Positions 1-64,000 of a stretch of DNA of 64,000 nucleotides are shown piece after piece. A program made the position numbers and the translations under genes. The DNA comes from Taxillus chinensis (taxonomy: Eukaryota; Streptophyta; Magnoliopsida; Santalales; Loranthaceae), in contig CM042091.1 in the NCBI GenBank assembly GCA_023512835.1, positions 44,792,284-44,856,283 of the forward strand. Direction: 5' to 3'. The first letter of the stretch is position 1, and each line of letters starts with the position of its first letter. The notes below the pieces were generated by a model. The model ran no database searches. It had not been told where the DNA came from and saw only the letters and a program-made list of their open reading frames with translations.

Positions 1-1684
1 TTCATAAATATCCTCAGTAAAAATAAATTTAAAATTAGATATTATGTTTTTCATGGATTTTACTCTTAAAATTTATATTTATTTGATAATTTGCTTTTGA
101 ACCAATATTTTAATATTTTTGCAGTAAATATCCTTCAAAACATTATTTCAAACATTATATAATAACAAGAGATACATTAAAAAAAGGATAAAAAAACATA
201 CTAGGATTCATCATCATTGTTCGCATAACCAAGGACTCCCAACTTTTGCATCTATTTATGATCTAAAATTCAACTTTAAATTGTAATTAATATACTGACA
301 AATGAGCTTGCCTCTCAATTGCATTCATGTAAGGGACACCTAGTGCTAAGAGCAAGTGACGTTGGTCAATAACCAAAATGATAATGGTACTTATGTTTTA
401 TCTAGGTCAAAGCCGGGAATTAACTTTAAAAACTAATTGTCAATTAAATTAGGGGTGGTTGTTGATGCAATGCTTTCCAGTAAATTTTAATGCCTTATTA
501 AAATAGTCATTACTCCTTAATAATTTAATCAATTTGTGTTTGACAATTAAAAAGTGATTAACACATAAGTCTGGGCATATGAGGCGATGATGAGCATAAA
601 AGATTAAATTTTACATGGATTGGTATTTTGGAGGTGAGGTATATGGATTATTTTAAAAGATTATGAAATTTCATTGTAGTATAAGTAATTTTACAGGTGG
701 ATAGAATTTTTAAATTTATGAATCTATTACCAAACTAAAATTCCATATTTAGAGTAGATATCTCTTGCTAAGTTTTGATTGCTTGAAATATCCTATCTTA
801 TTATTAATTTTATTTTTCTAATAGATTTTATTTTTATCTTATATGTTCATCTCAATATGTAACAACCTTTGCTCATTAGTCATCTTTTCGTTGTAATGGT
901 TTTTTTTTCATTTGTGTTTTAAAGTTTTTTTTATTGAATATATGATATTATAAAAAGTAATTAAAGTCTTACTCATGTTTTTAATATTGTTTTGTTTGGG
1001 GAGAATCATGCATCAATATCCAAGTGAGCAACAATTCTTTTTTTTTTTTTTTTGACTATCTCGGAGAGCTGTTTGTCCCACAAAGAAAAGATGGTGATTT
1101 GTTTTGTTCTTCAAAGCTGTTTGTCGCACTTTGGACTGATGATGTTGCTTTGTTTGTTAAAGCTAATTTGTTTGTAAGTGATTTATATTAACATATTAAA
1201 ATAAGTTGTTGAACGTTTACTACAATGGACACTTGTGATACATCCCATGTTTTTTAAAAATAAAACTAAAAATATATTTAAAATAAAAATAAATGTGAAA
1301 CCAATTAAAATATTTAAAACTATACTCATTAACTTTTAGGAAAAATTATCTATTCTAATAATTCATTGTTCTTATATTCCATAAAATAAGTAAAAATTCT
1401 TTTTTCATAGGTATTAATTTCGGGCGTTATTAAGATGTTTATCCTTTCTCACATATAGATCAGTTTTTAAACCGTAAACCACACAATAAATGGAAAATCA
1501 CACCTTATTTAGTTAATGACGACTCTAAAATTTTTAAATTAATTTTTTATATAAAAATAAGATCGGTTTGAGCACATAGTTATAATGACTCTATGACTAC
1601 TATTACTTTGAATGATTAAATAAAGAGTCTTGGGTGACGACACTCTTTAAAATGAAGAATAATCATAACTATATAAGAGAATTG
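1..1684. other. AT-rich intergenic stretch, no gene seen
   Basis: This stretch is dominated by A/T runs and is closed by stops in all frames. I see no conserved protein motif, RNA gene or clear transposon end in it. It is probably decayed repeat DNA. Confidence 0.6.
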
Positions 1685-2421
1685 AGAGCATTACCAATGG
1701 CTTCATTAAGCCAATACAAAAATTTGGAGAAAAAAATTATTTTTTCATGAATTTAAAATTTTTTATCAAATGTTCATATCAAATTCATAAAAAAAAACTC
1801 ACTTTTTTATAAATTTTACCAGCGTCGACCCCCCTCTCTTCCTTGTAAAATTGTATATAACCATAATAGTATTGAGAATAATCAAAACAATAGTCTTGAG
1901 GACTGATCTATGCCACCGAGGTTGAGCCACTGATCACACTCCAATTTACATGTCAATAAATGGCAAACTATCTTTATACAAAATTACAGCTTTGGAGTGA
2001 AAGATGTTTGCTATATTTTAGGTGTGCCCCCTCTCCCTTTTGGCGTCAACCCACGTCCCCCTAGGCATCGTACCCCCTCCCCCTCGAGACACCTCCCTTC
2101 TCCCCACTGACATTGATCCACCTTCTCCCATAGTGTCACATCTCCTCATCCTCGATTACTCCCCCCCCCCCCAGCTCACCCTCGACGTTGCCATCGTCAA
2201 CTACGTCTCCGAAGTCCATCTTTTTTGTGACACAAGTCCCTGCAAGATAGAAGAAAATGCGAGAGTTTGATGATCCTACATTGAGCTTAACAAATTTGGC
2301 GAAAATTAAAAAATTATTGTAGGTCAAAATTTCAAATTTAGCATTTGATGATACAAATGTAACATTTTTTTGTTTACATTTATTAACCTTTACATTTTGA
2401 TGATACAAATGTCAATGCTCT
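1685..2421. mobile_element. Probable non-autonomous TIR DNA element with C-rich interior
   Basis: AGAGCATT at 1685-1692 is matched by its reverse complement AATGCTCT at 2414-2421, with weaker inverted similarity just inside (ACCAATG against CATTTG). The ends are AT-rich. The middle (about 2020-2260) is strongly C-rich and codon-like and includes a run of 12 C at 2161-2172. This composition contrast is typical of elements that have picked up genomic sequence (Pack-type). I found no target-site duplication and no transposase. Confidence 0.45.
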
Positions 2422-2679
2422 AACATTGGATTCATCAAATTTATATTCAAATTTTGATAAAATACAACTTATCTGTAAGTTTAAAATCTTCATATCCATA
2501 ATTTCACATTGGATTTATTAAAATAATTTTATATATACACACACAAAAGAAAAGAAAAAGATGAGATATTAAAAATATAATATAAAACAAACTTTTAATG
2601 AATACAAAATCTTCAATATATGAAATATATATAATAATAATCATCTCACTTTTTTGACTTAAGTGAAACTAATAGAACA

Positions 2680-4537
2680 AATATATGTTAAATTATATAT
2701 TTGTAATGGCTTTTGATCGAATCATTGCTAATGCGTTAATGGAATAAGTTACCAAGTTTTTTTTGTTGATTCTTTATTTATGAAAATAGAGTATTCTAAA
2801 AACATATATAATAGTCTTTTCAAATCTATTTCTTCAAAATAAAATAAATAAATATGTCATGTTATTTTATCAATATATCTTTTTAAAATACACTTTTTAG
2901 TTTTTTTACATTAACAATATACTTTTACAAAAATATTTGTTTTTTCCTTCAACTTTTATGTTTTTGAATATTTATGTAGAAAGATGGAAAAAGCGAAAAG
3001 AAAAAGATATGTGAAAAAATATTATTGTAGAGCTTCGACTCTGTGACATTGCCACTCTACACCTGATGGGTCTTTGAGCATGCAAGTCTTCGAGTTTCTG
3101 AGACGCTGCTCTACACCTGCGGTCTTCGAATCTTCGACCCTGTGGATCTACGAGACTATGACCTTGTGTACCTTCAGTGATGCTTTGAGTCTGCTGACCT
3201 AATGATCTTCGACTCTACATCTTCGAGTCATCTGATCTTCGACCGAGTAAACTACGAGTCTTCGATCCAGATTTTCGATATTCTTAAGTACATTGTTGAA
3301 CTCTTTCTACGAGCTCACTCTAAGAGATCACCCTACGAAGTTATCCAATCTAGTATAGATCTTCAACCCAACATCTATCTGCTTCTGCATAATGTTGACA
3401 ACAATGACAATCAATAGGATCATAGAAACAACACAAATATTTGTTAAATTATATATCTATAATGGCTTTTGATCAAATCATTGCTAATGCTTTGATGGAA
3501 TAAGTTATCGAGTTTCTTTTTGGTTTGATTCTTTATTTATGAAAATAGAGTATTCTAAAAACATATATAATAGTCTTTTCAAATCTATTTCTTCAAAATA
3601 AAATAAATATATATATCATGTTATTTTATCAATATATCTTTTTAGAATACACTTTTTAGTTTTTTTACATTAACAATATACTTTTACAAAAATATTTGTT
3701 TTTTCCTTCAACTTTTATGTTTTTGAATATTTATGTAGAAAGATGGAAAAAGCGAAAAGAAAAAGATATGTGAAAAAATATTATTGTAGAGCTTCGACTC
3801 TGTGACATTGCCACTCTACACCTGATGGGTCTTTGAGCATGCAAGTCTTCGAGTTTCTGAGACGCTGCTCTACACCTGCGGTCTTCGAATCTTCGACCCT
3901 GTGGATCTACGAGACTATGACCTTTGTGTACCTTCAGTGATGCTTTGAGTCTGCTGACCTGATGATCTTCGACTCTACATCTTCGAGTCATCTGATCTTC
4001 GACCGAGTAAACTACGAGTCTTCGATCCAAATTTTCGACATTCTTAAGTACATTGTTGAACTCTCTCTACGAGCTCACTCTAAGAAATCACCCTACGAAG
4101 TTATCCAATCTAGTATAGATCTTCAACCCGGCATCTATCTGCTTCTGCATAATGTTGACAACAATGACAATGAATAGGATCATAGAAACAACACAAATAT
4201 TTGTTAAATTATATATCTATAATGGCTTTTGATCAAATCATTGCTAATGCTTTGATGGAATAAGTTATCGAGTTCTTTTTTTGTTTGATTCTTTTTTTCT
4301 GAAAATAGAGTATTATAAGAACATATACAATAGTCTTTTCAAATCTATTTCTTCAAAATAACATAAATATATATGTCATGTTATTTTATTAATATATCTT
4401 TTTAGAATACCCTTTTTAGTCTTTTTACATTAACAATATACATTTACGAAAATATTTTTTTTCCTTCAACTTTTATGTTTTTGAATATTTATCAAGATAG
4501 AAAAAGCGAAAAGAAAAAGATATGTGAAAAAATATTA
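2680..4537. repeat. Tandem repeat, about 760-bp unit, arranged X-Y-X-Y-X
   Basis: An AT-rich block X (about 345 bp) occurs three times, near 2680-3026, 3437-3785 and 4197-4537. A block Y (about 410 bp) rich in TTCGA occurs twice, near 3027-3436 and 3786-4196. The two full units are almost identical, with a one-base indel near 3922 and a few substitutions. The third X ends abruptly and no Y follows. Each Y contains a 71-codon open frame (3202-3417 and 3962-4177), but the initiator context and family are unknown and I do not call it a gene. Confidence 0.85.
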
Positions 4538-4540
4538 CGG

Positions 4541-5350
4541 TTTAAAGAGTAAAGAGTGAATATTAAATGATAAATTGTTTTAAAAAACTATTCAAAATAT
4601 TAAATGTAGAAGATATTATTTGGTATGCTTTATTTAAACTTTTATCCTTTATTCTTTATCTCTTAACTTTATTAATTTTATCTTTTTTATTTTTCTTCTT
4701 TTTAAATATATAAGATAATATTAAAATATTAAAAAATAACTATATTTTTAAATATATTAAAATGCTTTATTAAATAATATTGATATTTTTAAATAAAAGT
4801 TAAAATTTATTTTATTATAATTAAACGCGTATAGAAAATTCAATAATATATTTGAAAAATATCTCCGACTCAAATCCTAATTTGTGCCGAGATTTATTTG
4901 TTAAATCTAACCTCACATCAAATATTTATAACCTCAATTTTCAGGTTTATTTCATTTATGTCGCCACAACAGGTAGGAACACGTTGTACATGATATTCAT
5001 GAGTGAGGTATAAAAAACCATACATGAATATTTTTTTTTTTGGAAAAATTGTATTACATTAATATTTAAGTAGATTTAATTTATTTTAATTTTAATATTT
5101 TACCAAATTTAAATAAATTCAATATTAGAATTTTATATAGAATATAAAAATATTTTTAAATTAATTAGATAATTATTATATATTATAATAAATTTAACAT
5201 AATAAATGTAATATATAATAATAAGGAGGGAATTCCGACCGTCGCGGCAGTTGCAACTTGCAAATTGCAATTCTCTCTTGTTTTTGTTTTTGTTTTATTA
5301 CACCCCCACACCCAACCCCCGCACCTGAGCAGCCAAGTTTCTCTGTTATA
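4541..5350. other. AT-rich intergenic, upstream region of the PMD gene
   Basis: Mostly A/T runs without coding signal. The composition changes sharply near 5225 to mixed or C-rich sequence, which marks the start of the promoter-proximal region of the gene that begins at 5568. Confidence 0.5.
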
Positions 5351-5355
5351 TTATG

Positions 5356-5454
5356 AGTCCCCTGCATCCCAACTCCCAAGGCACTCCCCCCTCCACGAAT
5401 CCATATAAGTCCCCTGCATCCCAACTCCCAAGGCACTCTCCCCTCCACGAATCC
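5356..5454 (+). promoter_or_regulatory. Duplicated 52-bp promoter or leader segment of the PMD gene
   Basis: A 47-bp segment starting AGTCCCCTGCATCCC occurs at 5356-5402 and again at 5408-5454 (period 52) with one mismatch. Each copy follows a TATA-like tract (TTATATTATG before the first, CCATATAAGT at 5401-5410 before the second). The downstream tract to the ATG is CT-rich (5488-5546), as in many plant 5' leaders. I infer a tandemly duplicated core promoter; the transcription start is not proven. Confidence 0.55.
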
Positions 5455-5567
5455 GCGCACGGCCCTCGCTCATCAGTCATCATTTTGAACTCTCTCTGAC
5501 TCTCTCTCCCTCTCTCCACTTTTCCCACACACTATCTCTCTCCTGAAAAAACTCAACACATCCAACA

Positions 5568-7928
5568 ATGGCGATCGTCGAGTCAGCACCAAACGACATC
5601 CAGGAAGAGAAAAAAACGGCAATAATCCCCCGATCAGGCCGAGTCCCTGTTGTTAGAATCGCCCATTTTCTCAAACCCACCTCCACGTTCTCCATTGAAA
5701 TAGAGCCGCCGCCGCCGCCGCCGCCGCCAGTCCATGACCTTCCCTCACAACCGAGTCCGAATCCTGGCTCAGTTTGGCCTTTCAAGATTGTGTTCCCCGG
5801 TTGGGCGCACCCACCGAAGGACTGGAACCAGTGGGTCGGCAAAATGCTCTCTTCCCACCATTCCACATGGGAGCAGTCCGGAATTCGGTCCGCGATTATC
5901 GCGTCCACCTGCGAAATCAGGAGAGGAGATGACTTGCTTCTCGCCCTCGCGCAGAGATGGTGCTCCGAGACTAACACGTTCGTGCTCCCATGGGGCGAGG
6001 CCACCATCACGTTAGAGGATGTGATGGTCCTCGGTGGCTATCCTGTTTTGGGCGCCCCCGTTTTTGGGTCACCACCCACCCTCGAGGCCACCGCAGATTT
6101 GAGGCGAGTCGAAGAAGGCCTGAACCAAGCGCGAATGCAAATCATGAGGACTAGGGCCCAGAAGGCCAATCAGAGCTTATGGATGAAGCATTTCACCGAG
6201 AACGAGTCCGAATTCGAGCACGATGCCTTCCTCTCTATGTGGCTTGCTCGCTTCGTTTTTCCGTCCACCTCGGGCCACACCATTCAGAGATACGTCTTCC
6301 CAATCGCGATTCAGCTCGCCCGAGGCACCCCTCAGGCTTTGGCGCCTACAGTTCTCGCTCACATTTACCGTGACTTGAGCTCGCTTAAGCAGAGCCTGGG
6401 CGCGGCACCCAAATCGAGGACCACATGCACCCTTCGGGCGCCTCTGCAGTTGGTTCAGATTTGGGCGTGGGAGAGGTTCTCCAACCTGCGACCAAGGTCG
6501 AACCCGGTCGAGAACGGTGCGCCTAGATCGTCTCTGTGGCACAAGGTGAAGTGTCAGAGAGTTGGTAACTTTGGGATGGCGTTGGACACGGGAAAGAGTT
6601 TCTTGTGGCGCACATGGGCTTCTTGTTCTTCCAACCTTTATAGAGACAAAGAAGAGAGGGTCTTGGTGGGTTCCGATTCAGGTGAGGATCTGCAGTCCCT
6701 GGTTCGATGCTTGAGAGTATCCGAGCTGGTGGGGATCGATTGTGTAGAGCAGTACCTCCCGAATCGGGTTGCAATGCAGTTTGGTATGGACCAGGACGTT
6801 CCGGGTCGTGTTGATCGCTGCAATGAAAGCCCTGAGATTGCCTGGGGCAATTATAGCAGGCCAATTGTGGACTCGGAGTTGTACATCCCATCGCCTGGCT
6901 TTCAATCTGGTGTTACGCCTCGATACTTGAAATGGTGGCGCTCCATGCATGGATTTGAGATCACGGGACTGGAACTGGATGGATCTTCGGAGGCTGCTTC
7001 TAGTTCTAATGGGAGTGAGGAGGGGTCATCGCGAGAATCTGAGCTCCCGGGTCTGGAATTTCAGGAAGGGACAAATTCAGAACTATCCAGAGTCGAAGCC
7101 CAATCTGTCCAAGTTGCTAATCGGATTGAAGGCGGGTCCATGCAGGAAAATGAGATTCTGGGTCTGAGAAGGTGTCCACTGGCTTCCAAGTCAAATGAGG
7201 AAGATCACTATTTTGCTGTTTCTCCTGGTTTTCCTCCAGGGTCCGAGAGAGGAACAATAAATGGTGATTCTAGTGAAGAAGATCATGAAACCACAATCCC
7301 GGAGCTATTGAAAAGCAAAACGAGTGCAACTAGTTCTAACAACAGAGGTCCAGGAGGTCATGTGCAGCGGATGGTTGATTCGAATGAAGATGATGTAGTC
7401 ACATTTTCAGGACTAAGATCAGTTGGGAATCGTCAAATTCCTTCAGTGTCTCGAAGTGCAGAAGATGGAACTTGTAGAAAGATAGAATCCGTAGAAGAAA
7501 AGACTATGATGAGTAGGTTTGAAACGGGACAAATAGAAAGTAAAGCTAAGAACACTTTGTTGAGTAGCGGCAATGGCGAGCAGAATGTAGTAGTTGTGGA
7601 AGCCATCCCCGATGAAAGACCCAGATTACAAGTTGACGGTGATGATAATTCATCAGCAGTAGATCTTCAAAATATTTTGGTCTCTCCAAGTGCAAGCGTT
7701 GGGGGTGTTGTACGGATGGAACCTTTAGAAGAAAATACTAACAGTGGGTCTGAAATGAGCAAACCAGGGAGTGAAGCTGCGAACATTATGGTGAGTAACA
7801 ATGGCAATGGAGAACAAAATGTAGATGTGGACGGCCTTATTGCTGAAGAACCTGGACTGCAGCTCGAAGATCGGGTTAGCAAACTTGAGAAATTGTTCCG
7901 TTCCAGAAGGAAGAATTGGCAGCTGTAA
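5568..7928 (+). CDS. Plant mobile domain (PMD) family protein, MAIN-like/aminotransferase-like
   Basis: Single-exon gene encoding 786 residues, from the ATG at 5568 to the TAA at 7926-7928. A proline run lies at residues 47-54. The PMD follows, with its signature LPWGEATITLEDVMVLGG at about residues 139-157 and further conserved W, LARFVFP and YRDLSSL-type segments up to about residue 310. The second half is a Ser/Glu-rich, probably disordered tail ending in a short amphipathic helix (LEDRVSKLEKLF, near residues 765-777). PMD proteins are plant-specific and occur both as host genes of the MAIN/MAIL type, linked to silencing and meristem maintenance, and inside transposons. The long intact frame, the promoter-like leader and the absence of flanking terminal repeats favour a host gene. 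Its exact role is unknown. The next gene starts 1 kb downstream on the same strand. Confidence 0.88.
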   Translation: MAIVESAPNDIQEEKKTAIIPRSGRVPVVRIAHFLKPTSTFSIEIEPPPPPPPPVHDLPSQPSPNPGSVWPFKIVFPGWAHPPKDWNQWVGKMLSSHHSTWEQSGIRSAIIASTCEIRRGDDLLLALAQRWCSETNTFVLPWGEATITLEDVMVLGGYPVLGAPVFGSPPTLEATADLRRVEEGLNQARMQIMRTRAQKANQSLWMKHFTENESEFEHDAFLSMWLARFVFPSTSGHTIQRYVFPIAIQLARGTPQALAPTVLAHIYRDLSSLKQSLGAAPKSRTTCTLRAPLQLVQIWAWERFSNLRPRSNPVENGAPRSSLWHKVKCQRVGNFGMALDTGKSFLWRTWASCSSNLYRDKEERVLVGSDSGEDLQSLVRCLRVSELVGIDCVEQYLPNRVAMQFGMDQDVPGRVDRCNESPEIAWGNYSRPIVDSELYIPSPGFQSGVTPRYLKWWRSMHGFEITGLELDGSSEAASSSNGSEEGSSRESELPGLEFQEGTNSELSRVEAQSVQVANRIEGGSMQENEILGLRRCPLASKSNEEDHYFAVSPGFPPGSERGTINGDSSEEDHETTIPELLKSKTSATSSNNRGPGGHVQRMVDSNEDDVVTFSGLRSVGNRQIPSVSRSAEDGTCRKIESVEEKTMMSRFETGQIESKAKNTLLSSGNGEQNVVVVEAIPDERPRLQVDGDDNSSAVDLQNILVSPSASVGGVVRMEPLEENTNSGSEMSKPGSEAANIMVSNNGNGEQNVDVDGLIAEEPGLQLEDRVSKLEKLFRSRRKNWQL

Positions 7929-8962
7929 AGGTAATAGAAGTGACTCCTGTAAAGATCTGTTTTTGGATCTGTGGCAGATTTAGTCATATGTTTTGCACTT
8001 TTGGCACCTTTTTGACGTACGATATAGTACATGCAAATGAGCTGCTACATGGTGCTGTTGGGGCAGGATCAAAGTGTTTTGAGCCCAAGGAGGTTGTCCA
8101 TTCGCAATGCAGAAGCAATCTGTAGAAGCAGTGAGCATGGAAAGCAATGGATGTTTTGTTCCCGGGCCATGAATATATATATCATGAACTAGAAGTAGAA
8201 CCGCCCTTTGTATTTATTTATTTTTGCGTATTTTAAAATGGTTAGCAGTGTGCTTCAAAATTTGTTGTGAAATTGTGACAGAATGGTTAGCATTTATGTG
8301 GTGTGCAATTCAGATTTCAGATGCTGCGTTTTATATACATTCATCCACATACACAACTCCCATTTTTGGAAAATTTACAGCGAGTAATAAAGGTTGTGAA
8401 ATGTATGCATTAATCATTCATTACTTCATTCCTAAAAAAAGACTAATGAATCTGCCTCCTAATTTTCTCTCCTATTTTGGTAACATCCATTTGTCAAGCC
8501 ATGAGCAATAGCCGGATATAAGCCTAATTTGCCCCTCAATTTAATTTGGGTTAAGAGAGAAGGATGGTCTGAATTTAGCAAAATTGACTTTTTCAGACCT
8601 GCCACAGCGCGCTGGATGGGTCGGGGAGGGAAGACAGCCTCATGACAAACAATTAGGGAAACTTTCATCGAGTTTCCTTGGGACGTTAGGACCTGTAAGA
8701 AACCATCAATATTACATTTATTGATACGATTATAATTATGTAGCATCTATATTTTGGGTTTTGAGATTTGAATGATTCAATTTCTCAATTGTTTGTGATT
8801 GCTCTGATCAGCACCATTCCAACCTGTCATTCAAGTGCTAGAGGGGATTTTTACAACTGTGCCTGGTTGGTTTCGGTTTGGTATTTGAGGCGTGCCTTTT
8901 TGATGGTCTATTGCTGCACCTGCATCTTGGGCTGCATTGTATTGTAGAGAGGGGTGGGAAAG
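7929..8962 (+). other. PMD 3' UTR and promoter region of the kinase gene
   Basis: About 1 kb between two same-strand genes. The first 300 bp probably form the 3' UTR of the PMD gene, and the rest is promoter and leader of the kinase. Short open frames here have no recognisable motif. Confidence 0.5.
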
Positions 8963-10758
8963 ATGATGAGCTGCTTTCCATGTTGCATGTCCGAAGAAAA
9001 GGTCGCCCGGAAGTCGCTGAAGAAGAGCCTGAAACAGTATCATGACACCAAGACCTTGGCCTCCTTTGCCAACATCTCCTTCAAATCTGGTATGCGCCTG
9101 CGCTTTCTGTTTCCACGGCTATATATCCTCATCAAATTTTATGTGATTGATGCAATTAATGAGTTGTTTGGCTTGAATCTTCAATTCACAAATTGTATGG
9201 AGTTTTGAATTTTCTGGTCCCATCATAGGATGTTTACTTTGTCCTGTTACATGGTGATGCCACCAAACGGTCGTTTAATTTGGAAATTCTTGATCGATGG
9301 GATGAGATATAATGGTCATCTCGTATGTGCTCCGCATGTAACATTTATTTCTTTACTTAGACCTCCTTTGATCTTTCCATGCAGATAGCAGCAAGAGGAG
9401 GTTTATAACCGAGGAGATCTCAAAACTTGGTAAAGGCAACATCACTGCTCAAATTTTTGCATTCCGGGAGCTATGTGTTGCGACACAGAACTTCAACCCT
9501 GATTGTTTACTGGGCGAAGGGGGCTTTGGGAGGGTCTACAGAGGTTTCATTCAAAGCAAAAGTCAGGTAAACATTCAATTCATTTCCTCAGCTGAGTGAC
9601 TCTTCCAAAAGGAAATGAAATGGCAAAGTTGGTTGACATATTAATATAACCTTCACATGATATCTCCAATTTTGATCAGGTTGTGGCGGTTAAGCAGCTT
9701 GATAGGAATGGATTCCAAGGGAACAGAGAGTTCCTTGTGGAGGTTCTTATGTTGAGTCTCTGTCACCACCCTAACCTTGTGAATTTGGTCGGTTATTGCG
9801 CTGATGGCGATCAGCGGATCCTAGTCTATGACTTCATGGCCAATGGTTCCCTCGAGGATCACCTCCTTGGTATGCAATACTACAAATGTCTTAAGAATTT
9901 GCATTATTAGGATTAATATCTGATCGGAGAACCTCCTTTCTCAGATATATCTTCAGGCAGGAATCCATTGGACTGGAACACCCGGATGAAAATTGCTGAG
10001 GGCGCAGCAAGAGGACTTGAATATTTGCATGACAAAGCAGACCCCCCGGTGATATATCGTGATTTCAAGGCATCAAACATACTGCTGGATGAGGATTTCA
10101 ATCCCAGGCTCTCCGACTTTGGGCTGGCCAAGCTTGGTCCAACTGGGGACAAGACACATGTGTCTACCAGGGTCATGGGGACATATGGTTACTGCGCCCC
10201 AGAATATGCTCTCACCGGACAGTTAACGACCAAGTCTGACGTGTACAGCTTTGGTGTTGTGTTTCTAGAAATAATCACGGGAAGGAGAGTTATTGACAAT
10301 TCCAGGCCCAGCCACGAGCAAAATTTAGTCACTTGGGTAGGTTCTGACCAACGTGTAAAGAATATATGTGGGTGTGTTTTTGTGTATAGTATTGCATAGA
10401 ACTCAAGATCTACACTTCGAAACCTTTGAAACAAATGAACATGTTTCATGCCCATGTTGTGCAGGCACAGCCATTGTTTAAAGACAGGAGGAAGTTTGCC
10501 TTAATGGCCGACCCATTGCTGGGAGGTAAGTACCCAATGAAGGGTCTGTACCAGGCTCTTGCGGTAGCAGCCATGTGCCTCCAAGAGGAAGCTGAGACGC
10601 GGCCTTTAATCAGTGATGTTGTGATTGCCCTTGAGTATTTGACTCTAAACAAAGACGGCCAGGAAGATGGGCCGACCCAGGAGGGTGCAGAAGAAAATAT
10701 ACAGGAACCTGCTTGTGATAAAAGAAGCAGCAGCAGCAGCGATGCCGAAACATTATAG
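8963..10758 (+). CDS. Receptor-like cytoplasmic kinase, RLCK-VII/PBL family (PBL23/26/27-like)
   Basis: Five exons join in frame: 8963-9089, 9385-9566, 9680-9869, 9945-10336 and 10465-10758, all with GT-AG borders, giving 394 residues. The start is MMSCFPCC; the cysteines near the N terminus fit S-acylation and membrane anchoring as in PBS1-like kinases (the ATG at 8966 is an equal candidate). Kinase features are the glycine loop GEGGFG (residues 86-91), VAVK lysine 108, catalytic loop YRDFKASN with Asp206, DFG at 224-226, the activation segment ending [11 protein letters not shown], and ITGRRVID. The kinase core therefore looks complete. RLCK-VII kinases relay signals from pattern-recognition receptors at the plasma membrane, and this one probably acts in immune or developmental signalling. 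The C-terminal tail is short, with a Ser-rich end ([10 protein letters not shown]), and lacks the long tail of PBL27. The closest subgroup is judged from memory of the family, not from an alignment. Confidence 0.93.
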
Positions 10759-11934
10759 GTTTTGAATCTTGGTTGTTGGTTTTTAGGGGAAAGAGAATGA
10801 GACTTTGTACCAGCTAAGCTTATCTTAAATCCAAACCAATCTACCATTATTCAAATTTAATTTATTTTTCTTGGTTAAAAATGTTTTTTAAAATATATTT
10901 GAGACACAACAACAAAAATAGCAGCAACAAAAATAAAAAATGGTCATAAATTATAAAACTCAAACCAATCTCTCATTACTTACACGCTGGTTGTTGGTTG
11001 GGTTGTAATTGTAAATGAACAACATTGATGAAAAAAATTTAATCGGCTAAATAAAAGCTTATTTAGGTTTATTTGTTAAAGGGAATTGTTGTTTGTCAAT
11101 AAGAATTTTTTATTTGCAAATCTAAATGAAAAGTAACAAATATGTTTTATTTAGATTGTAAACATGAACATAAATGATTACATTTAAAGATAAAAGCTTA
11201 TTTGTTTTTATAAATTAACATTTGTTTAGCATAGTATTAAATAAATTGAATTAAATTTTATAAGTTTTTTTCGTTAATAAATGACTTAGGTTCGTTATTA
11301 CGTATCATTATATTTTATTTTAATTGGACTATATATTAATGATTTAATTAATTAATAAAATATTATTTATTTCGATTAAATAAATCTATTTTGGTCCTTC
11401 TAGCTATAGAGTATTAGATTATTATGAAATAATTTTATGACTGTATTTAAGATAAGTTTATGCAATAATACCATCAACTCAATTTAACTTGAATAAACCG
11501 ATCAAACCGCGCCAAAACCGATGAAAGGCAATCCGACTTAACCCGATCTGAATAACAACCCTTCAAATGACTAATTGAATGGGTTTTAGTCTACAGTAAT
11601 GAAAGTCGGTGTAAACCAAAACCAATCGATGCCAACTTGCCAAGACGGAAGTGTTGCAAACCGTTCAAATTTCATTTGCAGTCTGCAACTGCAAACATTT
11701 GGCGAGACGGAACTGCTGCCAACTTGCACAAATGTTTTTTGCTACAATATCCATGTGAACCGTGAAGTCTGACTCGACAACTAATTAAAGGAATTAATTT
11801 TATTTTAATTTTACAGTTTTCACTTTTCGCTTTTTGTTTATCCACATGTAATGCACTTTCTGTTTATCCACATGTAATGTGAACTGTGAAGTCTGACTCG
11901 ACAACTTAATGTATGTTGGTGGTATTTTTGGTCT
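10759..11934. other. Kinase 3' UTR and AT-rich intergenic
   Basis: The first 100-150 bp are probably 3' UTR. The rest is AT-rich without coding signal. A segment with GTGAACCGTGAAGTCTGACT near 11755 recurs near 11878 (GTGAACTGTGAAGTCTGACT) as a short direct repeat. Confidence 0.5.
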
Positions 11935-12580
11935 TTTGTTTTAAAAAATTATTTTTAGAAATTATATTTCAAAATTATTTTTTGGCAAATTGAAAACATA
12001 TTTTATGTTTGGTGGTTGTTTTCTTTCAAATATACTATTAATCTTTTCGCCGGAGGTGGGTTACAGCAGGAGGCGTAACAGTGGGCCATTGCAGTAGGGG
12101 GATCACTATCGCAAGGCCCGTCGCAGCAAGTGAGGAGGTCTTCGTTGCAGATCGCCATCGCAACAAGGGCGGGGGCTTGTCGTCGCAACGCGTGGGGGGG
12201 GGGGGGGGGGGAGTTGTGGTCGTAGATCGCCGTCGCGAGGGGAGTAGGGTCTGCAGTCGCAGATCGCCGCCGCAGGGGGGAGGGAGCTTCGCTGTAGTAA
12301 TTTGTCGTCGCGGGGGAAGGGGTTTCGTCATCGCGGGGGGAGGGGCGTTCGTCGTCGCAACAGGTGGGGTTTGTCATCGCAGCAGGGAGGGTCGCGTCGC
12401 AAGGCTTGGCGGAGGGAGAGATTGAAAACGAAAAACAACTTGAAAACACAAAAAAACATGTTTTCGTTTTCCTGCATTTGAAAACACTTGGTTTTTGAAA
12501 ACAAAATATCAAAACAGTAGCCAAACAAAAGTGTAGAAAACCGTTTTAGAAAAGAGATATCAAACACACTCCAAGAGCAT
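11935..12580. mobile_element. Possible Pack-type element with GC-rich core and 18-G run
   Basis: The AT-rich flanks, rich in GTTTTC/GAAAAC words (near 11935-12030 and 12425-12580), look inversely related. They enclose a very G-rich core (12045-12420) with loosely repeated GTCGCAGATCGCC-like words and an uninterrupted run of 18 G at 12194-12211. On the minus strand the core reads as low-complexity Pro/Arg/Thr-rich sequence in several frames, so it is not a convincing gene. It is probably a transposon that captured GC-rich exonic DNA. The exact ends are not resolved. Confidence 0.35.
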
Positions 12581-14540
12581 GTTTCCACTGCATTGCATGT
12601 GCAGTTTGTTTGTATCTGGATAGATTTCAAAATATCAGTGCATGATATTAGTTGTTTTGGAGGGTTAGTTAGGTTGAACCAATCAAACCATCAGTCAGTT
12701 CAATCCAGATAAATTAATTGGTTGGGCGGGCTGTCCAACTCGATCAATCTGACCGATAACTTTAATTTGGTTTGAACAGAAAGTCTAACCCGTCCAAACC
12801 GATCAACAAACATTCCTAGTTTAAGAGCTAATTATTTAACGCGTGTCATGTCAATATATATTTAAGTATTAAATATATATTACATGGTTATTTATTTACT
12901 TAGATTAAATAAATAATAAATATTTTTATTCATTTAATGCGATTAAATGAATAATTATATTATTTATTCATTTGATCAATAAATAATTTTAGACATTTAT
13001 TTAATTTACTTTAATGCATAATAATCATATCATTTAAAGAATTTAAATAATTATAAATATTATGTATTATTATTATTTAACTAAAAGGGCATATGTGTAA
13101 TAACACAAGGATAATTTTAGCCTATAAAAAGATGCATATCCTCCTAGGTTAGAGTTAGTGTGAAATCGTAGACAACCAAGAGAGAAAGATAGGTGACGGT
13201 CAGTCCTAGCAGAGGTGATGTTTCTGTTCATTGATCTAAGGGTGTCATAACCTTGTACTCCTTAAGAAGATGAATAACAGATAAGACTAAGTAGTGATTG
13301 CATTCAAGAGGCTGTGAGAACAATTAAAGGTTGATCGCGACATCATTTTTTAAGAAAAAGAAGAGGTTTCTTATTTCACTGTTCTTTAGGTTGGTTTCTT
13401 CTTGACCCTCTTCGCAAAATTAGAATAATTTATTCATATTTAGATCTTGGTGTTTGTTAATTAGATATTTTTTAAATTTATTTTCGCTGTGGCTAATTGT
13501 TAACTATATTTCGGTAAATAAACATTTGAATGGATTTGCCCCCCAGTCAATTGATCTTAATCATACTTTTATCTTTCAAAACAAGAATTGTAAGGTGGGA
13601 CTAAGGTAACACAACATAGGGAATTGCAAAAGAGTTCAAAAGACTTGTAAAGAAGTATGTGGTATAAATAATCACTTTAGTGTGCTCAAAAGTATAAATA
13701 TAAGATATTGAAAGATGTATTTATGTTATTGATTTTCATGCTATTTTGTTAGACTAATTAATTAAGGCGACATACAATTTATATGTTTATCGGAGCATAG
13801 TAGTGTCTATTAGATGAAGATACGAGTCTGTAGGTTTGACATTCTTACTTCACAATGCACTCTGAAAGAGAAGCTTATCATAAAGCTCTTTAAAATTAAA
13901 TTAAACTAGTATAGTATAGAGCTAACCTAAGTCGTTCACTAATTGGAAGACTTACAAAATTCAATTTAACTTAATATTCAAGAAAACATATATATATATA
14001 TAAAGCTAAGTTGGATTAAATTAAAGATTTTGGGGGATTTTTTTTAAGATTGAAATAAACTAAATTAAATATCTAGCATGCAATTAACTACGACGCAATT
14101 AATTCAACCATTTCACTTTGATTAGTTATTTATCATTATCTTATAAGATAAACAAGACATTCATGGCCCCATAATCTAATTGCATCAAGACATCATGATT
14201 GTAAACTGATTATGAACTTGCTTTAACCTTAGGTAGGGACAATTATGACAAGTATTTTGGAGAATTGATTAGTTCCCTATGAATATAAACTCCATATCTC
14301 AAATATAAATTAAAAATATCATGCTTAAGCAACCCATAATTAACCACAACCATGGATTAATAGCAAATAAGAACATAATAAAAGAAATACAAATCATAGC
14401 TTCAATGATCCAAGTGAAAACATAAATTCAAAATAAATAATAGAAGATAGATGTTCAATTGATTACAAAATATTACTCCATGAATAATAAAAAAACTACA
14501 AAGAAAGACAGAATAGGTAGGGTAGTAGTAGTCGTCTCTT
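12581..14540. other. Repeat-derived intergenic; possible old LTR promoter near 13.1 kb
   Basis: No gene seen. GCCTATAAAAAG at about 13120-13131 followed by a 5'-leader-like stretch resembles the TATA/R region of a retroelement LTR, but I could not define its ends. The remainder is AT-rich. Confidence 0.35.
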
Positions 14541-14809
14541 CTAGGCATCGCAATGGGTCGGGTCCGAGTACTGCCTAGCCCGAATCCAACCCAAAATTTT
14601 ATAGGCTGCCTCGAACCCACCCCGACCCGCTAGTTTGGGCACTTCGGGTCGGATCGGAATGGGGCAGGTCATGGCAGTATTTTTAAGTTTACTTTTGCTT
14701 TAAAATACTGGGTCGGGGCGGGTTGGACAAGACCCAAGCCCAAGCCGATGATGTGTTGGGGCAGGACAAATCGGGTCAGGGCGGGGTGGGGCAAAATTGC
14801 CACCCCTAG
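14541..14809. mobile_element. Fold-back MITE-like element
   Basis: The left end CTAGGCATCGCAATGGGTC (14541) and the reverse complement of the right end (CTAGGGGTGGCAAT, at 14809) are inverted repeats. The interior alternates GGGTCGGGT- and CCCGACCC-rich segments that can pair over much of the length. This architecture, with ends like TAGGGGTGGCAA, is common for small hAT-like elements in plants. No clean target duplication is seen. Confidence 0.5.
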
Positions 14810-14844
14810 TTTCTTCCTTTAATAACGTCTTTTTTGCTATCTTC

Positions 14845-15058
14845 AAGGTCGTTCTCCTTTTGGGGAAGCCCCACCTGGCCACGGCCCTAGTTTCTGCGCC
14901 TCTCGGAAATGGCCCACGGGGTTTTCTTTCTTCATATGAGACTTAAGGTCGTTTCTACCATTGGAAAAAAGCCCCAGAGCTACGTGTTACGGGGTCGTAT
15001 TCTCCCTTCTCTCTCCAGATAATGGCCACAGGAGTTTTCATTCTTCATATGAGACTTT
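14845..15058. repeat. Diverged tandem duplication, about 100-115 bp
   Basis: Two adjacent segments (14845-14943 and 14944-15058) share the order AAGGTCGTT, AGCCCCA, AATGGCC and TTCTTCATATGAGACTT, with indels between them. No coding signal. Confidence 0.6.
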
Positions 15059-17068
15059 AAAAACACATTTTAGAACTTAAGATAAGGCAAAAAGTCATGT
15101 ACACCCTTATGAGAAAAATCATGAAACTTATAGAGGATACAAAAGATAAAACATAAGAAGGAAAAACATGGTGTTGCACTCTGGCCACGATTGGCCTTAG
15201 TTGAATCGCTCGATTTTGCTGTCTTTATCCATTTTCGATGCAAATAACCTTCGATTACTTCAAAATTTTTGCATAAACTTCTTTTGCCTAAAAACACCTA
15301 AATATTTGCAAATATTCGTGAAGCATTGAAAATATGCACTAAAATAAACATATTATAATTTAGCAAATAATAGGATAAAATACACATAATATCATGAAAA
15401 TAAAACATAAAAGTACTACAAAACCAGAATCTATCACACTCTATTACTTGATACGATTTGTATACTTGCGGTGTCAAATAGTCGATTGTAAATTTGCTAT
15501 TAAAAGGGTTGGAGAGACATGATCCTTACTGGATTGTGGTTGCTCACTGTCATGCCTCATATTTCTGACATGAGGAAATCAGTTCGTGACTTCCCTTTAC
15601 TTACCCGATAGGCAAGGGGTTGGGATTAAATAATACCACACAAAACATCACAAATAACCATAATAAATTTTCATAAGTTAAACCACATGTTTTTTTAGAT
15701 AGTCAAATCTCTTTTACATCATTCCCCAATGGGGTTATATCAATTTCCTCAAATTATCATAATATGAAAAGCAAGAAAACAATAAACTCAACCTTTCACC
15801 TTGGTGTCATCACTGGTTTTCGTCCGGGCCACAACCGAATGATGAGATTGTACAGAGTCGCCACCAACTGTTTTTTGGGCGCAGTTGGTCACCTATGATG
15901 TGTGTGGTCTATGTTACCAAATAAGGGTTCGGGGGTTGGTTACGTGTAGGGAAGGATTAGTACCCCTACAACGCCCTTTCGGTACCTATCTTAGGAGTAG
16001 GAGGTTTCTATTTGTTTTCGCTGTCGTGATTGGGCTGAGGCACTATGGTTTTCCTAGACAGTCTACGCTTTTTATTTAGCTAAGTTATTTGTCAAGGTTA
16101 TAGTTAAAATTGATTTACCCTAAAATTTTTAAAGGAGATCCTAGAAGTTTTGTTTTGCTTTTTATTTGAAGTGGAAAACGAAATCCTAAGGTTTTGTTTT
16201 GTTTTGGAAATTGAAGTCCTAAACAATTGAAGTATGCTTTTTCCATTTTTTGGTTTTTGGTTCAAAAATGTTTTTTTTGGTTAAAAACAATTTTTTTGTT
16301 TTTTTGAAAGAATTGAAACTAAATGAACATAAATATCGAAATAATTATACTAATTATACTAATTATACTAAATTTAAAAACTAACTACCTAATTATGCTA
16401 AATTTAAAAAACTAACTAACTAATTAACTAAATATGTTAAATTTAATTAAAAACTAACTACTAATTTACTAAACAAAATAATAATTAAAACTAAAGAAGG
16501 AAAGAAATAAAAACCTGAAATATCATGGACCAAGGATGCCCTTCTTCCGAATGCCTACTTTTTCTGCAAAAGAAAGGAAAAGATTAATTTTACTATAATT
16601 GCAGTTCTTTTTTAGAACCACAGTTAATTTTATACTCTACTCTCTTTTTTTGAGTTGTGTGTATTTGATGGTATTGGTGTGTTTGTAAAAGGGGGAGAGG
16701 ACCCCTTTATATAGGAGTCATGGAAGAGAAAATTTTGTAAAACCTCCAATGTGGGACTTCTATTTTTTTTTCTTTTTATGATTATTATTATTAAGAAGTC
16801 AAATAAGGGGTGCAGGTACTGTTCATGAAATAGTAACCCCGGGTACTATTCACGAATAGTGACATGAACAGTACCTTAAGAACTATTCACAAAAAAATAT
16901 TTTTTTAATTTATTTTTTTATTTTTTGGAATCCTATGTCGGCTGCGACTAATCATTGGGATGGTTTTATATATTTATTTAACATATATGTATGTATATAT
17001 ACACACGTATAACATAAACATGCAAACTGTAATTTATTTAGGACTCCGTGATGAGGATATTACATGAT

Positions 17069-17218
17069 TCAACCTAAAATATATTCTGTGGTCATTGTCA
17101 TTACATACAAGATGATGATGAAAGCAAGGAGGGGTATGAAAGCGCCGCCCAACATAGGATACACAATAGTACACGCCAGCAATAGCATCGTTAGCACGCA
17201 CTTCGCCCAGTCAGCCAT
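17069..17218 (-). CDS. Small hydrophobic ORF (49 aa) inside C1
   Basis: The ORF runs from the ATG at 17218 down to a TGA at 17069. The 49-residue product starts MADWAKCVL and is mostly hydrophobic, with one or two membrane-spanning stretches (residues 8-20 and 26-41). It is not recognised as a known family. What makes it worth listing is its position: about 100 bp downstream of a good TATA box, with a leader-like sequence in between and a five-member AACGG array directly upstream of the TATA. It could be an extra retroelement ORF, a start-codon-bearing leader, or chance. Confidence 0.3.
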   Translation of the reverse strand: MADWAKCVLTMLLLACTIVYPMLGGAFIPLLAFIIILYVMTMTTEYILG

Positions 17219-17317
17219 TTTCGCATTAGAGGAGGCAAAAAACGTGGAGAATTGAAGAATAGAGTTTGAAGAGTGGTAAAATGGAAGTTGTGTGAGTGAA
17301 TGAGAGGAATGAGGGTG

Positions 17318-17326
17318 TATTTATAG
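17318..17326 (-). promoter_or_regulatory. TATA box CTATAAATA
   Basis: On the minus strand CTATAAATA lies 15 bp from the nearest AACGG motif and about 100 bp upstream of the small ORF. The spacing fits a core promoter with a roughly 70-nt leader. Confidence 0.6.
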
Positions 17327-17337
17327 GGTGGAAAAAG

Positions 17338-17430
17338 TGGCCGTTGGTAGAGAATATAGCCGTTGGAAATAGTGCTGTGACCGTTGGAACAGTGCCCTGA
17401 CCGTTGGAATAGTATCGTGACCGTTGGGGT
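17338..17430 (-). promoter_or_regulatory. Array of five MSA-like (AACGG) motifs, about 20-bp spacing
   Basis: CCGTTGG occurs at 17341, 17360, 17381, 17401 and 17421 (spacing 19, 21, 20, 20). Read on the minus strand, four of the five fit the plant M-phase-specific activator consensus YCYAACGGYYA exactly, for example TCCAACGGTCA, and the fifth fits at 10 of 11 positions. MSA elements are bound by three-repeat MYB factors and drive G2/M expression. Function here is inferred. Confidence 0.65.
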
Positions 17431-18511
17431 TTTTATTTTGGTGCAGAAAATATTGTTTGAAAAATAAAAAAAAGTAGATGCTAATTTTTTTTTTAATTTT
17501 TTTTGTTTTATGTTTTTTTGTTGTTTTATTATTTTTTGTTGTTTTTTTATAAATAATTAACGTCACCTTTTAAATTAACGATCATGTCTCTTTATTTATT
17601 TATACAAAGTGAATGACAGATATGGAATAATATAAAGCTGAAAATGAATATGTACGTTCAACCCGGACAAAATGGGGTCCAACACTTGGTGTTCCACTTA
17701 ATGCTTGTAGGTTCCTGAAAAGAAAAACAAATCACAACAGAAGGGGTGAGCAACCACAACTTAGTAGGGATTATGTCTCCTTGACCCATCTCATGCACCT
17801 AGTATTTGCATGGTGAGTGCACAACTGCAATATCGTGGCAATAATATACAAACAGTTTATAATCAATATTGAACTTCAGGGTACTTATAATCAAAGCAAC
17901 ACATAAGTGAGCCACACATGCTATCACAACTAGAGCCACACATGCCTCATATCACAATTTCATATAACACAATTTAAATCACAACACAACAATGCATATC
18001 TATACTTGTAACAAGAACACACTATAGAGCATGCATTATGACAAATTATAGAATTCCTCATAATATACCTCAACCAATACATATCACACAAGCCCCGTTT
18101 ACAAGCTATGTAATTTCCCCACTAAATTCTATCACGAAACTAACACGAAGAATACAGACATGAGACGAATGGCGAATGAACACCCCGACGGCCTCCAAAT
18201 TAACTACCATGAAACAGACTCTCAATTCCCACTAACCACAGACTCATCAACATCCACAAGTATAATATGCCAATGAAGGCCAACATCCATATAGGAGATC
18301 ACACTTATATGAATTTACACACACATATATATATATATACATATATCATTTACCTCAAGACCTAACCCTAGAATAGGTTCAAGAGTACAGAATCCCTACC
18401 TCAAACTCGGTGGCATTAAGGTTTGAAATCGAAATATCCTCATTGCTTTTGCTCTTCCGCGCTAGATGTCGTCCACCCACACGAACGCAACAACAATGAT
18501 CAAGCAAAAGG

Positions 18512-18513
<2 letters not shown>

Positions 18514-18586
<73 letters not shown>
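18514..18586. repeat. (TC)n microsatellite, 73 bp, in B1
   Basis: Uninterrupted CT dinucleotides. Related B copies carry the same repeat at the equivalent place: (GA)n at 50318-50382 in the reversed copy B4, and a short CT tract near 61556 in B2. The long reading frames that cross it are artefacts of the repeat. Confidence 0.95.
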
Positions 18587-18589
<3 letters not shown>

Positions 18590-18667
18590 GCTTTAGAACA
18601 AAAAACTCAGAAAAAACCAAACCTAAAATCACAAAATCGAAAGGCATATATCGGAAATACATTATTA

Positions 18668-19010
18668 TAGTGTTGATGTCGACCAAAAACACCGCAAGAT
18701 TGACCACATCAACCACCTTCCTCGCGTTGACCAACTACCTACGTCGACCAATTTTCACATTACACATGGTCGGTCTACAGTTAGATCGACCACGTCGACC
18801 TCATGTCGACGACACGTCAATCATATTCCATGTCGACCAACACACATGGAAAAAATCTTGGGAAACTGCTCTGTACGACCTCGACCACGTTGACCACACA
18901 TCGAAATTCATCTCGTATCAACCAAACTCTCTAAAATCTCCTCTGGTTGGCATCGACCACTCCCCATGCCAAGTCAACTGTGTCAACCAATCCCACATCA
19001 ACTAAGGCTG
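18668..19010 (+). repeat. TYGACCA motif-rich segment of B1
   Basis: About ten TCGACC/TTGACC words occur in 340 bp, nine of them as TYGACCA, with further TCAACCA variants. TTGACC is the W-box core bound by WRKY factors, and the TCGACC forms are one transition away. It may be a regulatory array of the LTR or only a degenerate repeat. Confidence 0.5.
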
Positions 19011-19255
19011 CATCGACTAAGCCTTCACACGATGTTCTATCTTAGTATCTCCAAAATAATTTGGCTTCCGAGGTACTGCCCTAGAATTCCCACAAGGGGC
19101 GTTGCCCCCTTGACCCCTACTCGTGGACTGGCTAGCGAGACCCTCGCCGATTCGCTGCACCCTCGGATTCCCGTTAACCATCCGATTAAGAATCCCTACC
19201 CAAGCACACAAATGACTAACTTTTCACCTCCCTAAAGATGGGTCACTACACTCAC

Positions 19256-19570
19256 ACCTTTTGTTATGGTTGTTTTTCTTTTAGGTGCCTACCAGAGTTA
19301 GGTGGATCATCCCATGGTGAAGACCCTATGATAATACCCCTCCATTTATTATTTGATGCCTTGCTTTGAAATGATAATTATGTAATGAGGCTTATTTGAG
19401 ATATGAAGGTGTAGCCCTTGAGGGGAGAAATATTGTATAAGGTTTTGTTTTAAAATGATTATGTTTTCTTTGTTTGTATATGGACATGTCGTGTATATAA
19501 TTTTGTGTATGTGTTTGGTGAGCAGGCTGAGACAACACCTATTACAAAATATACTTTTAAGTGTTTATCA
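19256..19570 (+). mobile_element. Remnant of the older B-type host element (B0)
   Basis: This segment and 23161 to about 23216 are parts of one B-type copy into which B1 and B3 inserted. The B0 sequence across the CTCAC site (GTGGTTGCTCAC followed by the GTTG...TTTTCTTTTAGG stretch) corresponds to B4 near 51080-51110, and 23161-23216 corresponds to the B4 end near 51420-51479. The left limit of B0, before 15543, is not defined. Confidence 0.6.
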
Positions 19571-21849
19571 CCGATTGTAATATTTCATACCCGGAATAGG
19601 CTAAAAAATAGCTTCTATTTGGTTTGAGAACGTTATTTTAGTTTTGTAGCTGAAAAAATGGTCATTTAGACTTATTTGGAGTGTGGATGACTCAGGGATA
19701 TTTTAGTAACATCCAGTAGCGATTTAAGGGGTAAATTAGTTAATTTAGCTATTTTATGATTCATTATTATTAATATTAAAATAAAATTTGGGATTCAACT
19801 TAATTAATGGTATTTTTGTATTTTAATGAGTTAAAATGGAAATTTTATTGGAAAAAGGAAACTTGATTAAATAGGATTACTTGTTGGGCAAGAAATCAGT
19901 GTTTTAATGTAATTAGAAGTCCTATAAGGCGTGAGGAGAAACTCTATACTTCGGGGGCTCATCCTAAGAGAGTTGACTATTGGTTCTTTGTGCTTTGGAG
20001 AGCCCTAACTATCTGGGAAGCCAAGGAGGAGAGAGAAAGGTGAAAGCTCGAAGTTTTAGGGCGTTTCCAAGTTTTGATAAGCTAGTCTGTCTTCCAAAAT
20101 ATTTGAGGTAGGTGTTTCTATCCCTTTTACATCTTTTCAAGGGTCATATGACTTAGGTTTGGCCTATATTAGAGATTTAAAAAGAGAACGAACGATTTTG
20201 CATGCAAGTGAGATAGGGAGTCTAAATTAAGATGTCTAACGTTCAAAGTTGATGTTGAAAATTTAGAAATCGTTTTAGGGTGAATTCATTATATGCTGGA
20301 ACCATATGAATAATGTTAGTCGGGTGAATAGTATTCTGATCGAATGAAGCTAATTTTTATACTGACGGAATATATGCGGTATTTCGGTAAACTTTTCTTT
20401 CTGGTCGGATGAAATATGAGGTGGTCGGGTGAGCAACAAGCAGTCAGGCGAAGCTAATTTTTATACCAATGAAATATATGTGGTATTTCGACAAAGTTTT
20501 TCTTTTTGTCAAATGAAATCTGAGATGGTCGGGCAAACAATAAAGTGGTCATGTGAATAGTAACATGATCAGATGATTTTTCTAATATTTTTATTGGATA
20601 GCCAGTTAAAAACCCTTTAAAATGAGGGGTATTATAAGCAAATTAGAATTCTGTAGAATGAATTATGATTTTTTAAAGCTAAGACAAAATCTGCACTATT
20701 TTATCAGCCTATTTTGCTCCTTTTAATATGGTAAGGGAAGTTTAAGCTTGAATCCTTTAGCGGGAAACCCTAAAGATCATTGGGGATTGTAGTGTGCCTT
20801 TTATTATTATAATTGACGTGTATATACTTATTCTTATGTTAAAAACCTGTTCATGATGGTAATACTTTGGTGTGATTATATTGTGGATGTTACGTGTTAA
20901 TTGTTTAATGGTAAAGCTTATATATCGTGGGCTGAATATGATGATTGATGATATGTTTGTTTAAGATGTTATTATTTGCGGTGCACATGAATGCTTAGTT
21001 TGTGTGTAACGAGCTTGATAAGCCGACAATTTGGCCTGCGAGCCTCTATCACTGGGACATGGCTCGATGAGCTGATAGTTTGGCCTACGAGCCTCTATCA
21101 TTATTGGAGAGATGATAGATATGATTGCATGTGTGGCGGTATGATGGATATGGGTGCCTGTGTGGTGATATGGTGGATATGGGTGCTTGTATGGCGGTTT
21201 GATGGATATGGGTTCTGTGTGGTGGTTTGAACACTGGTTTGTATTATTGTGTGCCGCATTAATATCTAATAACTATCACTACACATGTACACTTGTATAC
21301 ATAGTATATAATATTATAAGTTTATTGTTGAGGGTTGGTGAGGAGTGATAGGTCACCTACTGAGCTTCATGCTCACCCCTACCTGTTGATTTGTTTTCTC
21401 TAAGTGTTGACAGGATCTAGCGATAGATTACGCTGCTCAGCGGAGTATTTATTTGATGTATGAATTTTGTTTAGATGTTATTTTTATTGGATCGTATTCT
21501 CGGGCAAGGGTCCATGGATAGTTGTAAGAATTGATTGGGTTTATGTAATGACTTTTATAATATATTTATGATAGTTGTTTGACATTTGAGAAAGTACTTT
21601 TATACCCTTGATGTATGTTTATACAAGGAATATAGATAACATACGCTTTTTATGTCCTTCATAGGTGCTTGTGTTGGGAAGTATTGTCCCACATGGAAAG
21701 ATTTGGGGAAGGCTAAGGGGTTTATAAGGTAGAGCAAGCCTAGAAATGTCATAATGCATTTTAAAGTTGTGCGGGCCGATGTGGCGAGCCCAAAGCGGAC
21801 AATATTGTGACATGCGGGTGGGCTTGCACCTTGGCCCGATCCTAACAAG

Positions 21850-21862
21850 TGGTATCAGAGCC
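21850..21862 (+). promoter_or_regulatory. Primer-binding site 1 (tRNA-Met type)
   Basis: TGGTATCAGAGCC, two bases after the end of the left outer LTR. It is complementary to the 3' end of plant initiator tRNA-Met, the usual primer of plant copia, TRIM and retrozyme elements. Confidence 0.9.
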
Positions 21863-22242
21863 GAACTGGCCCGTATCCTAAAGACTCGCCGAGCACTCTC
21901 GCGAGTAGCGTGATCCCAAGGTGGGAGCTCACAGAGGTGAGTCGACCGATAGTGTCTTGCACGTCTCGCGTCCATAGAGTTGGAGTATCCTAGAGTGTGA
22001 TACAGAGTTGGGCAAGGGAGTACGAAGGAGTGCGTCGGAGCGATCTTGGAAGCCTCCTATCCTTTGGACATTGGGCGAGTGAGCGAGCATCTTGGTAAAG
22101 GTGTTGCAACATGCGGGGAAGCGATGTCCAACCTGTTGACATTGCGCGAGTGGGAGGGTGTCGAGGTAACGATGTCATCGCCTACGGGGAAGCGATGTTG
22201 ACAAGCGCAACGAGGATGTTGCGAGGATTGGGTGGAGGAGAA

Positions 22243-22656
22243 TGTCACGACCCGAGCAGCATGGTGCTGGCGGGACGTTTCTTAGTGGTACGATTCAGGA
22301 ATGTATTCGTGCTACGTAAAGGATAGGGGTTGGTTGAAAGCGTAGATGGTGCGTAGCGGAAGGTTCCAGGCAGTTCGTGGAGGAAAACGGATGGAACCCC
22401 TTCGGAGTTCAGACGTGCCGACCCGGTTGAATGCGGGGAGCACGCCGCTAGTCGAGGACTTGACGTTGAAGAAGGGATTTGGCCATCTTTACACAAACTG
22501 GTCGGGAACTGGAGCCGTTCTCCTGATGAGCCCAGTGGCAGGGCGAAACCAGTCTACGTGCGCTTCAACCCTCAAAGGCTAAACTTAGCGGACCGTGGAT
22601 AGAGAAGCTAAGTGCCGCAATGGGTTGAGAGGCACAAGAAACCTGACCCCGTGACA
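22243..22656 (+). repeat. Inner LTR-like unit of retrozyme type
   Basis: It begins TGTCACGACCC and ends CCCCGTGACA (TG...CA, with TGTCACG/CGTGACA inverted ends). It is preceded by the purine-rich GGTGGAGGAGAA (22231-22242) and followed after two bases by a tRNA-Met primer site, exactly as an LTR would be. It contains the hammerhead at 22497-22553. The 414-bp length and layout fit plant retrozyme LTRs. Only one copy is present, and no target duplication flanks it on its own. Confidence 0.75.
22497..22553 (+). ncRNA. Type III hammerhead ribozyme
   Basis: All core positions are present. Stem III is ACTGGT (22497-22502) paired with ACCAGT (22548-22553). The cleavage triplet is GTC, with the cut after C22503. 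Stem I is GGGAAC (22504-22509) with GTTCTC (22517-22522), including one G-U pair, and a 7-nt loop TGGAGCC. The core CTGATGA is 22523-22529. Stem II is GCCC (22530-22533) with GGGC (22541-22544) and a 7-nt loop AGTGGCA. The core GAA is 22545-22547, and A22548 pairs with T22502. GCC in loop I and GGC in loop II could pair, as in loop-loop contacts of natural fast hammerheads. In plants such type III motifs define retrozymes. Activity is inferred from the intact fold. Confidence 0.93.
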
Positions 22657-22658
22657 AG

Positions 22659-22671
22659 TGGTATCAGAGCC
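22659..22671 (+). promoter_or_regulatory. Primer-binding site 2 (tRNA-Met type)
   Basis: A second TGGTATCAGAGCC, two bases after the inner LTR-like unit. The 164-bp block from 22657 to 22820 repeats 21848-22011. Confidence 0.88.
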
Positions 22672-22880
22672 GAACCGGCCCGTATCCTGAAGACTCGCCG
22701 AGCACTCTCGTGAGTAGCGTGATCCCAAGGTGGGAGCTCACAGAGGTGAGTCGACCGATAGTGTCTTGCACGTCTCGCGTCCATAGAGTTGGAGTATCCT
22801 AGAGTGTGATACAGAGTTGGTCCCACATGGTGGTAGCTCAAATCCATAGGTGTGTCCTATGATGTGGTTCGATGTGTGAC

Positions 22881-22892
22881 AAAGGGGGAGAT
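22881..22892 (+). promoter_or_regulatory. Polypurine tract
   Basis: AAAGGGGGAGAT directly before the right outer LTR; it would prime plus-strand DNA synthesis. Confidence 0.85.
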
Positions 22893-23216
22893 TGTTGGGA
22901 AGTATTGTCCCACATGGAAAGATTTGGGGAAGGCTAAGGGGTTTATAAGGTGGAGCAAGCCTAGAAATGTCACAACGCGTTTTAAAGCCGTGCGGGCCGA
23001 TGTGGCGAGCCCAAAGCGGACAATATTGTGACATGCGGGTGGGCTTGGACCTTGGCCCGATCCTAACAGCTTGTCACCAACCCCTTGGCCCTTTGGGTGC
23101 AGGCGTAAGGAAGCCATGTGTTCGGTTCCAATTCTATGGAATTGGGGACTTGACGCCGATCGTTTGACCCTTTAAGTGCGAGCATGGGGAGTCACTGACT
23201 GGTTTTTTCGGGTTGG

Positions 23217-23687
23217 AGATATGGGGCGTGACTGGACCGCTTTAGAATGTTAAACATATCTTGGGACAAAAGAATGTAAAAAGAAACTCAATAGGACAAA
23301 ATGGGTGAAAAGGCACTCTTTTATACACAACATCTCGTTTGGGTGCTTCCAAAATCAAGAAATTGATCCAATCTCCTCAAATCCCCAAAATATATCTCCA
23401 AACTCACTCGAGCAAGGTAGACTCGCATCATGATAGATCTAAACGCATTCTAATGAAAATCCTAGATCAACATGTATATATAAATTACATTATACATACA
23501 CCCATAACAAATCTCCTCTAATAAACCTCAAAAAGGCATAAATAAGTTGGAATATGAATCCCTACCTCGATTTCGTGTTGGGTGAAAACCAGATCGTGTT
23601 CTGCTTCTTCCTCCTTGCACTTCAGCGACACACTCCCCCAATCTATGTGTGTGTGATGATGATGATGATGATGATGGTGATGGTGGC
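23217..23687. other. Repeat-derived sequence flanking C2 (B-like)
   Basis: This segment and 26941-27297 were one sequence before C2 inserted. AATCCCTACCTCGATTTCG near 23564 resembles the B family near 18390, so this is probably another B-type fragment with a (GAT)n/(ATG)n tract at 23656-23676. No gene. Confidence 0.45.
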
Positions 23688-26600
23688 TGTCATCACTGGA
23701 TTTCGTCTAGGGGGAAGCTGCTTTTGGGGATGCGATTAACCCACCCTTCACCCGAATGGTGATGAAAAAGAACAAAGTCGCCACCAACTGTTTTTGAGGT
23801 GCCGTTGGTCACCTAAAAAAAATTATCTACGTTGCTAGAGCTAGGTTCGGGAGTTTGTTACGTGTGGGGAAGAATTAGCACCCCCACAACGCCCTTTCGG
23901 TACCTATCTTATGAATTTGAAGGTTTCTAATTTATTTTAACTATTGGTTTAAATTTAACTAGTTTAAAAGTAATGTTAAATCTGACTTTTTATATTTTCT
24001 AAATTTAAAGTTGAAAGTTAAATTTAAATTGTTTAAGAATATAAAGGAAACCCTAAGAGTTGAGCTAATTTATTTCTAAATCATGTGCTAAAGTTAAAAG
24101 CTTAAGTCTAAGTTAAAGAATCCTATGATTTGAATCACTTCTAAGTTATCTATTAATGTTACAAATTAAGATCAAATTACTTCCTAAGAGCAAAACTGAG
24201 TAAGCCAAAAAAATTCAAGTAAAAAAATATTGTTATTTTGTTTTTGTTTTATTTTTTTTGTTTTTTTTTGTTTTATTATTTTTATTGAAAACACTTTATT
24301 TGTTTATTCGTTTAGAAAATACTTTTTTTTAATGTAAAAAAAGTTTTTGTTTTGTTTTTTTTAGAAAGATTTTTTTTGACAATTTAAAAAAAAGAATTTT
24401 ATTTGTTTCATTTTGTTTGGTTTGCCTTGGTTTTGAAAAATATATTTATTTTGATTTTGGTTAAAAACATTTGCTTTACCTTGAAAAAAAGAACATTAAA
24501 GAAAACACCTTTTTTAGCAATAATCTCAAGCAAGCAAAATAAAAGTGCACGTGTGATTATTGACATCCACAAAAAATAAAAACAAAGCTCTCTCTTTTTC
24601 ACTCTTTTTTTTTTCACACTTTTTGTTGTTTTTTATCTCTTTTTTTCTTTTTTTTTTTTTTTTTGCTCGATTTACAAATTACAATTGCACCAGGATGAAA
24701 GGAACCCATTGTTACAATCTTATGGCCATACTAACATAAACCTAAGGCCAACATTAAAAAAGATAAACAAAACAAATAAAAAAAACCATAATAATAAATC
24801 AAAAGCACAGCACAACCAACAATCAAAAGGAAACCATAGAGTAAATATGCAGGCACATGGGTAGACAATGATACCAACAGTGGACTTATACAGCACAAAT
24901 ACTCGGAAGACACGGAAGAGCACAACATGATATACAGAAAACCCTTTAGACCAACAAGGGAACAATCGGTGAGGACAAGCATACACATATAGGCAGACAG
25001 AGAAGAAACTCAAATGCAGACATAAAGCATGTAACATATGGACAAAACCAAACAATTAAAATGTGAGTTTATGATTTATTGAATATTTGGGCAAATAGAT
25101 TTGCACGGCAATTAGTAAGGACCACCCAACAGCATCCTAAAAGCATGTATATATCAACAAATTAAAATAGAACCCGCATAAAAAAATGGATGCAGCAAAG
25201 CCTGCTAGCAAATGGTGAGGGAGGGGCCAACGAAACACTCATATTCTTTCTGCAAGGAGGCCAACCCCATCCCTGGGCCAGCTGTGGCCAAGGATGTAAC
25301 CCGTCTAAAAAAGGAGGGAGAATGATTCCGGATCAGGATTGAACAATACCCACGATAAACATAACAAATCACGAGTAAACATGCCAATGAATAACAAAAT
25401 AAAATAAGCATTAACTAGAAACAAATGCACAACAGGTCCTAAATAGACCCAACATGTAGTCGATGGATAAATATGCAGTCAGTGAATCAGAAATCCAATA
25501 TGCAGTCGGTGAACAAAACATGAAACGATTACCCATTAGCCACCCATGACCATCAACTCGCGATCCCCAACAGCCAAACAAAAACAAAACAGAACAAGAT
25601 GGAAACAAATAGTACATGAACTAAAATAAATTTCCCCAAACGTTGTTTCCTTTCTCGGCTCCATGACTTAGGCACCTTTTTTTTGTTCTTGAACACTGGT
25701 CGGGCGCCGTGAGCCCTTATGGAGGCCTTTCTGTCCGTGCCTCCATCTGTCCTCCGAGCTTTGGGGGAAGAAGGAAAGGAGGAGGGCTTGAAGATCGTGG
25801 TTTGAGAACGGACAGAGATGGTGGACTGGCAACAAGCGGCGGCTCAGGGCAGGGGTGGAACAAAGGCGACGGCCGGCAGTTGCAATTTCTGGCCGGGGGA
25901 ACTCTCTAGAGGGATTTAAGGGAGGAGATGGAGATTGAAGAGTGAATTTTTGATTTTATTTTTTTTGATCGTGAAGAGAGCCCCCCGAAATAGTTTGATG
26001 TGTGATTGTATATATAGATGAAGGGTTAGGGTTGAGGTTTGATGGAGGCGGCGAGGAGAGAGAGAGAAAAGGAGGTAGGAGCATGGCCGAGAGGGGTAGG
26101 CATGATGCTGTCCGGCGTCGATGAGGAAGACGACGCAGGGGAGAGAGAAGGGAAGACGACGCGCTAGAGAGGAGAGGCGTGAGAATATTATGCTTTTTTT
26201 GTTTTTTTTTGTTTTTATTATTTTTGCTTTTGCTTTTTTTGTTTTTTTATTTCACCAATAAAATAATGACACATGGACAAGACATGGAGGGAAAAGAGAG
26301 GGTGACGGCTAGGGTTTTTAACTTTTTCAACTGGATAGCAGTTAAATGGCGTTTTTAGGTTTTTGGGATCGGAAAGATAATGTGGGTTTCAAAAAAATTT
26401 TAAGAAAATTATTTTTGAACTCGGGGTGTCGTGACGAACGACCCGTGTCTTTTTTATTTTGAAATGATTTTATTTTTGTGACAAGCCTGTACTGCGTGTC
26501 CTGAAGCTGCTTTATTACTGAATTTTTTTTCTCAAAAATAAGCTTTGTAGGCGAATATATGTAATATATACGTCAAAATTTTCAGAATGAAGAGAGGGTT

Positions 26601-26940
26601 AAGAAAACGAGGTTCGTGACCTAATTCGGAGTGCCGTTTTGAATATTGGCCGCTAGTTGACCACCATTAGCGGTTCAAATACGGCTTTGACCATAACTTC
26701 TTCGTTTGACCTCGAATTTGAGCACAGTCGAAGGCGTTGATCCTCAAATTTGATTTTTTATCGCCCGGAACTGACTATTTGGCATTTGAAAGTCTTTTCA
26801 AAGAAGTCGTTGCAATTGCCCCATTCGAATTGAAGGTCATGTCTCTTTATTTATCTGTACAAAGTGATTAACAAATAGAAACAAAGTTTAAAGTGAAAAC
26901 TAAATGTGTATGTCCAACCCGGACAAAATAGGGTCTAACA
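23688..26940 (-). mobile_element. LTR-like element C2, TSD GTGGC
   Basis: It starts TGTCATCACTGG and ends AGGGTCTAACA with the exact duplication GTGGC (23683-23687 and 26941-26945). Both ends match C1 over roughly 100-250 bp, including GTCGCCACCAACTG, the CAACGCCCTTTCGGTACC stretch and AACCCGGACAAAAT. The middle is different and longer (3,253 bp against 1,880 bp), with T-rich runs at 24200-24670. A minus-strand TATA (CTATATATA, 26009-26017) is followed by a GC-richer leader-like stretch. No gag-pol frame is seen, so it is probably a solo LTR. Confidence 0.85.
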
Positions 26941-28264
26941 GTGGCGATATGAAAAAAAGGTCCATCTAGGGTTAACACTGCTCTCCTATTTATAAACCAT
27001 AAACTAGCCCTGACTTGGAAAACACCACGTGTGTTCATTGCGAGTGGACTATCTAATAAATAAAGCTTTGAAAAACTAATTCATATAACTCACACGACTT
27101 ACTCAACTAACACAATACCCTAATCACATAACCCATACCGCTTACACAACTTACACCACTCACCAAGCCCTTGGAAATCCCAAAGCACATAACTTAGGGA
27201 CTTTGACCATTAGACGAGGGTTGCAAAGATCGAATAGGAACTTCGCTCCTCTTATTGGGACTTCAGCCATCGGATAATATCCGATACGCATGCATATCTT
27301 GTTGTAACGCCCCCAAATCTGGACTTTCAGACCAGGTGTGTTAGACAAATAAGATATTATAATTATATGAATAGTAATCTATTGCTTAACATAAATTCGA
27401 TGGTTTATTTGTTACATCAAGACTTATCACAAGATCTCTAAGGTTTAGCGTTTAGAGACTAGGTGTTGATAATCCATTATAGTTTACATGACATATAAAT
27501 ACTACATGCATAATCTTCTTATGATTTTATTCCAAGCATTCTGGACACCATTATCCTAGCATCCTTGCTTTCTCCTAGTTCCCTGGGGTTAGAAGAAAAC
27601 ATGAAGGAAATGAGCTCAAATAGCCCAGTAAGGTTAAAAGTAACGAATAATATATGGAGAATAATCAACTCATAAAAGAATAAGAATATCTACTCATCTA
27701 GGTTCACCACCTAGATGTCATGCATAACTTGTTATCAACTGGATTGACACTCTCCAGTGATGTTCTTTACCCAATGCATTGAAGGTCTTTCTGGAATCAC
27801 CCATAAACATATTGCCAAACATAAAACATATCTTTACAAATTTTCAAACAATCACATAAATGGTAAATTTCAATGTAAAGGAAGGTCTTGCAATAATAGC
27901 CCCGATAAGTAAAAGGGCTATTCACCATTCAATAAATTAGATTACCAAGTTTCCAAGAAGTGCCAAAGAAAGTTAATTCTTCTTAAAATAACATTATGAG
28001 GAGAAATCTTGAGATAGAAATATAGAGAAGAAATAGGAAATGAATTTCCACGTCGGAGGTCGTGGTAAAGAAAGGGAGAGGGGATCCTTACAATCTTTTT
28101 GTCTTCCGCGTTTATAAACCTTGAAACAAAATTTAAAAGTTAATATTTTAGTTTTAATAATAATAGTATATTCATAAATAATATATTGAGAGACATATAT
28201 AAGTATATTATGGTGGAAAAACTTCTCATGATAATAATAATAATCTAAACGTATACATATACAT

Positions 28265-28310
28265 ATATAATATACAATATACATATATATATTGAGGGGC
28301 AAAGCCATCC

Positions 28311-28355
<45 letters not shown>

Positions 28356-28610
28356 AGACTTAGCCTTCCATGGAATAATAATAATCTCTTTATATACATA
28401 TACGTATCATATACATATATATATTGAGGAGCAAAGCCATCAATAATATATATATATGTATGAGGAAGCTTAGCCTTCCATGGAATAATAATAATCTATA
28501 TATACACATATACGTATTATTTAATAAATATACATATATATATTGAGGGGCAAGGCCATCCATAATATATATATATATATATATATGTATGAGGAGGATT
28601 AGTCTTCCAA
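28265..28610. repeat. Three-unit minisatellite with (TA)n in D1
   Basis: Units contain ATTGAGGGGCAAAGCCATCC, a TA run (the longest, about 39 bp, at 28314-28352) and AGCCTTCCATGGAATAATAA. Unit length varies because of the TA runs. D2 carries an unrelated-length minisatellite at the matching place. Confidence 0.8.
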
Positions 28611-29632
28611 GAATATGATTAATATATGCTTGAAATATTTACCTTTTAGAACTTTCAACAGGTGAGAGGAAGATTAAGAGAAGAGAAGGCTTGGAGGACT
28701 ATTGGGGTGTTAATAGAAATTTTTGGGGAGTATTTGGAGGAGAGTTTTGTGGCTTATTTGAATGGAAAGAGTGCTTGAGAAGGGAAGTGAGGCATGCTAT
28801 TTATAGGTAAGGTGGTAGGTGTAATAGTGTGAAAAATAGTGTACAAATTTGACTTTGGCATTAAATTAAATTATTTAAAATATATATAATACTTTATTTT
28901 CCTCATATTATCTCTTATTAAAAATGTGGTTATCTCCTCCTACCATTTAAAAATGTTTTAAGACTTTTAAACCTAGAAGGTTCCTTTGGCATCAAAAGTC
29001 CACATTGGTGTACTCCCTACTAATTCAATTATAAAGTTTTTAATTTTGTAGTTTTTGAAAAATGGTCAATTGTATTGCATTACTAACTCAAATATCTACA
29101 AATAAGTATCAATTTTATAATTTTTACATATGTATAACAAAAGTTATTGAATTTTAAGTCATACTAAAATATTTACCCGTTCATACTGAACCTATGTGTA
29201 GTATTTTAACTTTTGGAATTGATTGGCTTCATATTAAATTTTGAAATTTCTACATGTTTTAGTTAAGTCATAAATGAACAAATGGGCTTTGGTTTCATGT
29301 CAATTGGATCTGTATTCAAGTTATGGATTTTTGAATGGGACCTCCAGAATCTGCCTCATTCAAATTTTTGGGCCTTACCTTTGTTTTATACTTTTGTTAA
29401 AGTTAAGCCTTGTAATACTTACTTACCCATAGTAATTTGGTTTAAGAAACTAAATGACATAATATATAGCGTCTAAACTTTTTATGGCGTATAAGAAATT
29501 ATTTTATTTTTATAACGTATTTAATACTAATGCGGATAAAATAATATAATTACATAATTAATAAACAATAAAATAAGATAACATTATAGCATAAAATATT
29601 ATAAACCTAAACATAAAAATTAATTTCATATT

Positions 29633-29917
29633 CTATGGCCTTCGTAAAATTTCTTGAATTGTATTAGTATATGTGCGTAGGACGTATTGTGCTTCGGCAG
29701 TAGAGCTGCACAACCCTTCGGCTAACATTGTCGTAGTTATCGCACGAATAACCTCAAACTTCTCCCTGTGTCTTGTCGCATTATATTGCAGCCATTGGAC
29801 ACGAGCATTTAGCTCATCTACAGCAAAGCATAGCTTTGTAACTTCAAGTCTTATTGCTCGCCGATCTTCATCTCGTACACTATTCTCGGATGGCGGTACT
29901 TGAGAGCTTGATGCCAT
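29633..29917 (-). CDS. Unknown 94-aa ORF inside D1
   Basis: It starts with an ATG at 29917 and encodes a hydrophilic, helix-prone protein beginning MASSSQVPPSENSVRD, with no transmembrane segment and no motif I recognise. The upstream order is like that of the small ORF in C1: a TATA box about 70 bp away (29982-29990) and an AACGG array just beyond. The equivalent D2 region (57140-57330) has no intact frame. It could be an accessory ORF of the retroelement or chance. Confidence 0.35.
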   Translation of the reverse strand: MASSSQVPPSENSVRDEDRRAIRLEVTKLCFAVDELNARVQWLQYNATRHREKFEVIRAITTTMLAEGLCSSTAEAQYVLRTYTNTIQEILRRP

Positions 29918-29981
29918 AACCTCTTATTATTATTCTTCTTACTTCTATACACTCTTATAAATAAAATCTCATACTCATACC

Positions 29982-29990
29982 TATTTATAA
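29982..29990 (-). promoter_or_regulatory. TATA box TTATAAATA
   Basis: On the minus strand, about 65 bp upstream of the 94-aa ORF and about 20 bp from the AACGG array. Confidence 0.5.
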
Positions 29991-30010
29991 CAATTCAAAT
30001 GGATACTATT

Positions 30011-30090
30011 CATAATGGCTAGTTACTATTCCAACGGCTAGTTACTATTCTAACGGCTACTTACTATTCTAACGGCTATTTACTAGTCAC
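30011..30090 (+). promoter_or_regulatory. AACGG (MSA-like) array, 19-bp period
   Basis: AACGG occurs at 30033, 30052 and 30071, and AATGG (a decayed copy) at 30014, all 19 bp apart. The three intact units fit YCYAACGGYYA, for example TCTAACGGCTA. Here the motif is on the strand opposite to the TATA/ORF, unlike in C1. Confidence 0.6.
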
Positions 30091-30251
30091 ATGCTATTTG
30101 AATGACTATATTAGGTACTTATTTTTATTGTGATAATATCTAAAATATTCTTTCTAACTATTGTTAGTAATGGCATTATTATTATATTATTATTATTACT
30201 ATTTAAGGAAAAACTTAAATAGCTAGAAAATTTTGCGGGTCTTACACTTGT

Positions 30252-33200
30252 CATGTCCTCAAATCCTAATAATCAAAAGTAGGCACATGACTACCCTATG
30301 TCTGCACCTGACAAGTCAAGGGATTGGTAGCAAGCACCAATAGACGCTCACCACGAATGTTGTCTCAAGCTACCCTATACATTCATACCACGTGTATTTC
30401 CTATAAACTCCCAATGATAGATATGCAATAACAAATGTCCCAAATCAAACATGTCATAAACAATGATAAATGTTAGCTCATACAAGGTTCACAAACCCAT
30501 GTCCGGAAAATAAAGTATTATCAAATGTTAACCAAACGAGTCAAGTCTTTACATCAAAAGGCAGACTAGAAACACCCCCGAACTTCCTTCAGTTAATCCT
30601 GGTCAACACATGTAAGATAGTTTAACAATACAAGGGTGAGCACAATTACTCGATAGCTAAACCACATCTCCACACCAACCTAACAACCCAATCATGTATC
30701 CAACATGCTTAGTGTACATATGTGTATGTGTAGTGTCACAAGACTACCCAACCTACAAATATCAAGTATCAGTTTAGTATACACAGTTTACAAGAGTAAT
30801 CAGATATAAATCCAATTATCACGACCTTTGGCACCCCAGGGCCATGGTTTGATAGTGGATGATAATAACTAGTTTCAACTAGTGTTACTTGTAGGCATTG
30901 TTTGCCTTTGAATGCTGTGGTATCCAGAACTAGCGGCCAAGGCCTATGATTCCCAAATCCTATAGCCAAACATGGAATCTAGCCTTAGCTAGTGTTTTCA
31001 GTGGCACTAGATACCAAGATAAAACAATAAACCACAATAGACAACAAATATAATTCAATTAAATTTAGAGTTACAATTGCAGTTCAAGCAAGTTTCACCT
31101 AACAGTTCCTACCAAGATAATATATATCATTAAAGGTGGCTTAAAACTTACAAAATCAATCTAGGAAAACCTTTTAATGGTCCCACAAACAATAAAGAAA
31201 TAGAGAAAAATTTATAACATTATCAAATACACAAAATGGGCAAAATATGCCTAGTCGGCCGTGGCAGGCCCTAGATTGGCCGCTACTAGTCCTCACCTCA
31301 ATTGTCGACCATAGCTGAAATACGCTGGACTAGAAACATGAAAATTTGCTCTTTGTAGGTTGTGGCCACCGACCTACTTTACTTTACCTGCCCCTTATGT
31401 CGGCCATCACGGAAAGCGGTTTGGCCGCAGCTAGCCAATGACTGTTTTCTAATTTTTGTGTTTGCAGTCTGCCTCTTAAATGCAACGCAACCCTATGGCT
31501 TCTGACTCTCAAGATTCAACTTTACTCTCTAAAACAACCCTCTAAACCTTAGACAAACATATTATACTTGTTTTCTAAGTAAGAACAATCATACATGAAA
31601 TATACATAGTTTTATCTAGATATTATTTTTCCTATAACCTATCTTAGTTTCATGCATTAGGTGTTGATTTCTAATTCCAATTAACAAAGAGAAGATGAGG
31701 AGAGATAGTTAGAACCACCTACCTTCTACCTTCTGAATAAATTAAACTAATAAGAACAGCTAAAAACCAACGAGGAACGACAAAGAACGCAAAGAACATT
31801 AGGAACATACACCTCCAAAAACCTATTTTCTAATTAAAAAAGAGTTGCAACCCAATAATGAAACCCTAAAACCTATTTTCTAATTAAAATTCGTCTTTCC
31901 CCTTCCAAAAACCTTTATTTTTCTTTATTTTTAATTAATTAATCCTTAATTTAATTTCTATAAATTATCAAATAGCCCCGAAAGCTTCCAAACTCTAAAT
32001 TAAGCCTAAATATAGTCAAAATAATCGTATTAACGATTACATTATCAAAATGACATCATTAATATCAAATATAGATTGTAACTTACGTTAACACACATAT
32101 GGATCCTCACATTCTTCCCACCTTAATTCTTTTTGTCCCTGAAAAGAAACAACCACAATCCAAAAAAATACACAAACGGAAATTTTATAGTATCACAACT
32201 AATGTGATTACACAATGCATATCCAATGTGCCCAACATGCAACTAGTGTACACATCAGACATTAGTGTGTCACTATGTCAACAAACAAGCCAATATTAAG
32301 GTAAGAATATGCCAAAAAATAAAATAAAATCAATAACATATGTCAAACATACCTTAAAGATAACAGGAAGGTCTTTATATATCTCTGCTACTTTCATTAT
32401 GAGAACTTACTTCGAGGACAACTTCTGAGATCTTATCTCTCATTTGATAAAGTCTCCATTAACTCTGTGATCCTCCATACATGCGAAAAACTCTGCGCAA
32501 CATCGTTACTTTGTGAGACACTCCGAGAACATTCATTACTTCGAGATTATAATGCTATATCTCAAACTTTCAAACACGGGTCCTTACACGCGAGAAAATA
32601 AATTTTTCAAATCTTTTTCACCTACCACCAATATCACTAAGGGGCTAAAACTCTAGCAACATGTTTCTTATAGTAGTTTGTTTCCATTTATTTGGGGCAA
32701 AAATGAAAAAAATCATAAAATTATCCTCACAAACAGAAGTCCTATATTTAACCTTTGCCATTAGATTTGTATATTATTTTTTTAATGTATTAGAAAACAT
32801 TGTTTACTTCATATGATTATTAAATTATAAAAATTTATTTTTCTCGCCTCTTCCCTTAATGTTTTCAAAATAAATAATAAAAATACGAATAAAAATATTA
32901 TTTTAATGATATACAAAATGATTAAAAGAATATATTATGATATGTATTTACATAACAAAGCAAAAGTAGTTTAAATTCTTAAATTTAGACAACACAATGG
33001 GGGTTGCTCTTAAAAATTAAAGTTCAATAATTTTAACTTTTTTAAAGAGAGCCATGTTATACATATAACTCTAATATTACTTTTTAATTTACTTTTATTT
33101 TTATTAAAATTTTATTTTATATATTGACATAACTTTATTTAATTAAAATAATCAAATAATACATTAATATTTATAGCTAAAATTTATTGACCAATAATTC

Positions 33201-33360
33201 ACCACACAACATTAATTATTTTAATTATTTAAAAAATGAAAAAGCTCGAAGAGGACATATTATCGAATAAAAAAAATAAAAAAGTAAAAAATAAAGAAAC
33301 TAATTTTATTTTTTAAGTCTCAAAAAATAAAAATATTTTTATATTATTTTTAATTTTTAA
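30252..33360. other. Repeat-derived and AT-rich intergenic, no gene seen
   Basis: Up to about 32590 the sequence has LTR-like words (for example GGGTGAGCACAATTACTCG near 30634) but I could not fix the ends. From 32600 to 33360 it is A/T-rich and ends at the promoter of the polymerase gene. Confidence 0.5.
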
Positions 33361-33611
33361 TTTTCATACTTAAACAGCTAACACAAACGTACCCACCCCC
33401 TCTTGATTTTCACTGGAGAGGCAAGAGTACATAGCCTGTTGTTGGAGGCTTGGAGCACGTAGCCTGTTGTTGGAGTTTGTAAGGGGAGAGAATACAAAAA
33501 TTGGAGATTGGCCCAGTCGCCTTCCTCCACAGAACGTCGCTTTGTCAACCCAACACCGCCCTCCGGTCACCCCGACCGGAACCGGCGTCACCCAAAGCTG
33601 CCATCTTCACA

Positions 33612-33613
<2 letters not shown>

Positions 33614-33662
<49 letters not shown>
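33614..33662 (+). repeat. (CT)n tract upstream of the polymerase gene
   Basis: About 49 bp of CT repeat, 430 bp before the ATG at 34092, probably in the promoter or 5' leader. CT/GA tracts are common near plant transcription starts and can bind GAGA-type (BPC) factors. Confidence 0.9.
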
Positions 33663-33665
<3 letters not shown>

Positions 33666-33915
33666 CCACCTCTTCAACAACCCAACGCCACTGCCGCGCC
33701 GGTATGCTTCAATCTCGGACCATCGTGGTTCAAGCCGCCGGAGATAATCGGGACAGAAAATCTGAACCCTAAACAATAAGTTTTTTTTTTTTTTTGGCAA
33801 AAAAGGTTTTAACCCTTGTTGTGCCTCTCTCCTCTCAGCCCCAAGCAATTGGTTCTTCACCACAAAAAGCACAAACAGACGCAAAACGCTACTCCTTTTC
33901 TTCTTCCTCTGCTCA

Positions 33916-34053
33916 ATGCGTGCATGGAGTTCTCTACAGCAGCACTCTCAGCCAAGCCATAGCGTCACCCTCTTTTCGCAGACCCGGAGACCAAAACCCA
34001 AAACCCAAAATCCCAAACCTCACCGACAAAGAGTCCTTGAATCGCGGGCATAA
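33916..34053 (+). other. Upstream ORF (45 codons) in the polymerase leader
   Basis: An ATG at 33916 opens a 45-codon frame (MRAWSSLQQHSQ...) closed by a TAA at 34051-34053, 38 bp before the main ATG. A shorter overlapping frame starts at the ATG near 33924. If the leader is transcribed from the CT-rich region, this uORF could lower translation of the polymerase. I cannot prove the transcript start. Confidence 0.4.
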
Positions 34054-34091
34054 TAGGTGGTACTAGGAAGCTGGGGAGAGTAGCGGCGAAG

Positions 34092-37000
34092 ATGGCAATG
34101 AGGGTCTCCTCCCATCCTTGCCCCTTCAGGCCTTCTCACCCTTCCTGCTCCTGGTTGCTGGATCGCTCTTGTTGTGTCTTGCCGCCTATGAGTCTTTCTC
34201 GGGGTCGTTCCTTCCAGCTCCTCAGCAGAGCCCTCAACAGGTTCTTCTTCCCCAATTATGTGCCATTCATTCATGGTTTTTTTTTTGTTTCTTAATGCTG
34301 CTATGCCGTCTTTGTAGTTTTATGGGTGTGTTTTTTTTATTATTTTTTTCATATTTTCTTAACTCAGCGCATAATTGATGGATATTGTTTGCTTTGTCAC
34401 TAGACTGGTTTTTGTGTACTTGTAGCCATTTTACAAATTAACCATATAAAACTGCTTATTCAATTTTAAGCAATCACATTAATATGGATGCATCAATGAT
34501 ATTTTGCAATCATAAGGAGTCAATTAAGTTCATTTTTATAATACACGAATACTGCTTCTAGTGGAATACATCTATTATTGATAAGACTACTGGGTTAGTT
34601 GTTTTTGTTATTTAGAATTTTGGATAACGTGACCCTTTTGTATTCTTTTGTCAGAGTTCAGTGTTTAGGATTTTCTATTTGCTTTACCTCACGGGAAATT
34701 TATTGTTTTTATATATCTGCAACCAATTGCAGGCGAGAAGTTTACACATTCCCAGGTGAGACTGCAACGTATGAAAGACATAGATCCGATGATTCATACT
34801 ACCAAAAACTCCCAAATTATACTGCTGGATGGGTGAAAAGGATCTATCTGGTACTCCTTTCTGAACTAGATTTAATTTTTTTTTAAAGAAAAGATGTGTC
34901 TAGGGGTTGCAGGTGGATCCATGCCAGTGATCCAATGTGATTTTTTGTTTTGTTTCCATGATCATTATTGAATACAATGTGACAATCTCCAAACACTTGA
35001 TGATTTAGTCTTACTTTTTTCCTCGTATTGTTTTAGAGAGATATTAACCCGCGCTATTTTGTGGAAGAGATACAACAAACCAGTCATATTGATGGACAAA
35101 CATTGAGCAGTAACAGCCGGAAGGAAGATTGGAAGAAATTGGCATTTCAGATTTACCAGAGATGTTCAAATTTCCGAAATGGGACAACACATTTAGCATT
35201 AAAGTCACGTAATGGAATGATGGAAGGTATGGTACCCTTTATGACCTTGTTATAATAATATGGTTTAAGCCGTATGTTCTGCTCTTTCATTGACTGTGGT
35301 CATTATTGAAGCCATGATAGCCTTTGATTTAAATTTCATTAGACATTATGAGAAAGTTCTATGAAAAAGTGTGGCCTTGAAGATGTAGTAAAGGGCCACT
35401 GCATTTTCAAAATTAGCAGCATTGCAGATTTACCAGAGTTGTTCAAATTTCCAATCTGGAAAAACACATTTGGCATTTAAGTCACTTAATGGAATGATGG
35501 AAGTTAAGGCGTCCTTCATGACCTTGTTGTAATAATATGGTTTAAGCTGTATGTTCCACTCTTTCGTTGACTGTGGTCATTGTTGTAGCCATGATAGCCT
35601 TTGATTTAAATTTCATTAGACATTATGAGAAAGTTATGAAAAAGTTTGGCCTTGGAGATGTAGTAAAGGGCCACTACATTTTCATAATTTGTGTTCTGCT
35701 GGTTGGTAGTCCATGTTGTTGACCGCGATGAAAGCCAGAATTTTTTTTCCTCAGGCTGGCAAAGCTGATACAAAATTGATATACCATCTTAATTTTTTTT
35801 TGAATGAATTGTGAACATAACAGTTGATTTTGTTTTTATCAAATTGATAGACATACATGGAGAGTGAATTTGAAATATGAAAAAACTTGAGTCTGTTCAA
35901 GAACAGAGGAGAAGACAGAATGATTACAAAATGGACAAAAAAAGCAGAAAAGGTGTTGGTAGAAAAATAGAAGAGAGGCATATAAAAAGGAGAGAAAAAT
36001 ATAGTGAAAAAGGAGCCATGGGAGAAGAAAACAAGGGAAAGAGATCCATTTTTGTTTTGTTTTTTCTTTTATTTGTGTTTTTTTAGTACCTGTGCATCTT
36101 TCAAGAGAATAAATGTGCATTTGGAAAATAAAAAACATTGACTTTGAGATATGAATTAATGCAGGGCATTAATAAAACAAAAAAATCATGTAAAATATAT
36201 AATATTTAGATTTATCTTGAAGTTTAGAAATGTACAACATATTAAAGTATGAAAAAAATCAAAAATATATTTATGCAGTAAACAATTATTTTCTAAAGTC
36301 CAAGGATAGTGACCATAGGGTGGTTTGTCCTTGCCTGTCAACACTCGTGTTTAAAGATCTATTGTCATTTAATGCACTTTTGGTAAATTTATTTTAGCTC
36401 ATTTCTTCTTTTTTTTATTTATTAATCATTAATTATTATTAATTTTTTACTATTCTTTGGTATATGACTTTTCTGCAAAGTAATATTTGGTAGACAGTAT
36501 TGATGGCTTAGCACAGGCGTACTATAGGAATAAAAATATTTAGCCCCAGCCATTGCGAGGAACATGTTCCTGTCATAATGGGGATATTTGAGCTGCATGA
36601 TGCCCCCTACATCCAACTTTGATAAGGCCTTTTTTGTTATATAGAAATAAGGCAAAATTAATTTAATATGGTCTGAATAGAATAGTTTATCATGTTCCAT
36701 TTTCTAGAGATGGTAGAGGATATTACTTGTAATTAACTGTCTCGATTTGAACAACCCAGCTTCTACCAATTCACAATGCGAGGTCAACAACAAGTTGGGC
36801 TTGGTTGGAGCTTTAAGTTCCATTCCACGTCCTCCAAAGGAAATAAATCTCCCTCCATTAGAAGAGCATACAAAGGACAGGTGTGAAACAGAATCTGCTA
36901 ATGGAAGAGAGGTTTTGGATACTGAATATACTTTTACAGCTGAAGTTATGGGGATTCGAGATAATCTTTGTCGCATCTATGATGATGTCCTTGTAGTTGA

Positions 37001-40000
37001 TAATATCTCACTCGCGAAGGAAATTGTAAGGATGCTTACAGAGGAGTACAGGGATTTTGTACATGCATGTGACACAGAGGCAAGTATCATCCACACATCG
37101 CAGGCATTTTCTTAATGTGATATAGCAGGCTAGTAGAACATATAATATAGGAGGTTAATCATTCTATGTTTTCATATAACTTTACATGTTATTAATTCTA
37201 GCCCCTACTTTTCTCATCAGTGTGTTTTCATACAGGTGGCCAAGATTGATGTGAAGCGGGAAACCCCTGTTGACCATGGGGAGATAATATGCTTCAGTAT
37301 TTATTCTGGACCAAAAGCAGATTTTGGAAATGGGAAATCTTGTATCTGGGTAGATGTTCTTGATGGTGGTGGTAGAAATATTTTGCTTGAATTTGCTCCG
37401 TTTTTTGAAGATCCATTGATCAAGAAGGTAATTTCATTCTTTTACTCAAGGTATAATTGCTGGTAGCATTGGGATTTTTAACTTTAAACTTTGAGTTTTA
37501 AGTTTAACTAAATTTAAATTGTTGTGATGCCTTTTAGCAAAGTGATTATCACATTTTAGGCTATAGGTCTCCTAACAACTGGATGAAAGTAAATCTTTGT
37601 TAGAAACTTAGGGCTCGTTTGATATGTGAGAATGAAATTGGAGGAAATAAAATCATTAAAGGAATGAGATAGATATGAGAATGGAATGAAATTTTTGATT
37701 ACCTTGTCTATGTTTGGTATACAAGACCAAGCAAGATAATGTATTAATAAAATTACTGAAATATTCTTGACTTCCACTCCTGGAACCAACTAGGAAGGCA
37801 GCCGCTGCAGCTTGTTCACGGGGAACAGAAAACCCTTCCACGGTCCCCCCCTTCCACAGCCACCGCAGCATGTTCACATCCCTGAATGAGTCATCCCCCC
37901 CTCACCCTTCTCCCAGATCTGATCCGACCTCAAATTCACATAAATCCTAGATTTGTGCGATCTCTCAACCGACATCTCCGGCCATGACGTCGTCTTCTTC
38001 GGCTGTACTTCCCGTCGCCACCGTCCAATCCCAATCCTTTGTCGCCGCTTCTTTGGCCCAAATCGCCGCAACCACCCTCGCCTACCTCCGTCGACCCTTC
38101 CAAGGTCCGCAACGGCCACACACAGCGCCGCCCTTGGTTGGAGCTGGATGACTGCAACGCCTTCTCCAATCGCAAGACCCTTGCCATCCTTGTCGTCGCC
38201 ACCGTTGTTGTGGTATTCCTCACCACCGTCGTTAATGGCCCTCCTTGGAGAAGGTTGACTTGATGAAGAGATCAATGGGGGGGGGGGGGGCAGTCTCATG
38301 ACCTACAACGACTTGTGCTTCGGCAGGGAGAGGGGAGAGGGGAGAGGGGGCGGGGAGGGGAGGCAGGGCGATGGGAAGAGAGAGGGAGAAAGGGGAGAGT
38401 GAGAGAAAAAAAATAAAATAAATAAGGATAAAAAAAGAAAAAAAAGGTTTCCTTATGCAAGGGAACCTTGAAACCGGGGGGTGGGTGGAATTAATTTCCC
38501 CCTATGTGGGGGTATAAGATTTCCACAGGAATTTTATTACCTTACATATTTTCATACCAAATGTAGGAAAGAAATATAATTTGATTTCTTTCCTTTCTTG
38601 CATACTAAATATGCACTTAGTGTTCTTATATAAATTCCAAACGTATGAATATGACAAATTTCAGCTTGTTTAAATGTAGTCTACAAACAATTTGCACAGA
38701 AAATATTAATGTATATTATGATAAAATAATATAACTACGCTTGTGGACTCCTAGTCAAAACGGGTCCTTTCCCATATGATAACTGAGAAATCATTACACG
38801 AGTTCCTTTTCATGTAGGGCTTATGTGCAAGGTTGAGAGATAGTTCAAGACAATGATGGGATAGTCTAATGTTTAGATAGTAAAAAGTCATTTTCATATA
38901 TTTTGAATTAAGTGTAAATAGAAATTTATGATAATATCACAATATTCAATAAAAATGAGAAAAAAAATTTATAAGAAAAAAAATACTATTTACAAAATGC
39001 AAGTGCAAATATAAATAACAAAAAATATAATTATATTGTTGCATAAGTATAAGTTCAAGCATAAACAATACAAAATATAACCATATTGTCATCAAAGCAT
39101 AATTTCAAACATAAATACACATACAACCATTTTGTCACCTAGGTACTTTTTTTTTTTAAATTCAAATTCATGATGTTAATTCCCTTGAATCTTCAAATAT
39201 AATGTCCTCATATTTTGATTTTCCATATTTATTGGATCATTGATTTCTATATACTCCCAAGTGACATCATTAGATTTGCATGGAGCTCGTATTTGATGGA
39301 GATGAAGATGTTCTGAGTTCAATGTTGATATTGATGTTCATTCACTATTAAAATTGATCGTTCATAAGTTGTGACTATCCCTGATTAAAAAAAGAAGAAT
39401 GCTACAACTTACAACAAATTAAGCAGGCCACACTTTTCAAAAATGGTATACATGTTCAGATGTTCAAATGTTCTGCACTCTTTAACAGGTTAGAGAAAAG
39501 AGATCACTACAAATTATTTTAGTCATAAGTAATTGTCAACATGCTTCTATATATGGCAGCAAAGGAAAGTGAAATAAAACAAATGTAACCATCATGATTA
39601 AAAATGATAGAGTGATATAGTGGGTTACTAGAGAGGCAACCATGGCTGATGGTACAAGGAGAGGGTGCGACGGTGGTAAGAGTATGCGAAGGAGAGAAAA
39701 ATATGACCTTTCTGGGAGCAACAGTTGTGGGAGTGCACAACAATTGTTGGGCTCTTTGTGTGATTAGCAATTTGGGGATTGAATTAAGGATAGAAGAGTA
39801 AAACGGGCTATTAGCTTGCATTTGTTTTCGGACCGGGCCACTTAAAATAAGGCCTAAATGGATTTGGTCTGAGGGCCATGATCCGTGCGGGCTGAGTTCG
39901 TGAGGACACGAGCCTGTTTGTGAGCTTCCCATCACCCGCTCTGCTCCTCCCTATCATCCCATAAATCTAGATTGTCAATTTCGCCAGCCTTGCCACAATC

Positions 40001-43000
40001 ACTGCCCAAAGCAACCTTGTGTTCCCTTGTCGTTGTAGCCTTGGGGTGGTGCCATTGGCCTGACCTCTAGGTGGCAGAGTAGACTTTCGACTGTTGATCT
40101 CATTCTCTATCCAGTTCCTCCCTAGGAAGATGATCAAGTTCACTTAAAGATTTAGGTCAGTGCAACACCACGACTTTGACACGATTGTGGCGGCGAGGCA
40201 GCAACAGTCCTGGCAGAGGAGCTTGTTGATGGTGGTGATAAGGTCGGCCTTGATCAGGTGCGCCACGGTCTTGTATCTATGTTGCTACTCTAACTTCCTT
40301 TGTCAAGCTATCTTCAAATCCGTTGACTAGAGAATAAAACACTGGATCTAGGATGAAGTCAACCATGGGAATGGTGTCCACCAACTCGTTTTCTGCACGA
40401 ATGTTCCTCTCCGGGTCGATGTCGTGCTTGAATAGTTGAGATGTGAGGATTTGTTGCCATCGATGTTGCTATCTGTTTTTGTCTCCGTGAGAGCAGCGAA
40501 TAGGATGCACCATTGTCCTTCATAGTCCATCTCTATAGCAATCACCATCGTTGACATAGGGTTCTTTGCCTAGAGAGAGTAGCAATGAGGGGTCAACTGT
40601 TGAGGTGTGAGATGTTGTTTCAAAAACCAATACACATGGGTGGCTATTGTTTTAAAAACCAATACACATTGGTGTCTTATTTTTTTTATTAGTTAAGGAT
40701 TCGTGGGTTGGCTGTCATGTGAATGTAATCAGCCTCAGTGGAGGGCCGATAAATGACTTAGGTTTTTTTTTACATGGACCAAAGGACTGGTAATGCGGGC
40801 TGTTCATGGGTTAGCCAGACCCGTATGTGGGCCAGGCCAAGCCAATTCATTTTTGATTAGTAAGAAACATGGGCCTAAATGGATCAGCCCATTTAGGACC
40901 GTCTCATAGCAGGTCAGGCCTGTCCGTTTTACACCCCTAATTAGGGATCCCCAAATGTTGTAGGAAGCTTTTTTTCCCTGTCATTTTGTTGAGGGTGGTC
41001 AGTGGTCTGTGTGTATATATATCTTTAAAAAACAAGAATTATCCATACTGTCAGACTGTCCATTTAGATGGCCAAAAACGGTTGTCTAGATGCCTTCAAC
41101 TGCTTAAAACAGCCAGCATTGGATGACAGTCTCTGTTTGGAGTCTTTGGACAGCCATCCAGACCATCTTTTAGAACACTACTTATGGGATCGCAATATAG
41201 TTCCAGGGCCTCTCTTTGATCAGGGGGCATCCATGTCTTTAAAATCTGTATTTTATTTTTCTAGATGTTTTTGAATTTTGTGTGCCTATTTTATGAAAAG
41301 TATGTGAGCTCTATTGGGGCCTATATTCAAGTGCCCGATTGTAGCTGCTTTCTTTTTAAATTGCGGTGGTGATGTCTGAATATCACCTTGCTTTTTGGCA
41401 GCATCCTCTTCTGTGTTCCTCTCTCAATCTCCTCTTCTTAGCTGTTGTATCTTGTCACCTACCCCAGGATGGTCTCTCTTCCTCATCCTATCTCTCCTCA
41501 TACCACTATTGATGTTTGGAATTTTGGAAAAGGGGGAAATTTGTTGTTGGCATGCTTAGAATGAAAGTTGGGATGGAGAGAGAGAGAAAGGAGGGGAAGA
41601 AATGGCATTGTTTTGGTGATCATATCACTGAGTTATTCCCTGCGACTAGATATGTTTGAGAAAGATTCCATACATCTAGATGTTGCTGATATGTAAGTAA
41701 GACTACTATGTTGACTGAATATGTGTCTCATACATATGATTATTTTGGTCCTGGTAGTCCATTGGAAAACTAAGTGAAACCCCAAACACACACACCTGTC
41801 GTATGAGGCTGATAATGATAGGCTAGAAGGCTTTCAGATTTGCCTTTTTGTTTTGTTTTTTGTGTTTTTAATATATTTATTGGTAAAAGCAGATATGAGT
41901 TTGTTAGAGATAGCAATCCATTGAAACAAGAATTGAAATATAGTTTTTTTGGATATTAATTTTGTATGTTGATCTATATGGCTGTGTTAACTGCAATTTA
42001 TTTGCTTTAATTACGTTTACATATGCAAGGCTATGACAATTTATGGTTCGGCCGTAACTTCTATAGGTTTGGCACAACTATAGCTTTGACAATCACGTGT
42101 TGGAGAACTATGGCATCAAACTTTCTGGTTTCCATGCCGACACAATGCATATGGCACGTCTGTGGAATTCTTCGAGAAGAATTGATGGTGGGTATTCTCT
42201 TGAAGCACTGACAAGTGATCCAAAAGTCATGTCAGAGCTTGATGGGAAGTCTTGCCTGCAAAAGGATTTGTTTGGTAAAGTATCAATGAAAACTGTATTT
42301 GGAAGGAAAAAGGTGAAGAAAAATGGATCCGAGGGGAAAATTATTTCAATTCCTCCTGTTGAAGCGCTTCAGAAGAAAGAGCGGGTACCATGGATTTGCT
42401 ATTCTGCCTTGGATTCAATTAGCTCACTGGAACTTTATGAGTGCTTAAAATTGAAATTATTAAAAAAAGCATGGTACGTTGAGGATGTGAAATATGGATC
42501 TATGTTTGAGTTTTATGAGAAATATTGGAGGCCGTTTGGGGAGCTTCTAGTGAAAATGGAAACAGAGGGAATTCTAGTTGATTGCAAATATCTCGCGGAG
42601 ATTGAGAAAGTGGCTAATGTAGAACAACAGGTAGCTGGTAATAGGTTTCGGACTTGGGCTTCAAAACATTGTCCAGATGCGAAGTACATGAATGTCAGAA
42701 GTGATGCACAGTTGCGCCAGCTCTTTTTTGGAAATACAGCTAACAGGTATGTAGTTTATACTTAATGAATACAATTTCATTTACAAATAGAACTTAATAT
42801 GACAATTTTAAGCCAATGAGTTAACCGCCTAAGTTACTTAATTTTTGTGTAATTTATGTAAACTATATATATACACACTTCTACATATAGGAAGAAAAAA
42901 ATACTAAATGAACCAAGTTGGCAAGTTGGTCCTAAGATCTAGGGGGTCGAAAGTGAAATTTAAATTAGGATTCTTATCTCCTACATATTCAAAGATAATA

Positions 43001-46000
43001 AAAATATTTGTATTTATATATTAAACTATTAATTATTATTATTATTATTTTACTAGAGCTAAAAATAAAAATAAATTTAAAAATATATATCATTGTTGAA
43101 ATTATAATTTTTTTTAAATAACAATGAAAAAGAGGTTACATAACATACTTGATAGATTTTATTGTCTTTATTACTTATAATTTTTTTTCTTTATCATTAA
43201 GTAAAACAAAATATTTGAGAAATTAATTTCATCTTCTCATGGAAGTTGTGGAATTTGAAAATTTAAAATAAAACATATATCTCTGAATCTGACTATGGAG
43301 GCTGCGGATCGGTTGGATGGGGGCTCTTATTTTGGATTAAGATTTGGGAATCCAAGGCACATGGCTTGCTTGTGTGGCCTTGAGGCTAGTCCTGTGAGTT
43401 GGTTCACAAATTTAATAAGTTGTAATATAGTTTGTTTAAGCTTCATGCATTTAAATAATCAGGATTTAACATGAGCTCGTTTATGTCTCATGAGACTTGT
43501 GAGTGAAGGCTCATTAATTCTCTTTTTTCGAGCCAAATAAGCAGTTCGGCTTGTTTGTAGCCCTACTAATTGTGTTTTGAGTACTTAGAATGATAACAAT
43601 AACAATTTTAAGACATGAAGTTACATTTTGTTATTATAGATTATGCGTGGAAATAACCCCAAAAAGAAATAAAGAAAAAATTTAGTAGGTCAAGGCTAGC
43701 CATTATCATAATTTATCTGCAGTTATGTTTAATTTTTTTTAATAAATATATACTCAAAATTTCAAATTAATGAAATCTCATTAATGCTATACTGTCGATT
43801 TGATTGTATATTTCAGTTGGGATGAATATTGCATTGAGGAATGGAGTATATTCATATATATATATATATATTAATGCAAAAGACAAATGTATGCAACACC
43901 TTAGAGGGCAGGCTTATGATGAATATATCTCACCTTTAGCAAGTGAGTTGCTTCGTTTTTGCATCCCATCTTAATCATTTGAAGTATTTAGGAGGCAAAA
44001 CTTCATCCATATAGATAACCTGATTTTGGGGCCAAACATTAATTTTATTGTTAATTAAATGTCATCAGGCAATTAAACTGACTATTTCTTTATCTGAAAA
44101 AATATGACTCAGATATAACCCTGATGCTATGATACCGGAGGAGAAGGAATTCAAAGTTCCCAACATCGACAATTTGATTGAAGAAGGGAAAAAGGCTCCC
44201 AAAAAATATCGCACAATTAAATTGCATAAGATTGTTGATAATATGCAAACAGAGGTCTACACTGAAAACGGGTGGCCTTCAATTGGTGGGGATGTCCTTA
44301 AGGCCTTTGCTGGGAATGTCTTTGAAGAATTTGATTTTACATCCAATGATCAAGATTTGCTGTCTGAGGATGGTGCTGATAATGGCGATATTTCCCAGAC
44401 ACAGCAATCAACTGATACTTTGAACATAGACCCCTCTGCTTATGGAACTGCTTATACTGCATTTGGAGAGGGGCAAGAAGGGAGTGAGGCTTGCCATGCG
44501 ATTGCTGCTTTATGTTACATCTGCTCTATTGACTCTTTAATATCCAACTTTATCATTCCTTTACAGGTGTGGCCCCAATATCATAGTTTCTTTTTGTTGT
44601 TGTTGTTTTTTATTTTATTTTATTAGTTTATTTTTAAATTTCCTGGAGGTTAATATAATATTTTCTTGCAGGATAATGATATCCTTATTGTGTTAATGAA
44701 TACCTTGGTTTGTAGTTTGTATTGATTGAAGGTACATTGTCAGTTGGGGGTGGATAATTAATGTCCTTTATTTGGTGCAACCGAGTTTTTTTTCCACTAT
44801 CAAAAAATTTTCATAAAAAAGCAGTTTTTATTGCTGGGGAGGGGGTGTTAAGTAACAAGAAAATGAAATATGGCTGCAATGGTTGTAGTTACTACTAGCT
44901 TGGTATTATATATAGGGTCATGCTAACGGGAGAAGCAGTCTAATATATGCAATTGTGATTACAGTCGAACCGTTCAATGAAACTGATTTGGACCATTAGA
45001 TCATGATTGAATGACCCTGATCGCAATTGTGTTTATTGCACTCTTTTTCTTTTTAGCATTTTCATCTACAATATATATATATATATATATATTATTTGGA
45101 ATTCATGATTTCATCCTTATTGGGCATATGCTCAGTGAATGTTCTACCTGGCCTTCTAGATTACTCAGTTTAGATTGTTCCAGCACTGAAATATTTTAAA
45201 GCTCTATTAAACTTACATTGCATGACCTAACATGACTCTTTTTTTTTGGTTCTTGCTTCATAATTGCACAGTGAATTATTGAATTTTCTAATGACACTGG
45301 CTCTTTATGGAACAGAGCGCTGATATATCAGGGAAGAATGGGCGCATTCATTGCTCACTAAATATCAACACAGAAACTGGTCGATTGTCAGCTAGGAGAC
45401 CAAGTTTGCAGGTTTGCATGATCTATATCATATGACTGCATGGTTTCAAATTTACAGCCAAAGAGCCATTTGTTTTCTTTTTTTGAGAAATTGGAGTATA
45501 CTCATGTGCACCTGTATAGCTTGAAAAACACCTCAGATGTCGTAAATTTCATAATTTCCTTAATTAAAGTTAGTCAGCATGACAAATGTCAGGAGGATGA
45601 ATTATTTTCAATCTAGTCACATCCATTAATGGGTAACACAGCTTCTTTCTCCAGCATGTGAACCAGGATTTACACAACTACCCTTCTGTGGCATGGGGGT
45701 TACCTTTGTCCGTGTTAGATTGCACTCTTGGCCATGACTAAGCTGATATTTCTTCATGCACTTTTGTGTATAGTGCAATAACAGTTACAAAAATTCTTTA
45801 CTCATTTTCCCCCCATGTTTCTAAGCATTTCAATTGTTGTTACTACAAAACAGAACCAGCCAGCTTTAGAGAAAGATCGCTATAAGATCCGCCGTGCATT
45901 TATTGCTGCCCCAGGAAATTCGCTGATCATAGCAGATTATGGGCAGGTAATTGAATTTAACATCAATCTGCGATAAGAAATTCCCAACTCGATTTTGAGT

Positions 46001-47206
46001 TCTGATTTGAGTGAAATTTCACATTACAGCTTGAACTTAGAATTCTCGCACATCTATCTAAGTGTAAGAGCATGCTAGATGCATTCAAAGCAGGAGGAGA
46101 TTTTCATTCTAGGACTGCGATGAATATGTATCCATACATTTGTGAAGCTATTGAGGAAAGACGAGTCCTTCTTGAGTGGCATCCCAACCCCGGTGAAGAT
46201 AAACCTCCAGTTCCTTTATTAAAGGTAAAACAGAATGTTGTTTCTATGAAATTTTCATAGTTATAGTTGTGAGTTGCATAAAGATAATTATTAGTAACCT
46301 GATGGTATCCCTTATCATGGTTTCTCTTTTAAATTTTAATGGCCTCTAACTATTCCACCAATTTTATCACGATATTTGTTTCAGGATGCTTTTGCTTCTG
46401 AAAGAAGGAAAGCTAAGATGCTTAACTTTTCCATTGCATATGGAAAAACTCCATCGGGGCTGGCACGGGATTGGAAGGTATACTGTTAGTGTGGAAGAGT
46501 GAGAAGGGCCTTACATAAAATGTAACCTATTAAATGGGGATGTTGCTTGTGTTCATCATCCTTTTGACAGGTTTCTGTACAAGAAGCAAGGAAAACAGTT
46601 GAGCTGTGGTACAAAGAGAGGCAAGAAGTTCTCAGTTGGCAGCAAGAACGCAAAAGAGATGCTATTCAAAAGAAATATGTTCGCACTTTGCTTGGTCGTT
46701 ATCGCTCATTTCCTTCAACGAATGAAGCGAGTTCTTCCATGAAGGGTCACATAGAACGTGCTGCCATAAATACACCAGTGCAGGTTTTTCCTTTCTGTTT
46801 ATGTTTATGAAAATATGTGGCAGCACTGCTCTCCCCCTCCATTAAATTCTGATATAGTAAAATAATGACAGGGTAGTGCAGCCGATGTTGCTATGTGTGC
46901 CATGATAGAAATATCAAGGAATGCCCGTCTAAAGGAGCTTGGATGGAGGTTGCTTCTGCAGGTTATTTTCATAGCCTCACGTGCTTTCTGTCTCACAATT
47001 TTTTACCGTGAATTGTAATTAGGAGTGAAATTTATGAAAAGCAGATCCATGATGAAGTTATACTGGAAGGACCAACTGAATCAGCTGAGGCGGCAAAGGC
47101 TATAGTTGTGGAGTGCATGACCAGGCCATTTGATGGCAAGAACATTCTGGAAGTTGAACTTCCCGTGGAAGCTAAGTGTGCACAGAACTGGTATGAAGGA
47201 AAGTAG
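34092..47206 (+). CDS. POLI: Organellar DNA polymerase I (POLIA/POLIB type), 14 exons
   Basis: Exons: 34092-34240, 34733-34850, 35037-35226, 36760-37079, 37236-37427, 42067-42746, 44113-44566, 45316-45411, 45854-45946, 46030-46224, 46385-46477, 46571-46783, 46872-46961, 47045-47206. All phases agree and give 1,014 residues, close to the family length. The N terminus is Ser/Arg-rich like a dual chloroplast/mitochondrial transit peptide. The 3'-5' exonuclease has DTE (257-259), NYSFD (327-331) and YSALD (435-439). The polymerase has motif A DYGQLELR (761-768), motif B R836-x3-K840...F844...YG849, and motif C HDE (963-965), all intact. The enzyme replicates and repairs plastid and mitochondrial DNA. 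All introns are GT-AG except the fourth (37080-37235), which has a GC donor. The fifth intron is 4,639 bp. I cannot say which paralogue (A or B) it is. Confidence 0.95.
35418..35690 (+). pseudogene. Decayed tandem copy of POLI exon 3 plus intron
   Basis: About 270 bp here repeat 35141-35414, the last 76 bp of exon 3 and the first part of the intron, with a shift of 277 bp. The copy keeps an acceptor-like TTGCAG at 35422-35427 and an open frame starting ATTTACCAG. Its donor GAAGGTATGG has become GAAGTTAAGG, so the duplicate exon cannot be spliced normally. The gene reads correctly without it. Confidence 0.85.
37611..38618. mobile_element. Pack-type TIR element in the fifth POLI intron
   Basis: The ends GGGCTCGTTTGATATGTGAG (left) and GTGCATATTTAGTATGCAAG (right, reverse-complemented) agree at 12 of 20 positions, and TTA lies on both sides. 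That fits a PIF/Harbinger-like element with a TTA target duplication. AT-rich subterminal parts enclose a GC-rich core (37790-38400) with captured coding-like sequence and a 14-G run at 38277-38290. There is no transposase. Confidence 0.55.
37984..38265 (+). pseudogene. Captured gene fragment, possibly PRA1-family
   Basis: Inside the Pack-type element, one frame from the ATG at 37984 reads SSSSAVLPVATVQSQS. After a frame change the sequence continues with RNGHTQRRPWLEL and a hydrophobic stretch. This order resembles the N terminus and first membrane segment of plant PRA1 (prenylated Rab acceptor) proteins. It is out of frame, lacks the rest of the domain and is in an intron, so it is not a functional gene. 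The family call is from memory and tentative. Confidence 0.4.
38619..42066. other. Rest of the fifth POLI intron: repeat-derived
   Basis: Contains a segment ending at about 40945 in AGGTCAGGCCTGTCCGTTTT...CCCCTAATTA, which reverse-complemented has the TTAGGGGTGTAAAACGG start common to plant repeats. It also holds GC-richer coding-like patches (39930-40560) without an intact frame. No host exon is missing here, because exons 5 and 6 join directly in frame and in the expected family order (K-VWHNYSFD). Confidence 0.45.
44905..45050. mobile_element. Short hairpin MITE-like insertion in a POLI intron
   Basis: GGGTCATGCTAAC near 44917 starts a segment containing TTTGGACCATTAGATCATGATT. GCAATTGTG occurs on both sides of its middle. 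The GTCATGCTA end and GGACCATTAGAT word are shared with the MITE at 52236-52480, suggesting one family. The right end is unclear. Confidence 0.35.
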
Positions 47207-47650
47207 ACAGCTTGAATCCATGACATGAGCATACATTTTAGGTCCAAAATTGAACCTTTTGACAACTTTCCTCTGTTTGTTGAGGATGGGGCTTGATGCT
47301 TTGGACTCAGCTTTTCCAAACCCATAACTTTATGGGACTGGCATTACATTCTGGATATGGAGCCCTTTGAGTTTGATGTTAGGTCTCATTTAGTGTAGGA
47401 AGGGATCACTGTTCCGTCTCCTTTTCAAGCGTTAGTGCGTCATCAAATATGACTGCAGCGAAGAAGAGTCTGGAAAAGGTCCCTTGTATGTAAGAATATT
47501 CTTACAGTTTTGTTAGGTACATTTGTTTCAAATCGTCGTGTTATTGTAAGTTAGACTAGAGAAGGAATTGGGTCGATGTAGAGAAGTTTGTTTCTGACCT
47601 GTTAACTACGTTTGAACTCAATTTTAACTTTGAAATTTTAGTGACCAGGG
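47207..47650 (+). other. Probable POLI 3' UTR
   Basis: Non-coding sequence directly after the stop. The poly(A) site is not identified. Confidence 0.5.
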
Positions 47651-50200
47651 CCAGCTTTAGCTATTAGGCCTCATTCCTTAGTCAAAAGTGTTTCGAAGAT
47701 GGAATGTCCTAACGTCATTGATGAAACCGGTGGTCTGATCTTAATGACGGCAGCCATTGCCACCTTTGAGATCAAGATCTATATCTATCGTGCTCTGTCA
47801 TTGTTGTTTTAGGTGAATTCACTCTTATCATGATTAATTTTGATATATTTGGCTGCAACAAGCGCTTTACTGCCGTTGAGGCTTGCTTCCTTGATCGAAG
47901 TTTTGATTGATCGTGATAATGTTTCTATTGTTGATGGATTCGTTGGTATTCAATGAAATGGAAGATTATTTGTGGGAAGAGCAACATTGAAGGGATGGTA
48001 ATGGATTCAATGGTATTCTAAGCCGATTTGAAGCTCAAGGCAGAGTTTCCTCTTCAAAGCACGGAGATATGGTGCTCAAACACGACTAGAAGCATGTAAG
48101 GACTTAACCTCTTCCACCATTAATGAACATAGGTGGGAGGGAAAATTTTGGCCAACAAATATGGCTTAGCAATATATTGTTATTTTAAAGTCTTCTAAAA
48201 AAATATGATGTTTTTAGGCCATTCTCTTGGAATCAAGCCAAATTGTATTTCTCTTTCTACTCCATTTTAGTTGTGCATGTTAATTTGTCTATTAACTTTT
48301 CTTTCAAAAAAAAAAATATTATGCCACCATGTCATAATTCGTTTTCGTTAGGCTCGCAGTTCAATTATTAAGGGCAACGCAAGAGGATACCCTACCACAC
48401 ATCCCGCAAGTCCAATTACTCGAAGAAGCTTTTTTAGAAAACTAAATATAAAAAATAACTCTAATAAAGTTTTTTTTGACCTTTTATATTTATATATTAT
48501 TTTAGTAATTTTTTATAAATAAAAAATTATTATTTATTATTTATATAATATTATATATATATATATTTTTACTCTTTTTTCTTTTCTCTCCATGTCGAAT
48601 TTCCAACTTTAATGGTGTTTTTGCTTTTTTTCAATCTCTCTGCAGCCAACTTCCTTTTATCTTCCTCTGCCTTTTTTTGACTCCACTGCTATCGACGGTG
48701 TTGTCGCTTTATCAAATCGAGAGCTCGTAGGACGACTAGGGAAAACGATTGAGAAGAGGTGGCAGCGGCTGGCATCGAGTAGATCGGTGGCGGGGGAGGC
48801 ACACCGGTGGGGGTGTGATGCAGTTAATGAAACCCTCTAGCAGTCGAACATGTAGAGCCTAGTGGACGATGGATGGCGGATGGTAGACGTCAACGGCGAG
48901 GGTGACGCGACGAGAGAGAGAGAGAGAGCGCATCGCGTTGGAGGAAGAAGTACTTCCGTTGACTATAGAAGAGGCGTGTTGTCTACTTAAAAATTATTAT
49001 TTTAATAAAATAAAAAATAACTTCAGTATAATTTTAATGTTAGAATACAAGTTGAAAAAATAACTTTTCGATAATTTAAAAATTAAACTTGAGATGCTTT
49101 TATGCTTCTACAAATCTATTAATTACAAATAGTTATCGTGAAAGAAACAAGAACTACTATAGGACAAAACAAAGGAATATGTTTAATCGATCAAACTTTT
49201 TCAATCTGCTGCTAATTTATTTCCAAGCAAAAGACAAAAGACAAAAGACAAAAGACCAAAAGTTAGAACTAATTAAGATGCAAGATTCTGCTTTAAATCT
49301 TCCTTCATTTTCAAATTTAGCATCTAAAATGAGCATCAAACTAATCTTTGAAATTAAATGTTGACCTATCATTTAAGGTGTGTCAGACTTACAAATAATA
49401 AGTTTTACTAAGCCAATAAACCTTACTAAGATAAATAGGGATAATATCATTAGTCCCACGTCAAAAATCAGTAATGCTAAATAAATATACCAATCTATTA
49501 TGAAACTCCAAAGCAGCACATTAATGAAAGACGAAAAAGTAATTTCATGAAAATAATGAACACGATCACTTCACTTCTAGATACCCCTTAATTCATTAAA
49601 CTGTCAAGTTCATTGTTTTAGAATATTTTAGATTTCTTAAGGTTGTATAGACTTATCCATTGATTACAGTTTTATATGCAATATTTTTCATGTACATGCA
49701 AATGAATAAACTTCAGTTACATTTTGATTCACAACATTTCCTGAATCTAATTCACTCCAAGCCTTTACGTAACACTAGCCAGATCACAAATCATGCAATT
49801 GGGAGAAACAACAGTTTAACCATGTCAAAAGGAATGCAAGAAAAGGCTCAAACAAAATCTGGTTCTGAGTTTTAGTTGCCATTAGCTGGCAAGACTGAAC
49901 GGAGAGAACAACTGACAAGTCATCACATATAAAAAAAACATGGTATGAAATTATGCTATATATTTAGTGCATTAACAATTGCATCATCAGTCCTGTCTGC
50001 CACTTTCAAGTTACAATAAATCAGCTAACCTTGGATTCACATCTCCAAAGAAATGGTATGAACCAATGGAATATAGCACAATAAAAATATGAATGCTAAA
50101 GTGAAAATATATTTGTTTATATTAATTTTATCAAATTCTTAGCACTTAAATTCTAAAAAGGCAAACTTCAAATATATTGTTTATGATTTTTTAAAATTAA
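47651..50200. other. Intergenic; possible Pack-like element at 48.4-49.07 kb
   Basis: No intact gene. Between about 48420 and 49070, AT-rich flanks enclose a GC-richer patch (48640-48960) with coding-like but broken sequence and a short (GA)n. This repeats the pattern of the other Pack-type candidates, but I could not define ends. 49080-50200 is AT-rich with nothing recognisable. Confidence 0.4.
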
Positions 50201-50209
50201 TCTTGACTT

Positions 50210-50315
50210 TATGGAATGTGAAGTTTGGTCGATGTGGGGTCTGGTCGACGTCGTCTCTGCGATAGCGTATTTTTAATATTCGGTGATTTTAGGGTTGGGT
50301 TTTTCTGACGCCGCC

Positions 50316-50384
<69 letters not shown>

Positions 50385-50600
50385 ATTGTTGGTGTGTTCG
50401 TTGCCGCCGCGTTCTTGAAAGAAGGAGGCACCTGTTGGAGTGGAGTAAGGAGCACGGAAGATCCTTCAAATCGGAACCCTAACACATTTGGATTTGAGGT
50501 AGGTGGTTCTATCTCCTGGAATCCATTTCAATGGTTGTAACCGTTTAATGTGATAGTTGTGGAGAGATTGTATTGTGATGTGTGAGACATTGAGATATGC

Positions 50601-50647
<47 letters not shown>

Positions 50648-51479
50648 TTGTGTTGAGAAAAATGAGGATGAGATGTTGTTGAATTATATTGGGGTGTAAA
50701 GTGAATTTGAGCACATGCATGTGATTTGTTGTTCTTTTATAAAGGTGTCCCATGAGTTATTTGTATGTTTTGTTATTGTGCTTGGATGTATGAGACATTG
50801 AGGTTCCATTGAGGGGACAGTCCTAGATTGGACATGAGGTATTGAGGTCCCACTAAGGGGACGGTTCATAGGATGGACATGAGGTATTGAGGTCCCACTG
50901 AGGGGACAGTCCATGGGATGGACATGAGATGTTGGGGTTCCATTGAGGGAACCACCTGTGAATTCCTTGTGTATTTTTCATTGTTACTTTAATTACACTG
51001 CATTGCACATATCTGCACTAAGCATTTTATGGAGGAGATGTTGGGTTGGTCCAGGGAGGCATAACCCCTACTGAGCTATGGTTTGCTCACCCATCTTTGT
51101 TGTCTTTCTCTGCAAGACCTAGTAGGCGTTAGGAGGACTACACCGCAGTGGAAGCATGTGTGTGTAGATGTATTGTTTTATTTGAGACATTATAACTGTT
51201 GGGGCTTGAGCTCATGTATTTACTTGACATTGATGTATGTATTTGAGACACTGTATTCTTGGGCTGGTGACCCACTTTAATATGTAATACAGTTATGTGT
51301 TATGGATTAGTTTTTTTGTGTGGTTTGTGCATGGCATGTGTGAGGTTGTGGCAGGTTTGGGGCAGCACTCTAGTGGGAGCCCTAATAGGTGACCATTCAC
51401 CAACCCTTTGTCCTTCTGGGTGCGAGGCATGGGGCATCACTAACCAGTTTTCCGGTGTTGGGAAATCCGAGACATGACA
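50210..51479 (+). mobile_element. LTR-like element B4 (B family, left end unresolved)
   Basis: The right end, ...CCGAGACATGACA at 51479, and the landmark TGAGCTATGGTTTGCTCACCC (51074-51094) match the B family in plus orientation. It contains (GA)n at 50318-50382, (TA)n at 50603-50644 and a minisatellite of about 60-bp units (ATTGAGGTCCCACTGAGGGG, about 3.5 copies) at 50787-50950. The left end and target duplication were not found, so it may be truncated. Confidence 0.65.
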
Positions 51480-51513
51480 TTATTACTCACCCTATAACAC
51501 CTGTGATCGACAA

Positions 51514-51538
51514 GCTCTGATACCAATGATATCAGAGC
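51514..51538 (-). other. Palindrome containing a tRNA-Met primer-site sequence
   Basis: A 9-bp inverted repeat, GCTCTGATA and TATCAGAGC, with 7 bp between. On the minus strand it contains TGGTATCAGAGC, the usual retroelement primer site. The adjoining CACCCTATAACACCTGTGATC recurs in diverged form at 62256-62285 (minus the palindrome), so it belongs to another repeat family. No complete element could be outlined. Confidence 0.4.
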
Positions 51539-52143
51539 TTACATAAGCTAGATTCAACATTGGTATCGAAGCAATGGAAACATAATGGAAGCATGATTCT
51601 TAATATCGTTTTTTACTTACAACGTCTATTGATCATTTTTAGATCTGTTCCCCATTGGTAATGGGAAACAGAATGGAAGCATGACGTTTAATATAATTTT
51701 TTACTTATTGGTATGTGGTGCTATTTTACCAAAGGTTTCCATACTAGATGTTACTAGGTTCTAGCTGATATATCAATATATTTTTTTAATTTTAATTTTA
51801 ATTTTATTTTTAATAAAAAAGTCAACTAATAAGACAAAACACAATTATCGATAAGACTTTAACAAAAGAAAAAAGTAATGTAAAGTAAAAGTAAACTAAT
51901 AATAACATAACATAATAATGGTCTGTGAGGCTTACATAATAAAAGGAAAAGAAAGAGATAAGGACTATATATATTAAAATATTTATATATGTTATATGTA
52001 TATATATGTATATATATACAACATAAATCGTGTTGGTTTCTAGACCAGTATTGATAAAGACCGTATTAGATCTAGATCTTGTATTATTTTAAGTATGAAA
52101 TCTTAAATATAATATATATAATATTATAATAGGAGGGATAAGA

Positions 52144-52145
<2 letters not shown>

Positions 52146-52237
<92 letters not shown>
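52146..52237. repeat. (TA)n followed by (GA)n microsatellite
   Basis: About 73 bp of TA repeat (52146-52218) continue directly into about 20 bp of GA repeat. Confidence 0.95.
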
Positions 52238-52480
52238 TTTTGCTATAATGAAAATGTAATGCCGACTTCTTATCATAACAACTTTAATCTAAACCATTAG
52301 ATGTTACAACCAACTGTCCAAATTAGACTTTTATTTAACTGTAGCCCCACTACAGTACTCTAGTGGAGCTATAGTTAAATGAAAGTCTAATTTGGACCAT
52401 TGAATTTTAATCTAATGGCCCAAATTAAAAGTTCTCATGATAAGAATTTGTCCTCACGTCCTCTATATAGCATGACTCTA
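52236..52480. mobile_element. Long-hairpin MITE
   Basis: Two arms of about 100 bp (52247-52350 and 52361-52462) are inverted copies, for example CCAAATTAGACTTTTATTTAACTG pairing with its partner near 52375. The outer ends GTTTTGCTATA and TATAGCATGAC are also inverted. The loop is only about 10 bp. It encodes nothing. Confidence 0.75.
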
Positions 52481-53290
52481 TATATGTATTTACATATATG
52501 TAAAAGAGGGGTTGAGAGGGAAGGAAAGAAAAGTAAAGAGAAGAAATAATTTATTTTATTAATACTATTTGGACTATATTGTACAAAACTCCGTATAAAC
52601 CTTTGAAACTTTAGAAGTGAAATTACAACTTTGGAGCTTTAAGCAAGCATCCTTTGAAAATCTTAAACTACATTTGAAAGAAGGGAGAAAAGGGGAGAGA
52701 AACTTTGTAAAGAAGGAGAGTCTTTGTAGAGTGATCGGAGAGAAGAGGAGAGAGGAGCTCTCGGGACAGGAGTGGAGGCTTGTGAAGGAAGGAGGAGCTT
52801 ATGGAAGAATTAGTTTAGAATGAATTAGCTTATGAGGGAAGGAAGAGGAGGTCTCCTTATATAGGCATGAAAGGAGACTTCTAGAGAAAGGAAGAGTTAC
52901 TTTAGAATTTGACTTTTTTTTTTTAAAATGCCATATGGGCTATGAATAGTAAAATAAAACCTTGGGCCTGGCTTTCAAGTCTTAGATAGTTGGGCATGGG
53001 CCTTTTTGGGCTTAGAAGTTAGGATAGGCCATAGAGCTGTGGGCTTCCCTTTGAGTTGGGTCTTAGGCCTTCATTCATTGATTTTGGGCATGGTGCCAAT
53101 ATTACACATAAACTTGGACCACGTTTGGAATGGCCACTGGGAATGGGCCTACAATTGGCACATGCTTTGTATTTATTGGGCTGTTAGGAATGGGCTATAA
53201 TGGATATGGGCTTTGAGCTTATTATGTTTTGGATTTGGATGGCTGCTAGAATTGGCTTGAATTCATTTGGTCTCTTTGGCAGTGGGCCTT
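52481..53290. other. Repeat-derived intergenic, no gene
   Basis: A purine-rich segment (52500-52860) is followed by GGGCTT/GGGCC-rich low-complexity sequence (52930-53290), as found in many plant repeat ends. No intact frame with a recognisable motif. Confidence 0.4.
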
Positions 53291-53683
53291 TGTTGGATTT
53301 TTCATAAACTTAACAATCAACGGATTTGATGAGTGCTCATTAAGCGTTGTTTGTACCTAATAAGGTATAATCATTTTGACAAACTATATATGGTTTTGTT
53401 AAATGAGAAAACTATTATAGGTCACTAAGATTGACCTTGGGAAGAGAATTAGAGGAAGATGAAGAAGATGATTGTTTGTAGGAATGGAGCAATGTTTGTA
53501 TAATTTGAAAATATTCTTCTTCAGTTTGAGCTTTTGCTAATTAAGCTTGGGCAAAGGCTTTTTGGATAAGAAAATTCAGTTTGGATGACTTGGGTAATGG
53601 GGATTGATTTTGTTTTGAAAATCCTTTGAAAAATAGATGGTTTAGAGAGTTAGGTTGGAATATTATATGAGTTTCACCAGTTT

Positions 53684-54108
53684 TGTAACAGCCTAGCCCA
53701 CCCGTAGCCCGATATTGTCCGCTTTGGGCCTCGCCCGCATGGTTTTGTTTTTGGTAGGCCCTCGGCCCCCAAAACGTGTCGTGCTAGGAGAGGTTTTTAC
53801 AGTCACCTAAGTAGCCTGCTTCGTTGTCCTCCCCAGCCGATGTGGGACATTATATCCACCCCCCTCGGAGAGCCCAGCGTCCTCGCTAGCACACCGACCC
53901 GGGCCCTGGCTCTAATACCATTTGTAACAGCCTAGCCCACCCGTAGCCCGATATTGTTCGCTTTGGGCCTCGCCCGTACGATTTTGTTTTTGGTAGGCCC
54001 TCGGCCCCCAAAACGCGTCGTGCTAAGAGAGGTTTCCACAGCCACCTAAGTAGCCTGCTTCGTTCTCCTCCCCAATCGATGTGGGACATTATATTATGAT
54101 ATGTTACA
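53684..54108 (-). mobile_element. TRIM element, TSD AGTTT
   Basis: The element is bounded by TGTAACA and TGTTACA, with AGTTT on both sides (53679-53683 and 54109-54113). Two direct copies of a roughly 172-bp LTR (53684-53855 and 53923-54094) flank a 67-bp interior. On the minus strand the interior starts with TGGTATTAGAGCC (one change from the tRNA-Met primer site) and ends with the purine tract GAGGGGGG. The LTR shares words such as GCCCAAAGCG...ACAATAT with the outer LTR of the 21672-23068 element, so the two are relatives. The LTR nearer the purine tract lacks about 14 bp of one end. Confidence 0.8.
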
Positions 54109-55069
54109 AGTTTACTTTGAACCTTCAGACAAGCATAAGGGGTTGGTTGGGTACTTCATGAAATGCATAATACTAGCTACAAACCCAAGGGACATGAAGA
54201 TAAGAACAAAACCGATAGGTTAAATTCTTAAATGGTGAATTATTTGAAATTTGATATTTGGATTTGAATAGTAAAAAAATTCAGCAATTTGAGGGGGTAA
54301 ATTAAAATTTCAAAAATGGAACCAAACCAAGACCACCAATAGGAGAATCAAGATGGAATGGTCAAAGGTTAGAAATCTTGTTGGAAAAGCAAAAGCCAAG
54401 AGTGGCTTTGTTGGGGATTTTGGATAAAGAAAGTACTAAACTAGACTTTCTAGTAGTTGAATGTACGGAAATGAGGAAGAGGGGAACTAGAATTATTTAG
54501 GAGGCTTTTAGAGCGTGGAGAGGTTATTCTAGGTAGAGGGGGTAAGGACCCTTTGATTTGGAAAGGATGTTTTATATCTTTGATAAAATCTTTGAAAATG
54601 GCCTATTGATTCTAGGATAAAACAATAATAAAACTAGGTCTTAAGGATATTGAAAGGTTTGAAGTGGCAATTTGGAAGAAAGATTTTGGAAACATAATCT
54701 TTTAGAGTAGTAGTGAAGAGGTCTTATTATACTGAGAAAATATTTTTGTACAATTGTTTGTTGATGTATTAAGACAAGGGTAATTTTGATGTTAATAAAA
54801 TAATTTGTGAACTGAAAGGTGTTTGAGATATTAGTACTTTTGGGGAGGATTAGGAAATATCCTTAAAGGTTGATTTTGAAGGTAAGGAAAGGACACCTTT
54901 TCCATTTGAAGTGGAAGGTGGGATTTGATTGACATGAGAAGGGATATTTGGAGTAGGAGCAAGGTTTTGGGCATGTGGGACATAGGTATCTTTTGAGGAA
55001 ATGTCATGGAATTAGATTTGAAACATTTGTGGATTTTTAATAGGGTTTCCACCCATTCTTGGACCATAG

Positions 55070-57530
55070 ATGTAATGCCCCCAAATTCAGGACTTTCAAA
55101 TCGGGTGCATTAACGGAAATTAAATATACAAGTTTTATATAAATTTCAAATTATTACTTATTTCATCAAACAGATCATTCATTATTATAAATTTCAATCC
55201 AAGATCTTTAAGGTTTAGGGGTTTAGAGACTAAGTGCTCTTAACCTATTATTACATAACAAGCACACAAGCAATCAAACTTATAAATCTTTAAAATTCCA
55301 CATAACTTTATTTCCAAGCACTTTTCGACTCCTTATCTTAGTTTCTCCATTCCTTTAATTACCTGGAGTTAGAAAAGAAATCATAAAAAGGGTGAGCTCA
55401 AATAACCCAGTAAGGGTAAACACAAGTGGTAAGAAAAAATCATGAATATATCGAACATAGGAAATATCATATCACATTTGCACATCATACATGATCAACA
55501 TTTCACAAGGAAATCATAACATAGAAGATTTATGTTTGGACATCGTATCATAACATCATGATTCGGGTTAACTACCCAGATACCATATCATAACATAACA
55601 TATTATTAGCTGGATTGACACTCTCCAGTGATGTTCTTTACCTAATACATTGGAGGTCTTTCTGGAACCACCCATCATAAACTTACTTTGTCCAACATAA
55701 AGAGATCATAACAAGATCAATTCATTACATAAAATAAATCATAGAATTTCATGAAGCATAGTTAAGTAAAGAATATAAGGTTATCAATGATGATCCCGAT
55801 TTTCAAAAAGGTCATCTACCTCAATTAATAAAACGGAATAGTAGAGAGAAATCAAAGAGACTAATGTCCCTTACAAGTAATTAATAAAGGGGAGGTTAAT
55901 AAAAGGTGAGTAATAGAAAACAACAAGGATATAGAAAGAGGAAAGGAAAGAAAAGAAAACTGTTACAATAATAATGAAATACAGACTATAATGAAAAAAA
56001 AAGGGGATGAGAAAACCCTTACGATCCGTTTGTTGTTATCCGCATCCTAAACATTGAAAATCAAAACATTAAGTTAATATTTTGTCTTTCCATTCTAATA
56101 GCATAACTAAAATAATTATGTATGTATATATTTATAGGTGACAATGCCAACCAAATAGTAATAAATACATATGAGGTGGTATAACCAACCTTATTAATAA
56201 CATATGTGAGGTGGTAAAACCAACCATGTAAATAATCTATAAGATGTGGTAAAACCAACCATGTAAATAATATATATAAGATGGTAAAACCAACCATGAA
56301 TATAGTATATATTAGGCGGTAAAACCAACCATATATATTTACATAATGAATAATAGGTAACTTCAAAATTTCAAAATCTTTAGTATTACCTTTTCGTAGA
56401 ACTTCGATGCTTGGTAAGTACCAAAAACAAAAGAGGGTTTGAGTATAGTATTTGGGGTGTTAGGAGGGCTTAAGGGAGTGTTTTTTAGATGTAAATTTCG
56501 TGGTATGGCTTGAGGGACTTGTGCAATAAGAGGGGAGGCAAAACACTCCTTATATAGGGTAAGGGTGGTGGTAGGTGATAGGTGTGGTAGGTGAAACTTT
56601 TGTCCTTAATACCTTATTTTCTTCCATAATTTTCTCCTTTTCAAATCATTTGATTCTTATCTAATTATTATCTACCACGTGGCCCCTTTGTTTCCCCCAT
56701 TTTTGAATTTTTTTGGATTTGTTTGACTTTGAAGGTTCTTTTGGTCACAAAAGTCATATGGGCGCATGACTTACTATTTTGACTATAACTTTCTAGATTC
56801 TTCATTAAATTAAATACGTTCAATGGGGATGGATTTCTAACTTAATTATCTACATTTTGAGACCAATTTCAAGTCTATTGGACTTGTATATCAAAAGTTA
56901 TTAGGTTTTGTAGTGAGACTAGAAATTCTGGGCGTGCTATTAGAGCTTTGTACACTGTTTAAATTGTTTCTCCTAATTGGATGATCCAATGAGTCTGAAA
57001 TTTTAACCAAAGATGTATAACAAAGTTTTAAACATGCTATAAAAGTATCAAGTTGTTTGGAGCTACAAAAACAAAGTTATAAAATTTTAAAGATGCCTTC
57101 CAGAACTGCGCTAGTCTATCCTTTCTAAGCATAACTATTGTTATGGAGTATTAAATAAAAAATTTTTTACTACTTTTCTTTGACATGCTAAATTTTAATA
57201 GATGATTTATTTATACTAAATCAGTATATATCCATAAACTAATCTATTTAAAATAATTAATCAATACTATTTAATATAACTTTCGTCTCATATAGTAACC
57301 ATTTTGGGTTGTATGTTTGCCCTATGGCTAGATCCTATATTCTCTCTACTTTCTATACTTATAATCCTCTTATTTTCTATCAACTTCATCACACCATTCA
57401 TTTGATATTTATCTCATGGAACTATTCCAACAACTATTTCTTCTTAACAGCCAGTTACTATTTTATCAGCTAGTTAACTATTTTTTCTTATTTATTTATT
57501 TATTTATTTATTTATAAGGTTCTTCACAAT
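55070..57530 (-). mobile_element. LTR-like element D2 inserted in the viral remnant, TSD CATAG
   Basis: Homologous to D1 at its start (TGTAATGCCCCCAAATTCAGG) and in the TTGACACTCTCCAGTGATG stretch. CATAG lies at 55065-55069 and 57531-57535, giving a 2.46-kb insertion; the ends are one to two bases off the usual TG...CA, so the junction is slightly uncertain. A minus-strand TATA (CTATATAAGG) lies near 56552. Its AACGG array is decayed (AACAA, AACAG and ATCAG near 57429, 57446 and 57465). Confidence 0.7.
56137..56345. repeat. Minisatellite in D2, about 40-bp units
   Basis: Five to six units of GGTGGTAAAACCAACCATGT plus an AT-rich spacer. They lie at the position where D1 has its different GGGGCAAAGCCATCC units. 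Confidence 0.85.
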
Positions 57531-60463
57531 CATAGTAACTATTATTAAAATTCATGGGTTTTATAATAGTTGCCGATGGAGAGGCTTCTATTTCTTGTTC
57601 TCTTTCAATGATGGAGGCTCTGGCTCATGAAGGGAAGTGTCTTTGGGAATCTTCTCAGGGAAATTCTTAAACTTCTTTGCCTTTGTTTTTCTTGTGCCCC
57701 ATTTTTATAGTAGGGTGGAGGTGGAAACAGGACTTTGGGGCATCAGGACCTACTTGCAAAAATTCACAAGTGAGAAAATTAGGAATATTATTCTTACTAC
57801 CTTTAATAAATTCAATATCAAAATCAAAGAGGCTCAGAAGAGCTTGCCATCTAGTAAAGATCTATTTGGAAGCAAGATTTTGGATATCCTTTTGCAATAT
57901 TTCTTTGGAAAATTGATAATCAATTCGAAGAATTTTTTTTGATTTAATAAGTTACTTTGAAATTTCGAAATGTAAAGAACAATTGAAAGTCTTTGTTTTT
58001 TGACAGTTGAATAATTTTTTTGACATTCATTTCAATGCTTATTAGTGAATTAGATAATTTGTTCACGAATTTACTTCATTGTTTTAAAATACCACTATAA
58101 CCGAGATCAGAGGCATCGGTCTCAATAATTTTTGGAAGTGTAAGATTAGCAATATGAATACAAGGGATAGTTTGAACTTAGGTTTTTATTTGTTTAATGA
58201 TATTAGTATGTTCATATGTATATGAAGGAGAGTTATTTTTTAATTTATCATGAAGAGGTTTAGCAATGTAATTAATATTAGGACAAAAATCTAAAATATA
58301 ATTTAAACTACCTAAAAATCTTTGCATTTGAATTTTATCTAATATTTTATTAGAAAATTTTGAGCAAATACAAGGATTCATTTAATTGGGATAATTATAC
58401 CATTTGAAATATACTGTTCTAGAAATGGAACTTTGGTTTAAAAAAGAGAAATTTTAGGTTTGGAAACAACAAGGCCATTTTGTTTAACAACATGAAATAA
58501 TATTTTGAGATGTTTAGAGTGTTGCTCAATTGAGGAAGTAAAAACTAAAGCATCATCAATATATATGATATAAAAATTAGAATATGGATTGAAAATGTCA
58601 TTTATAATTCTTTAAAATTCAGATAGAGCATTTTTTAAACTAAAAAACATTACCTTCCATTTATATCGTTTAAAGGGGACAATAAAAGTTGTTTTATAAC
58701 GATCTTTTGGATGGATTTCAACTTGCTAAAATTCAGATTTCATGTCAAATTTTGAAAAAAATATTTGAAGAGTGAAGTTTTTGTAAAAGATCCTTTTTTA
58801 TTTAGAATGAGATAATAAATCCATTATAGTGCTTTATTAAGTGGTTTGTAATTAATGACAAGTCTAGGTGTACCATTTTTTATTTTAGCATTTTTATTAA
58901 CATAGAAAGTATCACAAGACCAGGGCAATCTAAATTTTTAGATTGAACTTTTGGATTTTAAATCTTCGATTTTTTTTTACAATAATTTTCAAGTTCTTGG
59001 TTCATTTGGATAAGACGAGCTCTAGTATCAAAAAATTCTTTTTTATAAGGCAAATCAATTATATGTTGTTTTTTTATCCCAAAAAAATGTTTGCAAGATC
59101 AAAACGAAACTCTTATTCTATTTGTTTTTGAAATGAACTAATTTTAGATTTAATTGAATTTTGGAGAAGTTGTTCTTCAATTTTTGGATTTAAAATAAAT
59201 TGAGTAAGATGAGATAAATGAGCATTTTTTCTTTTGATGACGGTATTGATATCATTTTTGAAAATATTTGGTGTAGTTAATAAATCCCAAAGTACACGTC
59301 CGAGATTTTTCAAAAAAGGGAAAATTGAGTTTGGAAGAGAAAGAATTTGAAGAAATATGATCATAATGGACCGTGTATGGAGTAATTAAATGGATAAAGG
59401 GTGTTCTTAAAATAACATTATGTTGAATATCAAAAATAAAAATATAATAGTTTTAATTTTTAAATTTTGATTTATAATAGAAGCTTCACTTTTATATTTG
59501 ATTGAGTTGTTGACTTTTAGCTGCAAGAAAGGTTTGATTGGAGGGTTATTGAAAACGTCGGGGGATAATACCTTCTTTGATGAAGTTGAGGTCAGCATTA
59601 GTGTAAAAAAGGGCGATTGTATTGAGAGTAAAGTCTTCAAGAAATTTAATTGCGATTTGAATAAAATATTTTTGAGAAATAATATGTTAAAGAGGTGAGA
59701 ATAAATTATTTGGAAAAATCATATTTTGGGGTTTTAGTAATAATGTATAATCCAAAAAGTGTTAATCCTCTAGTATATTAAACTGGTAAATTTGTTCTTT
59801 TATTAGTTTCACTTCTTATTATAAAGTTTGTAATGGCGGGATAGGCTTTACATGTTGATATTGGTTTGGAGAAACGTTTGGGAAAATTGGTGGTAAAGAA
59901 GAAATAGAATGTTGATGAAATAATTGATTAAAAAGTTTTTTTTAAGAACTTGTTGGTGAAGACCAACAAGAATATCTTATTGATTGGTGAGAACATGAAG
60001 TGTAAGAGAAGTAGAGTTCTTTTTCTTCTTTCTTGTTGGGATGAGGAGTAGTAAAAGAGAGTTCTTCATCATCTTCTTCGTTGGGTAAGGAGAATATTTC
60101 TTCTTCTTTGATGCATGAGGGAAAAGGAAAATTCATAATTTCATTCAAATATTGTTCATTAAATATTTTTCAAACCATTTAAAGAAAGGAATTTGAATTT
60201 ATTGTGTAAAGAAATTATTGAGTTTTTTTTATATTTTGCTTGGATGTCTTGCTAAGTATCAAAGAAATTGTTAAAAAAATCACAAAAGTTTATCTTTATT
60301 ATTTTTAGAATAAAATTCATCATGTAATTTTTTTATTGAAGAACAAGGAATCCATGTTATAACAATACTTAAAAAAGAAAAACTTAATAAATGAGAAAAA
60401 GAAAAACATAAAGGATATTAACCATCACGGTGGGAATGATATGAAGGGTTAGATATCTTAAGT

Positions 60464-62131
60464 TGTCACGCCCTGGATTTCCAACCCGAGGAAACCGGTT
60501 CGTGACTCCCCTTAACCCACCCGGTGGGCAAGGGGTAGATATACAACATCCCTCGCAGGACATCGTACATGATCACAACAGATACTCACAAAGTTATAAA
60601 TCAAATGTCTTTATTTAAATTCAAACCACAATGTTTACAACCAAACAACATGTCTTTATTACAGTCAAAACCCTTTTATAACCTCTCCCCACTGGGGCTA
60701 CAACAGTTCCCACAAAATAACATAATTGAAAAGAAACAATAAAACAAATACGGTCTTCCACCTTGGGGTCCCACCTAACGCCTGTAGGTTCCTGAAAGAA
60801 AATACATCAAAGTAGGAGGGGTGAGTAACCACAGCTCAGTAGGGATCATGTCTCCCCAACCCATCCCATGTTCCTAGCATCTACATGAGAATGTGCACAG
60901 GTGCCGTGTAGTGACAATAAGATATAAACAGGTTATATTCCACAGTTAAGTATCAATCCACAAGTCACAGAACAGGTACAATCGTTACCATAGCCACACA
61001 GGCTCACATATCCATAGCCTCTTAGGCGCCACACAGGCTAGCATATCCACAGCCTCTCGGGCTTAGCCACACAGGCTAACATATCCACAGTTACAAACAA
61101 TGCCACAGTCTCTCAGGCGCCACACAGGCCAACATATTCAGTTACATTGCTACAGCCTCTCAGGCGCCACACAGGCATAACATCAAACACATAATCCGCA
61201 TAGTCACACAGGCATAACATCAAACACTTAACACGCATACAATCACAGGCTCAAAAATCCAGCCACACAGGCTTAAAACCAAACACCTAACATGTGTAGC
61301 CACACAGGCTTAATATCAAACACAACAATATGTCATTGAAGGCCAACATTCATATAGGAAGTCACACATATATGGATTTACATATATATAATATATTAAC
61401 AACACTATAACTCAACAGCTAATCCACCACAGGGCCTAACCTCGGATTAGGTACAAGAAGACAGAACCACTACCTCAAAGAAAATCCTTCTCGTTCCCAT
61501 GCTGGATGCCGTCCACCCATGCAAGACGCTCCGGTAGCAACCATAAGCTCTCCTTCCCTCTCTCTCTCTGCGACGGTTGCGGTGGCTAGCCAAAAGAAGA
61601 ACCTTAAACCTAAGAATCCTCCACCTCTTATATAGACACCCAGACAATCAAAATGACGTAGTTTTAAGTGAACTCCAGCATCAAAACGACGTAGTTTTGA
61701 TGGAACAAGCTACGACCTTCCCGCATCCACACATGACAAAATATCCATAATTCCAACATCCCCCTTTGGAAAAAGATTACTAGAATAACAAAACCAAGGT
61801 GATGGTGCAAAAATATGGTTGCACGCCATAATGCACGTCATATCCCCATATGACGTACAACTCCAAATGCTGTGAAATTCTACCCCAAGCTTCCTTGCAT
61901 CATGTAGAAGGCAGACATACAATAATATCCTTGCACGTCATAATGCCCCATATGACATGCACTTTATTTCTGCCTCCTTAGGGTGTCCTCTTTCTTCAAA
62001 AGTTCCCTATTTGGTAAATAAAATGATTTGGCTAAAGTCCATGAGTAGAAGTTCCCCAAAAACTAGAAAATTGCCACTCAAAAGGCAAAACTGTGACTAA
62101 CTCCACATATCTCAAAACACGAGTCATTACA
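60464..62131 (-). mobile_element. LTR-like element B2, TSD TAAGT
   Basis: It starts TGTCACGCCCTGG and ends CGAGTCATTACA with the exact duplication TAAGT (60459-60463 and 62132-62136). Length is 1,668 bp. Internal segments match B1, for example the CCTGTAGGTTCCTGAAA stretch, GGGGTGAG...CAGTAGGGAT and GATGCCGTCCACCCA. A minus-strand TATA (CTATATAA, 61628-61635) gives its polarity. The minisatellite with GCCACACAGGC units is at 60993-61320. No gag-pol, so it is probably a solo LTR. Confidence 0.88.
60993..61320. repeat. GCCACACAGGC minisatellite in B2
   Basis: About ten occurrences of CCACACAGGC, alternating with CAGCCTCTCAGGC and AACATATCCACAG-type spacers, in units of about 30-60 bp. B1 has only two related GAGCCACACATGC units. 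Confidence 0.8.
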
Positions 62132-62136
62132 TAAGT

Positions 62137-64000
62137 GATGAGCTTCAATGGTATAGAATAACAATCAAGCCGATACATTGGCTTAACTCAATATCTTACT
62201 GTCCACTCATGCTTGTACGTCGGCTTCGTAGGGACTTACCCTCTTAGATATATTGCTTACCCTATAACACATGCGATCAACAGGCTCATAAAAATGGGCA
62301 GGCATTGAAAACATGTCCCCATTGATATTTTTAGATCTGTTTCTCCCTTGTACTGACAAACAGATAGGCGTTAGAAGCATATCCACATTGGTATTTAGAG
62401 CATTCACATGAGTCACCAAACAAGTTTTTTTAAATTTACATTTTTACATTACTTTTTACTTTCCTATATAAATATATATCATAATAGATTCCCTAAATCA
62501 CTATTTATATTATTAAAACAATATTTTATACTCTTTATTTTATTTAATAATAATTCTTTTATAATTTAATATGAAATAAAAGTGAATGTTATAAGAAACA
62601 CGAAGGAGAGAGGTGAGAGAAATTTTTTATATATAATTTAATAATTATAAGGAGTAAAAAATACTTCCTAATACATTAAGAAATACTGTATAAATTTTAT
62701 AGAAAAAGTTAAATATATAATATCTAAGAATAATTTTATAATTTTATAATTTTATAATTTTTTTATTGAAACGATCGTTTATATGAAATCTAGTGATGTT
62801 GTAAATTTATTTTCCTTTTACTTTGACGTTGGGAACGGAATAAAAGCGTGGCGTTGTAAGAGCACTGGTACTAGCCTCAATATAGTTAAAATTTAGCTAA
62901 TATTTAACCAAAAAATATAAAAATTCTCTACATTGGAATCAATTGTGCTACAGTAACTTTAGCGATATACCATTTTGCTCGCTACATCTATTGAGTCTTC
63001 CTCCCACCCTAAATATTATTTTCGAGTAAAATAATATCGTTCCCGTTGCATAAATTCGCTCCCGCCTCTCTTCCCCTTTTCTCTTTTCCCTTGTAAATTC
63101 CCTCTCGCCTGTGTAAATTCCCCTTTTCCCTGGTTCTTTAAGGATTATTCCCCACGTCATGACCCCTCGGATCCAACCGAAGTCCAGGACCTAGACAAAT
63201 CCCAGATCCAGCCAAAGTCCACCTATCCTACTAGACTGACGAATGGTGATTCTGAGTTGCATTGCTCAATGTTTACTTGTTGAGTTTGACGAACGATGAT
63301 TCTGACGAATGGCGATCTTACTGGACTGACGAATGGCAACTAGGGTCCGATACAGAGTTTGATCACTTGTTGAACGGTGACGACACCAACCAAATCACTC
63401 CACATGGTCCGTTGTTTCTAATTTTTTTCTCAATGTTCTTTGTTTCGTAGACTATATACTTTTGAATTGCTCAATGTTCACTGCTTTTGCTGATGTTTGA
63501 TTACTTGTTGAAATTCTATCAATTTTTTCATAACAATTGATGCACATCTGCCTGCTACAATGAAGATATATTTTAAAGCCATATAGTTTACTTGGTCTTG
63601 CCTATAAAATTTACTGGGTGTTTCCTATTACAATGCACTGCTATATTGCCTGGAATATTTTACGCTTTTGTAATGTTGATGCAGTCTATTTTGTATGAAG
63701 CATTATAAAAAAGCAACTGCTAAGAAAGATATTAGCTAATTAAAGAAAAATCCTGTTGAATGATGGTTCAGATATCAGTTAAGATTTAAAATCAATTGTT
63801 GAGAAAGACCCAATGGAATTAGAAAAAAAACAAAGAAACAAACAAAATGTTATATTGTTGGTTAGTTTCATGTGATGATATCAGTTACTTGGAGTATTAA
63901 AAATAGTTGGGAATTATGTTTCATTGATTAGCAAAATTATTATGTTTTCATTGTTTATTTACTTTGTATAGAAATGGATTCATGCAATCAATCCGATGGT
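62137..64000. other. Repeat-derived and AT-rich sequence to the window end
   Basis: 62256-62285 shares a repeat with 51484-51513. From 62857 (AAGAGCACTGGTACTAGCC) a TIR-transposon-like end may begin. 63225-63345 has three loose repeats of TGACGAATGGCGAT. An open frame at 63262-63450 is acidic and Trp/Asp-rich but matches no family I know. It could be the start of a transposon gene running past the window, but that is a guess. Confidence 0.35.

Follow-up and report, generated by a model that had tools for sequence, protein, structure and literature searches.

A retrozyme segment bearing a hammerhead ribozyme lies within an unrelated miniature LTR element of Taxillus chinensis

The 64,000-nt stretch of the Taxillus chinensis genome analysed here (the window; contig CM042091.1, positions 44,792,284 to 44,856,283, forward strand) carries a type III hammerhead ribozyme, and its sequence anatomy identifies the surrounding locus as approximately 1.2 retrozyme units, from the primer-binding site on, inside an unrelated miniature LTR element, H. 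The locus most likely records the mixing of two element families and is not an ordinary source of circular RNA. We place a probability of roughly 0.7 on its having arisen through one integration event, that of a chimeric cDNA produced when co-packaged H RNA and retrozyme RNA were copied together with template switching.

Anatomy of the chimeric element

The element is 1397 bp long (21672-23068) and is ordered as LTR_H, primer site, D3, retrozyme internal region, LTR_R, primer site, D3, the last 72 nt of the H interior and LTR_H, where LTR_H and LTR_R are the LTRs of the two families and D3 comprises the retrozyme primer-binding site and the sequence downstream of it. The length exceeds the TRIM limit of 1000 bp because the retrozyme insert is present. 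An exact 5-bp repeat, GCTTG, borders the element as its 5' (21667-21671) and 3' (23069-23073) target-site duplication (TSD). The terminal LTR_H copies, both 176 nt and on the plus strand (21672-21847, TGTTGGGA...TCCTAACA, and 22893-23068), are 96% identical, with six transitions among seven differences, and an Rfam scan of these two copies found no hammerhead. Behind the 5' LTR_H lies D3a (21848-22011, plus strand, 164 nt) with the primer-binding site TGGTATCAGAGCC at 21850, followed by the retrozyme internal region (22012-22242, plus strand), which closes in a polypurine tract (GGGTGGAGGAGAA, 22230-22242) and is 90-96% identical to its full-length counterparts in retrozyme copies. The internal LTR_R (22243-22656, plus strand, 414 nt, TGTCACGACCC...CCCGTGACA) contains the hammerhead and is mostly 94-98% identical to the retrozyme LTRs of the genome. 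A second retrozyme lap then begins with D3b (22657-22820, plus strand; primer-binding site at 22659), a 164-nt direct repeat that is 98.2% identical to D3a at a spacing of 809 nt. The retrozyme-to-H junction (22818-22821), placed by alignment and by the start points of H matches, contains a GG microhomology, and the genome holds one instance of this D3-to-H seam when up to two mismatches are allowed. It leads into the native 3' internal region of H (22821-22892, plus strand; 92-99% identical in H copies) with the polypurine tract CAAAGGGGGAGAT at 22880-22892. We call the primer site tRNA-Met type after the assignment given for retrozymes in passages of PMC4918200. A 145-aa stop-to-stop frame on the minus strand overlaps the element.

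The sequence-only reading had taken the hammerhead to lie inside a small LTR element that might be a source or relic of a retrozyme. The hammerhead is indeed of retrozyme origin and does sit in an LTR element, but that element is not itself a retrozyme. In retrozymes both terminal LTRs bear a hammerhead; the element here has one hammerhead in all, and it is internal. The intact hammerhead, together with two primer sites and two polypurine tracts of the kind expected of a retrozyme, speaks for a locus that makes circular RNA; the single hammerhead, the ribozyme-free terminal LTRs and a TSD of 5 bp instead of 4 bp contradict it, and we regard such a source as highly improbable. 'Relic' came near the mark: roughly 1.2 retrozyme units are caught in a foreign miniature element. 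From the sequence, present activity would be expected to consist of one self-cut at C22503/G22504 that splits any read-through transcript and yields no circle, since a single, internal hammerhead does not provide two cuts.

Nor is the locus a plain nest. LTR_R does sit within an H element, as insertion of a retrozyme or of a solo retrozyme LTR into H would leave it, but the insert does not have LTR_R on both ends, LTR_R is flanked by D3 repeats and not by a short duplication of H, and 203 nt of H are gone. With neither an LTR_R pair nor a TSD-like repeat bordering the insert, we rejected nested insertion, the least probable of the origins weighed. The internal LTR and flanking TSDs are those of a template-switching complex; the H core lacks its first ~203 nt, and the element does not hold the two complete cores of such a complex.

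A complete type III hammerhead in the internal LTR

Sequence inspection of 22497-22553 (plus strand) confirmed the complete core and three stems that had been read there. Stem III (ACTGGT/ACCAGT) pairs 22497-22502 with 22548-22553, stem I (GGGAAC/GTTCTC, with one G-U pair) pairs 22504-22509 with 22517-22522, and stem II (GCCC/GGGC) pairs 22530-22533 with 22541-22544; the CTGATGA core occupies 22523-22529, and GAA (22545-22547) is followed by A22548, which pairs with U22502. The cleavage triplet GTC ends in C22503, with the predicted cut between C22503 and G22504. Each loop is 7 nt long, one containing GCC and the other GGC, as had been noticed from the sequence.

The covariance model called for by the sequence-only reading gave a full-length match to Rfam RF00008 (Hammerhead_3) at 36.2 bits (E 2.5e-6, 401 nt searched), which falls below the curated gathering cut-off of 48.5 bits; no match in the whole window reached the gathering threshold in an Rfam scan. 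In 1551 nt spanning the entire element the site was the sole match at E up to 1, with an E of 9.5e-6. When both window strands were scanned with a descriptor, the hammerhead was the single match, and with a comparable descriptor a hammerhead was found in 0 of 200 first-order Markov windows, bearing out the view that a chance match is unlikely. The motif is real and not noise. Minimum-energy folding was dropped as support: the hammerhead fold (-17.5 kcal/mol) is not the minimum, which belongs to a different, competing fold (-17.6 kcal/mol), and 116 of 200 shuffles fold as well as or better than that minimum, so folding energy by itself lends the hammerhead no support.

Related copies give the fold mixed support. 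Of 50 copies, the window copy counted in and one additional partial copy left out, 28 carry the identical 57-nt motif. The core and pairs are intact in 30 of the 36 copies of 57-nt length, the length to which that test was applied; both fractions are biased upward by the choice of copies by similarity to the window. Across 23 distinct variants 95.1% of cells pair, and the loop GCC and GGC are both retained in 18. Covariation, however, is weak: a single pair varies on both sides (U-A/C-G, 7 cells), and five measures were reached by 40 to 499 of 500 shuffles, leading us to drop covariation as proof of the fold.

Two element families with separate target-site signatures

The genome searched comprised 520.9 Mb in 264 contigs. 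The ribozyme segment has at least 41 genome matches (best 40 of 1421 candidates scored), the exact catalytic strand occurs 893 times genome-wide, and the LTR_R-to-D3 junction occurs 848 times at up to two mismatches, the reversed control being 0 in both counts. The ribozyme strand had 0 matches in the viral contigs of IMG/VR, where host-like records may be excluded. For the retrozyme family we extracted 34 stretches, four of them wider recuts, and annotated 32. Canonical copies read LTR_R (~414 nt), primer site with D3, internal region and LTR_R, in units of 795-812 nt; the family, with its two hammerhead LTRs and 4-bp TSD, also occurs as solo LTRs and as multimers of up to 7 LTRs at one locus (L029). 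On this sequence record it is a large, canonical plant retrozyme family of the genome.

Several retrozyme arrays deserve description in their own right. L029 (3186-8419) is a 7-LTR multimer flanked by TAAC with units 97.8-99.1% alike, and would be either a single old multimer or the product of a mixed template; L030 (3693-7338) is a 5-LTR multimer flanked by CTCG. Eight exact hammerhead strands at C1:29872274-29880346 are spaced at multiples of ~807-809 nt over ten periods, which suggests an array of ~11 retrozyme LTRs. The arrays at L025 (3254-3524, flanked by AGAG) and L034 (3636-4345) close in an inverted partial unit, and the inverted end of L025 suggests inverted jumps in reverse transcription. 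At 36 places in the genome an LTR_R-like end and primer site are followed by different letters, as at C8:41251534 and 41257379, which lie 5.8 kb apart with an LTR end identical to LTR_R; judged by sequence, these places may belong to a candidate gypsy-type autonomous helper of the retrozyme.

Native H elements (606-634 bp) consist of LTR_H, primer site, ~203 nt (a segment defined from 14 H interiors), 72 nt with the polypurine tract, and LTR_H, giving an internal part of ~275 nt. At less than 1000 bp, with LTRs and a TSD in the 4-6 bp range, they have the size and TSD of TRIMs; tandem copies are present, and the normal LTR_H-to-H junction occurs 62 times at up to two mismatches. With the best 40 of 1977 candidates scored and 6 shorter matches set aside, all 39 long H matches from outside the window start within query positions 39-42, which correspond to window 22818-22821; D3b is therefore foreign to H. 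D3 occurs in retrozymes and is absent from the native H copies examined, and we accordingly rejected D3 as a native possession of both families. A second miniature LTR-like element on the minus strand of the window (53682-54094), with 174-nt repeats 93% identical around a primer-like site (TGGTATTAGAGCC), has a short stretch in common with LTR_H. Elsewhere in the window, a 793-aa open frame (5547-7928, plus strand) encodes a plant mobile domain, strongly matched (PF10536, E 1.1e-108).

The two families leave different TSDs, which we measured exactly at element ends. H elements with two full LTRs have a 5-bp TSD in 10 of 16 cases and none in 6, and retrozymes with two full LTRs have a 4-bp TSD in 16 of 19 cases and none in 3; among these three, L029 would have TAAC once an altered first LTR base is allowed. 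There is no overlap in length (Fisher p 4.9e-7 among elements with a TSD, with L049 and L050, apparently one site in two orientations, counted once). Loci that lacked a full LTR at either end, or that duplicated a site already represented, were excluded from the count; among them, L015, L018 and L035 have no clear duplication and L025 and L042 have 4 bp. We infer two integrases, and hence two helper systems, whose template RNAs nevertheless met.

A reciprocal fusion and the rarity of mixed junctions

A second locus, L051 (C3:17.42 Mb), joins the same families the other way round: LTR_R and a primer site lead into a complete H interior and LTR_H, after which come a second primer site, D3, the internal retrozyme region and LTR_R. 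Both seams lie at the primer-binding site, both cores are complete, as in a template-switching complex, and the TSD is TAAC. Each chimera thus has the TSD length of its terminal LTR, 5 bp with LTR_H in the window and 4 bp with LTR_R in L051. The outer LTRs of L051 differ at 27 of 414 positions (93.5% identity), share one base found in 0 of 75 others, and rank each other 62nd and 73rd of 76; its 5' hammerhead is altered in the core and its 3' hammerhead in the stems. A single-cycle origin of L051 rests on the 4-bp TSD and that one shared base.

Mixed junctions are rare. At up to two mismatches the LTR_H-to-D3 junction occurs at two places, the window and L051, and the LTR_R-to-H junction at L051 only, against 848 normal retrozyme and 62 normal H junctions. 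When the best 40 matches were scored by similarity, a candidate divergent LTR_R-to-H junction appeared at C3:4565702 (85%) and a candidate weak, partial LTR_H-to-D3 junction at C2:18107558 (83%). D3 also stands behind an unlike LTR end at C7:4561905 and C98:12548, both absent from the LTR_H-to-D3 similarity matches listed.

An assembly artefact joining two repeats might be suspected where both families are repetitive; two reciprocal loci, whose TSD lengths are those expected from their terminal LTRs, and sequence differences between the paired LTRs make this very improbable.

Proposed template switching between H and retrozyme RNAs

The sequence of events that we favour runs as follows. Minus-strand synthesis would begin on H RNA and copy LTR_H, the H polypurine tract and the remainder of the 72 nt of H before jumping at the GG microhomology to retrozyme RNA, on which D3, the primer site, the whole of LTR_R, hammerhead included, the internal region and a second D3 would be copied until synthesis halted at the primer-binding site. 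Plus-strand LTR_H DNA would then anneal at the shared primer-binding site, as in normal second-strand transfer, and strand transfer would close the element with LTR_H on both ends, leaving H integrase to insert the chimeric cDNA with the 5-bp duplication typical of H. For L051, one jump between primer sites would be enough. A single integration in the window is indicated by the GCTTG duplication and the 96% identity of the LTR_H pair, and the retrozyme block starts at the very primer site that the H and retrozyme families have in common.

Because a full LTR_R lies between two copies of D3, the retrozyme template would have been a multimer, a circle on which synthesis went round more than once, or a transcript that kept its terminal repeats because it was uncleaved. 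We favour the circle, since processed linear retrozyme RNA is described without terminal repeats in passages of PMC4918200. The letters do not decide the form: a linear transcript with terminal repeats, followed by strand transfer, would give identical letters, and the extra lap was withdrawn as proof of a circular template. Between D3a and D3b, 3 of 164 positions differ, and none of 48 other D3 copies has the odd base at any of them; the odd bases are private, and D3a and D3b probably did not yet differ at insertion. The rate of difference between them is not distinguishable from that of the LTR_H pair (3/164 versus 7/176, p 0.34). On the other hand, 138 of 1092 D3 pairs drawn from separate loci differ at three or fewer positions, and the identity could have arisen by chance. 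Further points count against template switching, the distant mutual ranks of the L051 outer LTRs among them. The missing 203-nt 5' internal part of H obliges the scheme to include a mid-element jump or a subsequent deletion, and the microhomology is 2 nt only. In addition, the 3' LTR_H of the window ranks its own partner 20th of 49; the pair has one shared rare base, and six of its seven minority bases are on the 5' copy.

These features bear on two rival origins. A longer mixed multimer of two retrozyme units and a full H unit could have integrated and later lost, by microhomology deletion, the stretch from position 164 of D3b to the last 72 nt of H: retrozyme multimers of up to 7 LTRs with one TSD and tandem H copies exist, and GG at the seam suits end-joining, but an extra event is required and no intact longer copy was found (the divergent candidate at C3:4565702 apart, the LTR_R-to-H junction at up to two mismatches being confined to L051). 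We consider this unlikely. Still less probable is recombination or gene conversion at the DNA level, by which an H insertion would later have acquired retrozyme sequence from a genomic array. Such arrays do contain the required D3-internal-LTR-D3 stretch; homology, on the other hand, amounts to just ~15 bp on one side (the primer site) and 2 nt on the other, and a reciprocal fusion with the same primer-site seams would need a second accident, whereas the site is one at which strand transfer ordinarily takes place.

Template switching between co-packaged RNAs remains our preferred origin. More tentatively, and with some doubt, we put forward that a retrozyme circular RNA entered the particle of an unrelated LTR lineage that has a different integrase, and was reverse-transcribed for more than one lap, which would make the locus a datable fossil of reverse transcription on a circle and would reveal a route for ribozymes between LTR families, in both directions as L051 suggests. 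An internal ribozyme would cut the RNA of its host element and hinder further copying, which would fit a chimera seen once.

Discussion

Self-cleaved retrozyme RNA has no terminal repeats for strand transfer, and passages of PMC4918200 rely on a model to explain how it re-enters the genome. From two reciprocal fusions, each with a TSD of the length that goes with its terminal LTR, it would seem that reverse transcription brings retrozyme RNA together with RNA of a family that has another integrase, and the shared primer site suggests itself as the point at which retrozyme and H RNAs are joined. This offers a concrete, testable picture of promiscuous packaging and of how a new LTR family could receive a ribozyme. 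A fusion of retrozyme and TRIM was not found among listings of the open-licence literature, which does not prove its absence.

The LTR_R copies of this genome agree with the plant retrozymes described by Cervera, Urbina and de la Pena in 2016 (passages of PMC4918200) in their LTR type III hammerhead, tRNA-Met primer site, polypurine tract, 4-bp TSDs, solo LTRs and multimers, and their unit of ~809 nt falls within the 600-1000 range given there. LTR_R is longer (414 nt versus ~350), the C1 array (~11 LTRs predicted) would exceed the four-hammerhead arrays reported in those passages, and 893 motif matches stand against more than 150 eggplant hammerheads, numbers obtained by different counting methods. 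The chimeric element in the window departs from those retrozymes in that its hammerhead LTR is single, internal and set between foreign LTRs with a 5-bp TSD. Transcripts of a Nicotiana benthamiana reporter with an LTR hammerhead were untranslatable, likely through self-cleavage according to the authors (PMC12029980, in part).

Native H corresponds to the TRIMs of Gao 2016 (PMC4717578, as far as its passages go) in its small size, its order of LTR, primer site, polypurine tract and LTR, its 5-bp TSD and its tandem copies; the TRIM arrays described there are each of one subfamily, whereas the window holds a two-family fusion with a ribozyme. Co-packaging and template switching have been proposed for plant LTR elements, both within families and between different RNAs, and jumps between different packaged RNAs seem to be the origin of Veju-L and BARE2 (Sabot and Schulman 2007, PMC1950507). 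The template-switching complexes of that study share with the window element an internal LTR and flanking TSDs; they also have matching outer LTRs, to which the 96% LTR_H pair may correspond, and are explained there by the co-packaging of two RNAs. Each of its four complexes, however, comprises one family, while here the LTRs are unrelated and the families' TSD lengths differ, and the two parts are joined at the primer site instead of in R.

Carnation etched ring virus (CERV) is a pararetrovirus. Its association with CarSV RNA provides a likeness in a ribozyme-bearing circular RNA with a DNA form and suspected template switching by reverse transcriptase at 4-6 nt of homology (PMC11722881, in part); the locus in the window differs in being an integrated LTR element with an integrase-type TSD. 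Host switching of wheat non-autonomous LTR elements likewise invokes transfer of LTR sequence by template switching or gene conversion (PMC9744471). There it concerns sub-populations of one family, with no ribozyme element in the passages considered, whereas here a ribozyme element and two families are involved.
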